From Spirochaetota bacterium (GTDB lineage Bacteria > Spirochaetota > UBA4802 > UBA5550), in assembly GCA_017999915.1 (NCBI GenBank), contig JAGNKX010000008.1:124001-188000 (forward strand): DNA of 64,000 nucleotides. The letters are read 5' to 3'. Position 1 is the stretch's first letter, and every line of letters starts with the position of its first letter. Of the stretch, positions 1-64,000 are shown piece by piece. The position numbers and the translations under genes were made by a program. The notes beneath the pieces were generated by a model. That model worked only from the letters and a program-made list of their open reading frames with translations. It did no database searches and was not told where the DNA came from.

Positions 1-1211
1 TGAAACAGGTGAAGCTGAACGACCTGATCGACATCACCTACCGGGAAGTCGATCCCGGCATCATCTACCGGGTGCAGTATGTCTCCATGATGGCGGGCTA
101 TGTCTGGATCCTCTACCTGATCGTGAAGGATTACATCGGGGGGAACAGGAAGATCCTGCCCCTCCTCGTTTCCTTTGTCCTCTTTTTCATCGCTGCGATC
201 AATGACGTGCTGGTGGGCGCCGCGGTGTATCCTTTCATCTATGTCGTGGAATACGCCTATATCATCATCATCCTGTCGATGGCGCAGATACTGATGAGCC
301 GCTTCGTGACGCTCCAGCGGGAGGTGGCTGAGCTGAACAGGAACCTCGAGCAGAAAGTGATCGAGCGGACCGAGGAGCTCAACGCCGCCATGGAGGAGCT
401 TGAGGCGATCAATGACCGCCTGGTCCATACCAACGCGGAGCTCGAGGAGGCGCAGCGGATCGCGTCCCTCGACATGGCCATGGCGGCGGAAGTGCAGGAG
501 GGGCTTTTCCCCAAGGAGCCGCCCCCGTCGGAAGAGTGGGATATCGCCTTTTCCTACGTGCCCAAGGCGGAGGTTTCGGGAGACCTGTACGATTTTTACC
601 TTGTTGACGACAGGCTTGCCGGCCTCTCCCTCTTCGATGTTTCCGGCCACGGCATAGCCGCGGGGATCTTCACCCTCCTGGCAAAATCGATCCTCGGCAG
701 GAACTTCCTGGAGATGAAGGGCGCCGGCCTCGGCAGGATCATGGAGAAGGTGGACGCGGATCTCAAATCGGAAATAAGCAATGTCGACAACTACCTGAGC
801 GGCATCGTCCTCAGGTTCCGTGATGACCGCGTGGAGTACGTCAATGCCGGCCACCACGCCCTCCTCATTCGACGGGCCGCCACGGGCGCGGTCAGCGCGG
901 TCAAGCCGGCGGACCGGGACCAGCGGGGATCCATCCTCGGCAAGGACGCCATCGGCGGGGATTTCGACGTGGTGCGGTTCCGCATGGGCGGCGACGACGC
1001 CCTGCTCCTGTATACCGACGGCCTTGACGAGAGCGTCAATGTCAGCGGGGAACGGTTCGGCCCGGAGCGCATCAAGCGATTCTTCGCCATGGGGCCGCGC
1101 GGATCCGCGCGGGAGCTGCTGGACCATATCCTTGACGAATTCAACGCCTTTCTCGGGACGAAGGGGCCCGGCGACGATTGCACCGTTATCGTGGTGAGAA
1201 GATCGGAATAA
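1..1211 (+). CDS. Membrane-anchored SpoIIE/PP2C-type serine phosphatase, 5' end outside window
   Basis: The protein phosphatase is of the type that dephosphorylates STAS anti-anti-sigma factors. Counting from a GTG at 9, residues ~22-99 hold about three hydrophobic segments, ~100-155 a Glu-rich coiled coil, and ~165-398 the PP2C/SpoIIE domain. Metal-binding acids lie in SGDLYDF (D192), DVSGHG (D210) and the C-terminal GDDC motif. The frame stays open to the left edge, so the GTG is probably internal and the full N-terminal multi-TM sensor lies upstream. A STAS protein at 33620-34006 is a possible substrate class member, but no linkage is shown. Confidence 0.85.
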   Translation, partial: KQVKLNDLIDITYREVDPGIIYRVQYVSMMAGYVWILYLIVKDYIGGNRKILPLLVSFVLFFIAAINDVLVGAAVYPFIYVVEYAYIIIILSMAQILMSRFVTLQREVAELNRNLEQKVIERTEELNAAMEELEAINDRLVHTNAELEEAQRIASLDMAMAAEVQEGLFPKEPPPSEEWDIAFSYVPKAEVSGDLYDFYLVDDRLAGLSLFDVSGHGIAAGIFTLLAKSILGRNFLEMKGAGLGRIMEKVDADLKSEISNVDNYLSGIVLRFRDDRVEYVNAGHHALLIRRAATGAVSAVKPADRDQRGSILGKDAIGGDFDVVRFRMGGDDALLLYTDGLDESVNVSGERFGPERIKRFFAMGPRGSARELLDHILDEFNAFLGTKGPGDDCTVIVVRRSE

Positions 1212-1255
1212 TCGTTGATCCTTCCAAATTGGAACTGTATTATCAAATAAAAGAG

Positions 1256-1286
1256 TTGACCTTTGGATTATTTGTACCATTATAAT
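1256..1286 (+). promoter_or_regulatory. Candidate sigma-70 promoter for the chemoreceptor gene
   Basis: TTGACC at 1256-1261 and TATAAT at 1281-1286 are separated by 19 bases. This is longer than the ideal 17, but both hexamers are close to consensus and lie in an AT-rich gap just before the receptor gene. Confidence 0.45.
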
Positions 1287-1348
1287 CCGTTCGGCGATAG
1301 TTAATGTAACGGGAAAATCCGGATTTCATGCTTATCAACGAGGGTGTT

Positions 1349-2905
1349 ATGCTTTCCAAACTGAATGATTATTTCCTTGGCATCTATAACGACTCGAGTT
1401 ATATTCTCAAACAGAAGGCGAGGATCATTCTCACCATATCCCTCATTGTCTTCAGCATAGTGCCGATTGTGATAATCATGAACATGGTGACCGGGCAGAC
1501 GGCCGTCGAAATCAATGCCCCCCTTATCCTGGTCATGGCTATAGTCATCGTTGCCATATATTTCCTCAAAAAAGGAAAATACGGCATAGCGTCGCATATG
1601 GTGCTGATTATCTCGCTTCTGGCCGTATGGGCTTCGCTTTATCTGGATGATAGTAAAAGCCCCATTGTTGTCCTGGATACTATTGTATATATTCCCGGTA
1701 TCCTAGTCCTGACGCCGCTGGTCGTTTCCAGAAAAAAATTCGTTATCCTTCTTTATGCGGCGGCCAATCTTGTCATATTCATACTTTTCGTGCTTTTCAT
1801 GTCCGATAGATTCAAACTGGACCAGAACACCGTCATCGATTACCTGGTCGACAGCTCCATTGCCATTGTGTTTGTGGGACTCATCTCGTACCAGATATTC
1901 AAGATCAATAAAACGGCCCTTGACCGCTCCGAGGAGGCGGCCCGGAAGAACGAGGACCAGTACCGGGTCATCAGGGGCCTCCTCGACTCGATCAAGGGCG
2001 TTTCTGAAAAGCTGTCGGTGAGCTCCAGCGAGGTGTCGCGGGAATCCGATTCTTTCTCCATTCAGTCCCAGAGCGAGGCGTCGGCCATCGAGCAGATAAC
2101 CGCCACGTCGGAGGAGATCTCCAGCGGCGTCGACATCGTTTCAGACAGCGTGGTGCGCCAGTACACCAGCATGATGTCCCTCACGGGGAACATCGAGACC
2201 CTTTCCGGCACCATCCGGGAGATGGCCGGCCGGATCCAGAAGGCCTTCGCCCTGACCGACGAGGTGTCCGGCGTGGCGAACCGCGGGGGCGATGTCCTCT
2301 CGGCCATGAGCCGGAGCTTCACCACGGTCAATGAGAGCTCCGGCCAGATGACCGGCATCGTGGGCATGATCGGCGACATCTCCGACAAGACGAACCTCCT
2401 CAGCCTGAACGCGGCCATCGAGGCTGCGCGGGCCGGCGAGGCCGGCAGGGGCTTCGCCGTGGTCGCGGACGAGATATCGAAGCTGGCCGACCAGACCGCG
2501 GCCAGCATCAAGGAGATCGATTCCCTCATCAAGGCCAACGTGGAGGAGATCGGCCGCGGCATGGCCAACGTGGAGGCCACGGTGGCCACCATGATGAAGA
2601 TCATCACCGGGGTAAACGCCATCAGCGCCGAGATCCGGGAGATATCCCGGCAGATGGAGAACCAGAAGGATATCAACCGCAGGGTCAACGAGGAGGCGGG
2701 GGCCGTGATGACCATGTCCGACGAGATCAACCAGTCCATGACCGACCAGAAGACGTCCATGAACGAAATCGTGAAATCCATCACCAGCCTGAACGAGATC
2801 ACCCAGGTCTACTCCGAGGGGGCCCGGAAGCTGTCGGAACAGTCCCGCGACCTGGACCGGATGGTTCGGGATCTCCACACCATGTCCCTCATCGTGGACG
2901 AGTGA
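1349..2905 (+). CDS. Methyl-accepting chemotaxis protein with polytopic membrane sensor
   Basis: This is a chemoreceptor that would signal to CheA/CheW. About six hydrophobic helices occupy residues ~18-190 with no large periplasmic loop, so the stimulus is probably sensed in or at the membrane. No HAMP domain is evident. The cytoplasmic coiled coil carries the conserved hairpin near residues 345-375 ([27 protein letters not shown]). No C-terminal NWETF-like tail is seen. An ATG at 1328 is in frame, but ATG 1349 follows GAGGGTG at good spacing and is preferred. A receptor of the same design is at 56841-58412. Confidence 0.92.
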
Positions 2906-2998
2906 GAATAACCGGCGGCAACGCATAAAAATCCTTGAATTATAAGCCCATCTTTGCCAGATGTATCTCTCTGGAGTGAAGATTCCCGACCCGGTGTG

Positions 2999-3700
2999 AT
3001 GATGAAAAATTCCGACATTCTGGAAATGCTATCAGGCGCGGCCATGGCATTTTTCGACCTGGACGAGACGATTACCGACGCCGATACGGATTCCCTCTGG
3101 GCGTCATGGCGGTCCCGCCGTGACCTCCGGGGCTGGATTGAGCGCGCCTGGCTGGCGAAGCTCTACCGTGCCTTCCGGGGGAAGCGAATGGTCATCGATG
3201 AATATATGAGATACCAGCGTTTCCGCATCGGCACCCTCGGCGCCGATGAGTTCAGGGCCATGGGCAGGGCCTTCTTCGAGGAATCCGGGCGTCTCCATAT
3301 TTACCGGGACGCCGAGGAGCTGATAGCCCTGCTGAAAAAAAACGGATGCAGGGTCGTGCTCCTGACCGCGCAGAACGAGTGCATCGCCGGGCCCTATGCC
3401 GACCAACTCGCAATGGACGCCATGATCGCAAACCGATTCCATGAAGAGGGCGGACGGTTCACCGTGGCTGTCAGGCCCTACAGCTTCGGCGAAGGCAAGG
3501 TCGTCCTGGGCAGGCGCCATGCCGAAGACGCGGGTATCCCCCTCGGGCGCTGCGCGTTTTTCGGCGACAGCATCTATGACGCGCCGTTCCTGGAACAGGC
3601 GGGATTCCCCTTCGCGGTGAACCCGGACCCTCTCCTGGCGGCGCGGGCCCGGGAAAAGGGCTGGCCTGTACTGCGCTTCAGCGGCGTAACCCGGGTATAG
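2999..3700 (+). CDS. HAD-superfamily hydrolase, subfamily IB (SerB-like)
   Basis: This is a probable phosphomonoesterase with unknown substrate. HAD motif I is FFDLDETITDADT near the N-terminus, motif II is VVLLTAQNE, and motif IV is FFGDSIYDAPFLE. The helical cap between motifs I and II is typical of subfamily IB. The frame is open back to a TTG at 2954, but the tandem ATGs at 2999 and 3002 give a start just before the HAD core. Neither has a strong Shine-Dalgarno sequence. A second HAD-IB gene is at 29401-30045. Physiological role is not deducible from neighbours. Confidence 0.82.
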   Translation: MMKNSDILEMLSGAAMAFFDLDETITDADTDSLWASWRSRRDLRGWIERAWLAKLYRAFRGKRMVIDEYMRYQRFRIGTLGADEFRAMGRAFFEESGRLHIYRDAEELIALLKKNGCRVVLLTAQNECIAGPYADQLAMDAMIANRFHEEGGRFTVAVRPYSFGEGKVVLGRRHAEDAGIPLGRCAFFGDSIYDAPFLEQAGFPFAVNPDPLLAARAREKGWPVLRFSGVTRV

Positions 3701-3728
3701 GGAAACATCTCAGGAGATGGATGACCCC

Positions 3729-4280
3729 ATGGATCGCGACGTCATCAGGAAATTGACCCATCAGGAATTGAAATCAGCCCGGCCCACATCGGACCAATGC
3801 AAAGAAATGAAGCGGTTCCCGGTGACCGTGGTGTGCGAGGACATCCGGAGCCTCTACAACGTGGGCTCCATCTTCCGCACCTCCGACGGCGCGGGGATCG
3901 AGAAGCTCTACCTGTGCGGCTATACCGGCCATCCGCCGCGCTCCGAGATCGACAAGACCGCGCTGGGAAGCGTGGAAAGCGTCCCCTGGGAATACTACCC
4001 GAACCAGTTCGAGGTCGTCCGCGGTCTCAAGGCCCGCGGTTACCGGATGGTGGCCCTCGAGCATACGGATCGGAGCGTCCCCTATGACGAAGCGCGGTAT
4101 GATTTCCCGGTCTGCCTGGTCCTGGGCAACGAGGTAAAGGGAGTGACCGGCGAGCTCCTCTCCCTGTGCGACATGGCGGTGGATATTCCGATGCACGGCC
4201 TGAAACAGTCCCTCAACGTCACGGTTGCCTATGGGATCCTGGTGTATCATGTTGCCGGGATATGCAAAAAACGGGGATAA
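3729..4280 (+). CDS. SpoU/TrmH-family RNA 2'-O-methyltransferase
   Basis: This is a SPOUT-fold methyltransferase that would 2'-O-methylate rRNA or tRNA using S-adenosylmethionine. The three SpoU motifs are in order: NVGSIFRTSDGAGI (motif 1), LVLGNEVKGV (motif 2) and IPMHGLKQSLNVTVAYGI (motif 3). The short N-terminus lacks the L30e-like substrate-binding domain of TrmH/RlmB types. The ATG at 3717 abuts AGGAG, whereas ATG 3729 has about 12 bases of spacing, so I prefer 3729; the two differ by four residues. Specific target base is unknown. Confidence 0.85.
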   Translation: MDRDVIRKLTHQELKSARPTSDQCKEMKRFPVTVVCEDIRSLYNVGSIFRTSDGAGIEKLYLCGYTGHPPRSEIDKTALGSVESVPWEYYPNQFEVVRGLKARGYRMVALEHTDRSVPYDEARYDFPVCLVLGNEVKGVTGELLSLCDMAVDIPMHGLKQSLNVTVAYGILVYHVAGICKKRG

Positions 4281-4417
4281 AAAAATTAATTTCCCATTGA
4301 CGGGTAACCATGGGACAATAAGAATTTACCTTCTGTGATTGCGGTGTTGTAAAATGTACATATTCCCTGAATAAAAGGGATACTTCTGTAACTATAATAC
4401 TATTTATTGAGGCTTTT

Positions 4418-5293
4418 ATGAAAGGAATTATACTGGCAGGCGGGTCCGGTACGCGGCTCTATCCGATAACGCACATCATGTGCAAGCAGCTTCTTCCCGT
4501 CTATGACAAGCCGATGATCTATTATCCCCTTTCCACGCTCATGCTGGCGGGGATAAAGGACATTCTCATCATTTCGACACCCAGCGATGTTCCCCATTTC
4601 AATGAGCTTCTCGGCGACGGCAGCAGGCTGGGGATCTCCCTCTCCTACAAGGTGCAGGATAGCCCCCGGGGCCTGGCCGACGCCTTCATCGTCGGGGAGG
4701 ATTTCATCGGGAAGGAAAGGGTCTGCCTGGTCCTGGGGGACAATATTTTCTACGGCCATGGGTTCACGGAGATGCTGATGGACGCGGCAGCGTCCGAATC
4801 GGGCGCCACCGTGTTCGGCTATTACGTGAACGATCCGGAGCGCTACGGCGTCGTAGATTTTGACAAAAAAGGAAACGCTCTTTCCATCGAGGAAAAACCG
4901 AAACAGCCGAAGTCGAATTACGCGGTGGTGGGTCTTTATTTTTACGACAACGAGGTGGTGTCCATCGCCAAGTCGATCAAGCCGTCGGCCCGGGGCGAGC
5001 TGGAGATCACCGAGGTCAACAACCAGTACCTTAAGCGCGGCAGGCTCAAGGTCAAGATCATGGGCCGCGGCTATGCCTGGCTCGATACCGGCACCCATGA
5101 ATCGATGATAGAGGCCGCCCAGTTCGTGAAGGCCATTGAGGACCGCCAGGGCCTGAAGATATCCTGCATCGAGGAGATCGCCTACGCGAAAAAATACATA
5201 GATGAGGCGCAGTTGCGAACCATCGCGGAGCCTCTCAGGAAATCAGGATACGGCGAGTACCTGCTGAAAATTTTAAAACAGGATGCTTTTTGA
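4418..5293 (+). CDS. rmlA: Glucose-1-phosphate thymidylyltransferase RmlA
   Basis: Converts glucose-1-phosphate and dTTP to dTDP-glucose, the first step of dTDP-L-rhamnose synthesis in the cytoplasm. The nucleotide-binding signature [27 protein letters not shown] and the metal-site LGDNIF are intact. The 291-residue length matches the family. A GAGG precedes the ATG. This is the first gene of an uninterrupted rmlA-C-D-B operon; its stop codon overlaps the rmlC start. Product is probably used for a surface polysaccharide, but no glycosyltransferase is nearby. Confidence 0.95.
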
Positions 5294-5838
5294 TGCCCTT
5301 TACCTTTACCAGTCTCGATATCAAAGGCCTTGTCCTCGTTGAGCCGCGGGTCTTTCCGGACGAACGGGGCTTCTTCCTTGAGTCATACAAAGAATCGGAA
5401 TTCGCCCGGGAGGGGATATCCTGCCGGTTCGTGCAGGACAACCATTCCCTTTCGAAACGGAACGTCATCCGCGGTCTCCATTTCCAGAAGGCCCCCCGGG
5501 CCCAGGGAAAGCTGGTGCGCGTTATCCGCGGCTCTGTCTGGGATGTGGCTGTTGACCTCAGGAAAGATTCCCCCGCGTACAGGAAGTGGATAAGCGTTGA
5601 GCTTTCCGATGAAAATAATAAGATGTTCTTTATCCCCGCCGGATTCGCCCACGGCTTCCTGGCCCTGACGGACGACGTGCACCTCCAGTACAAGTGCACC
5701 GAGGAGTATGATCCGGCCCTTGATACGGGCATTCGATGGGACGATCCCGATATCGGCGTTTCCTGGCCGGTGAAGGACCCCATCGTCTCCGCTAAAGACC
5801 GGGAGCTTCCCTATCTGAAAGACGTGGCGGACCTATGA
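5293..5838 (+). CDS. rmlC: dTDP-4-dehydrorhamnose 3,5-epimerase RmlC
   Basis: Epimerises C3 and C5 of dTDP-4-keto-6-deoxyglucose. A cupin fold of 181 residues, the normal length, with the RGLHFQ motif carrying the catalytic His and FIPAGFAHGFLAL typical of RmlC. The ATG at 5293 shares its A with the last base of the rmlA TGA, indicating translational coupling. An in-frame TTG one codon earlier is ignored. The gene is placed third in the pathway (A, B, C, D) but second in the operon. Confidence 0.95.
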   Translation: MPFTFTSLDIKGLVLVEPRVFPDERGFFLESYKESEFAREGISCRFVQDNHSLSKRNVIRGLHFQKAPRAQGKLVRVIRGSVWDVAVDLRKDSPAYRKWISVELSDENNKMFFIPAGFAHGFLALTDDVHLQYKCTEEYDPALDTGIRWDDPDIGVSWPVKDPIVSAKDRELPYLKDVADL

Positions 5839-6698
5839 TCTGGCTCATCGGCAACAGGGGCATGCTCGGCACGGATGTGGAGCAATCGCTGAACCGGCAT
5901 TCCCTCGCGTACAGGGCCTCCGATGTCGATGTCGACATCACCGACTATGCCGCTCTCAAGGCCTATGCCGCCTCTTCCCCCGTCGAATGGATCATCAACT
6001 GCTCCGCCTACACGGCCGTGGACGCCGCCGAGGATGAGCGCGAAAAGGCCTTCCTGGTCAACGCCGAAGGCGTTCTGAACATAGCGCGGGTCGCGAACGA
6101 AATCGGCGCGGCCCTTGTCCATGTCTCTACCGATTACGTGTTTGACGGCGACAAAACCGAGGCCTACCGGGAGGACGACCCCACGAATCCCATCGGCGCC
6201 TACGGCGAGAGCAAGCTTGCCGGGGAGCGGCACGTTGTTTCCGCCCTGGAGCGCCATTTCATAGTCAGGACCGCGTGGCTCTACGGCGAAACGGGAAAGA
6301 ATTTCGTCCATACCATGATCAGGCTCTTCAGGGAGCGGGACGAGGTGAGGGTCGTGGCGGACCAGTGGGGAAGCCCCACCTTCACCGGGGACCTCGCGGA
6401 GGCGCTGGTAACGGTGGTGAAAAGCAATTCAACGCGGTACGGCATCTATCATTATACGAACGAGGGAAGGACCACGTGGCATGAATTTGCCCTGGCCATA
6501 TACGACCTGTCGCGGCGCCACGGCCTGGTCGACCGCGACGTCCGGATCGTGCCCATCACCACGGCGGAGTATCCCACGAAGGCGCGGCGCCCGAAGAATT
6601 CTTACCTGTCTAAAGAAAAGATGATCCGCGACCTCGGGGTCCGGTGCCGTCCCTGGCGGGAGGCCCTGGAAGAATGCATCGCCGGTCTGAAGAAATAA
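5835..6698 (+). CDS. rmlD: dTDP-4-dehydrorhamnose reductase RmlD
   Basis: Catalyses the NAD(P)H-dependent final reduction to dTDP-L-rhamnose. An extended SDR protein of 287 residues starting at a GNRGMLG dinucleotide-binding loop, with VSTDYVFDG and the catalytic YxxxK in YGESK. The start overlaps the rmlC stop as ATGA at 5835-5838. The four-gene set rmlACDB is complete, so the pathway should be functional. Confidence 0.95.
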   Translation: MIWLIGNRGMLGTDVEQSLNRHSLAYRASDVDVDITDYAALKAYAASSPVEWIINCSAYTAVDAAEDEREKAFLVNAEGVLNIARVANEIGAALVHVSTDYVFDGDKTEAYREDDPTNPIGAYGESKLAGERHVVSALERHFIVRTAWLYGETGKNFVHTMIRLFRERDEVRVVADQWGSPTFTGDLAEALVTVVKSNSTRYGIYHYTNEGRTTWHEFALAIYDLSRRHGLVDRDVRIVPITTAEYPTKARRPKNSYLSKEKMIRDLGVRCRPWREALEECIAGLKK

Positions 6699-6720
6699 TT
6701 ATTGATCAGTGGAGATACAG

Positions 6721-7791
6721 ATGAGAAAGCTCAGCAACATCATGGTCACCGGCGGGGCCGGTTTTATCGGGTCCAACTTCATTCGATACCTCTTCGGCCG
6801 GAGCGATTTTTCCGGAACCATCGTCAATGCGGACAAGCTCACCTATGCGGGCAACCCTGAAAACCTTACGGATATAAACGACTCCCACGGCGGCAAGCGC
6901 TATTTTTTCGAGAAGGTCGATGTGTGTGATTTCGCTGCAATCAAGGCGCTCTTTGAAAAGCACGCCATCGACACCGTGATCCACTTTGCCGCGGAATCCC
7001 ACGTGGACCGGTCCATTTTCGGGCCGAAGGAATTCATCGAGACCAATATCATGGGGACCTTCAATCTGCTGGAAGTTGCCCGGGAATGCTGGAGCGGGAG
7101 GGATGATGTCCTCTTCCACCATGTCAGCACGGACGAAGTGTATGGGTCCCTGGGCGATACCGGGTATTTCTTCGAGACGACCCCCTATGATCCGAGGAGC
7201 CCCTATTCCGCCTCAAAGGCGTCGTCGGACCACCTGGTGATGGCCTACAGCCACACCTACAACATGCCGGTGACCCTGTCGAACTGCTCCAACAATTACG
7301 GCCCCTACCAGTTTCCGGAGAAGCTGATTCCGCTGATGATCCAGAACATCCAGGACGAGAAGCCCCTGCCGGTATACGGCGACGGCAAAAACATCCGGGA
7401 CTGGCTCTACGTCGATGACCATAACTCGGCGGTGTGGCTCATCGTCAACAGGGGGAGGGCCGGCGAAACCTACAATATAGGCGGGGAAAACGAGTGGGAG
7501 AACCTGAAGCTGGTCCATGTGCTGTGCGAAAAAATGGCGGCGGCCATGGGGAAGGAAAAGGAATACTATAAAAAGCTGATCACCTTCGTGAAGGACCGTC
7601 CCGGCCACGACCGCCGCTACGCCATAAATTGCGACAAGATCAAGAAGGAGCTGGGCTGGCGCCAGAGCTACGATTTCGACGGCGGGCTGGACAGGACGAT
7701 CCGCTGGTACCTGGACAACGAGAAATGGGCGGCCCGCGTCAGGAGCGGGGAATACCGCACCTGGATAGAAAAGAACTATGACAAGCGTTGA
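6721..7791 (+). CDS. rmlB: dTDP-glucose 4,6-dehydratase RmlB
   Basis: Converts dTDP-glucose to dTDP-4-keto-6-deoxyglucose using bound NAD+. An extended SDR with GGAGFIGSNF near the N-terminus, HFAAESHVDRS, STDEVYGSLG and the catalytic YSASK. The ATG at 6721 follows a GGAG and puts the Rossmann loop at the usual place; a GTG at 6709 is in frame but less likely. Last gene of the rhamnose operon. Confidence 0.95.
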   Translation: MRKLSNIMVTGGAGFIGSNFIRYLFGRSDFSGTIVNADKLTYAGNPENLTDINDSHGGKRYFFEKVDVCDFAAIKALFEKHAIDTVIHFAAESHVDRSIFGPKEFIETNIMGTFNLLEVARECWSGRDDVLFHHVSTDEVYGSLGDTGYFFETTPYDPRSPYSASKASSDHLVMAYSHTYNMPVTLSNCSNNYGPYQFPEKLIPLMIQNIQDEKPLPVYGDGKNIRDWLYVDDHNSAVWLIVNRGRAGETYNIGGENEWENLKLVHVLCEKMAAAMGKEKEYYKKLITFVKDRPGHDRRYAINCDKIKKELGWRQSYDFDGGLDRTIRWYLDNEKWAARVRSGEYRTWIEKNYDKR

Positions 7792-7830
7792 TGCCCGCGG
7801 ATAGGGGGCCTCGCTGGAGAATTAATTCCA

Positions 7831-8958
7831 GTGCCAATTGATTTTAAATATACGGTCATCGGCGCCGGAGTCGTGGGCCTTGCCATAGCCAGGGCCTTGG
7901 CCGAGGACGGCAGCGGCGGCGATCTCCTGGTCGTGGAAAAAGAAAGGACCTTCGGCCGCGGCACGAGCTCCCGCAACAGCGAGGTGATCCATTCCGGGCT
8001 CTATTACCGCACCGGGAGCCTCAAGCACCGTCTCTGCCTGAGGGGGAGACGGCTCCTCTACGACTATTGCGCACTGAAAGATATCCCCCACAATAAATGC
8101 GGCAAGCTTATCATAGCCGCATCTCCCGAAGAAGAGGCAGAGCTGGAATGGCTCAGGCGTCAGGCTGAGCGCAATAACGTTGAAAACGTCGTGCTTCTGG
8201 GCAAAGAGGAATCCCTTCTTCTTGAGCCCCGCATCAAAGTGACCGCGTCGCTGTTCCTGAAGGAAACAGGCATCGTCGATAGCCATTCCCTGATGAAGTC
8301 CCTGGAAAATGACGTGAAACAGAAGGGCGGGACCGTCCTCTATAACGCCCCCGTTGTGTCGGTGCGGCGCGCCGGTTGTTACGAGATCAAGCTCCAAGAC
8401 GGCGCCTCGTTCACATCGGAGTGTTGCGTCAATGCCGCCGGCCTGTCAGCGACGGCCATAGCGGCCATGATCGGTGTTCCGGCGCCGACGCTCTATCCCT
8501 GCAAGGGATCCTATTTTTCCTACACGGGACCGCTCAAATGCCGCCACCTGGTCTATCCGGTGCCTGAAAAAAAACTGACCGGCCTGGGAGTGCACGCGAC
8601 CATCGATCTGGGCGGCAGGATGCGCTTCGGTCCCGATACCGAGTACGTGAGCGCCATCGACGATTACTCCGTCGGCAATGAGAAGCTGGACTACTATTAT
8701 CGCTCGGCGAAAAAGATTTTTCCGGAGCTGCTCCGTGAAGATCTTCAGCCCGATACCGCCGGCATCAGGCCGAAGATCCAGGGCCCCGGCGATCCCGAGG
8801 TGAAGGATTTTTATATACGGGATGAAGGGGACAGGGGTTTTCCCCATCTGATAAATCTCATCGGCATCGAATCGCCGGGCCTGACCAGCTCATTGGCCAT
8901 CGGCGAATATGTGAAAAATCTCATCAATAATGATATGAAAGTAAATCATGAAATATAA
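7831..8958 (+). CDS. lhgO: FAD-dependent oxidoreductase, L-2-hydroxyglutarate oxidase (LhgO)-like
   Basis: Expected to oxidise L-2-hydroxyglutarate to 2-oxoglutarate, a metabolite-repair role known for the LhgO/L2HGDH family. The DAO fold begins with the FAD-binding TVIGAGVVGLAIARAL, followed by the family segment SSRNSEVIHSGLYY, and ends with LIGIESPGLTSSLAIGEY. Start is a GTG at 7831 with a GGAG about a dozen bases upstream. The 3' end overlaps the next gene by 11 bases. Substrate assignment rests on family resemblance; a related 2-hydroxyacid is possible. Confidence 0.85.
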   Translation: MPIDFKYTVIGAGVVGLAIARALAEDGSGGDLLVVEKERTFGRGTSSRNSEVIHSGLYYRTGSLKHRLCLRGRRLLYDYCALKDIPHNKCGKLIIAASPEEEAELEWLRRQAERNNVENVVLLGKEESLLLEPRIKVTASLFLKETGIVDSHSLMKSLENDVKQKGGTVLYNAPVVSVRRAGCYEIKLQDGASFTSECCVNAAGLSATAIAAMIGVPAPTLYPCKGSYFSYTGPLKCRHLVYPVPEKKLTGLGVHATIDLGGRMRFGPDTEYVSAIDDYSVGNEKLDYYYRSAKKIFPELLREDLQPDTAGIRPKIQGPGDPEVKDFYIRDEGDRGFPHLINLIGIESPGLTSSLAIGEYVKNLINNDMKVNHEI

Positions 8959-9607
8959 GGCGGTCTTATTCGATCTGGACGGAACCCTCCTGGACACGCT
9001 TCATGACATCGCCGACTCGATGAACGCGGTCCTTGAGAAAAACGGGTTTAAGCCCCATCCTGCCGAGCGCTATAAAAAATTTATCGGCGGCGGCGTCGGC
9101 GATCTGGCCAGAAGAACGCTTCCAGCCGGCGTCGATGACGGGACGGCCGCGGATATTTCGATGCAGATGCGCAAAGAGTACGCTCATCGGTGGGGCGTCA
9201 AGACCAGGCTCTATCCCGGCATAGAGACCATGCTGGACGGCCTGGTTGAGCGGGACGTGGCAATGTCGATCCTGTCGAACAAGCCCGATGATTTTACCCG
9301 GATCATGGGCGGCCATTTTCTCGGCGCCTGGCCGTTCCGGATCATTATGGGCGCCTCCGATGTGTTCCCGAAGAAGCCAGACCCCTCGGCGGCATTATAC
9401 ATCGCCCGCCAAATGGGAATCGATCCCGCGGTGTTCCTGTACCTGGGAGACTCGGACGTTGACATGAAGACCGCGGCGGCGGCCGGCATGTTGCCCGTTG
9501 GCGCGCTCTGGGGATTCAGGGACGCGGAGGAGTTGCGAGCACATGGGGCAAAGCATCTGCTGCGGAAGCCGGGAGACCTGCTGGACCTTTTTCGCACAGT
9601 GTCCTAA
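8948..9607 (+). CDS. gph: Phosphoglycolate phosphatase-like HAD hydrolase
   Basis: Subfamily IA HAD phosphatase, probably acting on 2-phosphoglycolate or a similar toxic phosphate by-product. Motif I FDLDGTLLDT, motif II SILSNKP and motif IV YLGDSDVDMKTAAAAG are all present, and 219 residues is the usual length. It overlaps the upstream oxidase gene by 11 bases and is very likely co-translated. Pairing with an LhgO-like enzyme suggests a small metabolite-repair operon. Pyrophosphatase PpaX or other Gph-like specificities cannot be excluded. Confidence 0.85.
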   Translation: MKYKAVLFDLDGTLLDTLHDIADSMNAVLEKNGFKPHPAERYKKFIGGGVGDLARRTLPAGVDDGTAADISMQMRKEYAHRWGVKTRLYPGIETMLDGLVERDVAMSILSNKPDDFTRIMGGHFLGAWPFRIIMGASDVFPKKPDPSAALYIARQMGIDPAVFLYLGDSDVDMKTAAAAGMLPVGALWGFRDAEELRAHGAKHLLRKPGDLLDLFRTVS

Positions 9608-9631
9608 GTTTGTGACCGGGAAGGGGATATG

Positions 9632-9928
9632 ATGGAAGCGGATGCCGACGACGTTATCCCCCGTGCCGATGTCGTGGCGATAACCGGGACTTCCATAACA
9701 AACCATACCCTGCCCCGGCTGCTGGATCTGTGCCGGCGCGGGTCCTATATCATAATGCTGGGGGATTCGGTCCCCATGTCCGACGTCCTGTTCGACTACG
9801 GCGTTGACGCGCTCTGCGGCACGCGGGTGGCAGACGCCGCCCTGGCCCTGAAATGCGTGAGCCAGGGCGCGAACTTCAGGCAGATAAAGGGAGTGAAAAG
9901 GCTTACCCTGAGAAAGGATGCGCCATAG
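9632..9928 (+). CDS. C-terminal DUF364 domain, standalone fragment
   Basis: These 98 residues match only the C-terminal Rossmann-like half of DUF364 proteins (putative heavy-metal chelation domain), as I recall that family: ADVVAITGTSITNHTLPRLL, then MLGDSVPMSDVLFDYGVD. Full-length members are about 250 residues, and the N-terminal half is missing. Upstream sequence is occupied by gph with only a 24-base gap, so the missing part is not hidden in another frame. AAGGGG sits before the tandem ATGs at 9629 and 9632. It is either a decayed remnant or a trimmed single-domain version still in the operon. Confidence 0.6.
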   Translation: MEADADDVIPRADVVAITGTSITNHTLPRLLDLCRRGSYIIMLGDSVPMSDVLFDYGVDALCGTRVADAALALKCVSQGANFRQIKGVKRLTLRKDAP

Positions 9929-10042
9929 GGAATGAGCGGTATCATGGCGGATTATGGAAGCCATCAAACCGGTTAATAAGGATTGCTCCCGGACTACATG
10001 GATGTCAATGGTTCAATACCTCGCTGTTTCAAGGCGGAGCGT

Positions 10043-10312
10043 TCAGCGCTGGTGGCTGACAAGCCATTCCTTTACCCAGTATTCCGTGATAAGCCCTTCC
10101 TTGATGTAGGGGTCTTTTTTGCAAATATCTTCCGCCGTCTCCCGGTCCACCGCGGGGAAGATGATCAGGCCTCCTGTCCTGTCCCTGAAGGGCCCGTCGG
10201 AAAAGGCCTCGGGCGCCTTTTCCTCCCAATAGGCGATATGGGCGGGAATGGTCGTCTTCAGCTTGAGCGGCTCAAACTTCATTGAGTAGTAAAACGCGAA
10301 TGTCTGCTTCAT
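10043..10312 (-). CDS. YCII-family protein
   Basis: A small ferredoxin-like-fold protein of the YCII family, whose members include 5-chloromuconolactone dehalogenase-type enzymes and many of unknown role. The 89 residues include FRDRTGGLIIFPAVD and DPYIKEGLITEYWVKEW, matching the typical YCII 'DPF..aGl......w' ending. Start is ATG at 10312 preceded by AAGGAGA at ideal spacing. It is divergent from the downstream fur gene across a 394-base gap. Function in the cell is unknown. Confidence 0.75.
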   Translation of the reverse strand: MKQTFAFYYSMKFEPLKLKTTIPAHIAYWEEKAPEAFSDGPFRDRTGGLIIFPAVDRETAEDICKKDPYIKEGLITEYWVKEWLVSHQR

Positions 10313-10706
10313 TGTATCTCCTTGGGGCTTTTGCCCGGCCCATGCCGCCGATAGACCATCATGATGGGCGGCGGCACCGTGGGGGTTATTCCGGTATTCC
10401 GGCAGCAGCCTGACGCGCGTTAATAAAGAATGCGATTGTACCTGGCTGATGTTTCACCGGTGAAGGATAAGCAGCGGCAATTTTTTTTCAAGCATTTACC
10501 CTTATGAGAAGCATATTTCTTAATTGACAATATGGCAAATAGCGCAGCCCTTGATGACATCCATAGCCGGTATATCGGCATGCTGAAATAAACAATTATT
10601 TCTCATAAGTATTTTTCTGGAATTATTCATTAAATTGTTGACGGCACAGGTTGTTTTCGATATATTGATAATGAAAATCATTTTCAATTAGAATCGCGAG
10701 GATGAA
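10313..10706. other. Divergent intergenic region between the YCII gene and fur
   Basis: Holds the YCII ribosome site at its left end and the fur promoter with a Fur box at its right end (described separately). A perfect 10-base inverted repeat, CTTATGAGAA at 10501-10510 and TTCTCATAAG at 10600-10609, lies in between with an 89-base spacer. I see no coding potential or known RNA in the remainder. Confidence 0.5.
10638..10689 (+). promoter_or_regulatory. fur promoter with overlapping Fur box
   Basis: A -35 TTGACG at 10638-10643 and a -10 TATATT at 10661-10666 are exactly 17 bases apart. Directly after the -10 lies GATAATGAAAATCATTTTC (10667-10685), 17 of 19 matches to the classical Fur box, with a perfect 7-1-7 dyad TGAAAAT-C-ATTTTCA at 10672-10686. 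Repressor bound here would cover the transcription start, so fur is probably autoregulated. Confidence 0.8.
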
Positions 10707-11177
10707 TTGAGAGGCAAAGGACACGGAGGAGGAGCGTGGTGGCAAAACCGGTTCCACGACATCGGGGCGCGCGTGACGGCGCCGCGCGAGGTCGTGATCG
10801 ATGTGCTCCATGAAACCGACGATCACGTGAGCGCCACCGACGTATACGTTAAGGCGCACGAGATGAACCCGTCCATAGGACTCACCACGGTGTATCGCAC
10901 CCTGGACATGCTGACGCAGATGGGCATTGTTCAGAAGTTCGATTTCGGCGACGGCAAGGCCCGGTACGAGCTCGTCAATAATCCGGATGGAAAGAAACAC
11001 CATCATCACCTGATCTGCCTCCGCTGCAAGGCGATCATCGATTATTCGGAGTTTCTCGATGACGAGCTTGAGTTCATCGGCAAGACCCAGGGCCGGCTTT
11101 CAAAGAAATATGATTTCGATATCACCGATCACGCGATCAGCTTTTACGGCTTTTGCGATCAATGCAGAAGGGGATGA
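10707..11177 (+). CDS. Fur-family metal-responsive transcriptional repressor
   Basis: Iron- (or peroxide/zinc-) responsive repressor. The N-terminal winged helix spans residues ~15-85 (VTAPREVVIDVL, PSIGLTTVYRTLDML). The dimerisation domain follows, with metal site HHHHLICLRC and structural-zinc pairs CLRC and CDQC. Start is a TTG at 10707 preceded by GAGG; no ATG or GTG in this frame would preserve the N-terminus. An unusual Gly/Trp-rich leader (GGGAWW) precedes the domain. Similar boxes at 10667, 11192 and 14043 suggest a local regulon. Fur versus PerR cannot be separated by eye. Confidence 0.88.
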   Translation: MRGKGHGGGAWWQNRFHDIGARVTAPREVVIDVLHETDDHVSATDVYVKAHEMNPSIGLTTVYRTLDMLTQMGIVQKFDFGDGKARYELVNNPDGKKHHHHLICLRCKAIIDYSEFLDDELEFIGKTQGRLSKKYDFDITDHAISFYGFCDQCRRG

Positions 11178-11191
11178 TTTTTTTAAGATTT

Positions 11192-11212
11192 TAATGAAAA
11201 TGGTTTTCATTA
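11192..11212 (+). promoter_or_regulatory. Fur-box-like operator upstream of DUF5320 gene
   Basis: A perfect 9-3-9 inverted repeat, TAATGAAAA-TGG-TTTTCATTA, sits between fur and the DUF5320 gene. The half-sites share TGAAAA with the fur operator. A clear -35/-10 pair was not found around it, so it may block read-through or control an internal promoter. Confidence 0.65.
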
Positions 11213-11236
11213 TTATTTGTATCAAGGAGGTTTGAT

Positions 11237-11500
11237 ATGCCACGGGGAGACAGGACCGGTCCGCTCGGATACGGACCGATGACGGGAAGAGGCGCGGGGT
11301 TATGCGCTGGCAACGGGGCTCCCGGATATATGAACCCGGCTTGCGGCCGGGGACGGGGTTCTGGCGGCGGAGGACGCGGCTTCGGCGGCGGCCGGGGATG
11401 GAGGAATATGTTCTACGCCACCGGCCTGCCCGCATGGGCGCGCGGATATCCGACGGGGACCATGCCGGCCGCTTATGGAGCAATGGCTCAAAAAAAATAA
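11237..11500 (+). CDS. DUF5320-family Gly/Arg-rich small protein
   Basis: The N-terminus MPRGDRTGPLGYGPMTGRG and the GAGLCAGNG, GYMNPACG segments are diagnostic of DUF5320 proteins, which usually accompany NifX-like, Mrp and DUF134 genes. The middle is a low-complexity Gly/Arg run (residues ~36-55), followed by an aromatic tail. Two Cys residues could bind metal, but no biochemical role is known to me. AAGGAGG precedes the ATG. It follows fur and a Fur-like operator and precedes cooT, so it is likely metal-regulated. Confidence 0.8.
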   Translation: MPRGDRTGPLGYGPMTGRGAGLCAGNGAPGYMNPACGRGRGSGGGGRGFGGGRGWRNMFYATGLPAWARGYPTGTMPAAYGAMAQKK

Positions 11501-11568
11501 TTGCCAGTGGTGAGTAAAAATGAAATACTGCAGGGCAGTCCATTTTCAGCATAACCGGAGGTTCCGCC

Positions 11569-11760
11569 ATGTGCATGCCGACCGTATGGATAAAAGATAA
11601 TGCGGGGGAAGAACAGATATTCGCGGAAACCGCCATATTGAGAGTCGAGGAGAATACCGTCGTTTTATCGACCCTTTTTGGCGAACAGAAAGTCGTCAGG
11701 GCGGTAATTGAAAAGATAGATTTCATGAATTCCCGGGTCATATTAAGAAGGGGGATCTGA
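11569..11760 (+). CDS. cooT: CooT-family nickel-binding small protein
   Basis: A 63-residue protein starting MCMPTVW, where the early Cys is the nickel ligand in characterised CooT dimers from carboxydotrophs. The body (TVVLSTLFGEQKVVRAVIEKIDF, here split as TVVLSTLFGE and EKIDFMNSRVIL) fits the small beta-barrel fold. No carbon monoxide dehydrogenase genes are in the window, so nickel is needed elsewhere or CooT has another role here. GGAGG precedes the start. Neighbouring DUF5320 and His-rich genes look like one metal-handling unit. Confidence 0.85.
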   Translation: MCMPTVWIKDNAGEEQIFAETAILRVEENTVVLSTLFGEQKVVRAVIEKIDFMNSRVILRRGI

Positions 11761-11776
11761 AAAAGGGGGGTTATCA

Positions 11777-12073
11777 ATGAATGAAGAAAACGGGCATCAT
11801 GGTCATAGGCATCACCATGACCATGGCCATACCCATACCCATACCCATGAAACGCATAGTGCCGATCTGAATCCGGAACGGCTCAGGACGCTTATCCCGT
11901 ATCTCAAAAAGCACAACCTGGATCATATCGAGGATTTAAAGAAATGGCGCGCCCAGTCGATTCAATCGGGTTTTAACGATATCGCGGAGGAGTTCGCGCG
12001 GATCGCCGTGCTTTCCGAAGAAATCGACCGGCGCTTCGCCTCGGCTCTTGATCTGCTCGAAAAGCGCGGATAA
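11777..12073 (+). CDS. His-rich metal-binding protein of unknown family
   Basis: Residues 6-30 are dominated by His (HHGHRHHHDHGHTHTHTHE), encoded partly by tandem cat-acc units. The remaining ~65 residues form a predicted helical domain (LIPYLKKHNLDHIEDL, EFARIAVLSEEIDRRF). The His tract resembles metal storage or delivery tails of nickel and zinc chaperones. It lies 16 bases after cooT with GGGGGG-like ribosome site, so a nickel-buffer role next to CooT is a reasonable inference. Not a recognised enzyme. Confidence 0.7.
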   Translation: MNEENGHHGHRHHHDHGHTHTHTHETHSADLNPERLRTLIPYLKKHNLDHIEDLKKWRAQSIQSGFNDIAEEFARIAVLSEEIDRRFASALDLLEKRG

Positions 12074-12146
12074 GAATGATCGCCCATCAGGATCGATCAC
12101 ACAGCCATGGGGGCGGCAATGAACGCCGCAGATAAGCCGTTCACGG

Positions 12147-12172
12147 AAAGAGCGTCACGTTACGCTCTTTTT
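12147..12172 (+). terminator. Rho-independent terminator after the His-rich gene
   Basis: Stem AAAGAGCGT (12147-12155) and ACGCTCTTT (12162-12170) with a six-base loop, followed by more T on the plus strand. It ends the fur-DUF5320-cooT-His-rich direction and overlaps the last codons of the convergent minus-strand gene. Confidence 0.8.
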
Positions 12173-12505
12173 ATATACATAATCGGCAATGGCCTTTAAG
12201 AGCGCCATGGCCGCCAGTATGGAGCAATGGACATGGTCTTCCGGCAGGTCCGCGACCTCGTTTCTTATCGCGGCGGGCGAAATGCCCATGGCCTCGTCGA
12301 TATGCTTTCCCTCGACCAGCTGTGCAGCCGTTTCCCCGCAAATGCCGGTATGGCCGCACCCGTCGGTGTAAAACCTGGCATCCGTTATGACATCGTTCTG
12401 TATAACGAGGTAAAACTCCATCTCGTCTCCGCAGATTCCTTTGACGGAGGCGCTGCTGTCAGGGTCATTCGATCTGCCAAAGTGGTTGAATTCGGAAGTC
12501 TCCAT
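12155..12505 (-). CDS. IscU/NifU-N-like iron-sulfur scaffold protein
   Basis: A single-domain scaffold of 116 residues. The three cluster-ligand cysteines of the IscU fold are placed as expected: KGICGDEMEF, DGCGHTGICGE and HVHCSILA. It differs from the NifU at 25561 in having only this domain and an extra Cys beside the second ligand. Start ATG 12505 follows AAGGAA. It is the last gene of the long minus-strand series and may assemble clusters for the MinD-ferredoxin ATPases or NifX-like proteins upstream in that unit. Confidence 0.82.
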   Translation of the reverse strand: METSEFNHFGRSNDPDSSASVKGICGDEMEFYLVIQNDVITDARFYTDGCGHTGICGETAAQLVEGKHIDEAMGISPAAIRNEVADLPEDHVHCSILAAMALLKAIADYVYKKSVT

Positions 12506-12549
12506 GCCGTTCCTTCTATTGATTTTTATAAAATGAAATCACCGCCATG

Positions 12550-13074
12550 TCACCCTATGACGGAACAATCGGTCTTGTACTGCTTGGCCAGGTCAACATA
12601 GATCTGCTTGGCCCAGGTCCATTCGGTCTTGTTATGCTCCTTCAGATCGCCGAGCTCGCGGGACGGAACGCCGGCGTAGATTTTACCCGGCGGTATTATC
12701 TGCTTCCTCGTAACCAGCGCCTGCTCGGCCACCAGGGACCATTCCCCCACTTCGGAGAAATCGCTTATGGTGGCCCTCATGCCTATGGTGGCGTAATCCC
12801 GGATGACGGCGTTATGGATCATGACGCCGTGCCCCACGGTGACCCGGACGCCGATTTCCGTCTTGTTGAGGGGACGGGCGTGGATGATGACCCCTTCCTC
12901 TATGGCGCTCTCGTCGCCGATGGTGATGGTTCCGTAGTCGCCCCGGAGGATGGCCCCCCACCCGACATAGCAGTTTTTCCCGATGCGCACGTCGCCGATG
13001 ATTTCAGCGGTCGGGGCGATCCAGGCGCCTTCGCCGATGATTGGTTTCCGGTCTTTGATCTGATAGATTGGCAT
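12550..13074 (-). CDS. Gamma-carbonic-anhydrase-family protein
   Basis: A left-handed beta-helix protein with hexapeptide repeats (IIGDVRIGKNCYVGWG, ESAIEEGVIIHA, VRVTVGHGVMIHNA). The His ligands of the gamma-CA metal site are in IIHARP and VGHGVMIHNA. The C-terminal helix packs on the prism as in YrdA/PaaY. Length 174 is typical. Many such proteins bind metal but show no carbonic anhydrase activity. GGAAGGA precedes the ATG at 13074. Its place in a metal-cluster operon is notable but its role there is unknown. Confidence 0.85.
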   Translation of the reverse strand: MPIYQIKDRKPIIGEGAWIAPTAEIIGDVRIGKNCYVGWGAILRGDYGTITIGDESAIEEGVIIHARPLNKTEIGVRVTVGHGVMIHNAVIRDYATIGMRATISDFSEVGEWSLVAEQALVTRKQIIPPGKIYAGVPSRELGDLKEHNKTEWTWAKQIYVDLAKQYKTDCSVIG

Positions 13075-13123
13075 TATTTTCCTTCCTGTGGCATATTGTG
13101 GTACAACATAACAGTTGCAATGT

Positions 13124-13390
13124 TCATTGATGTGAGCCGTCCGTGCCGCGGGCTTTTTGTATCAGGTCGAAAAGGCTTGATATCTTATCGGGAGGCGGAG
13201 CGAATATCCGCGCTATCTCGGATTCGGAAAAGTTGCCGCTGATATAGTGTTCAATGTCGATTGTTTCGAACCAGCAGTCTTTGATCCTCCTGCACGGCAT
13301 CCCTTCGCTTACGGTGCGGCAGTATCTGAACGGCACATAATGTCCCAGGGCGCGGCAATAAGCCGTTTTATCGTCATGCTCTTCTTTCAT
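13124..13390 (-). CDS. Small Cys-containing protein, unknown function
   Basis: An 88-residue protein with cysteines at about positions 12, 24, 33 and 39 (YCRALGHYVPFRYCR, MPCRRIKDCW). The spacing suggests a metal or disulfide site. I recall similar short proteins in other anaerobes but no assigned function. Its ATG overlaps the stop of the AhpD-like gene (ATGA at 13387-13390), so the pair is co-translated. Confidence 0.7.
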   Translation of the reverse strand: MKEEHDDKTAYCRALGHYVPFRYCRTVSEGMPCRRIKDCWFETIDIEHYISGNFSESEIARIFAPPPDKISSLFDLIQKARGTDGSHQ

Positions 13391-13968
13391 GATTCGATTG
13401 CACCGCTCTTTTTTTTCAGGAACAAGGAAAGCGGGAAAAGGAAGGGAAAATTCAGCAGGAAGAAAAAGAATTCAAATGCCAGGGCGCTGTTTTCCGCCTT
13501 GACGCCGCGGATCCTTGACAGAAAGGCGTCGAAGGTGTTGCCGCTCAGGTTGCCGAAGAAAATGGCCCGAATGTAGAGTATGATATCTTCCGCCGTTCTT
13601 TCGCCATAATAATCGAAAAGCCTGTTCGTTACCTCCGGGTCCGGCTTTCTGTCCGTTTCAGCGTAGTTCTGCGCGTAGAGCAAAGCCGGAATCTCCTGTG
13701 CGGAAGCGTTGGCGTGGAATTGCAGGTCCAGGATCTCCCTGATCTCGTTTTCGGTCATGCCGGAGGAAAGGGCCTGTTTCGCGTGGAACCATGAGCAGTA
13801 GCGGCAGCCGTTGACGGCCGTGACCACCAGCATGATTTTTTCCGAGAAAGATCTGGCAATGGCTTTATTCCTGAAGGCCCTGACGAATCCCGGTATGTTT
13901 TGCATGATAAAACCGAGATCCTCCCGGTACTGCCTGAACGTGTATATCTTTCCTTTGAAGCTGTCCAT
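13387..13968 (-). CDS. AhpD-like/carboxymuconolactone-decarboxylase-family protein
   Basis: An alkylhydroperoxidase-like protein with the redox motif CRYCSWFH (CxxC plus downstream His) at about residues 55-62. The AhpD helical core covers ~25-150. A hydrophobic C-terminal stretch (FFFFLLNFPFLFPLSL) may insert in the membrane, which is unusual for the family. A Fur-like box lies upstream of its start, linking it to iron or peroxide response. It opens the tail section of the long minus-strand series and has its own candidate promoter. Confidence 0.8.
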   Translation of the reverse strand: MDSFKGKIYTFRQYREDLGFIMQNIPGFVRAFRNKAIARSFSEKIMLVVTAVNGCRYCSWFHAKQALSSGMTENEIREILDLQFHANASAQEIPALLYAQNYAETDRKPDPEVTNRLFDYYGERTAEDIILYIRAIFFGNLSGNTFDAFLSRIRGVKAENSALAFEFFFFLLNFPFLFPLSLFLKKKSGAIES

Positions 13969-14035
13969 GATCGTTGTGAAGTAATTGAAATACCAATAGC
14001 GTTTTATCGGCCCTGCTATTGTTTGAAGTACATCA

Positions 14036-14060
14036 GATGCAATTGATAATCATTGTCAAG
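14036..14060 (-). promoter_or_regulatory. Promoter with Fur-like box for the AhpD-like gene
   Basis: On the minus strand TTGACA (14059-14054) is a perfect -35; the -10 would be a weak TCTGAT/CTGATG hexamer about 17 bases on. It overlaps the dyad TTGATAAT-C-ATTGTCAA at 14043-14059 (8-1-8, one mismatch), 13 of 14 matches to half of the classical Fur box. A 7-base inverted repeat (13994-14000 with 14015-14021) lies in the leader. Confidence 0.6.
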
Positions 14061-14073
14061 TGAGATTTCTTTT

Positions 14074-15216
14074 TTATTTTACCGCGGCCCGCTTCATCTG
14101 CTTCCGCTTGTTAAGCTCTATGCAGATGATCGCGGTCAGGGGCATGCTGAGAAACATGCCGATGCATCCGACCGCCGATTTCACCAGCTCCGAGAGCACC
14201 GGGTTATAATTGAACACCAGCATGAGGGGCGTTGCCGGGTCGAAACGCATGGCGATGAGAAGGACCAGGGGCAGGGCGCTCCCGACGTAGGCGAACATGA
14301 GGGTGTTTACCGTGGCCCCGAGCATGTCGGAGCTGACGGTGATGACTGATTTAAACGCTTCCGAGACGGAAATCTCGGGATGTACCCGGAAAATCTCCTC
14401 GGTGGCCGATACGATGGAGATGCAGACGTCCATGATGGCGCCCAGGGCGGCGATCACGATGCCGGCAAGGGCGAGGCCGCGCAGATTGACATCGATGGAC
14501 GAGGCGTAAAACACCGTCATCATCTCGCCGGTGACGATGCCCGACAGGTGCATGATCCACCCGGAGAAAAGGGCGAGGGCCGTCGCCAGGAGCACGCCGG
14601 ACGAGGCCCCCAGTATGGCCGCCAGGGTCTTTGTCTTGAAACCGAGGATGATGGGAACCGTGATCAAGATCGCGAAAAGCGAAGTCCCCACCGCGATCGG
14701 AAGCGGCGAATGCCCCTTAAGGGTCATGGGGATCAGGACATAGAATATCAGGATGATCGTCGCGATCAGGGAGAGCATCGAAAGTACTCCGCGCAATCTT
14801 CCGACGAACACTATGGAGACGACGAGCAGTATGGCAAGAATGACAATGCCGGCCGTGTTGTCCACATCGTAGATGGATATCTGCTCGACATCGTCGGCGC
14901 CGTCCATCCGGGAAATGCCAATGAACACGGTGTTGCCCTCGCGGTAGAACATGTCCCGCGGCATGTCGTCCTCGCCCCGGTAGACGGACACGTGGGTCTG
15001 CCCTTTCCTTTCGCCGTCGATGATGCGCAGGTGCACGCGCATCTCGACGAGGGAGGCGCCGGCCCCCCCGGTCCGGATCCGCTCGATTTTTTCGACCTTT
15101 GCCCGGGCGAATTCGCGCAGATCAACATAGGCTTTTTTTTCTTTCGCCTGGACGCCTGTGAACACAAAAAGGAGCGCCCCCATGATCGCTGCTGTTAAAA
15201 AAAATTTTTTTCCCAT
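14074..15216 (-). CDS. YibE/F-family membrane protein
   Basis: A polytopic membrane protein of 380 residues. It begins with a signal-like helix (FFLTAAIMGALLFVF), has an extracytoplasmic beta-rich segment (~residues 30-125), then about seven to eight transmembrane helices, e.g. GIVILAILLVVSIVFVGRL (res ~130). The frame runs on to 15384, but that extension overlaps the NifX-like gene and is Arg-rich nonsense; ATG 15216 with GGGGGAG is clear. Family function is unknown. Finding it in a metal-cluster unit hints at transport, which is inference only. Confidence 0.82.
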   Translation of the reverse strand: MGKKFFLTAAIMGALLFVFTGVQAKEKKAYVDLREFARAKVEKIERIRTGGAGASLVEMRVHLRIIDGERKGQTHVSVYRGEDDMPRDMFYREGNTVFIGISRMDGADDVEQISIYDVDNTAGIVILAILLVVSIVFVGRLRGVLSMLSLIATIILIFYVLIPMTLKGHSPLPIAVGTSLFAILITVPIILGFKTKTLAAILGASSGVLLATALALFSGWIMHLSGIVTGEMMTVFYASSIDVNLRGLALAGIVIAALGAIMDVCISIVSATEEIFRVHPEISVSEAFKSVITVSSDMLGATVNTLMFAYVGSALPLVLLIAMRFDPATPLMLVFNYNPVLSELVKSAVGCIGMFLSMPLTAIICIELNKRKQMKRAAVK

Positions 15217-15224
15217 GGCTCCCC

Positions 15225-15563
15225 CTAGTGATCGCAGACGTTCGATCCCGTAACCAGGTGCCCGTCCAGGTAGTCCTTCACTATGGCCGATGGCTCTCCC
15301 GCCGGGGCGCCGGTTATGACGGCGACGCCGTTTTCCTTGAATATGGACACGGCGCGGGAACCGATGCCGCCGGCTATGACGCACTTGACGCCTTTATCGG
15401 CGAGCCAGCGCGGCAGAAGGCCCGGCTCATGGGGCGGAGCGTTGAAGGTCGCCCGTCCGCTGATCTGCTTCGTGGTGTCGTCCACGTCGAACACTTCGAA
15501 TTGATCACAGTGACCGAAATGGAGGCACAATTTCTTATCCGATACTGGTAATGCTATCTTCAT
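15225..15563 (-). CDS. NifX/NafY-like (dinitrogenase iron-molybdenum cofactor family) protein A
   Basis: A 112-residue RNase-H-like-fold protein of the family that carries FeMo-co precursors or, in ORP, a Mo-Cu cluster. Signature pieces are MKIALPVSD, LHFGHCDQFEVF and CVIAGGIGSRAVSIF. Cysteines include the HFGHC pair region and a C-terminal NVCDH. Its start overlaps the mrp stop (ATGA, 15560-15563). It is one of four paralogues in the island, and the only one adjacent to Mrp. Confidence 0.88.
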   Translation of the reverse strand: MKIALPVSDKKLCLHFGHCDQFEVFDVDDTTKQISGRATFNAPPHEPGLLPRWLADKGVKCVIAGGIGSRAVSIFKENGVAVITGAPAGEPSAIVKDYLDGHLVTGSNVCDH

Positions 15564-16429
15564 TTTTTAGCTCCTTGCAGTATGGTGTCGACGATATTGG
15601 AAAAGCTTTTATGGGCGGGCGTTTTTTCCGCCCCGTTGTTCCCATGAAAGGGATTGCCGCTGTCGCCGCTGGCGACGATATGGCTCTCGATCGGTATTTC
15701 CCCGAGGTAGGGCACGCCCATGTCTTCCGCCATTTTCCTTCCGCCGCCGTTTTTGAAAATGTTCGTTTCCTTGCCGCAATGGGGGCAGGTGAAGCCGCTC
15801 ATGTTTTCGATGACCCCTATGACCGGCATGTTGAGCTGCTTGCAGAAGCTGACGGACTTGCGCACGTCGATGAGGGCCACGTCCTGGGGCGTGGTGACCA
15901 CGACGGCCCCGTCGGCGTTATCGATGAGCTGGCATACCGACAGGGGCTCGTCGCCGGTGCCCGGAGGGGAATCGACGATGAGGTAGTCAAGGTCGCCCCA
16001 TTCCACCTCGGACAGGAACTGCTTGATGACGGTGTACTTCATCGGCCCCCGCCAGATCACCGCAGTATCGTGATCCTGAAGCAAAAATCCGATCGAGATG
16101 ACCTTGAGGAATTCATTGTAGGGGACCGGCGTCATTTTGCCGTTACTGGTTCCCACCACCTGGCCGAGCTCCATGCCGAGCAGCTTCGGCACGCTGGGCC
16201 CGTGGATGTCGATGTCGAGGAGTCCGGTCCTGAATTTTTTTTCCGCGAGGGAGACGGCGAGGTTGACGGCGACCGTGCTTTTCCCGACCCCCCCCTTTCC
16301 TGAAAGAACGATTATTTTATGCCCTATGCGGGACAGGTTTTCCCGGAGGGCGGCTTTCTCCTCCTCGTCCTTGTTCGCCCCCTGCGCGCAGGCGCTTTGC
16401 TTTTTTTCGTTTTCCTTGATGCTGGACAT
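15560..16429 (-). CDS. Mrp/NBP35-family iron-sulfur carrier ATPase
   Basis: A soluble deviant-Walker ATPase that transfers 4Fe-4S clusters. Residues ~38-50 hold VLSGKGGVGKSTVAVNLA, then DIDIHGPSVPKLLG and DSPPGTGDEPLS. The CPHCG motif (~residue 216) is the cluster-bridging CxxC. N-terminal ~30 residues contain one Cys and are low-complexity. Co-translated with the NifX-like gene downstream. In ORP clusters an Mrp protein accompanies the orange protein, supporting the same type of machinery. Confidence 0.93.
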   Translation of the reverse strand: MSSIKENEKKQSACAQGANKDEEEKAALRENLSRIGHKIIVLSGKGGVGKSTVAVNLAVSLAEKKFRTGLLDIDIHGPSVPKLLGMELGQVVGTSNGKMTPVPYNEFLKVISIGFLLQDHDTAVIWRGPMKYTVIKQFLSEVEWGDLDYLIVDSPPGTGDEPLSVCQLIDNADGAVVVTTPQDVALIDVRKSVSFCKQLNMPVIGVIENMSGFTCPHCGKETNIFKNGGGRKMAEDMGVPYLGEIPIESHIVASGDSGNPFHGNNGAEKTPAHKSFSNIVDTILQGAKK

Positions 16430-16475
16430 GATAATCTATACTCCTGTTAATATTATAGTGCGTACTAATTAAATA

Positions 16476-17012
16476 CTATTTATCCTTAAACGGTTTCTGC
16501 AGCCATTCGTCGTGGCTTCTCGTTTTTGTCGTCACTCCATCGGAATGGCCCGTTGATATGGTTTTCATCCAGCCGGTCCTTACTTCGTCATCATCAGAGG
16601 GAGCGTCAAAGCGCGGATTATACGGCTTGATGTCAAGGAGCGGCGTCCCGTCGAGCATATCCACGTCGCGTACGGTCAATCTTCCCCCCGTAACGCCGAC
16701 AAGGGTGACGAGGGACAAGCCGATATGGTTGGGGCGGTGGGGCGAGCGGGTCGAAAATACGCCGCGTTGCTCCGTGTCCATGTACGGTTTGGTAATCGTC
16801 CTTTCCTCATTGCTGACATGGAGATGATAGAGAAGGAATATATGTGAAAAACCCTCGAGATCGCGGGATGCATCCCGGTACTCATCGATGAGCTCGATAT
16901 ACCCTTCAGCGCCGGGATGGAGGCGGCCCTGCACCGGGATACTGTCCGATACGCTTTTAAACGGCGTATGTATGACGCCGATCGGTTTCATGATGATATC
17001 GGTTGATCTCAC
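16476..17012 (-). CDS. trmO: TrmO/TsaA-like tRNA methyltransferase family protein
   Basis: Family members N6-methylate the t6A37 nucleoside of tRNA-Thr; the fold is a small beta-barrel (UPF0066). Characteristic segments are IGVIHTPF, HIFLLYHLH, TRSPHRPNHIGLS and LDIKPYNPRFDAP. The start may be ATG 17012 or, seven residues later, ATG 16991 (MKPIGV), which fits the family start better. Genes of this family are often found beside Mrp/molybdenum-type genes in anaerobes, so a second role in metal chemistry has been suspected, but nothing here proves it. Confidence 0.85.
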   Translation of the reverse strand: MRSTDIIMKPIGVIHTPFKSVSDSIPVQGRLHPGAEGYIELIDEYRDASRDLEGFSHIFLLYHLHVSNEERTITKPYMDTEQRGVFSTRSPHRPNHIGLSLVTLVGVTGGRLTVRDVDMLDGTPLLDIKPYNPRFDAPSDDDEVRTGWMKTISTGHSDGVTTKTRSHDEWLQKPFKDK

Positions 17013-17055
17013 TTGATATTTGCCCTTCTATTTTAAGTCCTGGTCCCGGCCAGGA

Positions 17056-18756
17056 TCATTTTTTTGCAATTTTGGCATAGGGCCAGCATACGATACCGCC
17101 GTCCATGAAGCGCACATTGCTGAAACCAGCCGCTTCCAGGATCTTCTGCGCCTCATAACCGCGAAGGGAAATTTTGCAGAAGGGAATTATATCCCTATCC
17201 TTCGGCAGCTCGGAGCAACGCTCGCGCAGCTTTCCGAGAGGGATGAGAGTGACGCGCTTGTCGTCAATCCTTACCTGCTCGAATTCCTGGGGCGAACGGA
17301 CATCGAGAAAAACAAAATCCTCGTTCCGGTCAATCATTTCTTTGACTTCGCGGGGCGGTATTGAACGGGCTATTCCGTTGATCTTGTTTTGAGCGATATT
17401 CGCGGCTGTGATGATATTGTCCATCGCCGGTGAAAATGGCGGGGCGTAAGCGAGGTCGAGATTGCCGTAATCATCGATTTTCAATCCCTGGGTCATGGCG
17501 GTTATGACTATCTCAATCCGTTTTGCCACGTCTCCGGGGCCGATAATCTGTGCCCCCAGGATCCTCCGTGTCGCGGTATCAACGATCAGCTTGATGATTA
17601 TCAGTTTGGCCTCGGGATGGAAGTGGGGCCGGTCCGGAGCAGGACTGAGCACGATAACAATGTTATGGCCGGACTGCCTGGCGCTCGATTCAGTAAGGCC
17701 GGTCCGCGCGACATTTATGTCAAAAACCCTGCAGATGACTGTCCCCATGACGCCGGGATACTCCGATGTTTTCCCGCAGATATTATCGGCGATGATCCTG
17801 CCGTGCTTGTTCGCCGTTGACCCCATGGGAGCATATATGGGTCCGCCAGTTACAATACTGGTGTTCTCAACGCAATCGCCTCCGGCGTAAATCGACGGAT
17901 CGGAGGTGCGCAGGTGTTTGTCAACGCGTATGGCTCCTGTTACGCCTATCTCAAGACCGGCATCCGCCGCAAGTGAAACCGCTGGTTTGTTCCCGATTGC
18001 GACCAGCACCAGGTCGGCTGGGAAGCCGCCCTGTGAGGTGGATACGCTTATGACATTACCCTGGTCGTCTCCATTGATTTTCATAACGGATGCTCCAAGT
18101 ACGAGGTTGACCCCCTGTGCCTTCAGTTCGTTATGTACATGGAAGGCCATCTCGTCGTCCAGGAGTGATGGCAGAACCTTGTCCATTTTCTCTATAACCG
18201 TAACATTCATGCCCTGGCTGACGAATGATTCCGTCACTTCGATTCCAATGAGCCCGCCGCCGATGATAACCGCGTTTTTACCGATAAGTTGTTTTTCCAT
18301 ATCGCGGATCTTTCGGCCATCCTCCACCGTGGTGAGGAAATTCACGCCGTTCAGGTCCATGCCGGGAATGGGAGGCGCAACGGGGCTCGACCCGGTGGCC
18401 AATACCAGGGTATCGTAGGGGATTTCAGCTTCCTCTCCAGAATCAACCTTGACGGCGTGAATCTTCTTCCCTTGGCGGTCGATGCGCTTGGCCAGCGTCT
18501 TGTTCAATACTGTTATATCCTTGACGTTTTTGAAAAAAATCGTGTCCCTGACGACACCTGCCGGCGTGGTCATTAACTCTTTATAGTCATTTACCTCTCC
18601 TGATAGATAAAAGGGGAGGCCGCACCCGGCATAGGAAAGAAGCTCGCCTTTCTCGACGATGGTAATTTCCGCTTCTGGGTCGAGTCGGCGTATTCGTGAA
18701 GCGGCCTTGGGGCCGCAGGCGACTCCGCCGATGATTACTATCCTTTTTTTGCTCAT
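17056..18756 (-). CDS. CoA-disulfide reductase-type flavoprotein fused to rhodanese
   Basis: A 566-residue fusion that reduces CoA disulfide or CoA/glutathione persulfides with NAD(P)H. Residues ~1-450 are the FAD/NAD pyridine-nucleotide oxidoreductase with redox-active Cys in SYAGCGLPFYLSG and a second nucleotide loop AVIIGGGLIGIEV. Residues ~460-565 are a rhodanese with loop FCKISLRGYEA, whose Cys is the expected sulfur carrier. Such enzymes handle sulfane sulfur, which would suit sulfide supply for cluster synthesis. It sits between TrmO and the MinD-like pair in the same direction. Confidence 0.9.
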   Translation of the reverse strand: MSKKRIVIIGGVACGPKAASRIRRLDPEAEITIVEKGELLSYAGCGLPFYLSGEVNDYKELMTTPAGVVRDTIFFKNVKDITVLNKTLAKRIDRQGKKIHAVKVDSGEEAEIPYDTLVLATGSSPVAPPIPGMDLNGVNFLTTVEDGRKIRDMEKQLIGKNAVIIGGGLIGIEVTESFVSQGMNVTVIEKMDKVLPSLLDDEMAFHVHNELKAQGVNLVLGASVMKINGDDQGNVISVSTSQGGFPADLVLVAIGNKPAVSLAADAGLEIGVTGAIRVDKHLRTSDPSIYAGGDCVENTSIVTGGPIYAPMGSTANKHGRIIADNICGKTSEYPGVMGTVICRVFDINVARTGLTESSARQSGHNIVIVLSPAPDRPHFHPEAKLIIIKLIVDTATRRILGAQIIGPGDVAKRIEIVITAMTQGLKIDDYGNLDLAYAPPFSPAMDNIITAANIAQNKINGIARSIPPREVKEMIDRNEDFVFLDVRSPQEFEQVRIDDKRVTLIPLGKLRERCSELPKDRDIIPFCKISLRGYEAQKILEAAGFSNVRFMDGGIVCWPYAKIAKK

Positions 18757-18777
18757 TGATGGTACCTCTCTTTGAAT

Positions 18778-19647
18778 TTAATTATCCTGAATAAGTGACG
18801 AAATCCGATTCCATAATGATAGTATGGATTGGGCCGCCGCCCCGGCGGAGTGCTCCACCACGCTTTGGCCGGCGATCTGGGCGCGGCTAACGTCCGTGTC
18901 ATAGGGTATCTCGCCCGCCACCGTGATGCCGTTGCGCGCGCAGAAGGTCTTTATTTCGGCGACCTTCTCCAGGTTGATGTCCGCCTTGTTCACGCATACC
19001 GCTGTCTTTATGTTGAAATGACGGGCCAGTTCATGGATTCTCTTCAGGTCATGGATGCCCGATACGGTCGGTTCGGTCACGACCAGGGCGACAGCGGCGC
19101 CCGACATCGTGGCGATGACCGGGCATCCGGTGCCCGGCGAGCCGTCGACGATGACAAGTTCGTATCCTTTTTCGCCGGCGATTTCCCGCGCCTTTTTCTT
19201 GATGAGGGTGACCAGCTTGCCCGAGTTCCCCTCGGCGATGCCGAGCTTCGCGTGGACGAGAGGGCCGTGGCGGGTATCGGACAGGAACCATTCCCCGGAC
19301 ACGTGATCGTTCATCGTGACTGCGCCGGCGGGGCAGAATCGGACGCAGACGCCGCATCCCTCGCAGGATATCGGGTCGACGGCGAAATCATCGCTGATCG
19401 CGTCAAAGCGGCAGTACCGGAGGCATTCCCCGCAGGCCGTGCAGGTCTTCCCGTTAATGACGGCCTTCTTTCCGCCTGCAAAGACCGTTGTCGATCGCAC
19501 ATCGGGTTTCAGCACCAGGTGCATGTCCGCGGCGTCCACATCGCAGTCGGCGATGACCTTGTTTCGCGCGAGGCACGCCAGCGAGGCCGCCACGCTCGTT
19601 TTACCCGTGCCACCCTTGCCGCTGATGATTACCAGTTCGCGTATCAT
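18778..19647 (-). CDS. MinD-superfamily ATPase with inserted 2x[4Fe-4S] ferredoxin domain (2)
   Basis: A P-loop ATPase (IISGKGGTGKTSVAASLA) interrupted at residues ~68-112 by two ferredoxin motifs, CTACGECLRYC and CEGCGVCVRFC. The switch region DGSPGTGCPVI follows. The family is typical of ORP-type clusters in sulfate reducers, where two such ATPases bind the orange protein. Its ATG overlaps the stop of the partner gene (19644-19647), so the two are made together and probably form a heterodimer. Confidence 0.92.
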   Translation of the reverse strand: MIRELVIISGKGGTGKTSVAASLACLARNKVIADCDVDAADMHLVLKPDVRSTTVFAGGKKAVINGKTCTACGECLRYCRFDAISDDFAVDPISCEGCGVCVRFCPAGAVTMNDHVSGEWFLSDTRHGPLVHAKLGIAEGNSGKLVTLIKKKAREIAGEKGYELVIVDGSPGTGCPVIATMSGAAVALVVTEPTVSGIHDLKRIHELARHFNIKTAVCVNKADINLEKVAEIKTFCARNGITVAGEIPYDTDVSRAQIAGQSVVEHSAGAAAQSILSLWNRISSLIQDN

Positions 19648-20510
19648 GATCGCGCATGCTCCTTATGATTCCTGGTTAAGTGCAGGGTGATGTTCCTGAA
19701 ATCCTCCGCGTGATTCGCCAGGAGATAGGAAACGCAGTCTCCCCGCGAGTAGTCCTCGGCGATTTTTCTCACATTGGGGATGCGCGCAATGATCTCTATC
19801 CCTTCGGCGGCGCAGTAATCGAAGACGCCCCTGTCTCCCATGTCGGACCTGTTGACAACCACGCCGAAGGGTGTGCCCAGCGCACGCACCGCGCCGACGG
19901 CGAGGATGAGATCGTTCAGCCCGAAGGGCGTCGGCTCGGTGACCAGCACGATGTAATCGCTCTCCTTCATCGCCTCGACCGCCGGGCAGGACGTGCCCGG
20001 CGGGGAGTCGATGATCCGTATCTCCGAGTCGGGATGGCACAGCTTCACCGCCCTGATGAGGGGCGGCGACATGGCCTCCCCGATGTTGAGCCTGCCGCCG
20101 GCGAATAGAATGCCGTCGCGGGACCCGGATTCAGTGACGCCGGTGGTCCTGTCGATTTCCGAGATCGCGCCTTCGGGGCAGACGTGATAACAACCGCCGC
20201 AGGAATGGCACATGTCGGCGAACAGCAGCGGTTTTCCCTTGACCAGGACTATGGCGCTGAAGGCGCATAGGCCCTCGCACTGGCCGCAGCCGCTGCAGAG
20301 GGCTTCATCGACAATGGGAACCGGGACGGCGAACTCCTCCGTCCCGGTTATCTCGGCTTTAAGGAAAAGATTGACGTTCGGCTCCTCGACGTCGCAGTCG
20401 AGAAGGGCGACCGTCACGCCGCTGCCGGCAAAGTGGGCGGCCAGGGACATGGCAATCGTTGTTTTTCCGGTCCCTCCTTTTCCGCTGGCGATGGCAATAT
20501 TCATGATCAC
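19644..20510 (-). CDS. MinD-superfamily ATPase with inserted 2x[4Fe-4S] ferredoxin domain (1)
   Basis: Paralogue and partner of the next gene on this strand. The deviant Walker A is IASGKGGTGKTTIAMSLA; the ferredoxin insert (residues ~70-115) has CSGCGQCEGLC and CHSCGGCYHVC; the switch motif is DSPPGTSCPAVEA. The signature Lys pair of GKGGTGK implies dimerisation across ATP. Cluster transfer or redox-gated assembly is the likely job. It follows the MBL-fold gene by a few bases. Confidence 0.92.
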   Translation of the reverse strand: MIMNIAIASGKGGTGKTTIAMSLAAHFAGSGVTVALLDCDVEEPNVNLFLKAEITGTEEFAVPVPIVDEALCSGCGQCEGLCAFSAIVLVKGKPLLFADMCHSCGGCYHVCPEGAISEIDRTTGVTESGSRDGILFAGGRLNIGEAMSPPLIRAVKLCHPDSEIRIIDSPPGTSCPAVEAMKESDYIVLVTEPTPFGLNDLILAVGAVRALGTPFGVVVNRSDMGDRGVFDYCAAEGIEIIARIPNVRKIAEDYSRGDCVSYLLANHAEDFRNITLHLTRNHKEHARS

Positions 20511-20518
20511 CGTGCCGA

Positions 20519-21364
20519 TTAAAATTCAAAGGAGCTGCCGACCGAGGCGTTGGCGAACTCGTTCTTGAATTCAGCGGCGAACCGCGCCGCCATCTTGAGT
20601 CCCGTGCAGTGTGACACGGCTATTTTTTTGACCTGATACCGCCTCAGCGTGTCCATCGCCTTTGCCACGTACTCTTCAGGGGCGCTTTCAAGGTGGGTGC
20701 CGCCGATAACGGCGTGAAATTCCTTGTGGCCCGTCTTTTCGGAAAGATCGTCCAGTATCTCCACGATGCCCGCGTGGGCGCACCCGAGAAGCACCACCGG
20801 TCCGGACTCAGTATCGATAATAAGCGAGAGATCGTCCGTGAAGGGATCATCGACGATCGCGCCGTTGATCTTCTGCTTGAGGCGGACGTCCCATGTTTTC
20901 CAGTCCGCCGGGCGCTTCACGTCTGAAAGCGCCGATATATTATCATTTATCTTCGTGAAGCCCTTGATAATATTGAATTGGGCGCCAGCTTTTTCATAAT
21001 CTTCCCGCGAGGCGCGCATCCCGATGGGCAGCTCGATGGTGTTCTGCGGAAGGGGCACGACCGCCTTCTTGTCGTTGAAGGCGTCGGGGTGAAGGTACAC
21101 CTGGGTCTTTTCCTTCCTGTTCTGGAGCACGGCAAGGAGGCCGCCGGTATGGTCGAAGTGGCCGTGGCTCAACACGACGCGGCCGATGGCGTCGAATTGC
21201 TTTCCCATTTTCTGCATGTTGTTCACGATCCCGAATCCCTGGCCCGTGTCAAAAAGGGTGGTGTCCCCCGATTCGATCAGGCAGGAAAAACCATGCTCGC
21301 CGATGAGGGGCGGGGCCGGAACTACAACGCTGTTCTCGCACAATACGGTAATCTTTGTTTTCAT
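20519..21364 (-). CDS. MBL-fold metallohydrolase, COG1237 type
   Basis: A metallo-beta-lactamase-fold protein of 281 residues with the binuclear metal motif SHGHFDHTGG, a further Asp-containing motif and GCAHAGIVEIL, GGTHLE near the C-terminus. It resembles the archaeal-type group linked to dihydropterin-ribofuranosylaminobenzene phosphate synthase. Start is ATG 21364 after AAGGAT; the open frame runs to 21439 through an inverted repeat and is rejected. Substrate unknown; it is carried with the MinD pair in the operon. Confidence 0.85.
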   Translation of the reverse strand: MKTKITVLCENSVVVPAPPLIGEHGFSCLIESGDTTLFDTGQGFGIVNNMQKMGKQFDAIGRVVLSHGHFDHTGGLLAVLQNRKEKTQVYLHPDAFNDKKAVVPLPQNTIELPIGMRASREDYEKAGAQFNIIKGFTKINDNISALSDVKRPADWKTWDVRLKQKINGAIVDDPFTDDLSLIIDTESGPVVLLGCAHAGIVEILDDLSEKTGHKEFHAVIGGTHLESAPEEYVAKAMDTLRRYQVKKIAVSHCTGLKMAARFAAEFKNEFANASVGSSFEF

Positions 21365-21398
21365 GTCGCATCCTTGAAATGAATTTTTAATACGATAA

Positions 21399-21436
21399 GC
21401 GCTCCCCGGCTCTAATTGTTCTCCGCCGGGGAGCGC
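21399..21436 (-). repeat. Perfect 12-14-12 inverted repeat (possible terminator or attenuator)
   Basis: GCGCTCCCCGGC at 21399-21410 pairs with GCCGGGGAGCGC at 21425-21436 around a 14-base loop. On the minus strand it lies after the coiled-coil gene and before the MBL gene, followed by only a broken T run. It may reduce read-through or stabilise the upstream mRNA. Confidence 0.55.
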
Positions 21437-21584
21437 CATTCTCTATGAAAGAAGGCATGTCGTGAAGCGTCTCTATCGGCGCCGATCTCGCTTAATCTTC
21501 TTCCCGGGGGACCCGTTCTCCGTCCCCGTGGCGTTCTTCCTATCGCCATGACTGTTTTTATCAATCACAAATTTTATAAAACCG

Positions 21585-22058
21585 TCATCCATAGACCCTC
21601 AATTTTCTGAATATCGCCATGCGTCTGTGGCAGAGGCTCTCGATCTCCCGCAGAGAGGCGTCCATCATCGAGAACCGGTCGCTTATGTGCAGGTCGGTCT
21701 CCATGCAGGTCAGTGATTCAATGGCGCTGACGCACTCCTGGATGATCTGTTCCAGCCTGCCGTCGATTTCTTTAAGCGCCGACAGGTCTTCGGGAGATAT
21801 GGGATCGAACTTGTATTCAACGCCCGGCTCGAAATGACTCATCTCTTTTCGTATGCGGTCCATCCGCGACCGTACCGCCAGTATCCTGGACATCAGCTTT
21901 TCCATTCCCTTGTCCCGCGCCTTGACGAGACAGGTTTCATTCTTCCTGATGATCCTGTCGAATAGCTCGACCATCCTTGTCCGAATCATCTGGTCGCCTT
22001 TCCCAAGAGGATAGGCATTGTAGCCGTTAAATTGATTATAAACCGTTGATTCGTTCAT
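21585..22058 (-). CDS. Helical coiled-coil protein, unknown function
   Basis: Unrecognised protein of 157 residues with long amphipathic helices (MVELFDRIIRKNE, LKEIDGRLEQIIQECVSAIE) and two Cys pairs widely spaced. Start is ATG 22058 after AGGGAGG; the frame extends eight residues further but lacks a better start. It separates the two NifX-like genes from the MBL/MinD section and shares their strand. A structural or adaptor part for the cluster-assembly complex is possible, with no direct evidence. Confidence 0.65.
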   Translation of the reverse strand: MNESTVYNQFNGYNAYPLGKGDQMIRTRMVELFDRIIRKNETCLVKARDKGMEKLMSRILAVRSRMDRIRKEMSHFEPGVEYKFDPISPEDLSALKEIDGRLEQIIQECVSAIESLTCMETDLHISDRFSMMDASLREIESLCHRRMAIFRKLRVYG

Positions 22059-22097
22059 CTGCGCCTCCCTTGATGAGCACAAGATTTGAAACGATGC

Positions 22098-22457
22098 TTA
22101 CCAGTGGCCCTCGACGTTCGCCGCCGCTGTTTTTTCCAGTGAGCCGGAACGATACGCCTCGATCGCTTCGCCCACCGTGCCTCCATTCTTGAGAAATATT
22201 TCGATGCCCGCCGCGGTCAGGGCGGCATGGGCCTTGGGGCCGACGTTGCCGGTGATGAGGACCCCCGCTCCCGAGTCAGTGACCGTTTTGGCGGACTGGA
22301 TCCCGGCGCCCTGGGCCGCGTCCAGGTTCTTCACATTGTTCATATATTCATGGGAATCGGTCTCCATGTCGTATATGATGAATCCCGCGGCGCGGCCGAA
22401 CCGTTCGTCCATTGCCGCGTCAAGGTCTTTGCCTGATGCCGGTATGGCTAGTTTCAT
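22098..22457 (-). CDS. NifX/NafY-like protein B
   Basis: A 119-residue member of the dinitrogenase FeMo-cofactor family. It begins MKLAIPASGKDLDAAMDERFG and includes GAGVLITGNVGPKAHAAL, the family's central strand-loop. It has no cysteine, unlike its three paralogues, so it probably binds its cofactor by other residues or pairs with protein C. Its ATG overlaps the upstream stop (22454-22457). Confidence 0.88.
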   Translation of the reverse strand: MKLAIPASGKDLDAAMDERFGRAAGFIIYDMETDSHEYMNNVKNLDAAQGAGIQSAKTVTDSGAGVLITGNVGPKAHAALTAAGIEIFLKNGGTVGEAIEAYRSGSLEKTAAANVEGHW

Positions 22458-22879
22458 TGATTATCCTCTCTTCCTGTTTTATTCTTGTTCACGGCGGATT
22501 TCCTTCCGCATTTTCCGAACCGCTGTCCCGGGCGCCCAGAGCATCTGCCTGGTCCCGGACAATATGAGCTCAGCGTATCTGTTAGATAATGCTCGATTAT
22601 TTCCTCCACAGGGCCGTAGATCATCGGAAGCAGGCGCATCCCTTTTTCATTTATGATATGCGCCACGCATCCGCTCACCGCTCCGCAAATGATGGTGTCC
22701 ACGCCGATTTCCTTGAGCTTTTCCACGCGCCGGGTCTCACACTCCGTGTTCAGGGAAATATCCATCTTCTGCTTGATGTGGCCGTCCACTGTCTCAAATA
22801 TTGCATATCTGCTGGAAACATCCAGGAGTGGAGACACTCGATTTTGAAACACCGGAACCGCTATCAACTCGCTTTTCAT
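22454..22879 (-). CDS. NifX/NafY-like protein C with Cys-rich tail
   Basis: First gene of the long minus-strand unit. Residues 1-100 are a NifX-like domain (IAVPVFQNRVSPLLD, DTIICGAVSGCVAHII). The C-terminal ~40 residues add YCPGPGRCSGRPGQRFGKCG, a Cys/Gly/Arg tail that could bind metal. Start is taken at ATG 22879; a TTG at 22897 would lie within the sigma-54 promoter. The predicted transcription start is only about three bases upstream of the ATG, so the message would be nearly leaderless. Confidence 0.82.
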   Translation of the reverse strand: MKSELIAVPVFQNRVSPLLDVSSRYAIFETVDGHIKQKMDISLNTECETRRVEKLKEIGVDTIICGAVSGCVAHIINEKGMRLLPMIYGPVEEIIEHYLTDTLSSYCPGPGRCSGRPGQRFGKCGRKSAVNKNKTGREDNQ

Positions 22880-22892
22880 ATCATTATATAAT

Positions 22893-22908
22893 TGCAACTA
22901 TCATGCCA
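22893..22908 (-). promoter_or_regulatory. Sigma-54 (-24/-12) promoter
   Basis: Minus-strand TGGCATG-ATAG-TTGCA matches the RpoN consensus TGGCACG-N4-TTGCA at every position but one, with the invariant GG and GC dinucleotides at correct spacing and flanking T and A also as expected. It drives the gene at 22879 and points down the 10-kb minus-strand series. The adjacent gene encodes a sigma-54 activator. Confidence 0.85.
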
Positions 22909-23079
22909 AATAATGACAATGTGTCGTTAAATAATATAAAAGAAGGGGTGCTCTCGTTATTATGCGGGTTATAGGGTATTCTAATGTTTATTTTCTATAA
23001 TTCGGATGGATTTGAAGGCAGGTAATTAAAACAATTTCAAATAATGAGCTGAGCATTAATCCATATGTTCGACTAAAAT

Positions 23080-23136
23080 GCATACTTGTATTGCATAATG
23101 AAATTAATAGTCAAAGCGTGTATTGCAATATGCAAT
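23080..23136. promoter_or_regulatory. Candidate upstream activator sites for the sigma-54 promoter
   Basis: TGTATTGCA occurs at 23087-23095 and again at 23119-23127, 32 bases apart (about three helical turns). Each is part of an imperfect dyad: ATGCATAC-tt-GTATTGCAT around the first and ATTGCA-ATA-TGCAAT (23122-23136) around the second. They lie about 200-250 bases upstream of the promoter, a usual enhancer distance. Confidence 0.5.
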
Positions 23137-23142
23137 CTCCCA

Positions 23143-24456
23143 CTAATCATGTGAAATCTTATGATTCTTCATTTTTCTCCAGAGGGTGGTTGTGTCAATG
23201 CCAAGGTCTCGTGCGGTGTTTTTCCTGTTCCATGAATTTTTTTCGAGCGCTTTCAATATATAAACGCGCTCCATATCGTCTAGGGTCATGGCGTCATGAA
23301 AGGGCGTGTCGATGTTTTTAAAATGACCGGGCAGGTGCGCTTTCTGAATATAGGGCTCGCGGCAGAGAACAAAGGCATGCTCGATGATATTCTCAAGCTC
23401 GCGGATATTGCCCGGATAATCATGGTCCATCAGAATGTTCATGACCTCGTCGCTGACCCCCTCGATATCTTTGCCCTTGAGTATGTTGAATTTGTGGATG
23501 AAATGCCTGATCAGGAACGGTATGTCCTCTTTCCGCTCGCTCAACGCCGGGAGAGGGATGTTGATGACGTTGATGCGGTAATAGAGGTCCTCCCTGAAGC
23601 CGCCGCTCCGGATTTCTTCAGAAAGATTTTTATTTGTCGCCGCGATGATGCGAACGTCCGCTTTGACCGTCGCGACGCCCCCCAGCGGTTCGTATTCGCG
23701 CTCCTGTAAAAAGCGGAGCAGTTTCACCTGTATTGCCGGCGATATCTCGCCGATCTCGTCCAGGAAGAGGGTGCCTCCCTCGGCAAGGGCTATTTTGCCC
23801 GGCTTGTCCTTCTTCGCGTCGGTGAAGGCGCCGGCCTTGTAGCCGAAGAGCTCCGATTCGAGGAGGTTGTCGGGGACCGCGGCGCAGTTGATGACGACAA
23901 GGGGTTTTGCCTTCCTGTTGCTGAGGGAATGAACGGCCCGGGCTATAAGCTCTTTGCCGGTGCCGCTGGCCCCTTCAATAAGGACGGAGGTGTCGCTGAT
24001 GGCGATGTCGGGGAGGATCCCGAAGAGGTCGCGCATGGCCTTGCTCTTGCTCACGATGTCTTCGAAGGTGTAGCTCGATTCGATCTCCTTCCGGAGCGTC
24101 TCGATGGCCGTGATGTCGCGAAACGTTTCGACGCCGCCGATGATTGCCCCCTTGCCGTTTTTGAGCAGGGCCGTGCTTACGCTGATGGGGACTTTCTCGC
24201 CGCTGGAATTGACGATATAGATGGTCTTATTGATGATATTATTGCCTGTGCTTAATGTCTCTTTCAATGCGCAGGAATGCTCGCAGATATTGGCGTGAAA
24301 GACTTCGTAGCAGAGCCTTCCGAGGGCATCTTTTTCTTCTATGCCCAGGATTTTCTCTGCTGCCCGGTTCATGGAGGTGATGTGAAAATCCATGTCTACG
24401 GTGAAAACCCCGTCGGCAATACTGTTCAGGATAATATTTTTGTCTTCGCTTTCCAT
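23143..24456 (-). CDS. PAS-domain sigma-54-dependent transcriptional activator
   Basis: An enhancer-binding protein of 437 residues. Residues ~5-120 form a PAS domain with cysteines in HANICEHSCALKE that could sense redox or metal. Residues ~135-370 are the AAA+ domain: Walker A GASGTGKE, sigma-54 contact loop GAFTDA (a known variant of GAFTGA), Walker B GGTLFLDEIG. A Fis-type HTH ends the protein (NTARDLGIDTTTLWRKMK). No receiver domain. It sits beside the sigma-54 promoter at 22893-22908 and is its likely activator. Confidence 0.92.
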   Translation of the reverse strand: MESEDKNIILNSIADGVFTVDMDFHITSMNRAAEKILGIEEKDALGRLCYEVFHANICEHSCALKETLSTGNNIINKTIYIVNSSGEKVPISVSTALLKNGKGAIIGGVETFRDITAIETLRKEIESSYTFEDIVSKSKAMRDLFGILPDIAISDTSVLIEGASGTGKELIARAVHSLSNRKAKPLVVINCAAVPDNLLESELFGYKAGAFTDAKKDKPGKIALAEGGTLFLDEIGEISPAIQVKLLRFLQEREYEPLGGVATVKADVRIIAATNKNLSEEIRSGGFREDLYYRINVINIPLPALSERKEDIPFLIRHFIHKFNILKGKDIEGVSDEVMNILMDHDYPGNIRELENIIEHAFVLCREPYIQKAHLPGHFKNIDTPFHDAMTLDDMERVYILKALEKNSWNRKNTARDLGIDTTTLWRKMKNHKISHD

Positions 24457-24519
24457 GGTTAATTTAAATATACCAATATCTTCAGGTGAAAAATATTACT
24501 ATTTTTCTGATTATACCAC

Positions 24520-24548
24520 TTGACACGATTTGGGCATATGCCCAAAAT
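24520..24548 (+). promoter_or_regulatory. DUF134-gene promoter containing an 18-base perfect palindrome
   Basis: TTGACA (24520-24525) and CAAAAT (24543-24548) are 17 bases apart. The perfect palindrome TTTGGGCAT|ATGCCCAAA (24529-24546) fills the spacer and touches the -10. An alternative reading as a sigma-54 site fails at the required GG. Operator within the spacer suggests repression, or MerR-like control. Autoregulation by DUF134 is a hypothesis. Confidence 0.6.
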
Positions 24549-24570
24549 GTCAACAACAAAGCGGTTTATT

Positions 24571-24894
24571 ATGGCACGATCGAAATGCTGCAGACAGGTG
24601 GGCTCTGTGCCCGATACAAACTACTTCAAGCCGAGGGGGATTCCCGCCACAATGCTTGAGGAGGTGGTACTGACCCTGGATGAGTTTGAGGCTGTTCGTC
24701 TCGCCGACCTTGAGGGCCTGTATCAGGAAGACGGCGCCAGGAAAATGAACATATCGCGTCAGACCTTCGGCAGGATTATTGATTCGGCCCATAAAAAGAT
24801 CGCCGATGTGCTTATAAACGGCAAAGCCTTAAAAATTGAAGGCGGCGAAGTCGCCATTAATGATGGCAATAAAGAACAAGGAGAAATCATATGA
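24571..24894 (+). CDS. DUF134 (UPF0251) DNA-binding protein
   Basis: A 107-residue predicted DNA-binding protein. It begins MARSKCCRQVGSVPDTNYFKP, the usual DUF134 start with the CC motif, and carries a helix-turn-helix like sigma-70 region 4 (EEVVLTLDEFEAVRLADLEG, MNISRQTFGRIIDSAHKK). The frame extends to a TTG at 24520, but those codons overlap the promoter. It is coupled to the following NifX-like gene by ATGA. Probably a local regulator of the metallocluster genes. Confidence 0.88.
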   Translation: MARSKCCRQVGSVPDTNYFKPRGIPATMLEEVVLTLDEFEAVRLADLEGLYQEDGARKMNISRQTFGRIIDSAHKKIADVLINGKALKIEGGEVAINDGNKEQGEII

Positions 24895-25253
24895 AAATTG
24901 CATTACCGTCGATACAGAACCAGGTAGACGCTCATTTCGGCCACTGTGAATATTTCACCGTATTCACCACGGATGAAAAAAATCAGATCATAAAAGAAGA
25001 AAAGGTCATGTCGCCTGCCGGGTGCGGGTGCAAGTCCAATATTGTTCACACCCTGTCGCAGATGGGCGTCACCATGATGCTTGCCGGAAACATGGGAGAG
25101 GGCGCCGTTAATGTCCTCAACAGCCAGGGCATCAAGGTGCTCAGGGGTTGCGCCGGTGACGTGAAAACCGTTACCGAGGAGTGGCTTGCCGGGACCCTGA
25201 GGGATTCAGGCATTTCCTGCCATGCCCATGAGCACGGGTGCCATGAGAGCTGA
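24891..25253 (+). CDS. NifX/NafY-like protein D with Cys/His tail
   Basis: Fourth paralogue of the FeMo-cofactor family, 120 residues. It has MKIALPSIQNQVDAHFGHCE, a Cys-rich GCGCKS loop, MMLAGNMGEGAVNVL and the tail CHAHEHGCHES. The Cys and His positions would allow metal or cluster binding. DUF134 plus a HFGHC-type NifX protein is a recurrent pair in anaerobes. The gene ends 20 bases before a strong terminator. Confidence 0.88.
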   Translation: MKIALPSIQNQVDAHFGHCEYFTVFTTDEKNQIIKEEKVMSPAGCGCKSNIVHTLSQMGVTMMLAGNMGEGAVNVLNSQGIKVLRGCAGDVKTVTEEWLAGTLRDSGISCHAHEHGCHES

Positions 25254-25560
25254 TCGTAAAATATTATGCGACAAAATACCCCGCAGCTTGCCGCGGGGTA
25301 TTTTATGAAAACCGCGCGCCCCATGACGCTATAGTCATGGTCATCCCGAACATAAGCGATTAGACCGGTACAATCCCGGCCGAAGATCTATTTTCACCTC
25401 ATTGAGATGTCAGAAAATCCACTGAAAAAGAAATATTAATTCGACATTTTAAGTATTTTAGAGTATATTAATATAACTGGATTTGTGATATTTGAATTAT
25501 CTATTTGACAGGTTATTTATATGGTGGCAGATTGTTCAGCTAATTCGCAGGAGGATTCAT
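25254..25560. other. Intergenic region between NifX-like D and nifU
   Basis: Contains the terminator at 25273-25304, then a stretch that is strongly AT-rich from about 25420 to 25500 (e.g. around ATTAATATAAC). This probably carries the nifU promoter, although no convincing -35/-10 pair or IscR box could be picked by eye. Confidence 0.4.
25273..25304 (+). terminator. Rho-independent terminator
   Basis: Perfect 12-base stem AAAATACCCCGC (25273-25284) and GCGGGGTATTTT (25293-25304) around an eight-base loop, the T run being part of the stem. It ends the DUF134-NifX-like D unit and isolates nifU from it. Confidence 0.9.
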
Positions 25561-26406
25561 ATGTGGGACTATACTGATAAAGTAAAAGAATTATACACGA
25601 ACCCGAAAAATGTGGGCAAGTTAGACAATGCCAACGCCGTTGCCGAAGTCGGCAGCATTGTCTGCGGCGACGCCCTTAAATTATACCTATCAATCGACGA
25701 GAACCATATCATACGGGACGCCAAGTTCGAGACCTTCGGCTGCGGCAGCGCCATCGCCTCATCGTCGGCCCTGACCGAAATGATAATCGGCAAAACCGTT
25801 GAAGAGGCGCAGAAGATCACCAACAAGGATATTGCCGACTTCCTGGGCGGTCTTCCGGACGAGAAGATGCACTGCTCCGTCATGGGAAACGAGGCGCTGG
25901 AAAAGGCCCTGGCCAACTGGCGCGGCGAAAAGATAACCGACCACGTCGATACCGAAGGCGAGATCATCTGCCACTGCTTCGGCGTGACCGAAAACCTGAT
26001 CAGGCATGTCATCCGGGAAAACAATCTCAAGACCGTCGAGGACGTCACCAACTATACCAAGGCGGGAGGCGCCTGCGGCACGTGCATTCCGAAGATAGAG
26101 GATATCCTCCATGAAATGGCCGGCGAGGTCCATGAGGCTGAGACCGCGAAGGCGGCGAAGAAGCCCCTGACGAACATCAAGCGCATGCAGCTGGTGGAGG
26201 AAACCATCGCCAACGTCATCAGGCCGATGCTCCAGAAGGACGGCGGCGATATCGAGCTTATAGACATCGACAACAAGAACGTCCATGTGGGGCTGCGGGG
26301 ACACTGCGTGAACTGCATGGTCTCCGACGTGACCCTGAAGAACCTGGTGGAGGCAAAGCTCCGCGAGTTCGTTGAAGAGGACATCGTTGTCCATGAAGTG
26401 AAATAA
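25561..26406 (+). CDS. nifU: NifU three-domain iron-sulfur scaffold
   Basis: Full NifU of 281 residues. The IscU-like domain has ligand cysteines in IVCGDALKL, FGCGSAIASSS and MHCSVMG. The central permanent [2Fe-2S] domain has ICHCFGV and GACGTCIPKI. The C-terminal Nfu domain (residues ~205-280) has GHCVNCMVSD. ATG 25561 follows AGGAGG; a frame back to 25492 is ignored. Followed by nifS after 27 bases, forming the cluster-synthesis pair. Nitrogenase genes are not nearby, so it likely serves other Fe-S or mixed-metal proteins. Confidence 0.95.
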   Translation: MWDYTDKVKELYTNPKNVGKLDNANAVAEVGSIVCGDALKLYLSIDENHIIRDAKFETFGCGSAIASSSALTEMIIGKTVEEAQKITNKDIADFLGGLPDEKMHCSVMGNEALEKALANWRGEKITDHVDTEGEIICHCFGVTENLIRHVIRENNLKTVEDVTNYTKAGGACGTCIPKIEDILHEMAGEVHEAETAKAAKKPLTNIKRMQLVEETIANVIRPMLQKDGGDIELIDIDNKNVHVGLRGHCVNCMVSDVTLKNLVEAKLREFVEEDIVVHEVK

Positions 26407-26433
26407 TCCGCGTATCCGACGGGGGGTGATGAA

Positions 26434-27627
26434 ATGGAGCGTACCGTATATCTCGATAACAATGCCACGACGATGATAGCGCCCGAGGTCCTGGACGCGA
26501 TGATGCCGTTCCTGAAAGACCGGTACGGCAATCCCTCGAGCATGCACGGCTTCGGGGGCTCCGTCGCCCGGGAAGTGTCCCAGGCGCGGATGAACGTGGC
26601 GAAGTTCATCGGCGCGGACAACGATTACGAGATCGTCTTCACCGGCACCGGCACCGAAAGCGATAACATGGCCGTCCTGGGCGTCCTGGCCTATTACCGC
26701 GACAGGCGTCATATCATCACGTCGCGGGTCGAGCACCCGGCAATCCTGTCGCTTTACAAAAAGCTCGAGAAGGATGGATACCGCGTCACCTATATCCCGG
26801 TGGACAATGCCGGGAATTTGGACATGAACATTCTTCGTCATTCCGTAGACGATGATACGGCGATTGTTTCCATCATGTACGCAAACAATGAGACGGGCGT
26901 AATCTTCCCTGTGGAGGAGATCGGATCGTTTCTGAAAGAGCGGGGCGTTCCTTTTCACGTCGACGCGGTCCAGGCCGCGGGGAAGATTCCCATCGAAGTG
27001 AACAAGATCCAGTGCGACCTTCTCACCATCTCCGGACACAAGTTCCACGCTCCCAAGGGGGTCGGCGCGCTCTACGTGCGGCGCGGCACGAGGATGCGGC
27101 CCATTCTGTACGGCGGCCACCAGGAAAAGGGGAGGCGCCCCGGGACTGAAAACGTTCCCGGCATTATCGGCATCGGAACGGCGGCTGACCTGGCGATGAA
27201 ACATCTACCTGATTATTCGACAAAGGTGAAAGCGCTCCGGGACAGGCTCGAGAAAGGCCTCCTGGATACCTTTAAAAACGCGAGCTTAAACGGCGATCCG
27301 GGCCGGCGCGTTCCCAATACAACAAACGTCGGCTTCGGCTACATCGAGGGCGAAGCGATCCTCCTCTACCTTGACCAGAAAGGAATAGCGGCGTCGTCCG
27401 GTTCAGCCTGCTCGTCTGGCTCCCTTGAGCCGTCCCATGTCCTCAGGGCCATGGGGGTCCCCTTTACCTCGGCCCACGGTTCCATCAGGTTCAGCCTGAG
27501 CCGTTATACGACCGCTGACGAGGTCGACCACGTGCTTAAGGTCATGCCTGAGTTGGTCAATCGGCTCCTCGACATATCGCCCTACTGGGACAGCGACAAG
27601 CAGGAGCCGAAGCCCATTAATTTATAA
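26434..27627 (+). CDS. nifS: Cysteine desulfurase NifS
   Basis: PLP enzyme that releases persulfide sulfur from L-cysteine and donates it to NifU. The PLP lysine is in SGHKFHAPKG (~residue 205) and the persulfide-forming Cys in SSGSACSSGS (~residue 327). N-terminal VYLDNNATT and DAVQAAGKIP are typical. Length of 397 is standard. GGGGGTG precedes the ATG. Together with the NifU gene it forms a nif-type, not isc-type, assembly module. Confidence 0.95.
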   Translation: MERTVYLDNNATTMIAPEVLDAMMPFLKDRYGNPSSMHGFGGSVAREVSQARMNVAKFIGADNDYEIVFTGTGTESDNMAVLGVLAYYRDRRHIITSRVEHPAILSLYKKLEKDGYRVTYIPVDNAGNLDMNILRHSVDDDTAIVSIMYANNETGVIFPVEEIGSFLKERGVPFHVDAVQAAGKIPIEVNKIQCDLLTISGHKFHAPKGVGALYVRRGTRMRPILYGGHQEKGRRPGTENVPGIIGIGTAADLAMKHLPDYSTKVKALRDRLEKGLLDTFKNASLNGDPGRRVPNTTNVGFGYIEGEAILLYLDQKGIAASSGSACSSGSLEPSHVLRAMGVPFTSAHGSIRFSLSRYTTADEVDHVLKVMPELVNRLLDISPYWDSDKQEPKPINL

Positions 27628-27677
27628 TATGTATTTGCTGTGGCTGAATCATGGCGTATCGATTCCGCTCTGCATTA

Positions 27678-28436
27678 TCAGCCCGCCTGTTTATCAGTGA
27701 GACTTTGTTCAAACCTATACAGGATTGAAAAGTCCAGAAAGGCTTCATAGCCATGGCTGAAGACGAGCTTGTTATTATCAAAAAGTCCCCCTTGCCGGAA
27801 GGACATGCCGCCGGCAGTGGCGCCGTAACGTAAACCGCCGCTTACGGAGAGTGTTACAGGTTTTTTGAAGTTTACATTCAATCCCGCAACGATACCCAGG
27901 TCAAGTCCGGCCACGTTGTATTTTGCTTTCCCGTACAGGTATGACATAAGCGGTCCCGGCAAAGATTGACAGAGAACATATGAATCGAGTAATTTATTAT
28001 TATCAAAAAAATTATAGCCGGCTCTCCCGAATATATAGCGGATACCCACCTGCGGGCCGAGCCAGAACTGGTAGTAATCGTTGTGCGATAGGACAAAGCA
28101 GAAAGTGTTGATGAAGCCGAATCGATACAAATTCTGGCGGGAATCTTTCACAATTGAATAACGCTCCATCGTGATGTTGTACCGGTGTATATAGGTCCCA
28201 TCCGGCCTTTCGTCATCGATGACCAGCCCGCCGCCTATGGATGGCATGTAGCCATAGTCCTTGTGAATATTCGAATAAGGCTTCGAGTGAACCCTGTGAA
28301 TCGGTATCTCATTGTAGAGCGCCGATTCGCCTGTTGCGGCGTTAAATGATGCGCCGACGCTCAATGCCATGGCCGGAATCGTGCCGAATACCGCCAGTAT
28401 CATCGCCGGCAGCAATAATAGTATTTTTATGGACAT
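27678..28436 (-). CDS. Predicted outer-membrane or secreted beta-barrel protein
   Basis: Unrecognised 252-residue protein. A clear signal peptide (residues 1-24, ending AMA|LS) is followed by alternating strands rich in Tyr, Phe and Gly, e.g. YYQFWLGPQVGIRYIFG, AGLDLGIVAGLNVNF, VSGGLRYGATAGG, and the last strand ends in aromatic residues before a short tail. This pattern suggests an 8-12 strand barrel in the outer membrane. It is isolated between nifS and a divergent envelope gene. Confidence 0.6.
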   Translation of the reverse strand: MSIKILLLLPAMILAVFGTIPAMALSVGASFNAATGESALYNEIPIHRVHSKPYSNIHKDYGYMPSIGGGLVIDDERPDGTYIHRYNITMERYSIVKDSRQNLYRFGFINTFCFVLSHNDYYQFWLGPQVGIRYIFGRAGYNFFDNNKLLDSYVLCQSLPGPLMSYLYGKAKYNVAGLDLGIVAGLNVNFKKPVTLSVSGGLRYGATAGGMSFRQGGLFDNNKLVFSHGYEAFLDFSILYRFEQSLTDKQAG

Positions 28437-28740
28437 AGGAACCCCCTTGATGTAATATCATTTTTTTCATAAAGCGCTCCTCTGTTTGCTTGGATGAGCG
28501 GAATCGCGACTATATATTTTTACGTCGCTAATAATCTATTTGTTCATGGGGTTCCTTTATTGTTACAGATATCCTGTTCTTTTACAAGTGTTTTTTTGTT
28601 ATGCGATCCTATTTTGATTAATGATGAAAAATTTACTTGTCACTGCGCATTAATGGACATACACTGAAATAGTACGATTGGACCTGCTGTAAATCCGTCA
28701 TTTCGACGGATCGCGGTATGTCTAGCGTTCAGAGATTATC
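28437..28740. other. Divergent intergenic region
   Basis: AT-rich, 304 bases. The only structured element is a small perfect hairpin ATCCGTC-ATTTC-GACGGAT at 28693-28711, about 30 bases before the YdcF-like gene; it may act in the leader. No small gene with a convincing ribosome site was found. Confidence 0.4.
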
Positions 28741-29367
28741 ATGAATTTTACCATGCGATCGTATAAAACTATAATATTCCTCATCATCGCGGGCCTGTGC
28801 GTGGGCGCCGGAATATACAGGGCAGCTGGTTTTATCTCCTACGGAAAAAGCGCCAGGCCCGTTAAAGCCGATGCCGCCATCGTCCTCGGCGCGGCATCTT
28901 ATGGAGATAAACCATCGCCGGTGTTCCGGGAGCGCATCAACCACGCCATATGGCTTTACCGCAGGGGCTTCGTGAAGAAAATCATCTTCACCGGAGCCAG
29001 GGACAGCCGCAACGAGCCGGCTGCATCAGCGGTCGCATCACGGTACGCCGCGGGCCGCGGCGTGGCCACCGGGGACATCCTCTGTGAAGACCGCTCAACG
29101 ACCACGCAGGAAAACCTGTTTGGCGCGCGGCAGCTGGCCGAGAAGAACGGCCTGACGAATTTCCTGATCGTCAGCGACCCGCTGCACATGAAGCGCTCCA
29201 TGATGCTGGCGGAAAGCCTCGGCATGGCTGTCCATCCCGCGCCGACTCCGACTACGCGCTATCGCGGTATCGGCAGCAGGCTGGCCTTTTTGGCGCGGGA
29301 GGTCTATTATTACGAGACCTACCTGCTGTACAGACAGGCGGAACGCCTGTCTCCCGACAAGCTGTAA
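28741..29367 (+). CDS. YdcF/SanA-like (DUF218) envelope protein
   Basis: A 208-residue protein with one N-terminal transmembrane helix (TIIFLIIAGLCVGAGIY) and a DUF218 domain. The core motifs are DAAIVLGAA, KKIIFTGAR, EDRSTTTQENL and FLIVSDPLHMKRSMM. Members such as ElyC and SanA affect envelope integrity and undecaprenyl-linked precursor use. The active face is expected outside the membrane. The next gene on this strand (HAD-IB) follows after 33 bases. Confidence 0.85.
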   Translation: MNFTMRSYKTIIFLIIAGLCVGAGIYRAAGFISYGKSARPVKADAAIVLGAASYGDKPSPVFRERINHAIWLYRRGFVKKIIFTGARDSRNEPAASAVASRYAAGRGVATGDILCEDRSTTTQENLFGARQLAEKNGLTNFLIVSDPLHMKRSMMLAESLGMAVHPAPTPTTRYRGIGSRLAFLAREVYYYETYLLYRQAERLSPDKL

Positions 29368-29400
29368 AGATCAAAATTCGCTGGAGATTGTGAACCTGCC

Positions 29401-30045
29401 ATGTATATCGCTTTTTTCGACCTGGACCATACCATACTGAGCACGTCAAGCGGACGCGTTATGTTCAAGGGCTCCTACGAGCACGGCATTATCGGGAAAA
29501 AGGAGGTGCGGCGCGGGATCCTGATCAATATTCTCTATCGTCTTGGCATCATCAGCCCCCACGACGCGGTCTCACGCTGGATGAAATGGTATGCGGGCAT
29601 AAGCGTGGAAACGATCGCTCCCATCGCTGCCGAGTGGATCCATGAGCTTAAGGGGATGGTGCGGGAAGGCGCGCGGAAGGAGATCGACAGGCACCGCGAG
29701 AAGGGGGGGCGCACCGTGATCCTCTCGGCTTCGCCCACTTTTATCTGCGAAGAAATGAGAAAGCACCTCGCCATGGATGACATCCTCTGCACCGAGCTGG
29801 AGGTCGTCGACGGGTTGCTCACCGGGAACCTCAAGGGTAACTATTGTCATGGCCCGTGCAAGCTTGACCGGGCCATCCAGTATTGCAGTGATTATGGATT
29901 TGATCTGAAAGAAGCCTATTACTATGCTGATTCATTTGCCGATCTGCCGGTACTGGAAGCGGTGGGCAATCCCGTGTGCGTCACACCCGACGGGAAACTG
30001 GAGCGCGTGGCGCGCCGGAGGGGTTGGAGGATTGCCCGCTGGTAA
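29401..30045 (+). CDS. HAD-superfamily hydrolase, subfamily IB (SerB-like)
   Basis: A 214-residue phosphatase with motif I FFDLDHTILSTSS, motif II VILSASPTF and motif IV YYYADSFADLPVLEA, plus the LDRAI segment common in this subgroup. The helical cap has GIISPHDAVSRWMKWYAG. Members act on phosphoserine, glycerophosphate or sugar phosphates; which applies is unknown. Start ATG 29401 has only a distant GGAG. Distinct from the HAD-IB gene at 2999. Confidence 0.83.
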   Translation: MYIAFFDLDHTILSTSSGRVMFKGSYEHGIIGKKEVRRGILINILYRLGIISPHDAVSRWMKWYAGISVETIAPIAAEWIHELKGMVREGARKEIDRHREKGGRTVILSASPTFICEEMRKHLAMDDILCTELEVVDGLLTGNLKGNYCHGPCKLDRAIQYCSDYGFDLKEAYYYADSFADLPVLEAVGNPVCVTPDGKLERVARRRGWRIARW

Positions 30046-30114
30046 CTACATCGGTTCCCGGCTCTTCCCGAAAAAGTAATTGCCACTGCGGCATAAGAAA
30101 GGTACACTATAACC

Positions 30115-30501
30115 ATGAGGCTTATCAAACTCTATATTGTCCCGGCGGCTGTAACCGGCGCGCTGATCCTTCTCTTTATATTGGATTTTAGTCACACACC
30201 CTGCAGTGCCGAATATAAAGAAAATACGCGATGCGCCGATATCGAAAAGCGCTATGATTCCGTCCTTTCAGCCGCCACCGGCGCATGCCGCGCTGATGCT
30301 GATTGCGGATGCTATCATTCCGTCTCAAAGAAATCAAAATGCGGCGGCATAACGGATAAAAAATCAGCTGCACGTCTCCAGGACCTTTCACGAAAATTCA
30401 TTGATGCCGATTGTGAATCCCATTGGGAATGCGCCCCCTGGGTTTGTAATCCAGTCTGCAATCACGGCCGTTGCCGCAATGGGCCCCGCATGCGCAGATA
30501 A
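30115..30501 (+). CDS. Membrane-anchored Cys-rich protein, unknown function
   Basis: Eleven cysteines in 128 residues behind a single N-terminal hydrophobic helix (IVPAAVTGALILLFILDF). The pattern ACRADADCGCYHS and WVCNPVCNHGRC suggests disulfides in an exported domain; similar DxDC...CGC patterns occur in myxobacterial exported proteins, as I recall. No catalytic signature seen. Lies between the HAD gene and the DUF4349 lipoprotein on the same strand. Confidence 0.6.
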   Translation: MRLIKLYIVPAAVTGALILLFILDFSHTPCSAEYKENTRCADIEKRYDSVLSAATGACRADADCGCYHSVSKKSKCGGITDKKSAARLQDLSRKFIDADCESHWECAPWVCNPVCNHGRCRNGPRMRR

Positions 30502-30596
30502 TCCAGTGCCTGGTTTTTCCGGCATGTGCGGCAATGGGTTTTTTCGAGAACCGTATACCGGTTTACCGAGTCATATACCAGTAGGAGGAGATTGTC

Positions 30597-31505
30597 ATGG
30601 GCATTGCACGGATTTGCACACTAATGGTAATCAGCACACTGGTCTTTTTCCCATCATTATCATGTAAAAAAGCTGAATCGCCCCAGGAGCCCGGAGCGCC
30701 GCCGGCGGCCTCCGAGGAGAAGAGCGCCGCCACGGGACTGCCCGCGACCGTGGCCGATAAAGAAGCTGACGAACAGAAGCGCGGAGCCGCGCCCGGAAAA
30801 AAGGATGAGGGCAGGGAAGGCATCATCGGGCATTTTCTCGAACCGATGGAGTTCGCCAAAGAGCGACTCCTGGAGTACCGGATAGACCTCACCTATGAGA
30901 GCGGCGATCTGCAGAAGTCCCGCCATGAGCTGCTGGCCATTGTGGCGAAGTACGGCTTCATCAAGGACGCGAATACGTCCCTTCAGGATCAGCCCCCGGA
31001 AGTCATTTCCGATGTGGTCGTAAAATCGGATAAAATCTATGAGGCCCTTCGGGACCTTGACCGGGTGGGGACCCTCGTATCAGAACGGATCAATGTGACC
31101 GACCATACGGAGGAGATGGTTCTTCAAGAGAGGACCGTGAAACGGGAACAGCTCAGGGTGGCTCGGAAGAACACGGCTGCCGGGCAGGTGGCGCCGGCGG
31201 TTAAAAGCTGGAGCGAGATCGACAGCTCCCTCACCCAGAGCGAGGACAAGCTGGACGCTGCGGAACACGGGAAATGGAAGATCCGCGACAAGGTCGCCTG
31301 GGCGTGGATCCATGTGAACCTCAAGGGGCCTGACCGGATCAATGTGCCGAATTATTTCAATGCCGTCGTCGGTATGATAAATTTCCTGCTCAAACTTCTC
31401 TGGGTTGTCATTTACCTCATCCCCTTTGCGGCCGTTGCGGCTTTGATCATCTGGAAGCGACAGGCCATTGCGGGTGTATTCAGGAGAAAGAAGAAAGACG
31501 CATAG
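30597..31505 (+). CDS. DUF4349-like lipoprotein
   Basis: Signal peptide with lipobox FFPSLSC (Cys ~23), then a Pro/Glu/Ala-rich linker to about residue 75. A helical DUF4349-like domain follows (LEPMEFAKERLLEYRIDL, TLVSERINVTDHTEEMV). One C-terminal transmembrane helix (LLKLLWVVIYLIPFAAVAALII) precedes a basic tail. It would be tethered at both ends of the periplasm-facing domain. Function unknown. AGGAGGAG precedes the ATG. Followed by a tiny gene on the same strand. Confidence 0.75.
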   Translation: MGIARICTLMVISTLVFFPSLSCKKAESPQEPGAPPAASEEKSAATGLPATVADKEADEQKRGAAPGKKDEGREGIIGHFLEPMEFAKERLLEYRIDLTYESGDLQKSRHELLAIVAKYGFIKDANTSLQDQPPEVISDVVVKSDKIYEALRDLDRVGTLVSERINVTDHTEEMVLQERTVKREQLRVARKNTAAGQVAPAVKSWSEIDSSLTQSEDKLDAAEHGKWKIRDKVAWAWIHVNLKGPDRINVPNYFNAVVGMINFLLKLLWVVIYLIPFAAVAALIIWKRQAIAGVFRRKKKDA

Positions 31506-31619
31506 AACCGGCCGGCACCGTCCGGTATTTCAACGCGACGGCGCCGGCATAAATGAGTTATAATTATTGTCAATCCATCCGATTAATTAATCGGACCCTC
31601 ACGGAAGAGGAGGATTGCC

Positions 31620-31790
31620 ATGTTGAGGAAAAATACCGTAATACACATCATGGACGCCTGCGATAAGATTCTTTTCAGCAGGGATGACGCCAGCGACATA
31701 TATTTCATCCTGGAGCATTGTTCCGAAGAGCAGGTGAACCGGTGCTACCAGGCCTATCTGACGGAAATCGTCCGGCAGTGCAGAATGTAA
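31620..31790 (+). CDS. 56-residue protein, unknown function
   Basis: A short gene with a strong ribosome site, AGGAGG seven bases before ATG 31620, and a stop at 31788. The peptide is helical and has four cysteines (MDACDKILF, LEHCSEEQ, NRCYQAY, RQCRM). The internal segment SRDDASDIYFILEH is acidic. It does not resemble a transmembrane or toxin-type peptide. Coding is supported by the ribosome site and ordinary composition only. Confidence 0.55.
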   Translation: MLRKNTVIHIMDACDKILFSRDDASDIYFILEHCSEEQVNRCYQAYLTEIVRQCRM

Positions 31791-31877
31791 GCATAGTGTC
31801 CCGCCGTAAAGCCCTACACGTGAATCAATAAAAGTATTGCATAATTATACGATATGGATATTCTGTGATATTATCCC

Positions 31878-32894
31878 ATGAGGAAAGCCGCCATGCCCGA
31901 AGAACATGATAGACCCGCCATCTCCGGCCCCGACCAGATCATAGAAATGGCATCAGCCTTCCAGAAGAGCAGGATCATTCTCACTGCCTTCGAGCTTGAC
32001 GTGTTTACCGTGATCGAGGGAGGCCGCGCCACATCCGGAGAAGTGGCCTCCCTGTTGCATGCCGATGAAAGGGCCGTGGATCGTCTCCTCAACGCGCTCT
32101 GCGCCCTGGGGTTTCTCCTCAAGGAAAAGGGGCGGTTCGCAAACACCCCTCTGTCGCGGCGCTACCTGGTCAAGGGCTCGGAGGAGTACCTCTCGCGCAT
32201 CGGCCATACGCTGAACGTGTACCGCACCTGGGGCACCCTGACCGAAGCCGTAAAAAAAGGGACTTCGGTCACCAGGAGGGAATATGACCAGTTTTCCCTG
32301 GTTAATTTTATCGAGGCGATGCACTTCCGCGCCAGGAAGAGCGCGGACCGCCTCATATCGCACATTGATTTGACGGGCATCGAGAGGGTCCTTGACGTGG
32401 GCGGCGGCTCCGGCGTCTATTCCATGGCCTTTGCCGCGGCAAAGCCGGGCCTGCGCTCCGTTGTGTTCGACCTGCCCAAGGTAACGGAACTTACGAGAAA
32501 GTACGTCGACGCGGCGGGTCTCTCGGACCGCATATCCACGATGGACGGCGATTACAACTCCGATGATTTCGGAACGGGATACGACCTGGTCTTCATGTCG
32601 GCCATCGTGCATATCAACTCCTATGATGAGAATGCGGCCCTTGTGGCGAAGGCCTTTCGTTCCCTGAATCCCGGCGGCGCCATCGTCATCCAGGATCACC
32701 TTATGGAGGACGACCGCACCGCGCCGGCGCGGGGTGCGCTGTTTGCCCTCAACATGCTGGTGAACACGCAGAAGGGGGACACATATACTGAACATGAAAT
32801 GAGGCAGTGGCTTGAAGCGGCCGGGTGCGTCGCCATCCAGCGAATACCGACGGGCATGGAGAATGACCTGATGATCGGTAAAAAACCGCAGTGA
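31878..32894 (+). CDS. SAM-dependent O-methyltransferase, COMT/ASMT type
   Basis: A small-molecule O-methyltransferase of 338 residues. The N-terminal winged-helix dimerisation domain is residues ~20-100 (TSGEVASLLHADERAVDRLL). The SAM-binding domain begins with LDVGGGSGVYSMAFAAA (~residue 172) and continues to VIQDHLMEDD. Bacterial homologues methylate hydroxyl groups of secondary metabolites, quinones or demethoxy compounds. No biosynthetic genes surround it. No strong Shine-Dalgarno; ATG 31893 is an alternative start. Confidence 0.85.
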   Translation: MRKAAMPEEHDRPAISGPDQIIEMASAFQKSRIILTAFELDVFTVIEGGRATSGEVASLLHADERAVDRLLNALCALGFLLKEKGRFANTPLSRRYLVKGSEEYLSRIGHTLNVYRTWGTLTEAVKKGTSVTRREYDQFSLVNFIEAMHFRARKSADRLISHIDLTGIERVLDVGGGSGVYSMAFAAAKPGLRSVVFDLPKVTELTRKYVDAAGLSDRISTMDGDYNSDDFGTGYDLVFMSAIVHINSYDENAALVAKAFRSLNPGGAIVIQDHLMEDDRTAPARGALFALNMLVNTQKGDTYTEHEMRQWLEAAGCVAIQRIPTGMENDLMIGKKPQ

Positions 32895-32920
32895 GATGAT
32901 GCCGGGAAGAGAGGGTGCCG

Positions 32921-33568
32921 ATGAACCATCCATTTGTCACATACGCCATCATTGCCTGTACCGTCATCGTGTCGGTTATCGGCTTCGGGAACAGGACCCT
33001 CTTCGACAAGAACCTTTTTTCAGTGCGTGCAATTATCGCCGATAGGGAGATATACCGACTTGTCACCTCGCAATTCTTTCATGCGAACTGGGCCCATCTA
33101 CTCATTAATATGATATCCTTATATTCATTCGGGAATTTGGTGGAGCGGTATTTCGGCCATGGTCTTGTCGCGGCATTGTACGCTGCCGGCGCCCTGGGAG
33201 GCGATCTCCTTGCCCTGGCCATTAAAAGGAAAAACATGCATTATACGGCCATAGGCGCCTCGGGCGCCGTGTGCGCAGTCATTTTTTCGTCAATTTTTCT
33301 TCTCCCCGGCGGGAGTATCTACATCCTCCCGGTGCCGGTGCCCCTTCCTTCCTGGGTTTACGCTGTGCTGTTCATGGTAATATCGCTGTACGGCATCGGA
33401 AGGGGCGGATCGCTCATTGGACATGACGCCCACATCGGCGGGGCCCTGGCAGGTATCCTCGGGGCGTATCTGTACAGCCCTTCGGTGGTGTTGCAGAATT
33501 ATGTTCTCCTGATCACCCTGACGGTGCCGGTCATTGTGCTGCTCGTGTACTATATCAGGAGAGCCTGA
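32921..33568 (+). CDS. Rhomboid-family intramembrane serine protease
   Basis: A six-helix membrane protease. The catalytic Ser is in TAIGASGAVCAV (GASG) and the His is in DAHIGGALAGILGA near the last helix. The HANWAHLLINM motif supplies the oxyanion region. Length of 215 fits the minimal bacterial form. ATG 32921 is chosen over GTG 32915. Adjacent methyltransferase gene ends 26 bases upstream, without evident functional tie. Confidence 0.9.
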   Translation: MNHPFVTYAIIACTVIVSVIGFGNRTLFDKNLFSVRAIIADREIYRLVTSQFFHANWAHLLINMISLYSFGNLVERYFGHGLVAALYAAGALGGDLLALAIKRKNMHYTAIGASGAVCAVIFSSIFLLPGGSIYILPVPVPLPSWVYAVLFMVISLYGIGRGGSLIGHDAHIGGALAGILGAYLYSPSVVLQNYVLLITLTVPVIVLLVYYIRRA

Positions 33569-33570
33569 AC

Positions 33571-33610
33571 GCCGGTTCCCTTGCCGCCCAAGGCAGAGAC
33601 CGGAACCGGC
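33571..33610. terminator. Hairpin between convergent genes (rhomboid and STAS)
   Basis: GCCGGTTCC at 33571-33579 pairs perfectly with GGAACCGGC at 33602-33610; the 22-base loop can form a small inner stem. There is no T run on either side, so this is a weak terminator at best. Confidence 0.45.
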
Positions 33611-33619
33611 GGAATGCGA

Positions 33620-34006
33620 TCATGCGATTTTATCAGCCCGCGTTTTTTTCCCTCCGCCGCACTGAAGGATGGCTTCTTCTTCCGTCTTGTATAACGTCAG
33701 CATGTCCTTGATGTTTATTATCTTCAGGAATATGTTCACCGCATTGTTGTTTTTATTGCACAGAAGAAGCCGGCGGCCGCTGAGATTGAGGAAACGCCTC
33801 AATGATATGAATATGCGCAATCCAGAGCTGCTCAGGTAATCAAGCCCTTCCAGAACGATGATCATGTGGTTATCCCTGGTCGATTCAGCGATTTCGAAGA
33901 GGTCTTTCTCCACTTGTTCGGCTTCGAAAAGATCAAGCCGCCCATGAAGGTTGACTACCGTGGCGTTGCCGATGTTTTTTGTTCTCAGTATCATGATATC
34001 CCCCAT
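33620..34006 (-). CDS. STAS-domain anti-anti-sigma factor
   Basis: A single STAS domain of 128 residues like SpoIIAA/RsbV. The phosphorylatable serine region is LDYLSSSGLRIFISL (~residue 60). It would be phosphorylated by an anti-sigma kinase and restored by a SpoIIE phosphatase such as those at 1-1211 or 49697-52111; no cognate kinase is adjacent. Start ATG 34006 or 33994. It precedes, on the minus strand, nothing further in its own unit. Confidence 0.85.
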   Translation of the reverse strand: MGDIMILRTKNIGNATVVNLHGRLDLFEAEQVEKDLFEIAESTRDNHMIIVLEGLDYLSSSGLRIFISLRRFLNLSGRRLLLCNKNNNAVNIFLKIINIKDMLTLYKTEEEAILQCGGGKKTRADKIA

Positions 34007-34124
34007 GTCCTGATTGTATATATCTATTTCGACATTTTCAGGAATTAATCATAAAAATTATTTTGTCAAGCAAGAATATTATGTCACATTAGAAATGCGG
34101 AAGAGCGGCCGTTATGCGGAAATG

Positions 34125-36227
34125 CTAGAAATCGGGAGAGATGGGGAATGTCATGATCCAGGATGTCCCGCCGCTACGGTCGATGCTGTAGGTGCCGTGG
34201 ATCTGCTTAATCAGGACGCTTACGAGCTGCAGGCCCAGCGAAGAGGTGGTGTTGATGTCGATGTTTTCAGGGAGGCCGATGCCGTTGTCCCTCACGATAA
34301 GGGTCACATCGTTTTCCCCGCTGCGCTGTAGGGTTATGCGTATATCGTTGTCTGCGTTCCCTTCAGGGAAGGCGTATTTAAGCGCGTTGGTTATCAGTTC
34401 GTTCACGATGAGCCCGCAGGGTATGGCCTGGTCCAGTCCAAGATGTATCTCGTCGGCCTCGATATGCAGCTGGGGGTTGTTCAGGCTGGTTGAGTAACTG
34501 CTGTGCAGTTCCTCCGATATTGTCTTCAGGTACGACGTGAAATCGATTTTTGCGATGTCGTCGGACCTATATAACTTTTCATGGACGAGGGCCATGGCCC
34601 TGATGCGGTTCGTCGAATCGTTGAACATCTTCATGAGGATAGGGTCTTTAAGGGTGTTGGACTGGAGATTGATGAGACTTATAATGATCTGGAAATTGTT
34701 CTTCACGCGGTGGTGGATCTCCTTTAACAGCACCTCCTTTTCCATGAGGGAAGACTTGATCTGTTCTTCGGCCCGCTTGCGCTCGGTTATATCGAGGATG
34801 ATGGCGTTGAAGCCGAGGATGGTGTCCTTGAAGCGATAGACCGTTGGCGTCGAATACAGGTGCACCGCGCTCCCGTTTTTGTGCATGAAACGAAATTCGA
34901 TATCGAACATGTCCCGGGGATTGCGCGATCCAATTTGAAATTCCCCAAGGATTCTCTCGCGGTCTTCGGGATGCAGAAAATCGATAAAGAGCTTTCCCGT
35001 CAGCTCGTCCCGTTCGTATCCCGTCATGCTCAACAGCGCTGTATTCACATAGGTGAACCTGCCTCCAGGATTGACGGTCGCTATTCCCAGGGATGTTTTT
35101 TCAACGAGGCTCCGGTATTTTTCCTCCGACATTTCTATCATTTCCTGGGATCTCTTGCGCTCGGTTACGTCGCGGATGGTGGCCTGGAGGAACGCTTTCC
35201 CGCCAAGCTCGCATTTTGAGAGTAGTATCGTCCCGGGAAATTCGGTCAAATCGAGGCGTACGAATTGCCATTCAAAGAAGTGCCACCCGGTGGTCATTGC
35301 CTTGTCTATCATCCGCTCCACTTTGTCATGGGAACGCTCCCCGTCGGGTTGGGTCTCCGGTGAGATCTCGCGGATTGAAATATCCGCGTAGCCGTCATCG
35401 CTGTTCTCTATCCTGAACATGTCGATGAAGGTCCTGTTGGCAGTCGAGATTTTCCACGCCGGCGGTTCCAGTACCACGATGGCGTCGCGGGAGAAATCGA
35501 ACAGCGACCGGTACCGCTCCTCGCTTTCATGGAGCGCATCTTCTGCGCGACGGCGCTCAGCTATCTCTGTCTCGAGCTCGCTGTTCGTTTCGGTGAGCTC
35601 CGAGCTGTATTCCTCCAGCTCTATGGCTGCCGCCCGCGAGTTGCTGAGGGCCAGGCGGTACTGGTTGACAAGGAACCAGAGAAGCGCCGCTATGGCGGTG
35701 TAGGAGACTGCCACTATGACTGCCCGGTTCTCGAAGTGGCTCTCGGGGGTCCGGATCTGGTGTATCAGGCCGTGGAACTGGGCCAATCCAATGGCGACAT
35801 AGGCCGTGACGCTCAGGACGACCATGACCCACTGCGCTCTGTGTCCCTGGAGGATTGCGGTCAGCACGATCGATACCGCGTAGAGTATCATGGCGGGCGC
35901 CCCGGCCCCTCCTATCGCGTTGCCGTACACGGCAATAATAAAAATGAAGAGGGGCGGCAGATAGCTTGACAGCTTCCAGAAGCCGACGCTGGAAAGCTTC
36001 CATCCGCCAAAAAAAATTGACGTTATGAGAACCATGATGATCAGCGTGTCCGGGGGGATGAAGTCAAGGACCCAGCCGATAATAAATATAACGGTGAAAA
36101 CGGCTGCCGTGAAACCGAGAAGAAGCGAGCTTACTTTGGCCATGTGTTCCCTGATGGCATCACCAGGGTCGACGGAGCGGGGCGCGGTTAAACCGTTCCA
36201 GATGGTATTGAGATATTTTTTTTTCAC
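34125..36227 (-). CDS. Membrane sensor histidine kinase with two PAS domains and HisKA_2
   Basis: A 700-residue sensor. About six transmembrane helices span residues ~30-195, followed by a coiled coil (~200-235), PAS1 (~235-360) and PAS2 (~375-500). The HisKA_2-type phosphoacceptor is LLKEIHHRVKNNFQI (~residue 510), and the HATPase has NELITNALKYAFPEG and RDNGIGLPENID. No response regulator is encoded next to it. It probably phosphorylates a separately encoded partner. Confidence 0.9.
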   Translation of the reverse strand: MKKKYLNTIWNGLTAPRSVDPGDAIREHMAKVSSLLLGFTAAVFTVIFIIGWVLDFIPPDTLIIMVLITSIFFGGWKLSSVGFWKLSSYLPPLFIFIIAVYGNAIGGAGAPAMILYAVSIVLTAILQGHRAQWVMVVLSVTAYVAIGLAQFHGLIHQIRTPESHFENRAVIVAVSYTAIAALLWFLVNQYRLALSNSRAAAIELEEYSSELTETNSELETEIAERRRAEDALHESEERYRSLFDFSRDAIVVLEPPAWKISTANRTFIDMFRIENSDDGYADISIREISPETQPDGERSHDKVERMIDKAMTTGWHFFEWQFVRLDLTEFPGTILLSKCELGGKAFLQATIRDVTERKRSQEMIEMSEEKYRSLVEKTSLGIATVNPGGRFTYVNTALLSMTGYERDELTGKLFIDFLHPEDRERILGEFQIGSRNPRDMFDIEFRFMHKNGSAVHLYSTPTVYRFKDTILGFNAIILDITERKRAEEQIKSSLMEKEVLLKEIHHRVKNNFQIIISLINLQSNTLKDPILMKMFNDSTNRIRAMALVHEKLYRSDDIAKIDFTSYLKTISEELHSSYSTSLNNPQLHIEADEIHLGLDQAIPCGLIVNELITNALKYAFPEGNADNDIRITLQRSGENDVTLIVRDNGIGLPENIDINTTSSLGLQLVSVLIKQIHGTYSIDRSGGTSWIMTFPISPDF

Positions 36228-36401
36228 TCGCTGCCTTGATTAATGGTAACGGCTCTAAATCACGAATTCCATCATCTAATAACATATACCCGGGCAGAAT
36301 GTTAGTCAAGTAAATAATAGCGACTAAGATGGGATGGTTGGAAGCCTATCCTGTAACGTAAGTCCGTCCACCTGCATCTGTCAACAGGATAAACGGCCAT
36401 G

Positions 36402-36430
36402 AAAAAAGCGCGGTCCCGGAACCGCGCTTT
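36402..36430 (-). terminator. Rho-independent terminator for the flagellar gene
   Basis: On the minus strand AAAGCGCGGT pairs with ACCGCGCTTT around a six-base loop and is followed directly by a T run. It lies 24 bases past the flagellar gene stop. Confidence 0.88.
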
Positions 36431-36453
36431 CAGAAAGAGCATGAAGAATCGTA

Positions 36454-37284
36454 TTACCGGGCCACCTCGTTTATGAGGCGTCCCAGTTCGGCGTCATGGG
36501 TCTGGACCGTTTTCTGGTTGGCTTCATAACTGCGTTGGACCTCTATCATGTCCACCATTTCACGGACCATGTTGACGTTGGACTTCTCCAGAAATCCCTG
36601 GATTACTTTCACGTCACCCGGAGGCAGGGGAGGCCCGGAAAACTCAGTCTCCTTCCAGAGAGAGTCGCCTTCTTTTTTCAGCTCCCGTATTTTTTCGAAA
36701 TCAACCAGCTTCAGGCGGTCAAGGACAACCGGCTGGCTCCAGTCGTTATCCGCCATGCCGACAACGGAGTTCGGATCAATGGCGCCATTTACCATTATTT
36801 CGCCCCGTTCGTTGACGATAAAATTGTTCTGTTGAACATGGATGATGCCGTTCTCGCCCATGACCGGATACCCGTTGTGGGTCATGAGGATTCCATCCTG
36901 GTTGATGGTGAAGGCGCCGTTCCTGGTATAGCGCTCGCCGCGCTCGGTCTTCACCGTGAGGAAACCGCGGCCGTCCAGGGCCAGGTCGAAATTGTTCTCG
37001 GTGCGCTGGAGCGATCCCTGGTCGAAGTCGGTGTATACTTCGTTCACCTCGACGCCTGTGCCGAGCTTGCCCACGTAGGGCATGGTGTCGTACGATCCAG
37101 CCGGTGTCACACCGAGGCCGCTCTCGTTCAGGCGGCGGATCAGCATATCCGGGAAGGCCTTGAATATGGCAAGGTCCTTCTTGAACCCGGTCTTGTCCAC
37201 GTTGGCAAGATTGTTGGCCACCACGTCAAGACGCGCCTGTTGCGCGATCATGCCGCTGGCGCCGGTGTATATTCCTCGAAGCAT
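36454..37284 (-). CDS. Flagellar basal-body rod/hook protein, FlgG/FlgF family
   Basis: A distal-rod type protein of 276 residues. Conserved N-terminus GASGMIAQQARLDVVANNLA and C-terminus MVDMIEVQRSYEANQKTVQ form the coiled-coil core. The central part (LDGRGFLTVKTERGERYTRNG, here GFLTVKTERGERYTRNG) is the D1/D2 fold. Overall it resembles the spirochaetal rod proteins I remember. It is alone: no other flagellar gene lies in the window. A strong terminator follows. FlgG versus FlgF assignment is not settled. Confidence 0.88.
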   Translation of the reverse strand: MLRGIYTGASGMIAQQARLDVVANNLANVDKTGFKKDLAIFKAFPDMLIRRLNESGLGVTPAGSYDTMPYVGKLGTGVEVNEVYTDFDQGSLQRTENNFDLALDGRGFLTVKTERGERYTRNGAFTINQDGILMTHNGYPVMGENGIIHVQQNNFIVNERGEIMVNGAIDPNSVVGMADNDWSQPVVLDRLKLVDFEKIRELKKEGDSLWKETEFSGPPLPPGDVKVIQGFLEKSNVNMVREMVDMIEVQRSYEANQKTVQTHDAELGRLINEVAR

Positions 37285-37351
37285 ATCAGTCCCCCTGCAC
37301 TATGTCGCTTTCATTATCGGCAGGGAGTGTGGAGAGAATAAAAAAAAATCG

Positions 37352-37798
37352 CTATGGATGACGCTTTGGGAGAAATTGTCGGATTTTGATGGGGTAGCCC
37401 CAGATGAATTTCCAGCAGATGACATTGTCGATTACTTCTTTCATTATTACATAATTCTTAAAGGGATAGTTATCGGTCTTATTTTTATTAAATGTGTTCA
37501 AGTAATTGATAACCGCATAGGCAAGAATCAAAGAAACAGACATTTTAAGCAGTTTCCTCAAATCAAGAAAATATTCATAATCATCAAACCTAACCTGCAG
37601 ATGAAAAATCCGCCAGCTGTCAGGGCTGTTTCTCTCCTGATACCGTACCATGGAGCCCAAGCGTCCCGGGTCTGTAACATCATCCATCATCTTCTTAATC
37701 AATAGTGTAATCAATTCCGATCGTGATATGCCGAGTGAACCAGCCGCCAGGGTGATTTTTCTCAAAATATCAATATGTATGTTCAAAGTGGTTTCCAT
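37352..37798 (-). CDS. Ribbon-helix-helix-like small protein
   Basis: A 148-residue protein, lower in G+C than its neighbours. Residues ~5-40 (LNIHIDILRKITLAAGSLGI, SRSELITLLIKKMM) look like a CopG/Arc-type ribbon-helix-helix. A second segment (DDYEYFLDLRKLLKMSVSLI) resembles spirochaetal CopG-like repeats. The C-terminal part is aromatic-rich and may be a separate element. Start is ATG 37798 because GGGGG sits at correct distance; ATG 37804 is too close. A DNA-binding role is likely but not proven. Confidence 0.6.
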   Translation of the reverse strand: METTLNIHIDILRKITLAAGSLGISRSELITLLIKKMMDDVTDPGRLGSMVRYQERNSPDSWRIFHLQVRFDDYEYFLDLRKLLKMSVSLILAYAVINYLNTFNKNKTDNYPFKNYVIMKEVIDNVICWKFIWGYPIKIRQFLPKRHP

Positions 37799-37889
37799 TG
37801 TCATACCCCCGAAAATTATCTTTCAATGAGGTATACGATTGAAGATCGAAGAACGAAAATATTTTTCGCATAAATGTATAATTCATGAA

Positions 37890-37921
37890 AAAAAGACGGG
37901 GTGTCGCCACCCCGTCTTTTT
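37890..37921. terminator. Bidirectional terminator after murA
   Basis: AAAAAGACGGGGTG (37890-37903) and CACCCCGTCTTTTT (37908-37921) form a perfect 14-base stem with a four-base loop and T runs on both strands. It serves the minus-strand murA gene. Confidence 0.92.
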
Positions 37922-37951
37922 GCTGTATGGGATAAAATAGGTAAAGAAAAA

Positions 37952-39220
37952 TTACAACCCGCCGCCCTTGACGCGCTGGATGTCGGCTCCAAGGGAAGAG
38001 AGTTTTTTATCAAGGTTTTCATAGCCACGGTCGCAATGATAGATGCGCCGTATCTCCGTCTCGCCCTGGGCCGCCAGTGCCGCGACGACCAGGGCGGCGC
38101 CGGCACGGAGGTCCGACATCATGACCGGCGCGGACATGAGCTTTTTCACTCCCTTGACAATGACGACGCTCCCCTCTATGGTGATATCCGCGCCCATGCG
38201 GCGCAATTCGGCAACGTGGGTGAAGCGGCGTTCGAATATGGTCTCGATGATGACATTGATGCCGGGGACTATCGTGGCGAGGGCCATCATGGGCGCCTGC
38301 AGGTCCGTGGGAAAGCCGGGATAGGGAAGGGTCCGGATCATGGTCCCCTTCAGTGCCTTGGACGGCTTGATTGAGACGCTATCCTTGTCAGCTTTGACGC
38401 CGTAGCCCATGTCGTTCAGCGCATCCATGCACGCGCCGATGTGCTCCGGCATCGCCCCGGTGATGGTGACGGCTCCCCCGGTGGCTGCGCCCGCTATGAG
38501 AAAGGTGCCCGCCTCGATCCGGTCCGGTATGACCGAATAGGTCACCGGCTGGAGCTTCTTGACTCCTTCGATCTCGATGCGCTCAGTGCCGAGGCCGGAT
38601 ATCTTGGCCCCCATCTTTATGAGGAAGTTGCCCAGGTCCTCGACGTCCGGCTCCATGGCGCAGTTATCCAGCACGGTCTTCCCCTTTGTCAGGACCGCCG
38701 TCATCAGGAGATTTGCCGTGGCGCCCACCGATACGGCCCGCATCTTGAACTCGGAGCCCTTCAGGGCGGACGCCCGGGCCTTGATATAGCCGTGGTCAAG
38801 GTTGATTTCCGTGCCCAGGGCCTCGAAGCCGGAGAGGTGTATGTCCATCGGCCTCTCGCCGATGGCGCACCCGCCCGGCAGTGACACGTCGGCTTCGCCG
38901 AGCCGCGCCAGGAGGGGCCCCATTACATAGTAGGAGGCCCGCATGGTTTTCACGAGCTCGTAGGGAACCTCCGCGTTTTTTATGGAATTGACCTTGATGC
39001 GCAGGGTGTTCTTCGCCGTGTTGAAATCATAGTCGGCCCCGAGGCACTGGATAACCTGGAGCATGGTGCGGATATCTTTGAGGTCCGGGATGTTCTTTAA
39101 AACGGTTTCCCCGTCTGCAAGCAGGCTCGCCACGATGATGGGAAGGGCCGCGTTTTTTGCGCCCGATATTGCCACGGTGCCCGAAAGGGGCTTTCCCCCC
39201 CTTATTTTATACATATCCAT
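37952..39220 (-). CDS. murA: UDP-N-acetylglucosamine 1-carboxyvinyltransferase MurA
   Basis: Transfers enolpyruvate to UDP-GlcNAc, first committed step of peptidoglycan synthesis. KIRGGKPLSGTVAISGAKNA is the N-terminal signature. The fosfomycin-target Cys is present in LPGGCAIGERPMD, so this is a Cys-type enzyme. The inside-out barrel spans all ~420 residues. Start is ATG 39220 or 39214 (MYKI); the open frame extends to 39250. Followed by a strong terminator. Confidence 0.94.
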   Translation of the reverse strand: MDMYKIRGGKPLSGTVAISGAKNAALPIIVASLLADGETVLKNIPDLKDIRTMLQVIQCLGADYDFNTAKNTLRIKVNSIKNAEVPYELVKTMRASYYVMGPLLARLGEADVSLPGGCAIGERPMDIHLSGFEALGTEINLDHGYIKARASALKGSEFKMRAVSVGATANLLMTAVLTKGKTVLDNCAMEPDVEDLGNFLIKMGAKISGLGTERIEIEGVKKLQPVTYSVIPDRIEAGTFLIAGAATGGAVTITGAMPEHIGACMDALNDMGYGVKADKDSVSIKPSKALKGTMIRTLPYPGFPTDLQAPMMALATIVPGINVIIETIFERRFTHVAELRRMGADITIEGSVVIVKGVKKLMSAPVMMSDLRAGAALVVAALAAQGETEIRRIYHCDRGYENLDKKLSSLGADIQRVKGGGL

Positions 39221-39395
39221 GAGCTGGCTTTCTCCGCTAATTAATGACACAAGTTTACCAGCGTCATTAATTGTGACAAGAGATTTTTAAATTTTTTTCA
39301 GCAAGGGAATGCCTGATCGAAAGCGGCTGCTGACCGTCTTCCGGCGATAAATGGTCCTGTTCCGAACGCGGAGTTTGATGCCGGTTGACGCCGCT

Positions 39396-40526
39396 TCACA
39401 GGCGCCTGCGGCCGCCGTTCCTGTAATGGCTGTGGCGTTGTTTATTCTTGTATTGCCGGGTCGTTGACGCCGTGTTTTTCCCTTTTTTCGCGCGGGAGGA
39501 GGCGACGCGCGGTGTCCTGATGTTGTATAGCGTATCCGACTTGGCGTCAAGCCGTTCCACCGCTTCCGCGGGAAGACGGAGCCGGTAATTCTTTATTCCC
39601 GGAGGGGTCATGGTCGCGTTGAGCTCCGGGTTTAGGTCCCTGATGGTCTGGAGCGGAATGCCGGCAACGCGCGACAGGTTGCGCAGGTCCACGGGCTGCT
39701 GGAGCGTATAGCTTTCCGTCTCGATCTTTTTCGGGACGGTGATTTCATCCTTAACGCCGAATAGGCGCTGGTTCTTATATATGACCATGAGGGCGATATA
39801 TTTCGGGATATATTCGCTTGTTTCATCCCTGAGGTGGCCCCCTTCACGGAGCTTCCAGAAGTCCCTGATGCCGGTTTTCTCCATGGTGCGCTTCACGTAC
39901 CCGGCGCCGCCGTTATAGGCCGCCAGGGTAAGGGCCCAGTCGGGGAAGGAGCCGCGTATGTTGCGGAGGTGCCGGACCGCTGCAGCCGTGGACTTGTCGA
40001 TGTCCCTGCGCTCGTCGATCCACCGGTCGCTGCGCAGGCCCAGGGGCCTCGCCGTGTTGTCGACGAATTGCCACAGGCCAACGGCGCGGCTGCTGGAAAC
40101 GGCGCGGGGATCGAAGCAGCTCTCCAGGAGCGGCAGCAGGGCCACTTCCTCCGGGATATCCTTGTTCTTCCGCATCACTTCCTGTATCATGGCTTCGTAC
40201 CGGTATGAGCGCTCGATGGCGCGTATCAGGTATTCACGCTTGCTGGTGAGGTACAGGTAGATATGCTTCCGCACAGCCTTGTTCCTGCACACCGACAGGT
40301 CGCGGGATGCCTCGAAGATGTCCTTTCCCTTGAATTGAGGCAGGTACAGGATGTCCCGGTCCGGGTCAAAGGCATTCACTTTTTCCAGTCCCCCGGAGCT
40401 ATAGGTCGTGTCGGTGAACAGGTTGAAGAGACCCCACGAGAGAAGCTGGGTTTCGCTGGCCAGCAGGATTGCGGCAACGATGATGGCGTAGCAGGCGATT
40501 CGTATCAGTCTGAATTTATGTCCCAT
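39396..40526 (-). CDS. MltD-like membrane-bound lytic transglycosylase
   Basis: A peptidoglycan-cleaving enzyme of 376 residues with an N-terminal membrane helix (ACYAIIVAAILLASE). The SLT domain (~100-260) has the catalytic Glu in LLPLLESCFDP, followed by SSSRAVGLWQF and AAYNGGAGYV. A LysM-like or YSIRF-related segment (YTLQQPVDLRNLSRVAGIPL) follows. The last ~50 residues are Lys/Arg-rich. Transcribed in the same direction as murA, 175 bases upstream. Confidence 0.88.
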   Translation of the reverse strand: MGHKFRLIRIACYAIIVAAILLASETQLLSWGLFNLFTDTTYSSGGLEKVNAFDPDRDILYLPQFKGKDIFEASRDLSVCRNKAVRKHIYLYLTSKREYLIRAIERSYRYEAMIQEVMRKNKDIPEEVALLPLLESCFDPRAVSSSRAVGLWQFVDNTARPLGLRSDRWIDERRDIDKSTAAAVRHLRNIRGSFPDWALTLAAYNGGAGYVKRTMEKTGIRDFWKLREGGHLRDETSEYIPKYIALMVIYKNQRLFGVKDEITVPKKIETESYTLQQPVDLRNLSRVAGIPLQTIRDLNPELNATMTPPGIKNYRLRLPAEAVERLDAKSDTLYNIRTPRVASSRAKKGKNTASTTRQYKNKQRHSHYRNGGRRRL

Positions 40527-40862
40527 GGCATTACCAAATTTTGGACAAAAAACAGCATGGCTGCTGGAATGACAAGTATATTTTTATTATTATAAAAAGG
40601 GCAACTACAATATTTCCTGAGGGTAATCGGTGGCGATGGCGATGGAAACCAACGGCAATCGCGCAGCGCTTCCGATTTCGAATTATTTCATCACGCGAAG
40701 ATTCCCGATCTCTGATTCCCGGGGAAGTGCGTGCGTGATATTGCGTGACACAATATCCCGCGACGCAGGGCGGTGTATTTTGTCTTCTTTTTGATTTTAT
40801 TTATTGAAAAAAAAATATTCTATTCTATCGTGGTCATAATCATGGAATCAGAGGGACTTTCG
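40527..40862. other. Divergent intergenic region with a dyad
   Basis: Holds GATATTG-CGTGACA-CAATATC, a perfect 7-7-7 inverted repeat at 40737-40757, enclosed by TGCGT/ACGCA (40732-40736 and 40763-40767), so a longer bulged hairpin can form. Downstream is T-rich, AT-rich sequence leading to the small gene at 40863. No coding seen. Confidence 0.45.
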
Positions 40863-41129
40863 ATGGATGTCACGGTCAATCTCCATATCAAGAGTCATTG
40901 CATTGAGACCGAGGCACGCAATGAATTCAGCCGGCTGATGGATAGGTATTTTAACACGGATGACCTTGAAGGTGAACTCGATGAAAAGATTGAGCTCCTG
41001 AGGGACTTCCTGGAAAGCAGCGATTTTCCAAAGCTCAGGTCCTCGGACATGCGGCTTTCCGGCGGACAGGAGTCGGATGTTGTGATAAAAAGAGGCGAAG
41101 ATGGAAATATCACCCTTGAGATCCGCTGA
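40863..41129 (+). CDS. Small acidic protein, unknown function
   Basis: An 88-residue protein beginning MDVTVNLHIKSHCIETEARN. It is acidic and predicted helical (LEGELDEKIELLRDFLE) with a beta ending (SDVVIKRGEDGNITLEI). ATG 40863 follows GAGGG by seven bases; longer in-frame starts at 40773 and 40842 have poorer sites. No known domain. A two-domain ribosome-associated fold was considered and not supported. Confidence 0.55.
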   Translation: MDVTVNLHIKSHCIETEARNEFSRLMDRYFNTDDLEGELDEKIELLRDFLESSDFPKLRSSDMRLSGGQESDVVIKRGEDGNITLEIR

Positions 41130-41266
41130 TCCGACGGTTTCTTGAGGCGGCGCCGGTCGCATCTGGAGGGTATTCGCCGCGGGGTATCTGTCCGGTTTAT
41201 CCAAAAAAGTAGTTGTAATTTTTCTGATAGTGCATTTTTCTTTCAATCAAGATATGCGGTGGGGAT

Positions 41267-42148
41267 ATGGAAATGGATAAGGTGACCGTCTGGTACTTGA
41301 GGGACAACGAGAGTGGGATCAAGCTCGTCAACGCCATAACCGGCCTTGGACTGACAGTCAATCTGATTACCGGATATAAATTGCATAATGCCAATATCGT
41401 CGAAGATGAGATCAATATATTCATTTTTGATATCATCAAGACCGAGCCCGAACAGATCATCAAGGAGATGACGAAAGACGAGCGCCTTCAAAGCTACTTG
41501 AAGTTCCTGATGGTCAAAAAGAGCATGGTGAAGGAGATAACCAAGCTCAATTACAACCTGATGCACCTGGAGTTGCTGAACAGGCCGGTAGACATGCGCG
41601 AATTTCTTCTCCTCCTCGAGAAGTCGATCATCGTCGAGCGTTACCGGGAGATCATGAAGTTCATTTCCAGGGAAGCGGAATCGAGGATCGAGGCGTACGA
41701 AGGGCTCATGGATATCAACCGCAAGAACGTGTTCGAATCGGAAAAGGAAAAGGAAGCCTTTGAGAAGATCCTTGACTTTGAAAAGAACCTGATCCAGCAG
41801 CAGACGAATCTCAGCACCACCATCCGTGATTTTACCCTGCTCCGGCAGATGAACCTGTTTGATATGCGCGATCGCATCAAGGCCGAGGAGATGCTGGCCG
41901 ATCTCCGCCGCAAGGAGCTGATGGACGCCCGGGACGTGATCACGGCGCAGGAATCGGTCATAAACTATTCAGCCAAGGAGCTGGATGACGCGAAAAAAAT
42001 AATAGACGCACAGGAGAAGGTCGAGGAACTGTCGCGGTCCGAGCTCATAAATCTCCACAAGGAGATTACGCGGCAGAAAGAGCTCAACAGGCAGCTGGCC
42101 GAGCAGGTCGACCGCCTTCTGGCAGACGTGAAGGATCATAAAGATTAA
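41267..42148 (+). CDS. Receiver-like N-terminus plus coiled coil, unknown function
   Basis: A 293-residue protein. The first ~120 residues resemble a degenerate receiver fold (DKVTVWYLRDNESGIKLVNA, NIFIFDIIKTEP) but lack the phospho-Asp context and Lys. The rest is a long coiled coil (FISREAESRIEAYEGLMD, KELNRQLAEQVDRLLADV). It may be a scaffold for signalling or chromosome/cell structure. Ribosome site GGTGGGG. Neighbouring unknown genes 42251 and 42526 are on differing strands. Confidence 0.65.
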   Translation: MEMDKVTVWYLRDNESGIKLVNAITGLGLTVNLITGYKLHNANIVEDEINIFIFDIIKTEPEQIIKEMTKDERLQSYLKFLMVKKSMVKEITKLNYNLMHLELLNRPVDMREFLLLLEKSIIVERYREIMKFISREAESRIEAYEGLMDINRKNVFESEKEKEAFEKILDFEKNLIQQQTNLSTTIRDFTLLRQMNLFDMRDRIKAEEMLADLRRKELMDARDVITAQESVINYSAKELDDAKKIIDAQEKVEELSRSELINLHKEITRQKELNRQLAEQVDRLLADVKDHKD

Positions 42149-42250
42149 TCCGTCATAGGAGAGAGCCCGCTTGGGAGGGGGTGCCGCGGGGCTTGTGAGG
42201 AGCGATGTGCCGGTCGCCCGATAATTCAATATCATATCCGGAATTACGCT

Positions 42251-42529
42251 ATGCCGATGGAATGGGAAATAATATTAGCAGACGCCGTGCAAAACGGGAA
42301 GATTCGAGAACTGCACCTGAGCAAGATCCCGGTGCTCAAAACGACGACAAACTGGAAAAAGGTCGAGCTCCTGGGGTGGATCGATCATCAGTTGAAGTAC
42401 ACGCATTATCGCGGCGCCCTGGTCAAGCTGAACGAGAAGATCTATTTCGTTAAGGAAAACACCATCCAGGCGCTGCAGGAGTTTCTCAGCTGGAAGGCGA
42501 AAAACACGATACAGGTGATCAAGGATTAG
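42251..42529 (+). CDS. Small basic protein, unknown function
   Basis: A 92-residue protein, beginning MPMEWEIILADAVQNGKIRE, with mixed beta-helix look and Lys/Trp content (NWKKVELLGWIDHQLKYTHY). It overlaps the end of the next minus-strand gene by four bases at 42526-42529. No recognised domain. Confidence 0.5.
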   Translation: MPMEWEIILADAVQNGKIRELHLSKIPVLKTTTNWKKVELLGWIDHQLKYTHYRGALVKLNEKIYFVKENTIQALQEFLSWKAKNTIQVIKD

Positions 42530-44385
42530 TCCTCTTCTTCAAGCTCGTTGAAGAGTGATATGACCGCGTCTTTTTTCCTGCCGATTTTAATTATCTCATC
42601 TATGTATTCTTTTTTCACCAGGGCGTGGGTCTGCGATATCCGCTCGATGATCCCTTCCTTGGCGATGCCCAGCATCAGCTCGTCGATGAAATCCGGGTGG
42701 CTTGAAGTGAGAAGGATGTGCTGCGATATCTTGATGTTGATGGTCTGGTTTGACCACTCCCGCAGGAGGAAGTCGAGGTTTTGGGGCAGCTCGTTTCGCG
42801 AATAGAGCGCCAGCATCTCAAGGAACTTGTCCAGGGACATGCCCCGTTTCTGCGCCCGCACGATGGCCGGCCTGCTGATGACGGTGTTGATGATGACGTC
42901 GTGCTTGATGATGTCCGTATGGGTCAGCAAATGGTAGAGGGCGTCCGACGGGAGCTCCTGCGCCGGTATGATGAGGGTGAAATCCGGATTGATGTAGATG
43001 TTTTTCGCCGCCGGCGCGCTCTCTTCGGCATAGGTTTTCAGCATCTGGGACGCCAGGTCCCTTCCGATATCGGAGAGCGTTATCCTGCCCCCGGTGACGT
43101 CGATTATGCCCATGAGGCAGAGGAAGTTCATAACCGTGCCGAAGCGCTCGAGCTCTTCCTGCTGGTCGATGAGGCCGTCCGCAAAGCTCTTCTCGCTCGC
43201 TTCCGACAGCGTCTTGGTCAGGATAGTGATTTTCAGATAACCGTACGTCGCCGATTTGAGCTTGGACAGGAGCTTGATGATCGTCTTGCAAAAATCATAG
43301 GACGGTATCTCGAAGGGCGGCTTGAAAAAGGCGTCATAGGGGCCTGAGGCGCCGGCGCTCTTCAGCATGCGCTTCATCAGGAGCAGCGGCTGCTCGAGCT
43401 CGCCGCGGATATCGTAGAGCGAGATGCCGGCTATGTCCTTGTTCAGCTTCAGGCAGCCCAGCCGGTTCAGGATGAACATGGAGAGCTGCGCCGATTCCTC
43501 TATCGGTATATCGGCGCCGTTCAGGTCCTTGAGGGGGAGCATGGCCTCGGAGATGCGCCTGATGTCGATTTTTCTGAACTCCTGCTGCTTGGTGAGGAAT
43601 AGCCCGAACGTGGAGATGACGTCAAAGGTGTTCATGAGATTGTTTATCTGGAAATAGCGATTGCTCGCCTTGAGCTTCTTGCGCGTGTCGTCATGGTCGT
43701 CCAGGAGCGCCACGGACGGGCTTATCTTGTCCTGGAGAATAAGGTACGTGTTGAAATCCGGGCGGTAGCACTGGTACATCTGGATGATGTTCTGCGACAG
43801 GAGCCCGGTTATTGTCTTCTCCGCGGATTTCTGGGGCAGATGGTTCTTCGCCGCGTCCAGCGTGACGATACAGCCGGATTCGGCCATGAATTTCAAAAAG
43901 CCCTGTATCTCGCGGTCTTTCAGGGTCTTTTCATGATCCTGGTTCTGTTTCTGCGTTTCCAGATGGAGAAAATTCTTGTGGAGCCGGTCTGCCAGGGCCT
44001 TCGGCTCGACGATGCGGAGCAGGCCGGCGATTTCGGCTATGCCATAGGCCTTGTCCATCTTGGTATTGAGCATCTGCCTGTTTTTGGTCACATACAGGAG
44101 GAGGTTCCGCGAAAGGATATCCGCGGTTTTTTCAATGACCGGTATGTCGAGCTTGAGCTCCTTCTGGATTTCCACGAAGGTCACCCCGTCGGGCGACCCG
44201 TAAGCCGCCATCAGCACCCTGTGGCAGGTGCTGTCCAGACTCTTGAGCAGGGTGTGGAGCCCCGTCACGGTGGACAGGGCCCCTACCAGGTCCCGTTTCG
44301 ATTTATTCTTCATCTGGAGCCTGGCTGCGAGATCCTTGAAATCCTCCGGGGTCAGTTTTTTGATCGGTTCGTTTATTTCTTTCAT
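42526..44385 (-). CDS. XPB/Ssl2-like helicase-associated domain protein, no helicase motor
   Basis: A 619-residue protein with a winged-helix-rich N-terminus (residues ~1-200) and a domain near ~470-600 like the helicase-associated domain of XPB relatives, here PDFTLIIPAQELPSD, AQKRGMSLDKFLEMLALYSR and ELPQNLDFLLREW. No Walker motifs or DEAD box are visible. Its use is unknown; standalone versions occur in several bacteria. Start ATG 44385. Could be a nucleic-acid adaptor; this is inference. Confidence 0.65.
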   Translation of the reverse strand: MKEINEPIKKLTPEDFKDLAARLQMKNKSKRDLVGALSTVTGLHTLLKSLDSTCHRVLMAAYGSPDGVTFVEIQKELKLDIPVIEKTADILSRNLLLYVTKNRQMLNTKMDKAYGIAEIAGLLRIVEPKALADRLHKNFLHLETQKQNQDHEKTLKDREIQGFLKFMAESGCIVTLDAAKNHLPQKSAEKTITGLLSQNIIQMYQCYRPDFNTYLILQDKISPSVALLDDHDDTRKKLKASNRYFQINNLMNTFDVISTFGLFLTKQQEFRKIDIRRISEAMLPLKDLNGADIPIEESAQLSMFILNRLGCLKLNKDIAGISLYDIRGELEQPLLLMKRMLKSAGASGPYDAFFKPPFEIPSYDFCKTIIKLLSKLKSATYGYLKITILTKTLSEASEKSFADGLIDQQEELERFGTVMNFLCLMGIIDVTGGRITLSDIGRDLASQMLKTYAEESAPAAKNIYINPDFTLIIPAQELPSDALYHLLTHTDIIKHDVIINTVISRPAIVRAQKRGMSLDKFLEMLALYSRNELPQNLDFLLREWSNQTINIKISQHILLTSSHPDFIDELMLGIAKEGIIERISQTHALVKKEYIDEIIKIGRKKDAVISLFNELEEED

Positions 44386-44589
44386 ATATAAATATAAAAA
44401 ATTGTAGACACTGAAATAAGCCTATTTTATATAGATGCTGTTATTTTAGCAATACATTTTATTGTTTTAACGTAACAGGCTATTCAGCGTCCTTTCCGTT
44501 GTATCAGGGATCATCTAACATCCGGGGTATAATGCCGAATATCCTTCATCCGTTACCTTTACTATGTTCAAGTGTCGAGGAGCGTCCCA

Positions 44590-45684
44590 ATGATTCAATT
44601 TTTACGCTTTGACGGTTCAACGATCGAAGAATCGCGGTTTTCTGTCATTTCCGGCAGAGACAGCATCCTGTTTTTCCTGAAACGGGCGGTGTACCTTGTC
44701 CTGTTCGTATACTCCACCCTGTTCCTTGCCGCCGCGATACCCTTTGTAAAGACCCCCTTTATTCCCATATACTTCATCGGGGGCTGCGCCACGGCAATGT
44801 TCGTCCTGAGGCTGGGCAATTACATTTACCGTTTTGTCCAGTACCGCACCGGCGGCATAGCGGTGACCAGGGAAGGGATTGAGCTTACCGAGAAAGACGC
44901 GGTCATAAAGATCCCCGCCGCCGACATCACCTACATCGAGCACAATTTCCTCGGCAATGCCCTTATCCGCCAGAAATACGCCAAGACATCGTTTCCCCTT
45001 ATGCTCCTCGCCGAGGAGGACCGCGAGAAGTTCCTCGCCCTGTTCCATGACATGGCGCCCCGGCGCACCGTGCTCTTCCGCAAGATATGGGATTTCGTGG
45101 ACGCCATCGTGGTCGCCCTGGTGCTGGCGGTCCATATCATACAGTATATCATCCAGGCCTATTACATCCCCACCGGCTCCATGGAGGACACCCTGAAGGT
45201 GGGGGACCACCTCTTTGTGGAAAAGATCACTTACGGCCCGGTCATACCGCAGATGATCGGCATGAAAAAACCGGTGCACCTCACCTGCATGGGGATCCGG
45301 AAGATCAAGCGGGGTGACATCGTCATCTTCAGGCCGCCCCATGACGAGGACAAAGACTACATCAAGCGGTGCATTGCCGTGCCGGGCGACCGTTTCGAGA
45401 TAAAGGAAGGCGCCGTCTTCATCAACGAGAAAAAGACTGATGAACCCTACGTGAAGGGCATCACGAAGCCCTTCAATTTCGGCCCCACGCGTCAGAACGA
45501 GATCGAGGGGGTCGTCCCCGCCGGAAGGATCATTGTAATGGGCGACAACCGCGAGAACTCCCAGGACAGCCGCTTCTTCGGGTATCTCGACATCGAGCGC
45601 ATCAAGGGCAAGGCATTCATACTCTACTGGAACACGCGGCAGGTCTTCAAGCTTGATTTCTCGAGGTTCGGCCTGATACGGTGA
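44590..45684 (+). CDS. lepB: Signal peptidase I with extra N-terminal membrane and PH-like region
   Basis: Cleaves signal peptides at the outer face of the membrane. Catalytic Ser is in PTGSMEDTL (~196) and the general-base Lys in DYIKRCIAVPGD (~258); MGDNRENSQDSR completes the box E motif. The first ~170 residues hold two helices and a small beta domain (YRTGGIAVTREGIELTE), absent in E. coli LepB and PH-like by look. The helix IVVALVLAVHIIQYI precedes the active site. ATG 44590 follows GAGGAG. Followed by an FtsI-like gene. Confidence 0.9.
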   Translation: MIQFLRFDGSTIEESRFSVISGRDSILFFLKRAVYLVLFVYSTLFLAAAIPFVKTPFIPIYFIGGCATAMFVLRLGNYIYRFVQYRTGGIAVTREGIELTEKDAVIKIPAADITYIEHNFLGNALIRQKYAKTSFPLMLLAEEDREKFLALFHDMAPRRTVLFRKIWDFVDAIVVALVLAVHIIQYIIQAYYIPTGSMEDTLKVGDHLFVEKITYGPVIPQMIGMKKPVHLTCMGIRKIKRGDIVIFRPPHDEDKDYIKRCIAVPGDRFEIKEGAVFINEKKTDEPYVKGITKPFNFGPTRQNEIEGVVPAGRIIVMGDNRENSQDSRFFGYLDIERIKGKAFILYWNTRQVFKLDFSRFGLIR

Positions 45685-45751
45685 TGCCCGGACCGAGCGG
45701 CGGCGCGGCGGCCATGCCCCGCAATCCCCTGTAACGGTATGCCCTGAGTAT

Positions 45752-47596
45752 ATGAACCAGAAGGTATTTAAGCGGCGGGTGTACATCGCCGGCCTGATAT
45801 TCGCACTTCTCTCCGTCACGTTCATTATCAGGCTCTTCAATCTTCATTTTTCCGGAAAGGTCGTCGTCTCCGGGGGCGGCGGGGCCGATGTGCGCCGGGG
45901 CCCCATCAAGGACCGGAACGGATATTTCCTGGCCCTTTCAATCGAGAAACACTCGGTGTTTGCCAATCCCGAGGAGATCAAGAACCCTGATGAGACGGCG
46001 CGGCTCCTGGCGCGGGTTCTGTCCGTGCCGGCCGAGACGATTCTGAATAAATTCAAGAAAAAGAAACGCTTCATCTGGATCAAGCGCAAGATCGACGATT
46101 CCGCCGCGGAGGAAATTCGCAGAAGCGCTCTCCCGGGTCTGTATCTGAAAAAGGAATACGCCCGCGTGTATCCCCACGAGGCCCTCGCCTCGAACATCGT
46201 CGGATTCGTGGGAATGGACGGCAACGGCCTGGCCGGGATAGAATACAATTTTAACGGAGTTCTCACGTCGCCGGGCGATGGCGGGTCGGAGGCGCCCGGC
46301 GGCCTGGCCTTCGGCAGGACCGTCACCCTCACCATCGACCGCTTCATCCAGCACCGCGCCGAAAGGGAGATAGAGAAGGCGGTCTCGCTCTATCGCGCCA
46401 AGCAGGGAGCCGTCCTGGTGATGGATGTGAAGACCGGGCGCATCCTGGCCCTTGCCAAGAGTCCCGGCTTCAATCCGAACCGGTATCACGAGTATTCCCA
46501 ATTCACTCTCAGGAACTTTTCCTTCATCGATTCCTTCGAACCGGGATCGACGATGAAGGTCCTGTCCCTCGCCTCCATGATGGAGCATAATCCCGCGATC
46601 CTGAACAGGAAGTACACCTGCCGCGGCTATGTCGATATCGCCGACGTACGGATCAACTGCACCGGCGTCCACGGAACCATCGCCATGGGCGACATCATCC
46701 GGCATTCCTGCAACGTCGGCGTCATCGAGGCTATCAGGGGGATCAAGAAGAAGGACCTGTACGATACCCTGCAAAAGTTCCGCTTCGGGCGGAAGACCGG
46801 CATGGAGCTGCCCGGCGAGACCGAGGGCATCCTCCGTCCCCTCTCAAAATGGTCGGGATTGTCAAAATATTCCATCGCCATAGGTCAGGAGGTCGCGGTG
46901 ACGTCGGTGCAGCTCGCGGCCGCCTTCTGTGCCGTGGCCAACGGCGGCGTCTACACAACGCCCTCCATCATCGAGTCAATCGAGAATCATGACGGCACCG
47001 TCGTTCAATCCTACAAGCCGGCGGTCAGGGGACGGGTCATCACCAGGAGCATCAGCGACAGGCTCATGGCCATGATGCGCGGCGTCGTGGCCGGCGGCAC
47101 CGGGCAGAAGGCAGCCTCGCCGTACTTCTGCGTGGCGGGGAAGACCGGCACCTCCCAGAAGTTCGTCCGCGCCAAGGGGTATTCGGACAGGGTCCTCTCG
47201 ACCTTCATCGGCCTGGCGCCCTGCGAGGACCCGGCGGTGTGCATCCTGGTCATCATCGATGACCCGGCCGACAAGCTCTCCGGCGGCCAGATCGCGACGC
47301 CTGTTTTCGCCGCCCTCGTGGACCGGGTGCTGGCGCGGCAGGGCGTCGGAAGGCAGCGTCTGAAGGCGCGGGCGCCGGTCCCCAAAAAAATAGCGGCGGC
47401 GGATTTTGACGGCGCCACCATGCCCGATTTCCGCGGGATGCGAATGCCGGATTCCATGGCCCTCATCATCGGGATAAAGAAGCGGTTCGCCATCCGGTAT
47501 TCGCTGCGCGGCACCGGAACTGTGCATGCCCAGCAGCCGGCGCCGGGCGCCGCCCTTGACGATTCGGTGAAGGTGATTCTCGAATTCAGGGAGTGA
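45752..47596 (+). CDS. FtsI/PBP2-like class B penicillin-binding protein
   Basis: A transpeptidase of 614 residues with one N-terminal helix (IAGLIFALLSVTFIIRLF), a dimerisation domain, then the catalytic domain: SxxK in PGSTMKVL (S ~265), SxN in HSCNVG (~318) and KTG in GKTGTSQK (~462). A PASTA-like C-terminus (TMPDFRGMRMPDSMALI) ends it. The gene would act in septal or sidewall synthesis; division genes are not nearby. It follows lepB after 67 bases. Confidence 0.92.
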   Translation: MNQKVFKRRVYIAGLIFALLSVTFIIRLFNLHFSGKVVVSGGGGADVRRGPIKDRNGYFLALSIEKHSVFANPEEIKNPDETARLLARVLSVPAETILNKFKKKKRFIWIKRKIDDSAAEEIRRSALPGLYLKKEYARVYPHEALASNIVGFVGMDGNGLAGIEYNFNGVLTSPGDGGSEAPGGLAFGRTVTLTIDRFIQHRAEREIEKAVSLYRAKQGAVLVMDVKTGRILALAKSPGFNPNRYHEYSQFTLRNFSFIDSFEPGSTMKVLSLASMMEHNPAILNRKYTCRGYVDIADVRINCTGVHGTIAMGDIIRHSCNVGVIEAIRGIKKKDLYDTLQKFRFGRKTGMELPGETEGILRPLSKWSGLSKYSIAIGQEVAVTSVQLAAAFCAVANGGVYTTPSIIESIENHDGTVVQSYKPAVRGRVITRSISDRLMAMMRGVVAGGTGQKAASPYFCVAGKTGTSQKFVRAKGYSDRVLSTFIGLAPCEDPAVCILVIIDDPADKLSGGQIATPVFAALVDRVLARQGVGRQRLKARAPVPKKIAAADFDGATMPDFRGMRMPDSMALIIGIKKRFAIRYSLRGTGTVHAQQPAPGAALDDSVKVILEFRE

Positions 47597-47863
47597 TTGA
47601 CGTCCCGGCGTGATTGAAGGGTGTCCCCGCCGATCCTATCGCAAAACCGAGCAGACGGATTTTTTCCCGCTGTTGATTCCTCACAATTTTTTCCCGATAT
47701 GGAATATGCGATACATTTTTATTTGACATGGAGGCCCCGCGGTTCAGGCTGGCTACAGCATGGCGCGGAACATTCGGAACGAGTGGCGGTTTTCACCGTC
47801 TTCGGGGGGCCGTACCGGACTTCGCGATGGCACAATTCGCACGGGAAACCGAGGAGGTACGGC

Positions 47864-49681
47864 ATGAATCGCTTTAACTATTACAGTGAATCCACCATTC
47901 CGGGGATTTTTAGAAACCGCGTTTTCAACCATGGGGACGAGACGTTTCTGCAGCAGAAACGCAATGGTTCATGGACATCGATATCATGGAACGAGGCCGC
48001 GTCGAAAATTGACGCCATAGCTTCGTTCCTTATAAACGCGGGAATAAAGCCCGGCGACAAGGTCGCCATCTATTCCGAAAATCGTCCCGAGTGGGTCTTC
48101 GCCGATCTGGCCATTCTCTCGACCGGCGCAGCGGACGTGACCGTGTATCCCACGAACTCGGCCCCCGAGGCCGCCCATATCATCAAGGACTCGGACACCC
48201 GCATCTGCTTCTGTTCCGGGGAGTTCCAGGTGAAGAACCTCGTGTCGGTCCTGGGGGAGCTTCCGCTCCTGGAAAAAATCATCAGCTTCGACGATATCGC
48301 CTCTCCGGAGCCGAAAGTCACCACCCTGAAAAAAGCCATGGAGCGGGAAAGCGCCGCGTTGAACAGGGAGGAGATCGACCGCCGCATCCGCGCCATCGAT
48401 CCCGCGGCGGTCATGACCATCATGTACACCTCGGGGACCACGGGCAATCCCAAGGGCGTCATGCTCTCCGCGAACAACATGGTCGCCGAGGTCCTGCACT
48501 TCGTCGTGCACCAGCCGCACCCGAAGAAAGAAATCGCCCTTTCGATCCTGCCCCTCTCCCACGCCCTGGAGCGGAGCATCGGCTATTACCTGATACTGTA
48601 CAATGGCGGCACCATCGCCTACTGCCGCAGTCCGCAGCACCTCCTCGAAGACCTGGTCGACATCCGGCCCACCTGCTTCATTTCGGTGCCCCGCATTCCG
48701 GAGAAGATCTACGAGGGTATCCTGCTGAAGGTGGCAAAGGCCTCCGCCCTTAAACGGGCCCTCTTCGGCTGGGCCGCCGGCGCGGGCAAAAAAGCGGCGC
48801 CCTACCTGGACCGGGAAGCGCCGCTGCCCCGCCTTCTCGGGCTGCGCTTCCGCCTTGCCGACAAGCTCGTGCTCTCGAAAATGCGCGCCGCCATCGGCAT
48901 GGACAGGCTCAGCTGCCTCGGCACCGGCGGCGCTCCCTTCGGAAATGAGATCCACAATTTCTTCTCCGGTATCGGCATCAAGATCCTTCCCGGCTACGGC
49001 CTTACGGAGACGGCCCCGGTGACCCATTCCCACACCCACACGAACATCAGCCCTATCAAGCCGGGCAGCGTGGGCCAGGCCCTTCCCATGACCGAATGCA
49101 AGATAGCCAATGACGGCGAGATACTGCTCCGCGGGCCGCAGCTCATGATGGGCTATTACAAGAACGAAAAGGCCACGGCCGAGGTCTTCGACGCGGACGG
49201 CTTCTTTATGACCGGCGACATCGGCCACATCGACGAGGACGGCTACCTCTACATCACCGACCGGAAGAAAGACCTGATCATCACCGCGGGCGGCAAGAAC
49301 GTGGCGCCCCAGGTCATCGAGGGCCTCCTCACGGCAAGCCCCCTGATCGAGCAGGCCTCCCTCATCGGGGACCAGCGCAAGTACATTACGGCCCTCATCG
49401 TGCCGGATTTCACGAACCTTACCGACTGGGCCAGGCAGAACGGCATTACCGATACGGCGCGCGAATCCCTGGTGAAAAACGAGAAGGTGAAGAAGCACTA
49501 CGACGCCATCATGGAGGACGTGAACCGCGAGCTGGGCCGCGTCGAGCAGGTCAAGAAGTACACGCTCCTCACCGAGACGTTCACGCAGGAAAAGGGCGAG
49601 CTCACGCCGACGCTGAAGATAAAGCGCAAGGCCGTGCAGAAGAACTACAGCGATTTCATCGAGGCGATGTACAGGGAATAA
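47864..49681 (+). CDS. AMP-dependent long-chain acyl-CoA synthetase
   Basis: Activates fatty acids to acyl-CoA via acyl-AMP; 605 residues. Motifs: ATP loop YTSGTTGNPKGVML (~residue 187), GYGLTETAPVTH, MTGDIGHIDEDGYLYITD, and the C-terminal Lys in the final domain LTPTLKIKRKAV. Membership in the FadD15-like bacterial group is likely. ATG 47864 follows AGGAGG; an in-frame extension to 47621 is untranslated leader. Convergent with the split phosphatase gene. Confidence 0.92.
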   Translation: MNRFNYYSESTIPGIFRNRVFNHGDETFLQQKRNGSWTSISWNEAASKIDAIASFLINAGIKPGDKVAIYSENRPEWVFADLAILSTGAADVTVYPTNSAPEAAHIIKDSDTRICFCSGEFQVKNLVSVLGELPLLEKIISFDDIASPEPKVTTLKKAMERESAALNREEIDRRIRAIDPAAVMTIMYTSGTTGNPKGVMLSANNMVAEVLHFVVHQPHPKKEIALSILPLSHALERSIGYYLILYNGGTIAYCRSPQHLLEDLVDIRPTCFISVPRIPEKIYEGILLKVAKASALKRALFGWAAGAGKKAAPYLDREAPLPRLLGLRFRLADKLVLSKMRAAIGMDRLSCLGTGGAPFGNEIHNFFSGIGIKILPGYGLTETAPVTHSHTHTNISPIKPGSVGQALPMTECKIANDGEILLRGPQLMMGYYKNEKATAEVFDADGFFMTGDIGHIDEDGYLYITDRKKDLIITAGGKNVAPQVIEGLLTASPLIEQASLIGDQRKYITALIVPDFTNLTDWARQNGITDTARESLVKNEKVKKHYDAIMEDVNRELGRVEQVKKYTLLTETFTQEKGELTPTLKIKRKAVQKNYSDFIEAMYRE

Positions 49682-49696
49682 GGGGCGGGGCGCCGA

Positions 49697-51103
49697 CTAT
49701 CGCGCCTCGATGCCGATAAGGACCATGTCGTCTTCCCGGGAAGCGCCGCGGCGAAATACGTCTATGGCCCCGGCGATGTAATCAAGGGTCTCTTCGATGG
49801 ACCGGCCGGTCCTGTGGGCGTCGTGAATCAGCGAGAGAAAGGCGTCGAAGCCGAATATCTCGCGGTCCTCGTTTACCGCTTCTATAAAACCGTCCGTATA
49901 CAGAAAAATCCGGTCCCCCGCTTGAAGGGGGACCGCCACCGGGGATTGGGCGATATCATTGAATAATCCAAGGGCAATGCCCGGAGCCGTTACGTATGAA
50001 ACGGCGTCCATCTCTTTCCGGTAGAGGACGGGGAAGGGGTGACCCGCTTTCGCGAAGGTGAAGGACGCGGCCGTATCGTCTCCACGGCTCACGATGCCGT
50101 ATATGGCGCTCAGAAAATGCGACTGCATCGATTTGCACAGCTCCTGGTTGAGGACCCGGAGGAAGTCGGCGGGATTGAGCCCGTGGTCCCGCAGCAGCCG
50201 GTCGCTGACCGCCTTGATCATCATGGTGTAGAGGGCAGCTTCGACGCCGTGACCGGAGACGTCGCCGATGAAAATGCCGAGGGAGTCTGTTTCCTTGAAG
50301 CTGGTGAACGAGAGAAAGTCTCCGCCCAGCGCGTCCATGGGGGAGTAGAGGTACGCCACCGTCACCAGGCTTGACCGGGGCGGCTGCTGGGGCAGGATCG
50401 CCCGCTGCACCTGCTGGGCCGCTTCCATTTCCTGGCGGTTCTTTTCCACCCGGAGGCTGAGCTCCCTTGTTTTTTCATCCACCAGGTCCTCGAGGTGCCC
50501 GGCGTAGGTGTCCCGTTCCCGCTCGAGTCGTTTGCGATCTGTTATGTTTCTCGTGGAGCCCTGCACTCCAACGAGGGTGCCTTCGGCGTCGCGCAGGAAC
50601 CGCGTGTTGATTTCGACCCAGATGGTGCCGCCGTCCTTCGTGTATTGCTCCGCCTCGAAGATGATGCTGCGGTGCGGATCGTAGAGGCCGGTTTTCTCTT
50701 TTCCCAGCTCGCTTTCAATGAACCAGAGTACCCGTTTGAGATGCTCGGGGGGAAAAACATCCTGGAGGCGTTCGCGGACTCCTTCCTCCATCGTGAGCCC
50801 CCGCATTGCTAAAATCGCGGGGCTGATGTAGGTGAAATTGAGGGTTTCGGCGTCAAGGACCCATATGATGTCATTGGAATTTTCCGCGAGGAGGCGGTAT
50901 TTTTTTTCGCTTTCCTTCAACGCCTGTTCGGCCTGGATGCGCTCGGTGACATCCTGGAGAATGCCGGAAAAGCCGATTATTTCTCTGTTATCGTTATAGC
51001 GCGCGTAGATGGATGCTTCAATATGGAGTATGGCGCCGTCGTTACGGATGATGTCGTAATTCGCCCTGTCCTCTTTGCGGGTAAGGAAAATCCTGTGGAA
51101 CAC
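49697..51103 (-). CDS. PAS-SpoIIE phosphatase, downstream part of an amber-interrupted gene
   Basis: The 468-residue frame continues the upstream one in the same phase after a single TAG at 51116-51118. It begins in the second half of a PAS domain (SGILQDVTERIQAEQALK), then has a full PAS (~60-190), a coiled coil, and a PP2C/SpoIIE domain (~235-465) with GGDFLSFT, DVSGHGVEA and FLYTDGFIEAVN. The GTG at 51103 has only a poor ribosome site, so independent translation is doubtful. As a whole it is an 804-codon sensor phosphatase. Confidence 0.8.
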   Translation of the reverse strand: MFHRIFLTRKEDRANYDIIRNDGAILHIEASIYARYNDNREIIGFSGILQDVTERIQAEQALKESEKKYRLLAENSNDIIWVLDAETLNFTYISPAILAMRGLTMEEGVRERLQDVFPPEHLKRVLWFIESELGKEKTGLYDPHRSIIFEAEQYTKDGGTIWVEINTRFLRDAEGTLVGVQGSTRNITDRKRLERERDTYAGHLEDLVDEKTRELSLRVEKNRQEMEAAQQVQRAILPQQPPRSSLVTVAYLYSPMDALGGDFLSFTSFKETDSLGIFIGDVSGHGVEAALYTMMIKAVSDRLLRDHGLNPADFLRVLNQELCKSMQSHFLSAIYGIVSRGDDTAASFTFAKAGHPFPVLYRKEMDAVSYVTAPGIALGLFNDIAQSPVAVPLQAGDRIFLYTDGFIEAVNEDREIFGFDAFLSLIHDAHRTGRSIEETLDYIAGAIDVFRRGASREDDMVLIGIEAR

Positions 51104-51115
51104 CTCGTATACGTT

Positions 51116-51118
51116 CTA
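51116..51118 (-). other. Single in-frame amber codon splitting a PAS-SpoIIE gene
   Basis: Reading GCG-TAG-AAC on the minus strand, the frame on both sides is the same and codes one continuous PAS domain. A GAG to TAG change is the simplest origin (alignment residues ...PRTA-E-NVYEVFH...). It may be a real nonsense mutation, read-through, or a sequencing or assembly error. Confidence 0.85.
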
Positions 51119-52111
51119 CGCCGTCCGGGGCGTCATGATGCTCGTGTACTCTATGCCCTGTTCCAGCTGTTCCCGCGTCAGTCCTGACAGCTGAAAGGCG
51201 GCATTGTTCAAATAGGTAAACCTGCCGTCCAGGTCGGTCTCAAAATAGCCTTCGCCCATATTTTCAAGTATGTTCCGATATTTTTTCTCGGATTGTTCAA
51301 GGGAAATCCTCATGTCGCGCAGTTCGGTGATATCCCGGGCGACGCCGTAAAAATAGGGGGCCCCTTTGTCATGGGTCAGTATGACATACTGGCCGAACCA
51401 GATTGCCGTGCCGTCGCTTTTTAGAATGGGCAGCTCATGGTAGGTTTCAGGAGTTTTTTTTTGGAGCTGGTCCCTGTAAAAACCATATTCCTGGGCTTTA
51501 AGCTCCGGAGGAATGATATCAGTGTAGTTGAGGCGGTAGAGAATTTCAGGATCGTAGCCGAGCTTTTCGAGTCCGGCCGGATTCATATACACGAAATCGC
51601 CGCGAGAGGTGCATTTGTAAATGATATCACGGGCGCTTTCAACGAGGAGCCTGAATTTTTCCTCGCTATCCTGCAGCGCCGTCATGAGTTCATTCGTTTC
51701 CGTGATATTCTCGCAGATAACCAGTATCGACGGCGTCCCGTCGAAAATGATGGGCGTGCTCGATCCGCGCACGAACAGCTCGCTTCCGTCCTGTGACATC
51801 AGCGCCTGCTTGGAGTACTGGATCGTATCCTGCGACTTTTTGCGCAGAGCCAGGCTGCGGAAATAGAGATCGTGATAGTCGGGATTGATAAACCGGGAAA
51901 GGGGTTGGCCGATTATAATTGACCGGTTTCCGCCGGCCAGCAGTGCGGCGGTGTAGGAATTTGCGTATGAGATGACACCGTCGGTATGGATGAAAATAAG
52001 GATAGGGGATAATTCCAGTATTTTGGTGAAGCTTTCTTGATTTTCAGACAGGTCCATTTTACCGGCTCTTGGTATTAGGTTTTGCCAGGGAACTGATCGG
52101 TGAGGAATCAT
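51116..52111 (-). CDS. PAS-domain protein, upstream part of an amber-interrupted gene
   Basis: 331 residues: PAS1 (~15-135), PAS2 (~140-260) and the first half of PAS3, ending at TSIMTPRTA before the TAG. The truncated PAS3 is completed by the next frame. If translation really stops here, the product is a cytoplasmic three-PAS fragment without output. Start ATG 52111 lies in an AT-rich stretch with no strong Shine-Dalgarno. Confidence 0.75.
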   Translation of the reverse strand: MIPHRSVPWQNLIPRAGKMDLSENQESFTKILELSPILIFIHTDGVISYANSYTAALLAGGNRSIIIGQPLSRFINPDYHDLYFRSLALRKKSQDTIQYSKQALMSQDGSELFVRGSSTPIIFDGTPSILVICENITETNELMTALQDSEEKFRLLVESARDIIYKCTSRGDFVYMNPAGLEKLGYDPEILYRLNYTDIIPPELKAQEYGFYRDQLQKKTPETYHELPILKSDGTAIWFGQYVILTHDKGAPYFYGVARDITELRDMRISLEQSEKKYRNILENMGEGYFETDLDGRFTYLNNAAFQLSGLTREQLEQGIEYTSIMTPRTA

Positions 52112-52359
52112 TATTGATCCGTTTCGCCATATTCATGATGATTCCGATGTATCATCGGTAATATTTTTCATTCGCTGGTTTGACGTCAACATATTTATTA
52201 TTGAATAAAGTTATGATATCCCGCCTTTATTTTTGTCATTGACAATGGATCTCTTTTATTCCATGGGTATTCAATGAAAACAGTAATGCAGCGGGATGCC
52301 TTCCCCTGTAATTATCGTGTCGGCGTAACAGCCGATGAGCTCATACCACGGAGGAGCAT

Positions 52360-53277
52360 ATGAGACACCTGATATCCATCCTTGCCATATCCGTCATTAT
52401 TGCCGCCGTATCGAGCTGCAAAAAGGACGATTCCAATAAAACCATCACGGTTAACAGCCTGGTGGGCGACGTGAAGGTCGCCGCCGGCGGCGCGGAAAGG
52501 ACCGCGGTCGTGGGGGATGTCCTCGCCGCTGGAGACACCGTCAGGACCGGGACCGATTCCATCGCGGACATTCTGTTCGGGGATGCCGGTATAATGCGGA
52601 TCCAGCCCGGCTCCAGCGTTTCAATGGCGTCGATCATGGACCCCGCAACGGGCGACACGAGGCTGGACATGCCCGAGGGGACGGTCACCGTCACCCTGTC
52701 GAAGCTGAAAAAGGGGACCTTCAGCGTGAAAACGCCCACCGCTGTCGCGTCCGTGCGGGGCACCACGTTCCGCTTCAGCGCCGGCCAGAAGGCGTCGCGG
52801 CTCGACGTTGTCACCGGCGTTGTTGCGGTAAGCCCCGTGCAGAACAATGCCGTGGTCCCGGAGGTGGAAAAAGCCGTTTCAGCGAACCAGACCGTTGAAC
52901 TCGATGAAAAGACGGTGAAAGAGGTGGTGGAGAAAAAGAAGGAGATCAAGGTCGCCGAGTTGAAGCCGGAGGATATCAAGAAGATTCGGGACGAGGTCAA
53001 GGATATTAAGCCGGAAGTTCTGGATAAGCTCAACAATGAGGCGCGGCAGGAGATAAAGGAAAAGATACTGCCTCCCGCCGAGACCAAGGACAGCAAAAAG
53101 GAAGAGAAACCGGTTAAAGGAAAGGAACAGACGCGGAAAATGCCCACTGGCATGAAAGCCGCTGAAGAGAAAGCCCCTGAAAAGACTCAACCGGCAATAC
53201 CGAAGCCCGAGAATAAACAGAAAGGAAAACCGAAAGACGAGTCGGGAAGCTCGCCGGCGAGCGTGAACGTTTTCTAG
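52360..53277 (+). CDS. FecR-domain lipoprotein with charged tail
   Basis: Lipoprotein signal ending AAVSSCKK (Cys ~20), FecR-like domain (~30-140) with VVGDVLAAGDTVRTG and VASVRGTTFRF, then a Lys/Glu-rich, Pro-rich tail (~180-305). Similar spirochaetal FecR proteins sit in the periplasm. It is not next to FecI or TonB receptors, so iron signalling is uncertain. GGAGGAG precedes the ATG. Ends close to the convergent decarboxylase gene. Confidence 0.82.
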   Translation: MRHLISILAISVIIAAVSSCKKDDSNKTITVNSLVGDVKVAAGGAERTAVVGDVLAAGDTVRTGTDSIADILFGDAGIMRIQPGSSVSMASIMDPATGDTRLDMPEGTVTVTLSKLKKGTFSVKTPTAVASVRGTTFRFSAGQKASRLDVVTGVVAVSPVQNNAVVPEVEKAVSANQTVELDEKTVKEVVEKKKEIKVAELKPEDIKKIRDEVKDIKPEVLDKLNNEARQEIKEKILPPAETKDSKKEEKPVKGKEQTRKMPTGMKAAEEKAPEKTQPAIPKPENKQKGKPKDESGSSPASVNVF

Positions 53278-53312
53278 CGTGTCCGGTGGCGGTCAGCCCT
53301 CCGGGAGCCGTT

Positions 53313-54641
53313 CTATTTTCGCACAACAGTGGCGATGCGAGACCTGACGGGGATGTTTTTCGAATGGAGCCCCGGGGTTTCGCCGTGCAGGTCGAACTCG
53401 AGCCCGACCGCGGGACGGAATATCAGGCAATGGGTGGAACCGCCGAAATGGAACATGCCGAGCTGGTCGCCCTTCCGCACGCGCTGGCCCTCCCGTACCG
53501 TTATCTCGTTTGACGATACCTCCGCCATCCCCACGAACATCACGCACATGAGGCCGATGGCCGGATTGTCGGCCTGTATGAATATCAGCGCCCGGGCCGC
53601 GACCTGGGTGATGTATCCCTGCGACTCGTTAGGCCCGGCCGGATCGAATCCTGCCGAGAGGGCCTCCGCGTAATAGGACCCGTCCACGAGCCTGGTCTTC
53701 ACGATCTTCCCGCTGACGGGGCTGTGCCACCGGTGATAGCTCAGGGCGCTCAGGAAGGCCTGGTACACGGTGCCGCCGATGAACTGCTCCACCAGGGGGT
53801 CTCCCGCCATCATGTGATAGAGCGAATAGGGCTGGGCCTTGATCCAGAACCGGTCGGTGCCCTTCACCGCCGTTGCCAGGCGGTAGGGAGCTGATTCGCA
53901 GGCGTTGGCTATGACCGCGTCGTCCCCGGGGCTCGCCAGCGGGCGCCGGCCGTCGCGGAACTTCCGTGTGAAGAAATCGTCCCAGGAGGCGAAACCGTGA
54001 TAGGGCGCCGAAGGATCACACAGGTAATCCTCGACGAAGGTTGGCATGGCCTTTTTCGCGTCGCGGCCGAACCAGCCTTTTTCCGGATCGTCGTTCAGGA
54101 CGTAGCGGGAATCCTTCGACGCCAGGAAGAGGGCCCACTGGTTCAGGATTTTTTTCAGACAGCGGTTAACCTTCTCGTTCAAGAAGAGGGCTGTTCCGGC
54201 GCGGGTGGCCATCGGCCAGTTCACAATGGCGTTGATGGGGAAGCCGACCAGGTCGGTTTTGTTGAATTCCGGCGCAGTGGCCATGATGTGGTTGAGGACC
54301 CGCAGCATCTGGCGGTAGTCCCTTATCTGGGGCCGGCCGGTGGGGTCGTTCCTGAATTCCGGCGTTGCGGGGACCTGCTCGAACATTTCGGTGAAGATCA
54401 TGTATATCTCCGGGTCTCCTTCGATCAGCTCCCTGAGCTCCCGCACGGCCGGATGCAGCGGCCGGGTATCCCTGTCCGCTTCGCTGATCCGCTCATCCGT
54501 CCAGCGGTTGATGATCGTCCGGTCGGTGGGGAGCCATCGGCCGATAAGGTAGGGATTCTTCGCCGATAAACCCGCGGCAATGAAGTACACCGCCACTGCA
54601 ATGGCCGCCACCGAGACGAAGACAATGATTTTTTTCATCAT
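53313..54641 (-). CDS. Phosphatidylserine-decarboxylase-family protein, PsiD-like, membrane anchored
   Basis: Self-cleaving pyruvoyl enzyme family. One N-terminal helix (IIVFVSVAAIAVAVYFIAAG), a PSD-associated region (~60-180) as in PsiD, then the decarboxylase domain with HRWHSPVSGKIV and the cleavage motif FHFGGSTHCLIF (GGST). The architecture is nearer to PsiD-like decarboxylases than to E. coli Psd, so the substrate may be an amino acid or a lipid. Start ATG 54641 after GGAGGG. It follows the zinc-ribbon gene by 13 bases. Confidence 0.85.
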   Translation of the reverse strand: MMKKIIVFVSVAAIAVAVYFIAAGLSAKNPYLIGRWLPTDRTIINRWTDERISEADRDTRPLHPAVRELRELIEGDPEIYMIFTEMFEQVPATPEFRNDPTGRPQIRDYRQMLRVLNHIMATAPEFNKTDLVGFPINAIVNWPMATRAGTALFLNEKVNRCLKKILNQWALFLASKDSRYVLNDDPEKGWFGRDAKKAMPTFVEDYLCDPSAPYHGFASWDDFFTRKFRDGRRPLASPGDDAVIANACESAPYRLATAVKGTDRFWIKAQPYSLYHMMAGDPLVEQFIGGTVYQAFLSALSYHRWHSPVSGKIVKTRLVDGSYYAEALSAGFDPAGPNESQGYITQVAARALIFIQADNPAIGLMCVMFVGMAEVSSNEITVREGQRVRKGDQLGMFHFGGSTHCLIFRPAVGLEFDLHGETPGLHSKNIPVRSRIATVVRK

Positions 54642-54654
54642 GGAATCCCTCCTT

Positions 54655-55176
54655 CTATAGAGACGGGAATATTCCGTTAAAGAAGACAAGGAGCCCCAGG
54701 CCCCATGCCAGCGATCCGACCAGCGCGATGAGGGCCGGCCACGGTTTGTTCACGAACCTTTCGGCGAAAAAGAAAAAGTGCGCCGGCAGCGTGACCAGGG
54801 GGCTCCTCCCCTCCATGGAGAACCAGAGGGCCCGCGCGGCACGCATGTCCGCCGCCCGATGTGACGCCATTATCTCAAGGAGCTTTTCAGCGTGGTATCC
54901 GTATAATCCGAATGTAATGAGGAAAAACCAGAGAGGCGTCAGGTTGACGAGCTGCGTTTCGCTCAGGCGGTCAAAGAAAAAAGCGTATATGGCGACGCAT
55001 ATCGCGACTCCCGAGCCGATCATTATGGGGTAGATGGCTCTTTTTCTGACGCCCCGGCTTGTAAATATATTGGATACGGGATTGATGTTATCCCGGTCGT
55101 AAAAGGTCCCGCAGTAGGGGCACTGGGCCCTGGACGGATCAACGGTGCCGCCGCAATTAATGCAGTTGGGTGTCAT
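54655..55176 (-). CDS. Zinc-ribbon membrane protein
   Basis: A 173-residue protein. The N-terminal zinc ribbon has NCINCGG and AQCPYCG. About four hydrophobic helices follow (AIYPIMIGSGVAICVAIYAF, LTPLWFFLITFGLYGY, WPALIALVGSLAWGLGLLVF). ATG 55176 is chosen over the longer frame. It is upstream of and probably co-transcribed with the PsiD-like gene. Function unknown. Confidence 0.65.
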   Translation of the reverse strand: MTPNCINCGGTVDPSRAQCPYCGTFYDRDNINPVSNIFTSRGVRKRAIYPIMIGSGVAICVAIYAFFFDRLSETQLVNLTPLWFFLITFGLYGYHAEKLLEIMASHRAADMRAARALWFSMEGRSPLVTLPAHFFFFAERFVNKPWPALIALVGSLAWGLGLLVFFNGIFPSL

Positions 55177-55370
55177 CGCTTTTTTCCCCGATGGATTCAG
55201 CCGCAACGCAGCATGAGCCAGTGAAACCGAAATTTGATTTTAATCAAGTGTTATTTTTTTCTTGCCATGATCGGCTTCTTCCGTCATGTAAGGATTGTTT
55301 TTTCATGAAGATCGATTCGGCCCGGCACGGCAGCGCGCTGCGTCCGGTGCCCGTCTCCCTGGTGATAATA

Positions 55371-55622
55371 ATGGATATGACAACACTGCTGGGCTACGCC
55401 GCCGGCGCCCTTACAACGATCGCTTTCATTCCGCAGGTGATACGGACTTGGAAGACAAAATCGGCGAAGGACATCTCCCTCGGCATGTTCGTCACCTTCT
55501 GCCTGGGCGTTTCATTGTGGCTCATGTACGGGATCATCCTTCATTCGCTTCCCGTCATCATCGCCAATGCGGCGGTGCTGGCACTCTCGATGGTGATCCT
55601 GATCATGAAATTGAAATACTGA
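55371..55622 (+). CDS. SemiSWEET-family sugar transporter
   Basis: A bacterial SemiSWEET of 83 residues with three helices: GYAAGALTTIAFIPQVIRTW carries the PQ motif, then ISLGMFVTFCLGVSLWLMYG and SLPVIIANAAVLALSMVILI. It would dimerise to form a passive sugar channel. An in-frame extension back to 55170 is not needed and overlaps divergent sequence. Start ATG 55371 with modest ribosome site. Divergent from the zinc-ribbon gene. Confidence 0.88.
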   Translation: MDMTTLLGYAAGALTTIAFIPQVIRTWKTKSAKDISLGMFVTFCLGVSLWLMYGIILHSLPVIIANAAVLALSMVILIMKLKY

Positions 55623-55710
55623 GGTCCCGTGGCGCGGCCTTTCCCGTCACCGGACATGGCTTGGCGTCAATGCGGCGATGTCCGATCAGGGCGCGTGTTC
55701 CCGGAGGAAT

Positions 55711-56604
55711 ATGATAATCGAATACAGTTCCATCTGCCTCAACAAGGATAATTACCGTGAGAAGATACGGGAGGCCCGCGCCGCGGCCGTGGCGGCCGGC
55801 TTCGAGTTCGGGATCCAGATCCACAATTCCATCGACGAGCCCTTTCTCCGCATCCTCGGGGAGCTCCGGGGAGAAATCGAATTTTCAGCGCACTCGCCCC
55901 TGCTGGCGAAATATTTTCTTAACCTCGCGTCGGGTGATATGGCCCATATCAAGCCGTCCCTGGACGATGCCGTGTCCGGGCTCGATGCCTTCGGTACCGA
56001 CCTCTTCTTCTTTCACGGGTTCTTTCTCACCGATAAGCCGATCCTCCACGACATGAAGAATTACCGCAGGGCCATGGCGGCGTCGATCGGCCCCGAGTTT
56101 TCCCTGAACGGCTCCTTCATCATGGACCCAGCGTTTTTCGAGACGGAGCGGTATGCCGCGATGAAGGAAGTTTTTCGCAAAAACTTGGCCCTCGCGCGGG
56201 AATTGTATCCCCATCTGATCGTCGCCGTGGAGAACGATTTCGTGGGCATCGGCAGCGGGCTCCAGAGGCCCCGTGAGATCATCGAGCTCGCCCGCGACCT
56301 CTGGTTCGACACCGGGCATTTCTGGTGCGCCTCCCTGGTCCATGGGTTTGATTTTTACGAAGAGACGGCCCGTGTCCTCAATTCCGTCCGCGTCCACGGC
56401 GTCCACGTGAACAACAATCTCATGACCCGCCGTGATCCCCTCGAGGGCATGCGGGACAGCCATACCCACTTCTATATCGAATCGGAGCAGAGGCTGAAGC
56501 CGCTGGTGCGGTCCATAGCGGACAGGGGAATACCTCGGCTGACCCTGGAGATCGTCGACGGCGATATCCGGGACCTGGAGATCGTTCTCGACTGGCTTGG
56601 ATAA
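55711..56604 (+). CDS. TIM-barrel protein, sugar-phosphate isomerase/AP endonuclease-like
   Basis: A 297-residue xylose-isomerase-like barrel. Typical pieces are EFSAHSPLLAKYFLNL, LIVAVENDFVGIGSG and FDTGHFWCASLVHG, with Glu, Asp and His residues suited to divalent metals. GGAGGAAT precedes ATG 55711. It could be a sugar epimerase or an AP endonuclease-like enzyme; substrates are unknown. Follows the SemiSWEET gene by 88 bases. Confidence 0.75.
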   Translation: MIIEYSSICLNKDNYREKIREARAAAVAAGFEFGIQIHNSIDEPFLRILGELRGEIEFSAHSPLLAKYFLNLASGDMAHIKPSLDDAVSGLDAFGTDLFFFHGFFLTDKPILHDMKNYRRAMAASIGPEFSLNGSFIMDPAFFETERYAAMKEVFRKNLALARELYPHLIVAVENDFVGIGSGLQRPREIIELARDLWFDTGHFWCASLVHGFDFYEETARVLNSVRVHGVHVNNNLMTRRDPLEGMRDSHTHFYIESEQRLKPLVRSIADRGIPRLTLEIVDGDIRDLEIVLDWLG

Positions 56605-56721
56605 GGCAAGCCGGATGGACTCTCAACCTGGCTGATGGGGAAAGTATTTTTTCCTTGATATTAACACCAATCGTTGTTCAATGGATACGTATGGTTATCT
56701 GTACATGCGTCACCAGGTTGT

Positions 56722-56745
56722 TGCCGGGTTTATCAAAACCCGGCA
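56722..56745. repeat. Perfect 10-base hairpin
   Basis: TGCCGGGTTT and AAACCCGGCA with loop ATCA, 56722-56745. It lies in the 236-base gap after the TIM-barrel gene and before the chemoreceptor. The T-run after it is poor, so termination is uncertain. Confidence 0.5.
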
Positions 56746-56840
56746 TTGTACCTCCACGGGGGGCGGCCAACATGGTGTTCTAGCGGTTGTCGCATGACCG
56801 GTGCCGAAACTATTTTCCACTATGGGTTTGGATAATCGCC

Positions 56841-58412
56841 ATGAAACTGAAAGAGATCGCCCTAAAGCGCATCGAAGTAAAATTCAAAGACCAGGATCTG
56901 CTGATCAAAAAGAAGGCCGAGCTCATTTTCTTCTGGAGCGTGATTCTCCTCGGGTTAATGGTCCTGCTTTCCATCGGGTCTATGTTCATCAGCTTGCAGC
57001 GATTCGTCGAGTACCTGCCCTTTACCGGCACCATCAGCTTTGGCGCGCTACTGTGCATTATTTTTGTCCTGAACGGCAACTTGCACCGGGGGGCCATGGC
57101 CTCCATCATCTCCTATGGATTGGTGGTGGGCCTCGGCCTTGCCGGTAAATATATGCTGGCGCCCCATGCGACCTTTGCCCTTGCGTATTTCTCCATGCCG
57201 ATCATCGTGATCGGGGCGCTTTTTTCGACCAGGATCATCGTAACGGTGTTAACCCTGTATTTCATAGCATGTCAGACAGCGGCCTTTGTAGCCCTGAGGA
57301 ATTCCTTCGAGGGAGCGCTCATGGACACAATTAAAAATTCCTACCTGGACTGCGTGGCCGGGACCATCGTCACCTACATCATATCCATGATGATCATACA
57401 GACCATGACCAGCGTCATCAGGCTCATGAGGGAGGAGAATCAGAAAAACAGCAAGCAGATCGGCTTCATATCCAATCTCCTCCAGACGATCAAGGCGACG
57501 TCAAACAACCTCCAGGAGTCGGTCATGGTGACGAACGGCGCTATCCAGACCCTTTCGAGCAATTCCCAGAACCAGGCAGCGTCCATGGAAGAGCTTTCCG
57601 CCACCATAGAGGAGATCTCCGCCGGGTCCATAAACGCGGCGGACGCCACGCAGGGGCAGAACGAGTCGATCCTGAAGCTGATCGACATCATTCACCGGCT
57701 CTCGGAATCGATCGTGAAGATGAACGAGTACGGCGAGAAGATATCCTCGCTCTTCGCTGAATTTTCCTCCCACGTGAAGGAGGGGGAGCGCTCCTCGGCG
57801 TCCCTGGACGAGACGAACAAGACCCTGCTGGAAAACTCGGAGGACATACTCTCCATCGCGTCGATCATGAACGACTTTTTCGACCGGATCAATCTCCTGG
57901 CCCTCAACGCCTCGATCGAGGCGGCCCGCGCCGGCGACCACGGCAGGGGCTTCGCGGTGGTCGCGGACGAGATCTCGAAGCTGGCCGACAGCTCGGCCCA
58001 CGAACTGAAGCAGATCACGGACCTCATCACGAAGAACAAGCAGGACGCCGAATCGGGTAATAGGATCATCGGGGACATCGTGACGTTCCTCAGGCTCCTG
58101 GCCGACAAGTCCGGAGCGCTGCAGCAGCATTCACGGGGCATTATTGATGAAATAAACAACCAGAAGTCCCTCCGGGACACCATGGACGACAGCGCCTCCG
58201 ACGTGAACAGGAAATCGGACCTCATCAAGAACATCATGAAGGAGCAGCAGGTGGCGATAAACGAGGTGGCGCGCTCCATCGAGACCACCAACGAGCTTGT
58301 CCAGAACAGCACCCAGAACACGGAAAAGCTCAGGGAAAACTCCGACGGCCTTGTGAACCTTGCGGAGTCTCTCGGCAGGGAATTCGGCGAAGAATCAGCC
58401 GCAGGCAGCTGA
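56841..58412 (+). CDS. Methyl-accepting chemotaxis protein with polytopic membrane sensor
   Basis: A second chemoreceptor, 523 residues, with the same plan as the one at 1349. About six hydrophobic helices cover residues ~28-190 without a periplasmic domain, then a long cytoplasmic coiled coil with hairpin NLLALNASIEAARAGD and [11 protein letters not shown]. No HAMP domain is seen. ATG 56841 has a weak ribosome site; a TTG 18 residues upstream is in frame. Ligand unknown. Confidence 0.92.
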   Translation: MKLKEIALKRIEVKFKDQDLLIKKKAELIFFWSVILLGLMVLLSIGSMFISLQRFVEYLPFTGTISFGALLCIIFVLNGNLHRGAMASIISYGLVVGLGLAGKYMLAPHATFALAYFSMPIIVIGALFSTRIIVTVLTLYFIACQTAAFVALRNSFEGALMDTIKNSYLDCVAGTIVTYIISMMIIQTMTSVIRLMREENQKNSKQIGFISNLLQTIKATSNNLQESVMVTNGAIQTLSSNSQNQAASMEELSATIEEISAGSINAADATQGQNESILKLIDIIHRLSESIVKMNEYGEKISSLFAEFSSHVKEGERSSASLDETNKTLLENSEDILSIASIMNDFFDRINLLALNASIEAARAGDHGRGFAVVADEISKLADSSAHELKQITDLITKNKQDAESGNRIIGDIVTFLRLLADKSGALQQHSRGIIDEINNQKSLRDTMDDSASDVNRKSDLIKNIMKEQQVAINEVARSIETTNELVQNSTQNTEKLRENSDGLVNLAESLGREFGEESAAGS

Positions 58413-58614
58413 CGCGGGCATGTCCCGGACATCTCCGGCTATGAACACCGGGGGCGAATGTATGATTGTAAGGCATTCCACGGAGCGAAAAACGATTCAA
58501 AAAATAATTGCCATAGAGCTGTATCTGTGGATTATTAACAGGCAGCCCCATAGCCTGTCGGAATGGAAAACATAATTTCAGAATGCGCGCGATTACCAAG
58601 GTGGAGGTATTGTC

Positions 58615-59499
58615 ATGGAGCGAATAAAAGGTTTCATAAAATCGGCCGCGGCGCCGCTGCTGTTCGCAGCGTTGATCATCGCACCGATGGGGACGATACT
58701 ACTCTTCGCCGAATATGCCCCCTGGGAAAAACCGAATTCAATAACAGCATCAAGCGAGGTGAAGGATCAGTTCAGGCGTTACCACCCTTACCACCTGGCG
58801 GACGGGACCTGGGCATCCTGGTGCGAGGGAGCCGCCGGCGACGGCATCGGCTCGAAATTCACCTATACCTACGGCTCCGCCCAAACTGTTAAGGACGTGT
58901 ATATCAAGAACGGCTTCGGCCTCAGGCAATACTTCCCGCTGAACAGCCGGGTGAAGAAAATCAGGATGACCGCGGACAAGAAGAAGGCGGTCCTCTTTGA
59001 CCTCGCGGACAAGCCGGACGTGCAGAGGTTCAGGCTGAAGGAGCCTGTCGCCGGCGAGGTCTTTGTCTTTGAGATCCTGGAGGTCTACAGGGGATCGAAA
59101 TTCAGCGATACCTGCATTGCCGAACTCGGCTTCAAGCCCTTCACCATAGCGGATGCGGAGGAGATGCCGAAGTTCAAAACATTTTCCTTCGGTCTTGCGT
59201 CTTCCGGCAACATGGGCCAGGCATACAACAGGATAACCCTTAAATCCGATGGTACTGTGAAAGAGGTGAACAGATTCGGCGCCCAGTGCGATATGCCCTT
59301 CCTCGGCGGGACCTGGTCGAAAAAACCGGACGGCAGTGTCATCATAGACTATGATTATAAAGAACCGATCAACTGCGGAGACATGATGAACGGCCTGCAG
59401 TTCAAAGATGCGAAAGAATCGATCAGGCTGAAACGCTTCGCCATAGACGGAATCATAGAAGCGGGGGGAGATCGCGGCGTCGACATCTCCTGGGATTGA
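58615..59499 (+). CDS. Exported protein with NADase-type glycan-binding-like domain
   Basis: A signal or membrane helix (APLLFAALIIAPMGTILLF) is followed by a discoidin-like domain (~residues 40-190) with ITASSEVKDQF, ADGTWASWCEGA and FVFEILEVYRGSKFSD, recognisable as the NADase-type glycan-binding group. The rest, to 294, is beta-rich and unfamiliar (FGLASSGNMGQAYNRI). GGTGGAGG precedes the ATG. Probably on the cell surface or periplasmic. Confidence 0.75.
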   Translation: MERIKGFIKSAAAPLLFAALIIAPMGTILLFAEYAPWEKPNSITASSEVKDQFRRYHPYHLADGTWASWCEGAAGDGIGSKFTYTYGSAQTVKDVYIKNGFGLRQYFPLNSRVKKIRMTADKKKAVLFDLADKPDVQRFRLKEPVAGEVFVFEILEVYRGSKFSDTCIAELGFKPFTIADAEEMPKFKTFSFGLASSGNMGQAYNRITLKSDGTVKEVNRFGAQCDMPFLGGTWSKKPDGSVIIDYDYKEPINCGDMMNGLQFKDAKESIRLKRFAIDGIIEAGGDRGVDISWD

Positions 59500-59829
59500 T
59501 GCAAAGAAGAAGCTCTCTGTACGTAAAGCGAATCAGCAGCTTTTCAAGGTTTCAGCGGTTTGGAACCGGTTTTATTGTTATCGGGGCAACATAATGTCCA
59601 TTATGGTTAACGGTTGTTAAAATAACACCCGTGTTCTTAACAAATAATTCATTTTTTTTCATATAAGTGGATTGACGGCGCGGAATGCTTTTACAGAATT
59701 TCTTTGTTTTATACGCGCCTGTGACAAATAGCCTTTTTCGCCGTCACCCGGGGCCATGATCGCAGGGAAGATCCCTTTTCCATTTTTTGGCCTGATATAA
59801 CTAATACACCGTACCGACGAGGTTTCATT
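59500..59829. other. Intergenic region with a short palindrome
   Basis: 330 bases without a supported gene. CATAATG-TC-CATTATG at 59590-59605 is a perfect 7-2-7 palindrome that could be an operator or chance. The part from 59630 to 59660 is T- and A-rich. No RNA recognised. Confidence 0.4.
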
Positions 59830-60714
59830 ATGCCAGAACCGGCACGTCCTCTCAAAACCACTCTGCCTCCGCAATTCATGGAGGGAGAGGAGCAGCGATT
59901 CATTGACCTGAAGGGTATCCGCCTTTCCTACAAGGTGAGCGGCGACGGGCCGCCCCTGGTATTCCACCACGGCTGGATCGGCAACGAGGACACCTTCGCC
60001 ATGTGCCACCAGGCGTTCGCCCGCTATTTCACGGTGTACCGTCCCGCCTGGCCCGGATACGGCGACAGTTCGCCGCTTAATAAGTTTTCCATAGAAGACC
60101 TGGTGGAGCTTTCGCGCGAGTTCATCACGCTCCTCGGTTTGCGCCGACCCGTCATGGTGGGCAATTGCCTCGGCGGCAACGTGGTCATGGAATTTGCCCG
60201 GGTCTATCCCCGGCTCCTCTCGCGGCTGGTCCTGGTGGAGATTTACGAATTTTTCCCGGAGGTGTACCGGCTCCTCCTGGTGCCGGGTATCAGCTGGATT
60301 CTGTACCATCTTCTCTTCAAGACCCGCACCGGTTTCAACCTGCTCAACAACTACATGCCGCTGCAGATGACCAACGGCAACAACGGATGGGAATACACCT
60401 GGGAGGGGTTCACGCGGACCCATACCAAGAGCGCTCTCCGGTTTCTGAAGGCCATTTACGTCTACTCGAAAAACTTCGGCAAGTACAAGGAAAAATACCG
60501 CTCCGATGTCCCGGCCATATACGTTTCCGGCGGGAAGACCTTCGGCCCCGCCGCCACTTTCGGCGCCATCGTCGACGACCTTTTCAGCAATCTGTCGGTG
60601 GTTTCGATACCGGAAAGCCAGCACAACCCGGTGGTGGAGCGGCCCGAGCTCTTTCAGGAACGCGTTCTTGAGGCGCTCGGGTTCGACGCCCCTACGGTCC
60701 TGATGGGGAAGTAG
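59830..60714 (+). CDS. Alpha/beta hydrolase with Cys at the nucleophile position
   Basis: An alpha/beta hydrolase-fold protein of 294 residues with oxyanion motif HHGWIG, GYGDS and a nucleophile elbow VGNCLGGN where Cys113 replaces the usual Ser. The base His is likely in PESQHNPVV near the C-terminus. An acid at the usual place after strand 7 (VSGGKTFG) is not evident. It may be a Cys-dependent hydrolase like dienelactone hydrolase, or a catalytically altered relative. Followed by the DUF362 gene after 61 bases. Confidence 0.82.
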   Translation: MPEPARPLKTTLPPQFMEGEEQRFIDLKGIRLSYKVSGDGPPLVFHHGWIGNEDTFAMCHQAFARYFTVYRPAWPGYGDSSPLNKFSIEDLVELSREFITLLGLRRPVMVGNCLGGNVVMEFARVYPRLLSRLVLVEIYEFFPEVYRLLLVPGISWILYHLLFKTRTGFNLLNNYMPLQMTNGNNGWEYTWEGFTRTHTKSALRFLKAIYVYSKNFGKYKEKYRSDVPAIYVSGGKTFGPAATFGAIVDDLFSNLSVVSIPESQHNPVVERPELFQERVLEALGFDAPTVLMGK

Positions 60715-60775
60715 CGGCCCGGTCAAGGGCCGGGGCCGATGCCGTCATGACTGCTCAATTAATGGAGAAAAATCT

Positions 60776-61888
60776 ATGGCACAATCGAAGGTTGCGATAA
60801 TCCGGACAAAACCGGAAACCGTTCTGGACGATCATGAGCGGTTGTTCAAGCTCGCGGACGGGGCGAAGCATCTCGATCCCTCTATCCCGACCATCCTGAA
60901 GGACAATATCAGCTGGCACTATCCCTTTCCTTCCGCAAATACCACCCCGTGGCAGCTCGAGGGCACCATCGCCGCGCTTCAGAAGAACGGCTTCAGGAAG
61001 ATCGTGTGCGTCCAGAACAAGACCGAGGTCACCAACGCCTACAAGGGGGAGCGGCTGAACCTGTATCCCCCGATTTTCAAGGCCTATAACATCGAGGTTC
61101 TCTTCAATTTCAAGGATACCGACATGAAGTGGGTCCTGTACAAGCCCAAGGCGAAGATGCTTGTCCTGAACAAGATCTACAGGAATGCCATACGAATACC
61201 GGATTATTTCATCGGCAAGAACATGCTCCACCTGCCGACGGCGAAGTGCCATATCTATACAGAAACGACCGGCGCCATGAAGAACGCCTTCGGCGGGCTA
61301 TTGAACCACAAGCGGCACCAGACGCACACCTACATCCATGAGACCCTCGTCGATCTCCTCGCCATCCAGAAGGAGATCCACCCGGGCATTTTCTGCGTCA
61401 TGGACGGCACCACCGCCGGCAACGGCGGGGGGCCCCGCATCATGACGCCGTTTCAAAAGGATGTGATACTGGCGAGCGCCGACCAGGTCGCCATCGACGC
61501 GGTGGCGGCCAAGATCATGGGATTCGATCCGATGAAGCTGAAGTACATCAACCTCGCCCATAACGCGGGGCTCGGAGTGGGCGATCCCCGTGACATAAAG
61601 ATCGTCGGGGATGCCGATCTGATCAACGAGAACTGGGGCTTCAGGGTGCAGAAGATCTTTCACCGGCGCGTCGCCGATGTCACCTGGTTCGGGCCAACGA
61701 GATTCCTGCAGGGGATCCTGACGCGGCCCCCCATATTGTACCTCGGAAATTTTTATTCCTTCTTCTACCACGATGTCCTTCACTGGCCCTTCCGTGAAAA
61801 GAAGATCTACGAGCGGTGGCTCAAAGAGTCTCCCTGGGGGCGCCTCTTCACGAAATATGGCGCACAGGGGACCCTGGGCGTGCGCTAA
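60776..61888 (+). CDS. DUF362-domain protein
   Basis: A 370-residue DUF362 protein. Typical pieces are TILKDNISW, HLPTAKCHIYTETTGAMKN, GGLLNHKRHQTH and ADQVAIDAVAAKIMGFDP. Members are often Fe-S linked, but the cysteines here (IVCVQNK, AKCHI, FCVMDG) do not form a ferredoxin motif. The C-terminal ~70 residues (PTRFLQGIL and following) are aromatic and could lie at the membrane. GGAG precedes the ATG. Function unknown. Confidence 0.82.
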   Translation: MAQSKVAIIRTKPETVLDDHERLFKLADGAKHLDPSIPTILKDNISWHYPFPSANTTPWQLEGTIAALQKNGFRKIVCVQNKTEVTNAYKGERLNLYPPIFKAYNIEVLFNFKDTDMKWVLYKPKAKMLVLNKIYRNAIRIPDYFIGKNMLHLPTAKCHIYTETTGAMKNAFGGLLNHKRHQTHTYIHETLVDLLAIQKEIHPGIFCVMDGTTAGNGGGPRIMTPFQKDVILASADQVAIDAVAAKIMGFDPMKLKYINLAHNAGLGVGDPRDIKIVGDADLINENWGFRVQKIFHRRVADVTWFGPTRFLQGILTRPPILYLGNFYSFFYHDVLHWPFREKKIYERWLKESPWGRLFTKYGAQGTLGVR

Positions 61889-61901
61889 CATGGCGCCAGG
61901 G

Positions 61902-62405
61902 TCAGCCTGCCAGGATCTTCTGCATCCAGATCACGTCGAATGTTTTTCCTTTTTTCATGCCTATGCCTGCGAACCTTCCGCATTCCCTGAAGCCATTCGC
62001 CCCATGGAACCTGAGGCTGCCGGGATTTTCCGATGAGATTTCGGCGAGGATCGAGGTGATTCCCTTCTCCCTCGCTTCCGCTTCAAGGATGGATAAGAGA
62101 TTCCTGCCGAGGCCTTTACCCGTGCAATCCCTGTCGATGAAGCATGTTATGGCCGCTGTCTTCCTGAAGGCCGGCATCGGGTTATAGGCCTTCAGGAAGC
62201 CGAAGCCGATGCACCTCCCGCCGTCATCCTCGTCGACAAGGACGCGGGCCGGCAGGTCCTTTGACATGTTTTTCATCATTCCGAAGGCCTCAACGGGCAG
62301 GGGTTGCTCCGGGAATGCGGCGAAGCTGTTTTCAATGTAGTAATTGAATATCCCCATGACCTGCGGGGCGTATTCGTCGCTGAAGGGTCTGGCGGCGCTT
62401 TTCAT
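61902..62405 (-). CDS. GNAT-family N-acetyltransferase
   Basis: A 167-residue GNAT enzyme with acetyl-CoA loop DCTGKGLGRNLLSILE and FGFLKAYN, ILAEISSENPGSLRFHGANG. The acceptor is unknown; arsinothricin/phosphinothricin-type acetyltransferases share this look. Start ATG 62405 follows AAAGGAG. Convergent with the DUF362 gene; the TetR gene is 28 bases upstream on the same strand, so the two are probably one unit. Confidence 0.85.
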   Translation of the reverse strand: MKSAARPFSDEYAPQVMGIFNYYIENSFAAFPEQPLPVEAFGMMKNMSKDLPARVLVDEDDGGRCIGFGFLKAYNPMPAFRKTAAITCFIDRDCTGKGLGRNLLSILEAEAREKGITSILAEISSENPGSLRFHGANGFRECGRFAGIGMKKGKTFDVIWMQKILAG

Positions 62406-62432
62406 GGTTTGCTCCTTTCATAATGATAGATA

Positions 62433-63029
62433 TCATGACCTTGCTATACGCAGGAAAGTGTCCCAGTTTTTCTTGATTGATTCCGCCGCGGATTTTTTAT
62501 TCCCGGCAAGATTATGCATCATGACCGGCGCCATGAAGAGCCCTGTATAGATACCGGTCAGCTCGTCTGCGCCAAGATCGTCCCGTATACACCCTGCCTC
62601 CTGGCCTCTGGCGATGGTCCTGCGTATCTCTCCATGGAAGAGTTTCATGTTTTCCATGATGGCTTTTCTTTTTTCCGGGAAGTGCGACGCAATCTCCGTT
62701 GTAATGAACACGTTCCCCGCTCCCAGCGTGCTATAAAGGAAATCCACGTGGGTCTCGAACATGATGCGGAGCGTGTCCAGGGGATCGGATCCCGCAACTC
62801 TTGCGTTGGCGATGGCGGCGGCCATGGTTTTGCGCACTTGGGCCAGCGTAGCGTCTATCATGTCGCCTTTTCCCGGGAAGTGCCTGTAAATGGCTGACGG
62901 AACGATCCCGACCGCCTCCGCGATGTTTTTTACCGTAAGACCAACCATGCCCTGAGACGCCATTATTTTCATAATGGCGTCAACAATCTGCTCTTTTCGG
63001 GTCTCCGTATCAGTATATGTTTCCGCCAT
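62433..63029 (-). CDS. TetR-family repressor
   Basis: A 198-residue regulator. The N-terminal HTH has IMKIMASQGMVGLTVKNIAE and VGIVPSAIYRHFPGKGDM, typical of TetR. The helical ligand domain follows (~55-198). A perfect palindrome overlaps its own ribosome site (see operator), indicating strong autorepression. The following GNAT gene is the likely co-regulated target. Confidence 0.9.
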   Translation of the reverse strand: MAETYTDTETRKEQIVDAIMKIMASQGMVGLTVKNIAEAVGIVPSAIYRHFPGKGDMIDATLAQVRKTMAAAIANARVAGSDPLDTLRIMFETHVDFLYSTLGAGNVFITTEIASHFPEKRKAIMENMKLFHGEIRRTIARGQEAGCIRDDLGADELTGIYTGLFMAPVMMHNLAGNKKSAAESIKKNWDTFLRIARS

Positions 63030-63032
63030 AAC

Positions 63033-63064
63033 TCCTCAATGTGAACACAAATTCACATTGAGGA
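63033..63064 (-). promoter_or_regulatory. TetR operator: perfect 13-6-13 palindrome over the ribosome site
   Basis: TCCTCAATGTGAA (63033-63045) and TTCACATTGAGGA (63052-63064) flank CACAAA. On the minus strand the last half includes GAGGAG, the Shine-Dalgarno, just before ATG 63029. Binding would block both promoter clearance and ribosome entry. Confidence 0.85.
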
Positions 63065-63104
63065 TAACCATGATCCGTGTCAAACTCTTTATATCATAAA
63101 ACCA

Positions 63105-64000
63105 TTATTTTTTTTCACCGGGGATGGTGATCGTATACCGCGTTCCCCGGTCGCGTGTGACAGAATATGAGCCGCCGATCTGTTTGATGAGGGATTCGAC
63201 AAGGATGAGCCCGAAGCCTCCTGTCGTGCTTTGACTATTCTTCTTCCCGGACCCGTTGTCTGAAACCATGATCGTGAGTGAACTGTCCGCCTGCTTATGA
63301 AGGGAGAGAAGAATGGCCCGGTCATCGACGCCGTCAAAGGCGTACTTGAAGGCATTGGTGACCAGCTCGTTGATGATAATGCCGAGGGGAAACAGCTGAC
63401 GCGTGTTGAGAATGATATCGTCAATATCAACATCGATGGTGACGGTCCCGTCGGCGTCATAGGCGGCGCGCAGTTCGGAAACCATCGATATAATATAGTC
63501 CTTAATGCTGAGTGAATCATACTCGCTCTGCCGGTAGAGCCGGTCGTAAAGATCCATCATCGCATAGGTCCTGTTCTTTGCGGCCGTGAGGGCCTCCTTC
63601 GTCGATTCGCTGTCCGACATGTCCGCCTGGATGGAAAGGAGCGAAGTGATTGAGGCCATGTTGTTTTTTATCCTGTGATGCACCTCCGTGAGGAGGAGCT
63701 CTTTTTCGCCGAGAAGGCCGCGGATCTCCAGGAGGAGGCGGCCGTTTATCATCAATATGAGGGCGAAGGTGAGCATGACCCCGAGGATCATGAAGACGAA
63801 GATGGACAGCACATCAAAGAGAGCGGCTTTAAAGTAATCATTACCCTGGGGAACAAGTATAAGGAAAAAGATCCTGAACAAAGCAACGAGGCAGTAGAGC
63901 AAAAAGACTATGCCGGTGCCGCGTCCAATCAGCCTCAGCTCCCTGCGGGGTATGCTGAGCATGAGGATGGAGCTGAGCAGAGAAAAGACCAGAATGCCCG
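63105..64000 (-). CDS. Membrane sensor histidine kinase, HisKA_2 type, 5' end beyond window
   Basis: From the in-frame ATG at 63962 there are 285 residues, but the frame is open to the edge with more hydrophobic residues (ILVFSLLSSIL), so the N-terminal multi-helix sensor continues outside. Helices seen at LYCLVALFRIFFLILV and FVFMILGVMLTFALILM. HisKA_2 motif is LLTEVHHRIKNNMASI; HATPase has NELVTNAFKYAFDGVD and VSDNGSG. No PAS domain is present. Ends 41 bases from the TetR operator. Confidence 0.88.
   Translation of the reverse strand, partial: GILVFSLLSSILMLSIPRRELRLIGRGTGIVFLLYCLVALFRIFFLILVPQGNDYFKAALFDVLSIFVFMILGVMLTFALILMINGRLLLEIRGLLGEKELLLTEVHHRIKNNMASITSLLSIQADMSDSESTKEALTAAKNRTYAMMDLYDRLYRQSEYDSLSIKDYIISMVSELRAAYDADGTVTIDVDIDDIILNTRQLFPLGIIINELVTNAFKYAFDGVDDRAILLSLHKQADSSLTIMVSDNGSGKKNSQSTTGGFGLILVESLIKQIGGSYSVTRDRGTRYTITIPGEKK

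Follow-up and report, generated by a model that had tools for sequence, protein, structure and literature searches.

Many bacterial genes carry a single in-frame stop, among them one in Paenibacillus where TAG and CAG alternate at one site, and such stops tend to be short-lived, with lifetimes like those of population polymorphisms (Belinky et al. 2021, PMC7918605). The gene described here lies in a 64,000-nucleotide stretch of a Spirochaetota genome, here called the window. It resembles these recent nonsense alleles (PMC7918605) in having one in-frame stop, in being otherwise intact and in evolving under purifying selection, but here the comparison rests on one sequence of the species. It also resembles the PAS-SpoIIE (PP2C-type) serine phosphatases, having PAS sensors followed by a C-terminal PF07228 domain with its conserved acidic motifs kept, whereas its frame is broken in the third PAS domain. 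An in-frame stop inside a conserved domain is likewise what is seen in pyrrolysine and selenocysteine recoding; here, however, our searches recovered no PylS, no CUA tRNA and no RNA structure, in contrast with a UGA-selenocysteine candidate encoded elsewhere in the genome.

The minus-strand frame running from 52123 to 49697 is interrupted once, by the TAG at 51116-51118, and is itself terminated by TAG. The codons around the internal stop read ...ATG ACG CCC CGG ACG GCG TAG AAC GTA TAC GAG GTG..., and the two open reading frames on its sides, 51116-52111(-) and 49697-51103(-), share one frame in which this TAG is the sole break. Judging by alignment with the start of the closest relative, translation most likely begins at ATG 52057 rather than at 52111, which places the TAG at codon 314 of 786. 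The single uninterrupted reading frame of a PAS-SpoIIE phosphatase is therefore lacking, and the locus comprises:

49697..52057, minus strand: complete gene for the PAS(x4)-SpoIIE phosphatase, 786 codons long and closed by the TAG at 49697-49699 (frame continuous bar one TAG; full-length relative in the same-genus genome G004)
51116..51118, minus strand: premature TAG, in frame at codon 314, where the closest relative has CAG (Gln) (frame and alignment with G004)
51116..52057, minus strand: truncated reading frame with PAS 1-2 complete and part of PAS 3, without the phosphatase (frame and domain search)
49697..51103, minus strand: downstream open part with the remainder of PAS 3, PAS 4, a coiled region and the SpoIIE phosphatase (frame and domain search)
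49703..50287, minus strand: intact catalytic domain of SpoIIE type (PF07228), scoring 144.6 bits when the genome was searched (profile match and alignment)

Translated through the stop, the frame matches PAS_9 in four stretches (130.3 bits) and SpoIIE (141 bits), with PF07228 and PAS above their curated cut-offs, and the strongest PAS_9 stretch (residues 291-394 in this translation) crosses the stop (residue 336). The TAG thus sits within the third of four PAS domains, 5' of an intact SpoIIE domain, and the motifs GGDF, GDVSGHG, YTDGFIEA and REDDM are kept in both the window sequence and that of G004. The gene contains no second stop and no frameshift. These results bear out the sequence-only reading, which had described a four-PAS SpoIIE phosphatase split by a single UAG, with both sides in one frame, one PAS domain continuing across PRTA-TAG-NVYEV and the rest intact. 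A chance juxtaposition of two open reading frames is ruled out by the uninterrupted 796-codon frame found in the same genus. Promoter-like sites were not above chance. As a separate observation, five consecutive open reading frames in positions 49697-55206 of the window (the split gene counting as two) are all terminated by TAG, vs 22% of genes.

We searched 59 related genomes, five of them in the same genus. The uninterrupted counterpart in G004 is 67% identical over 784 query residues, and it has CAG at the stop site, reading TPETA-Q-KVFEAF against TPRTA-TAG-NVYEVF in the window. One C-to-T change therefore suffices to produce the TAG, and the sense codon in the relative is not the GAG that had been proposed. 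No match to the gene in any of the 59 genomes has an internal stop; multiple further stops in relatives had been named as an observation that would refute the sequence-only reading. The remaining genus members have only paralog-level matches (<=43% identity), leaving an ortholog in one of the five genus relatives, and the genes flanking the G004 copy differ from those flanking the window gene; together, these two facts indicate that the gene is accessory. A search of genome contigs returned the G004 relative and distant matches only, with no same-species strain. In its own genome, the protein matches 144 places, of which this one alone has an internal stop, and 52 SpoIIE domains are encoded in 5.5 Mb, none with an internal stop in the domain. 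Many of these 52 domains belong to long frames in which the PAS part of the query finds a match too.

The rates of evolution of the two halves of the gene were estimated against G004 by the Nei-Gojobori method, giving a dN of 0.24 and a dS of 1.34, which, being above 1, is near saturation. The dN/dS ratio is 0.20 before the stop and 0.16 after it, third codon positions carry most of the changes on either side, and relative-rate counts against eight paralogs reveal no excess of protein change in the window lineage in either half. Given that a second stop is lacking, neutral drift since the mutation is bounded to less than about 0.04-0.05 substitutions per site, vs a dS of about 1.3 to G004, and to less than about 0.01 when indels are included, on the assumption of 0.1 indel per substitution. 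Equal constraint, lack of further decay and even relative rates imply either a young stop or ongoing translation of the downstream part; that the downstream half is constrained like the upstream half would also fit continued translation. Two marks of a recent nonsense mutation are present: an intact relative has a sense codon that differs from the stop by one step, and no further decay is seen.

Is UAG a special codon in this genome? RF1 (prfA) is intact (523.6 bits for a cut-off of 423), with the GGQ motif and the PxT tripeptide (PTT), and TAG terminates 384 of 1724 well-supported genes (22%), so neither loss of RF1 nor avoidance of TAG as a terminator, the marks of a reassigned UAG, is seen. 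In these 1724 genes, backup stops are not in excess after TAG relative to TAA and TGA. The amber suppressor tRNA and Pyl genes suggested by the sequence-only reading were searched for: no PylS was found above the cut-off in the genome (best match 28.5 bits, cut-off 178), and no tRNA with a CUA anticodon (CTA) was found among the ARAGORN-readable ones of 51 genome-wide tRNA matches, nor in a 2.75 Mb scan, which could miss an unusual tRNA elsewhere. Two of the tRNA matches are unreadable by ARAGORN with default settings. One, at C4:288204-288404, is a tRNA-Ile (GAT) carrying an insertion of 27 bases just 3' of the anticodon loop; it could be a pseudo-tRNA or contain an unusual intron, and a normal tRNA-Ile (GAT) is also present. 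The other, at C3:6048-6213, is a truncated tRNA-like 3' piece with TAC at the anticodon position by manual reading; it is flanked by copies of a GTAACCC...GGGGTTAC sequence in inverted orientation and could be an attachment-site remnant. Programmed read-through likewise lacks its signatures: the stop is not conserved (CAG in G004), and the 106 bases 3' of it fold no better than shuffled sequence (z 0.43), leaving no stimulatory structure. Of the titles and abstracts consulted on pyrrolysine in spirochaetes, none was pertinent.

We scanned 2.75 Mb (half of the genome; an earlier pass covered 1.6 Mb) for in-frame stops that have coding signal both 5' and 3' of them, and assessed the candidates, partly by eye, against paralogs (all-pairs blastp with a coding-frame filter), Pfam and genus relatives. 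Many in-frame stop pairs were rejected on inspection as ordinary neighbouring genes or antisense shadows. Besides the PAS-SpoIIE gene, five further genes are each broken by a single TAG:

C8:246050, minus strand: beta-propeller-like repeat protein (sister repeats, and two of the five paralog segments aligned, have Q)
C2:46609, plus strand: PrsW protease carrying a cNMP-binding domain (a relative at 79% identity lacks the stop)
C1:63518, minus strand: acyl-CoA synthetase (no stop at this position in relatives)
C1:805770, plus strand: FecR (relative in five of five genus genomes, none with the stop)
C2:322599, minus strand: acyltransferase 3 (Pfam domain spans the stop; no genus relative)

The sole comparable in-frame TGA, at C1:77475(-), is in a formate dehydrogenase gene and is presumably its selenocysteine position; a tRNA-Sec is present in the sampled sequence. 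Its recovery indicates that the survey does detect true recoding. Beyond this site, the 2.75 Mb yielded no TGA or TAA break that we recognised as comparable. Given the genome's codon usage, TAG is expected to make up 52-58% of single-mutation nonsense events, and CAG to TAG is the largest nonsense class at a transition bias of at least 2. All five other broken genes having TAG is slightly above this expectation, which counts against plain mutation: the probability of five in five is about 0.04-0.07 under the mutational null, a post hoc value computed on candidates partly judged by eye. The outcome is thus slightly unusual and gives a weak hint of a leaky UAG.

We consider the best account of these data, and a likely one, to be a nonsense mutation that arose recently in a redundant accessory gene and probably inactivated it. 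Under this account, 1) one C-to-T change would have turned a glutamine CAG into TAG in one of the many PAS-SpoIIE phosphatase genes; 2) translation would be expected to stop there because UAG is a normal terminator in this genome, and to end after 313 residues with a PAS-only fragment devoid of phosphatase; 3) the downstream part would be expressed weakly at most; 4) the loss would be tolerable because the gene is accessory and redundant, with SpoIIE domains encoded about 52 times genome-wide and an ortholog in only one of five genus relatives; and 5) the allele would be too young for decay. The TAG itself, the CAG of the relative, the retained constraint and the normal machinery for terminating at UAG are observed, whereas the direction of the change, the loss of function and the correctness of the base are inferred. 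Among the three alternatives raised by the sequence-only reading, the G004 codon, the constraint and the rates favour the very recent nonsense mutation; regulation by read-through found no support, and an artefact appears unlikely.

Such an artefact would be an error of sequencing, assembly or binning consensus, the living population having a sense codon. The assembly is a draft in 29 contigs and the one sequence of its species available for comparison; the TAG could accordingly reflect a consensus error or a minor allele, and a gene wholly intact in its remainder is consistent with this. On the other hand, the change from CAG to TAG is the single step by which the codon of the relative would most likely become a stop (at a transition bias of at least 2), no frameshifts accompany it, and the TAG sites of the other genes have no obvious sequence motif in common. 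Rather less probable is low-level read-through of UAG by a near-cognate tRNA, yielding some full-length phosphatase with the TAG as a brake on expression. It would account for the constraint persisting 3' of the stop and for the five other genes with single private TAGs, including a FecR gene that has relatives in the five genus genomes, without recognised TGA or TAA counterparts apart from the selenocysteine site; moreover, stops of this kind have been argued to be common and often not to mark pseudogenes (PMC7918605). Yet RF1 is intact, neither a suppressor tRNA nor a downstream structure was found in the searches above, the stops have no obvious context in common, backup stops are not enriched after TAG, the TAG itself is not conserved, and mutation alone predicts that over half of such events would be TAG. 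In a broader and still more doubtful version, UAG would be mildly leaky in this organism, nonsense alleles being tolerated genome-wide when amber, though not when opal or ochre, and some of the amber ones, including the PAS-SpoIIE TAG, would tune protein levels. It is highly improbable that the gene has been split in two, into a protein with PAS domains only and a phosphatase initiated anew at GTG 51103 or a later start: this GTG, four codons 3' of the stop, is the nearest possible restart, and downstream constraint is retained, but no ribosome-binding motif was seen 5' of it, the restart would fall inside a PAS domain, and no relative has this arrangement. Finally, recoding of UAG as pyrrolysine or by a suppressor tRNA, which several genes with single in-frame TAGs might have suggested, is largely refuted by a PylS and a CTA-anticodon tRNA both missing from our searches and by TAG truly terminating this same gene and 22% of genes.

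The case is of value mainly as a calibrated negative: a lone stop in an intact and constrained gene resembles recoding, yet a very recent C-to-T change in a redundant gene would explain it. For similar finds, the survey supplies both a background, of about six amber-broken genes in the half genome surveyed, and a positive control, the UGA of the selenocysteine candidate.
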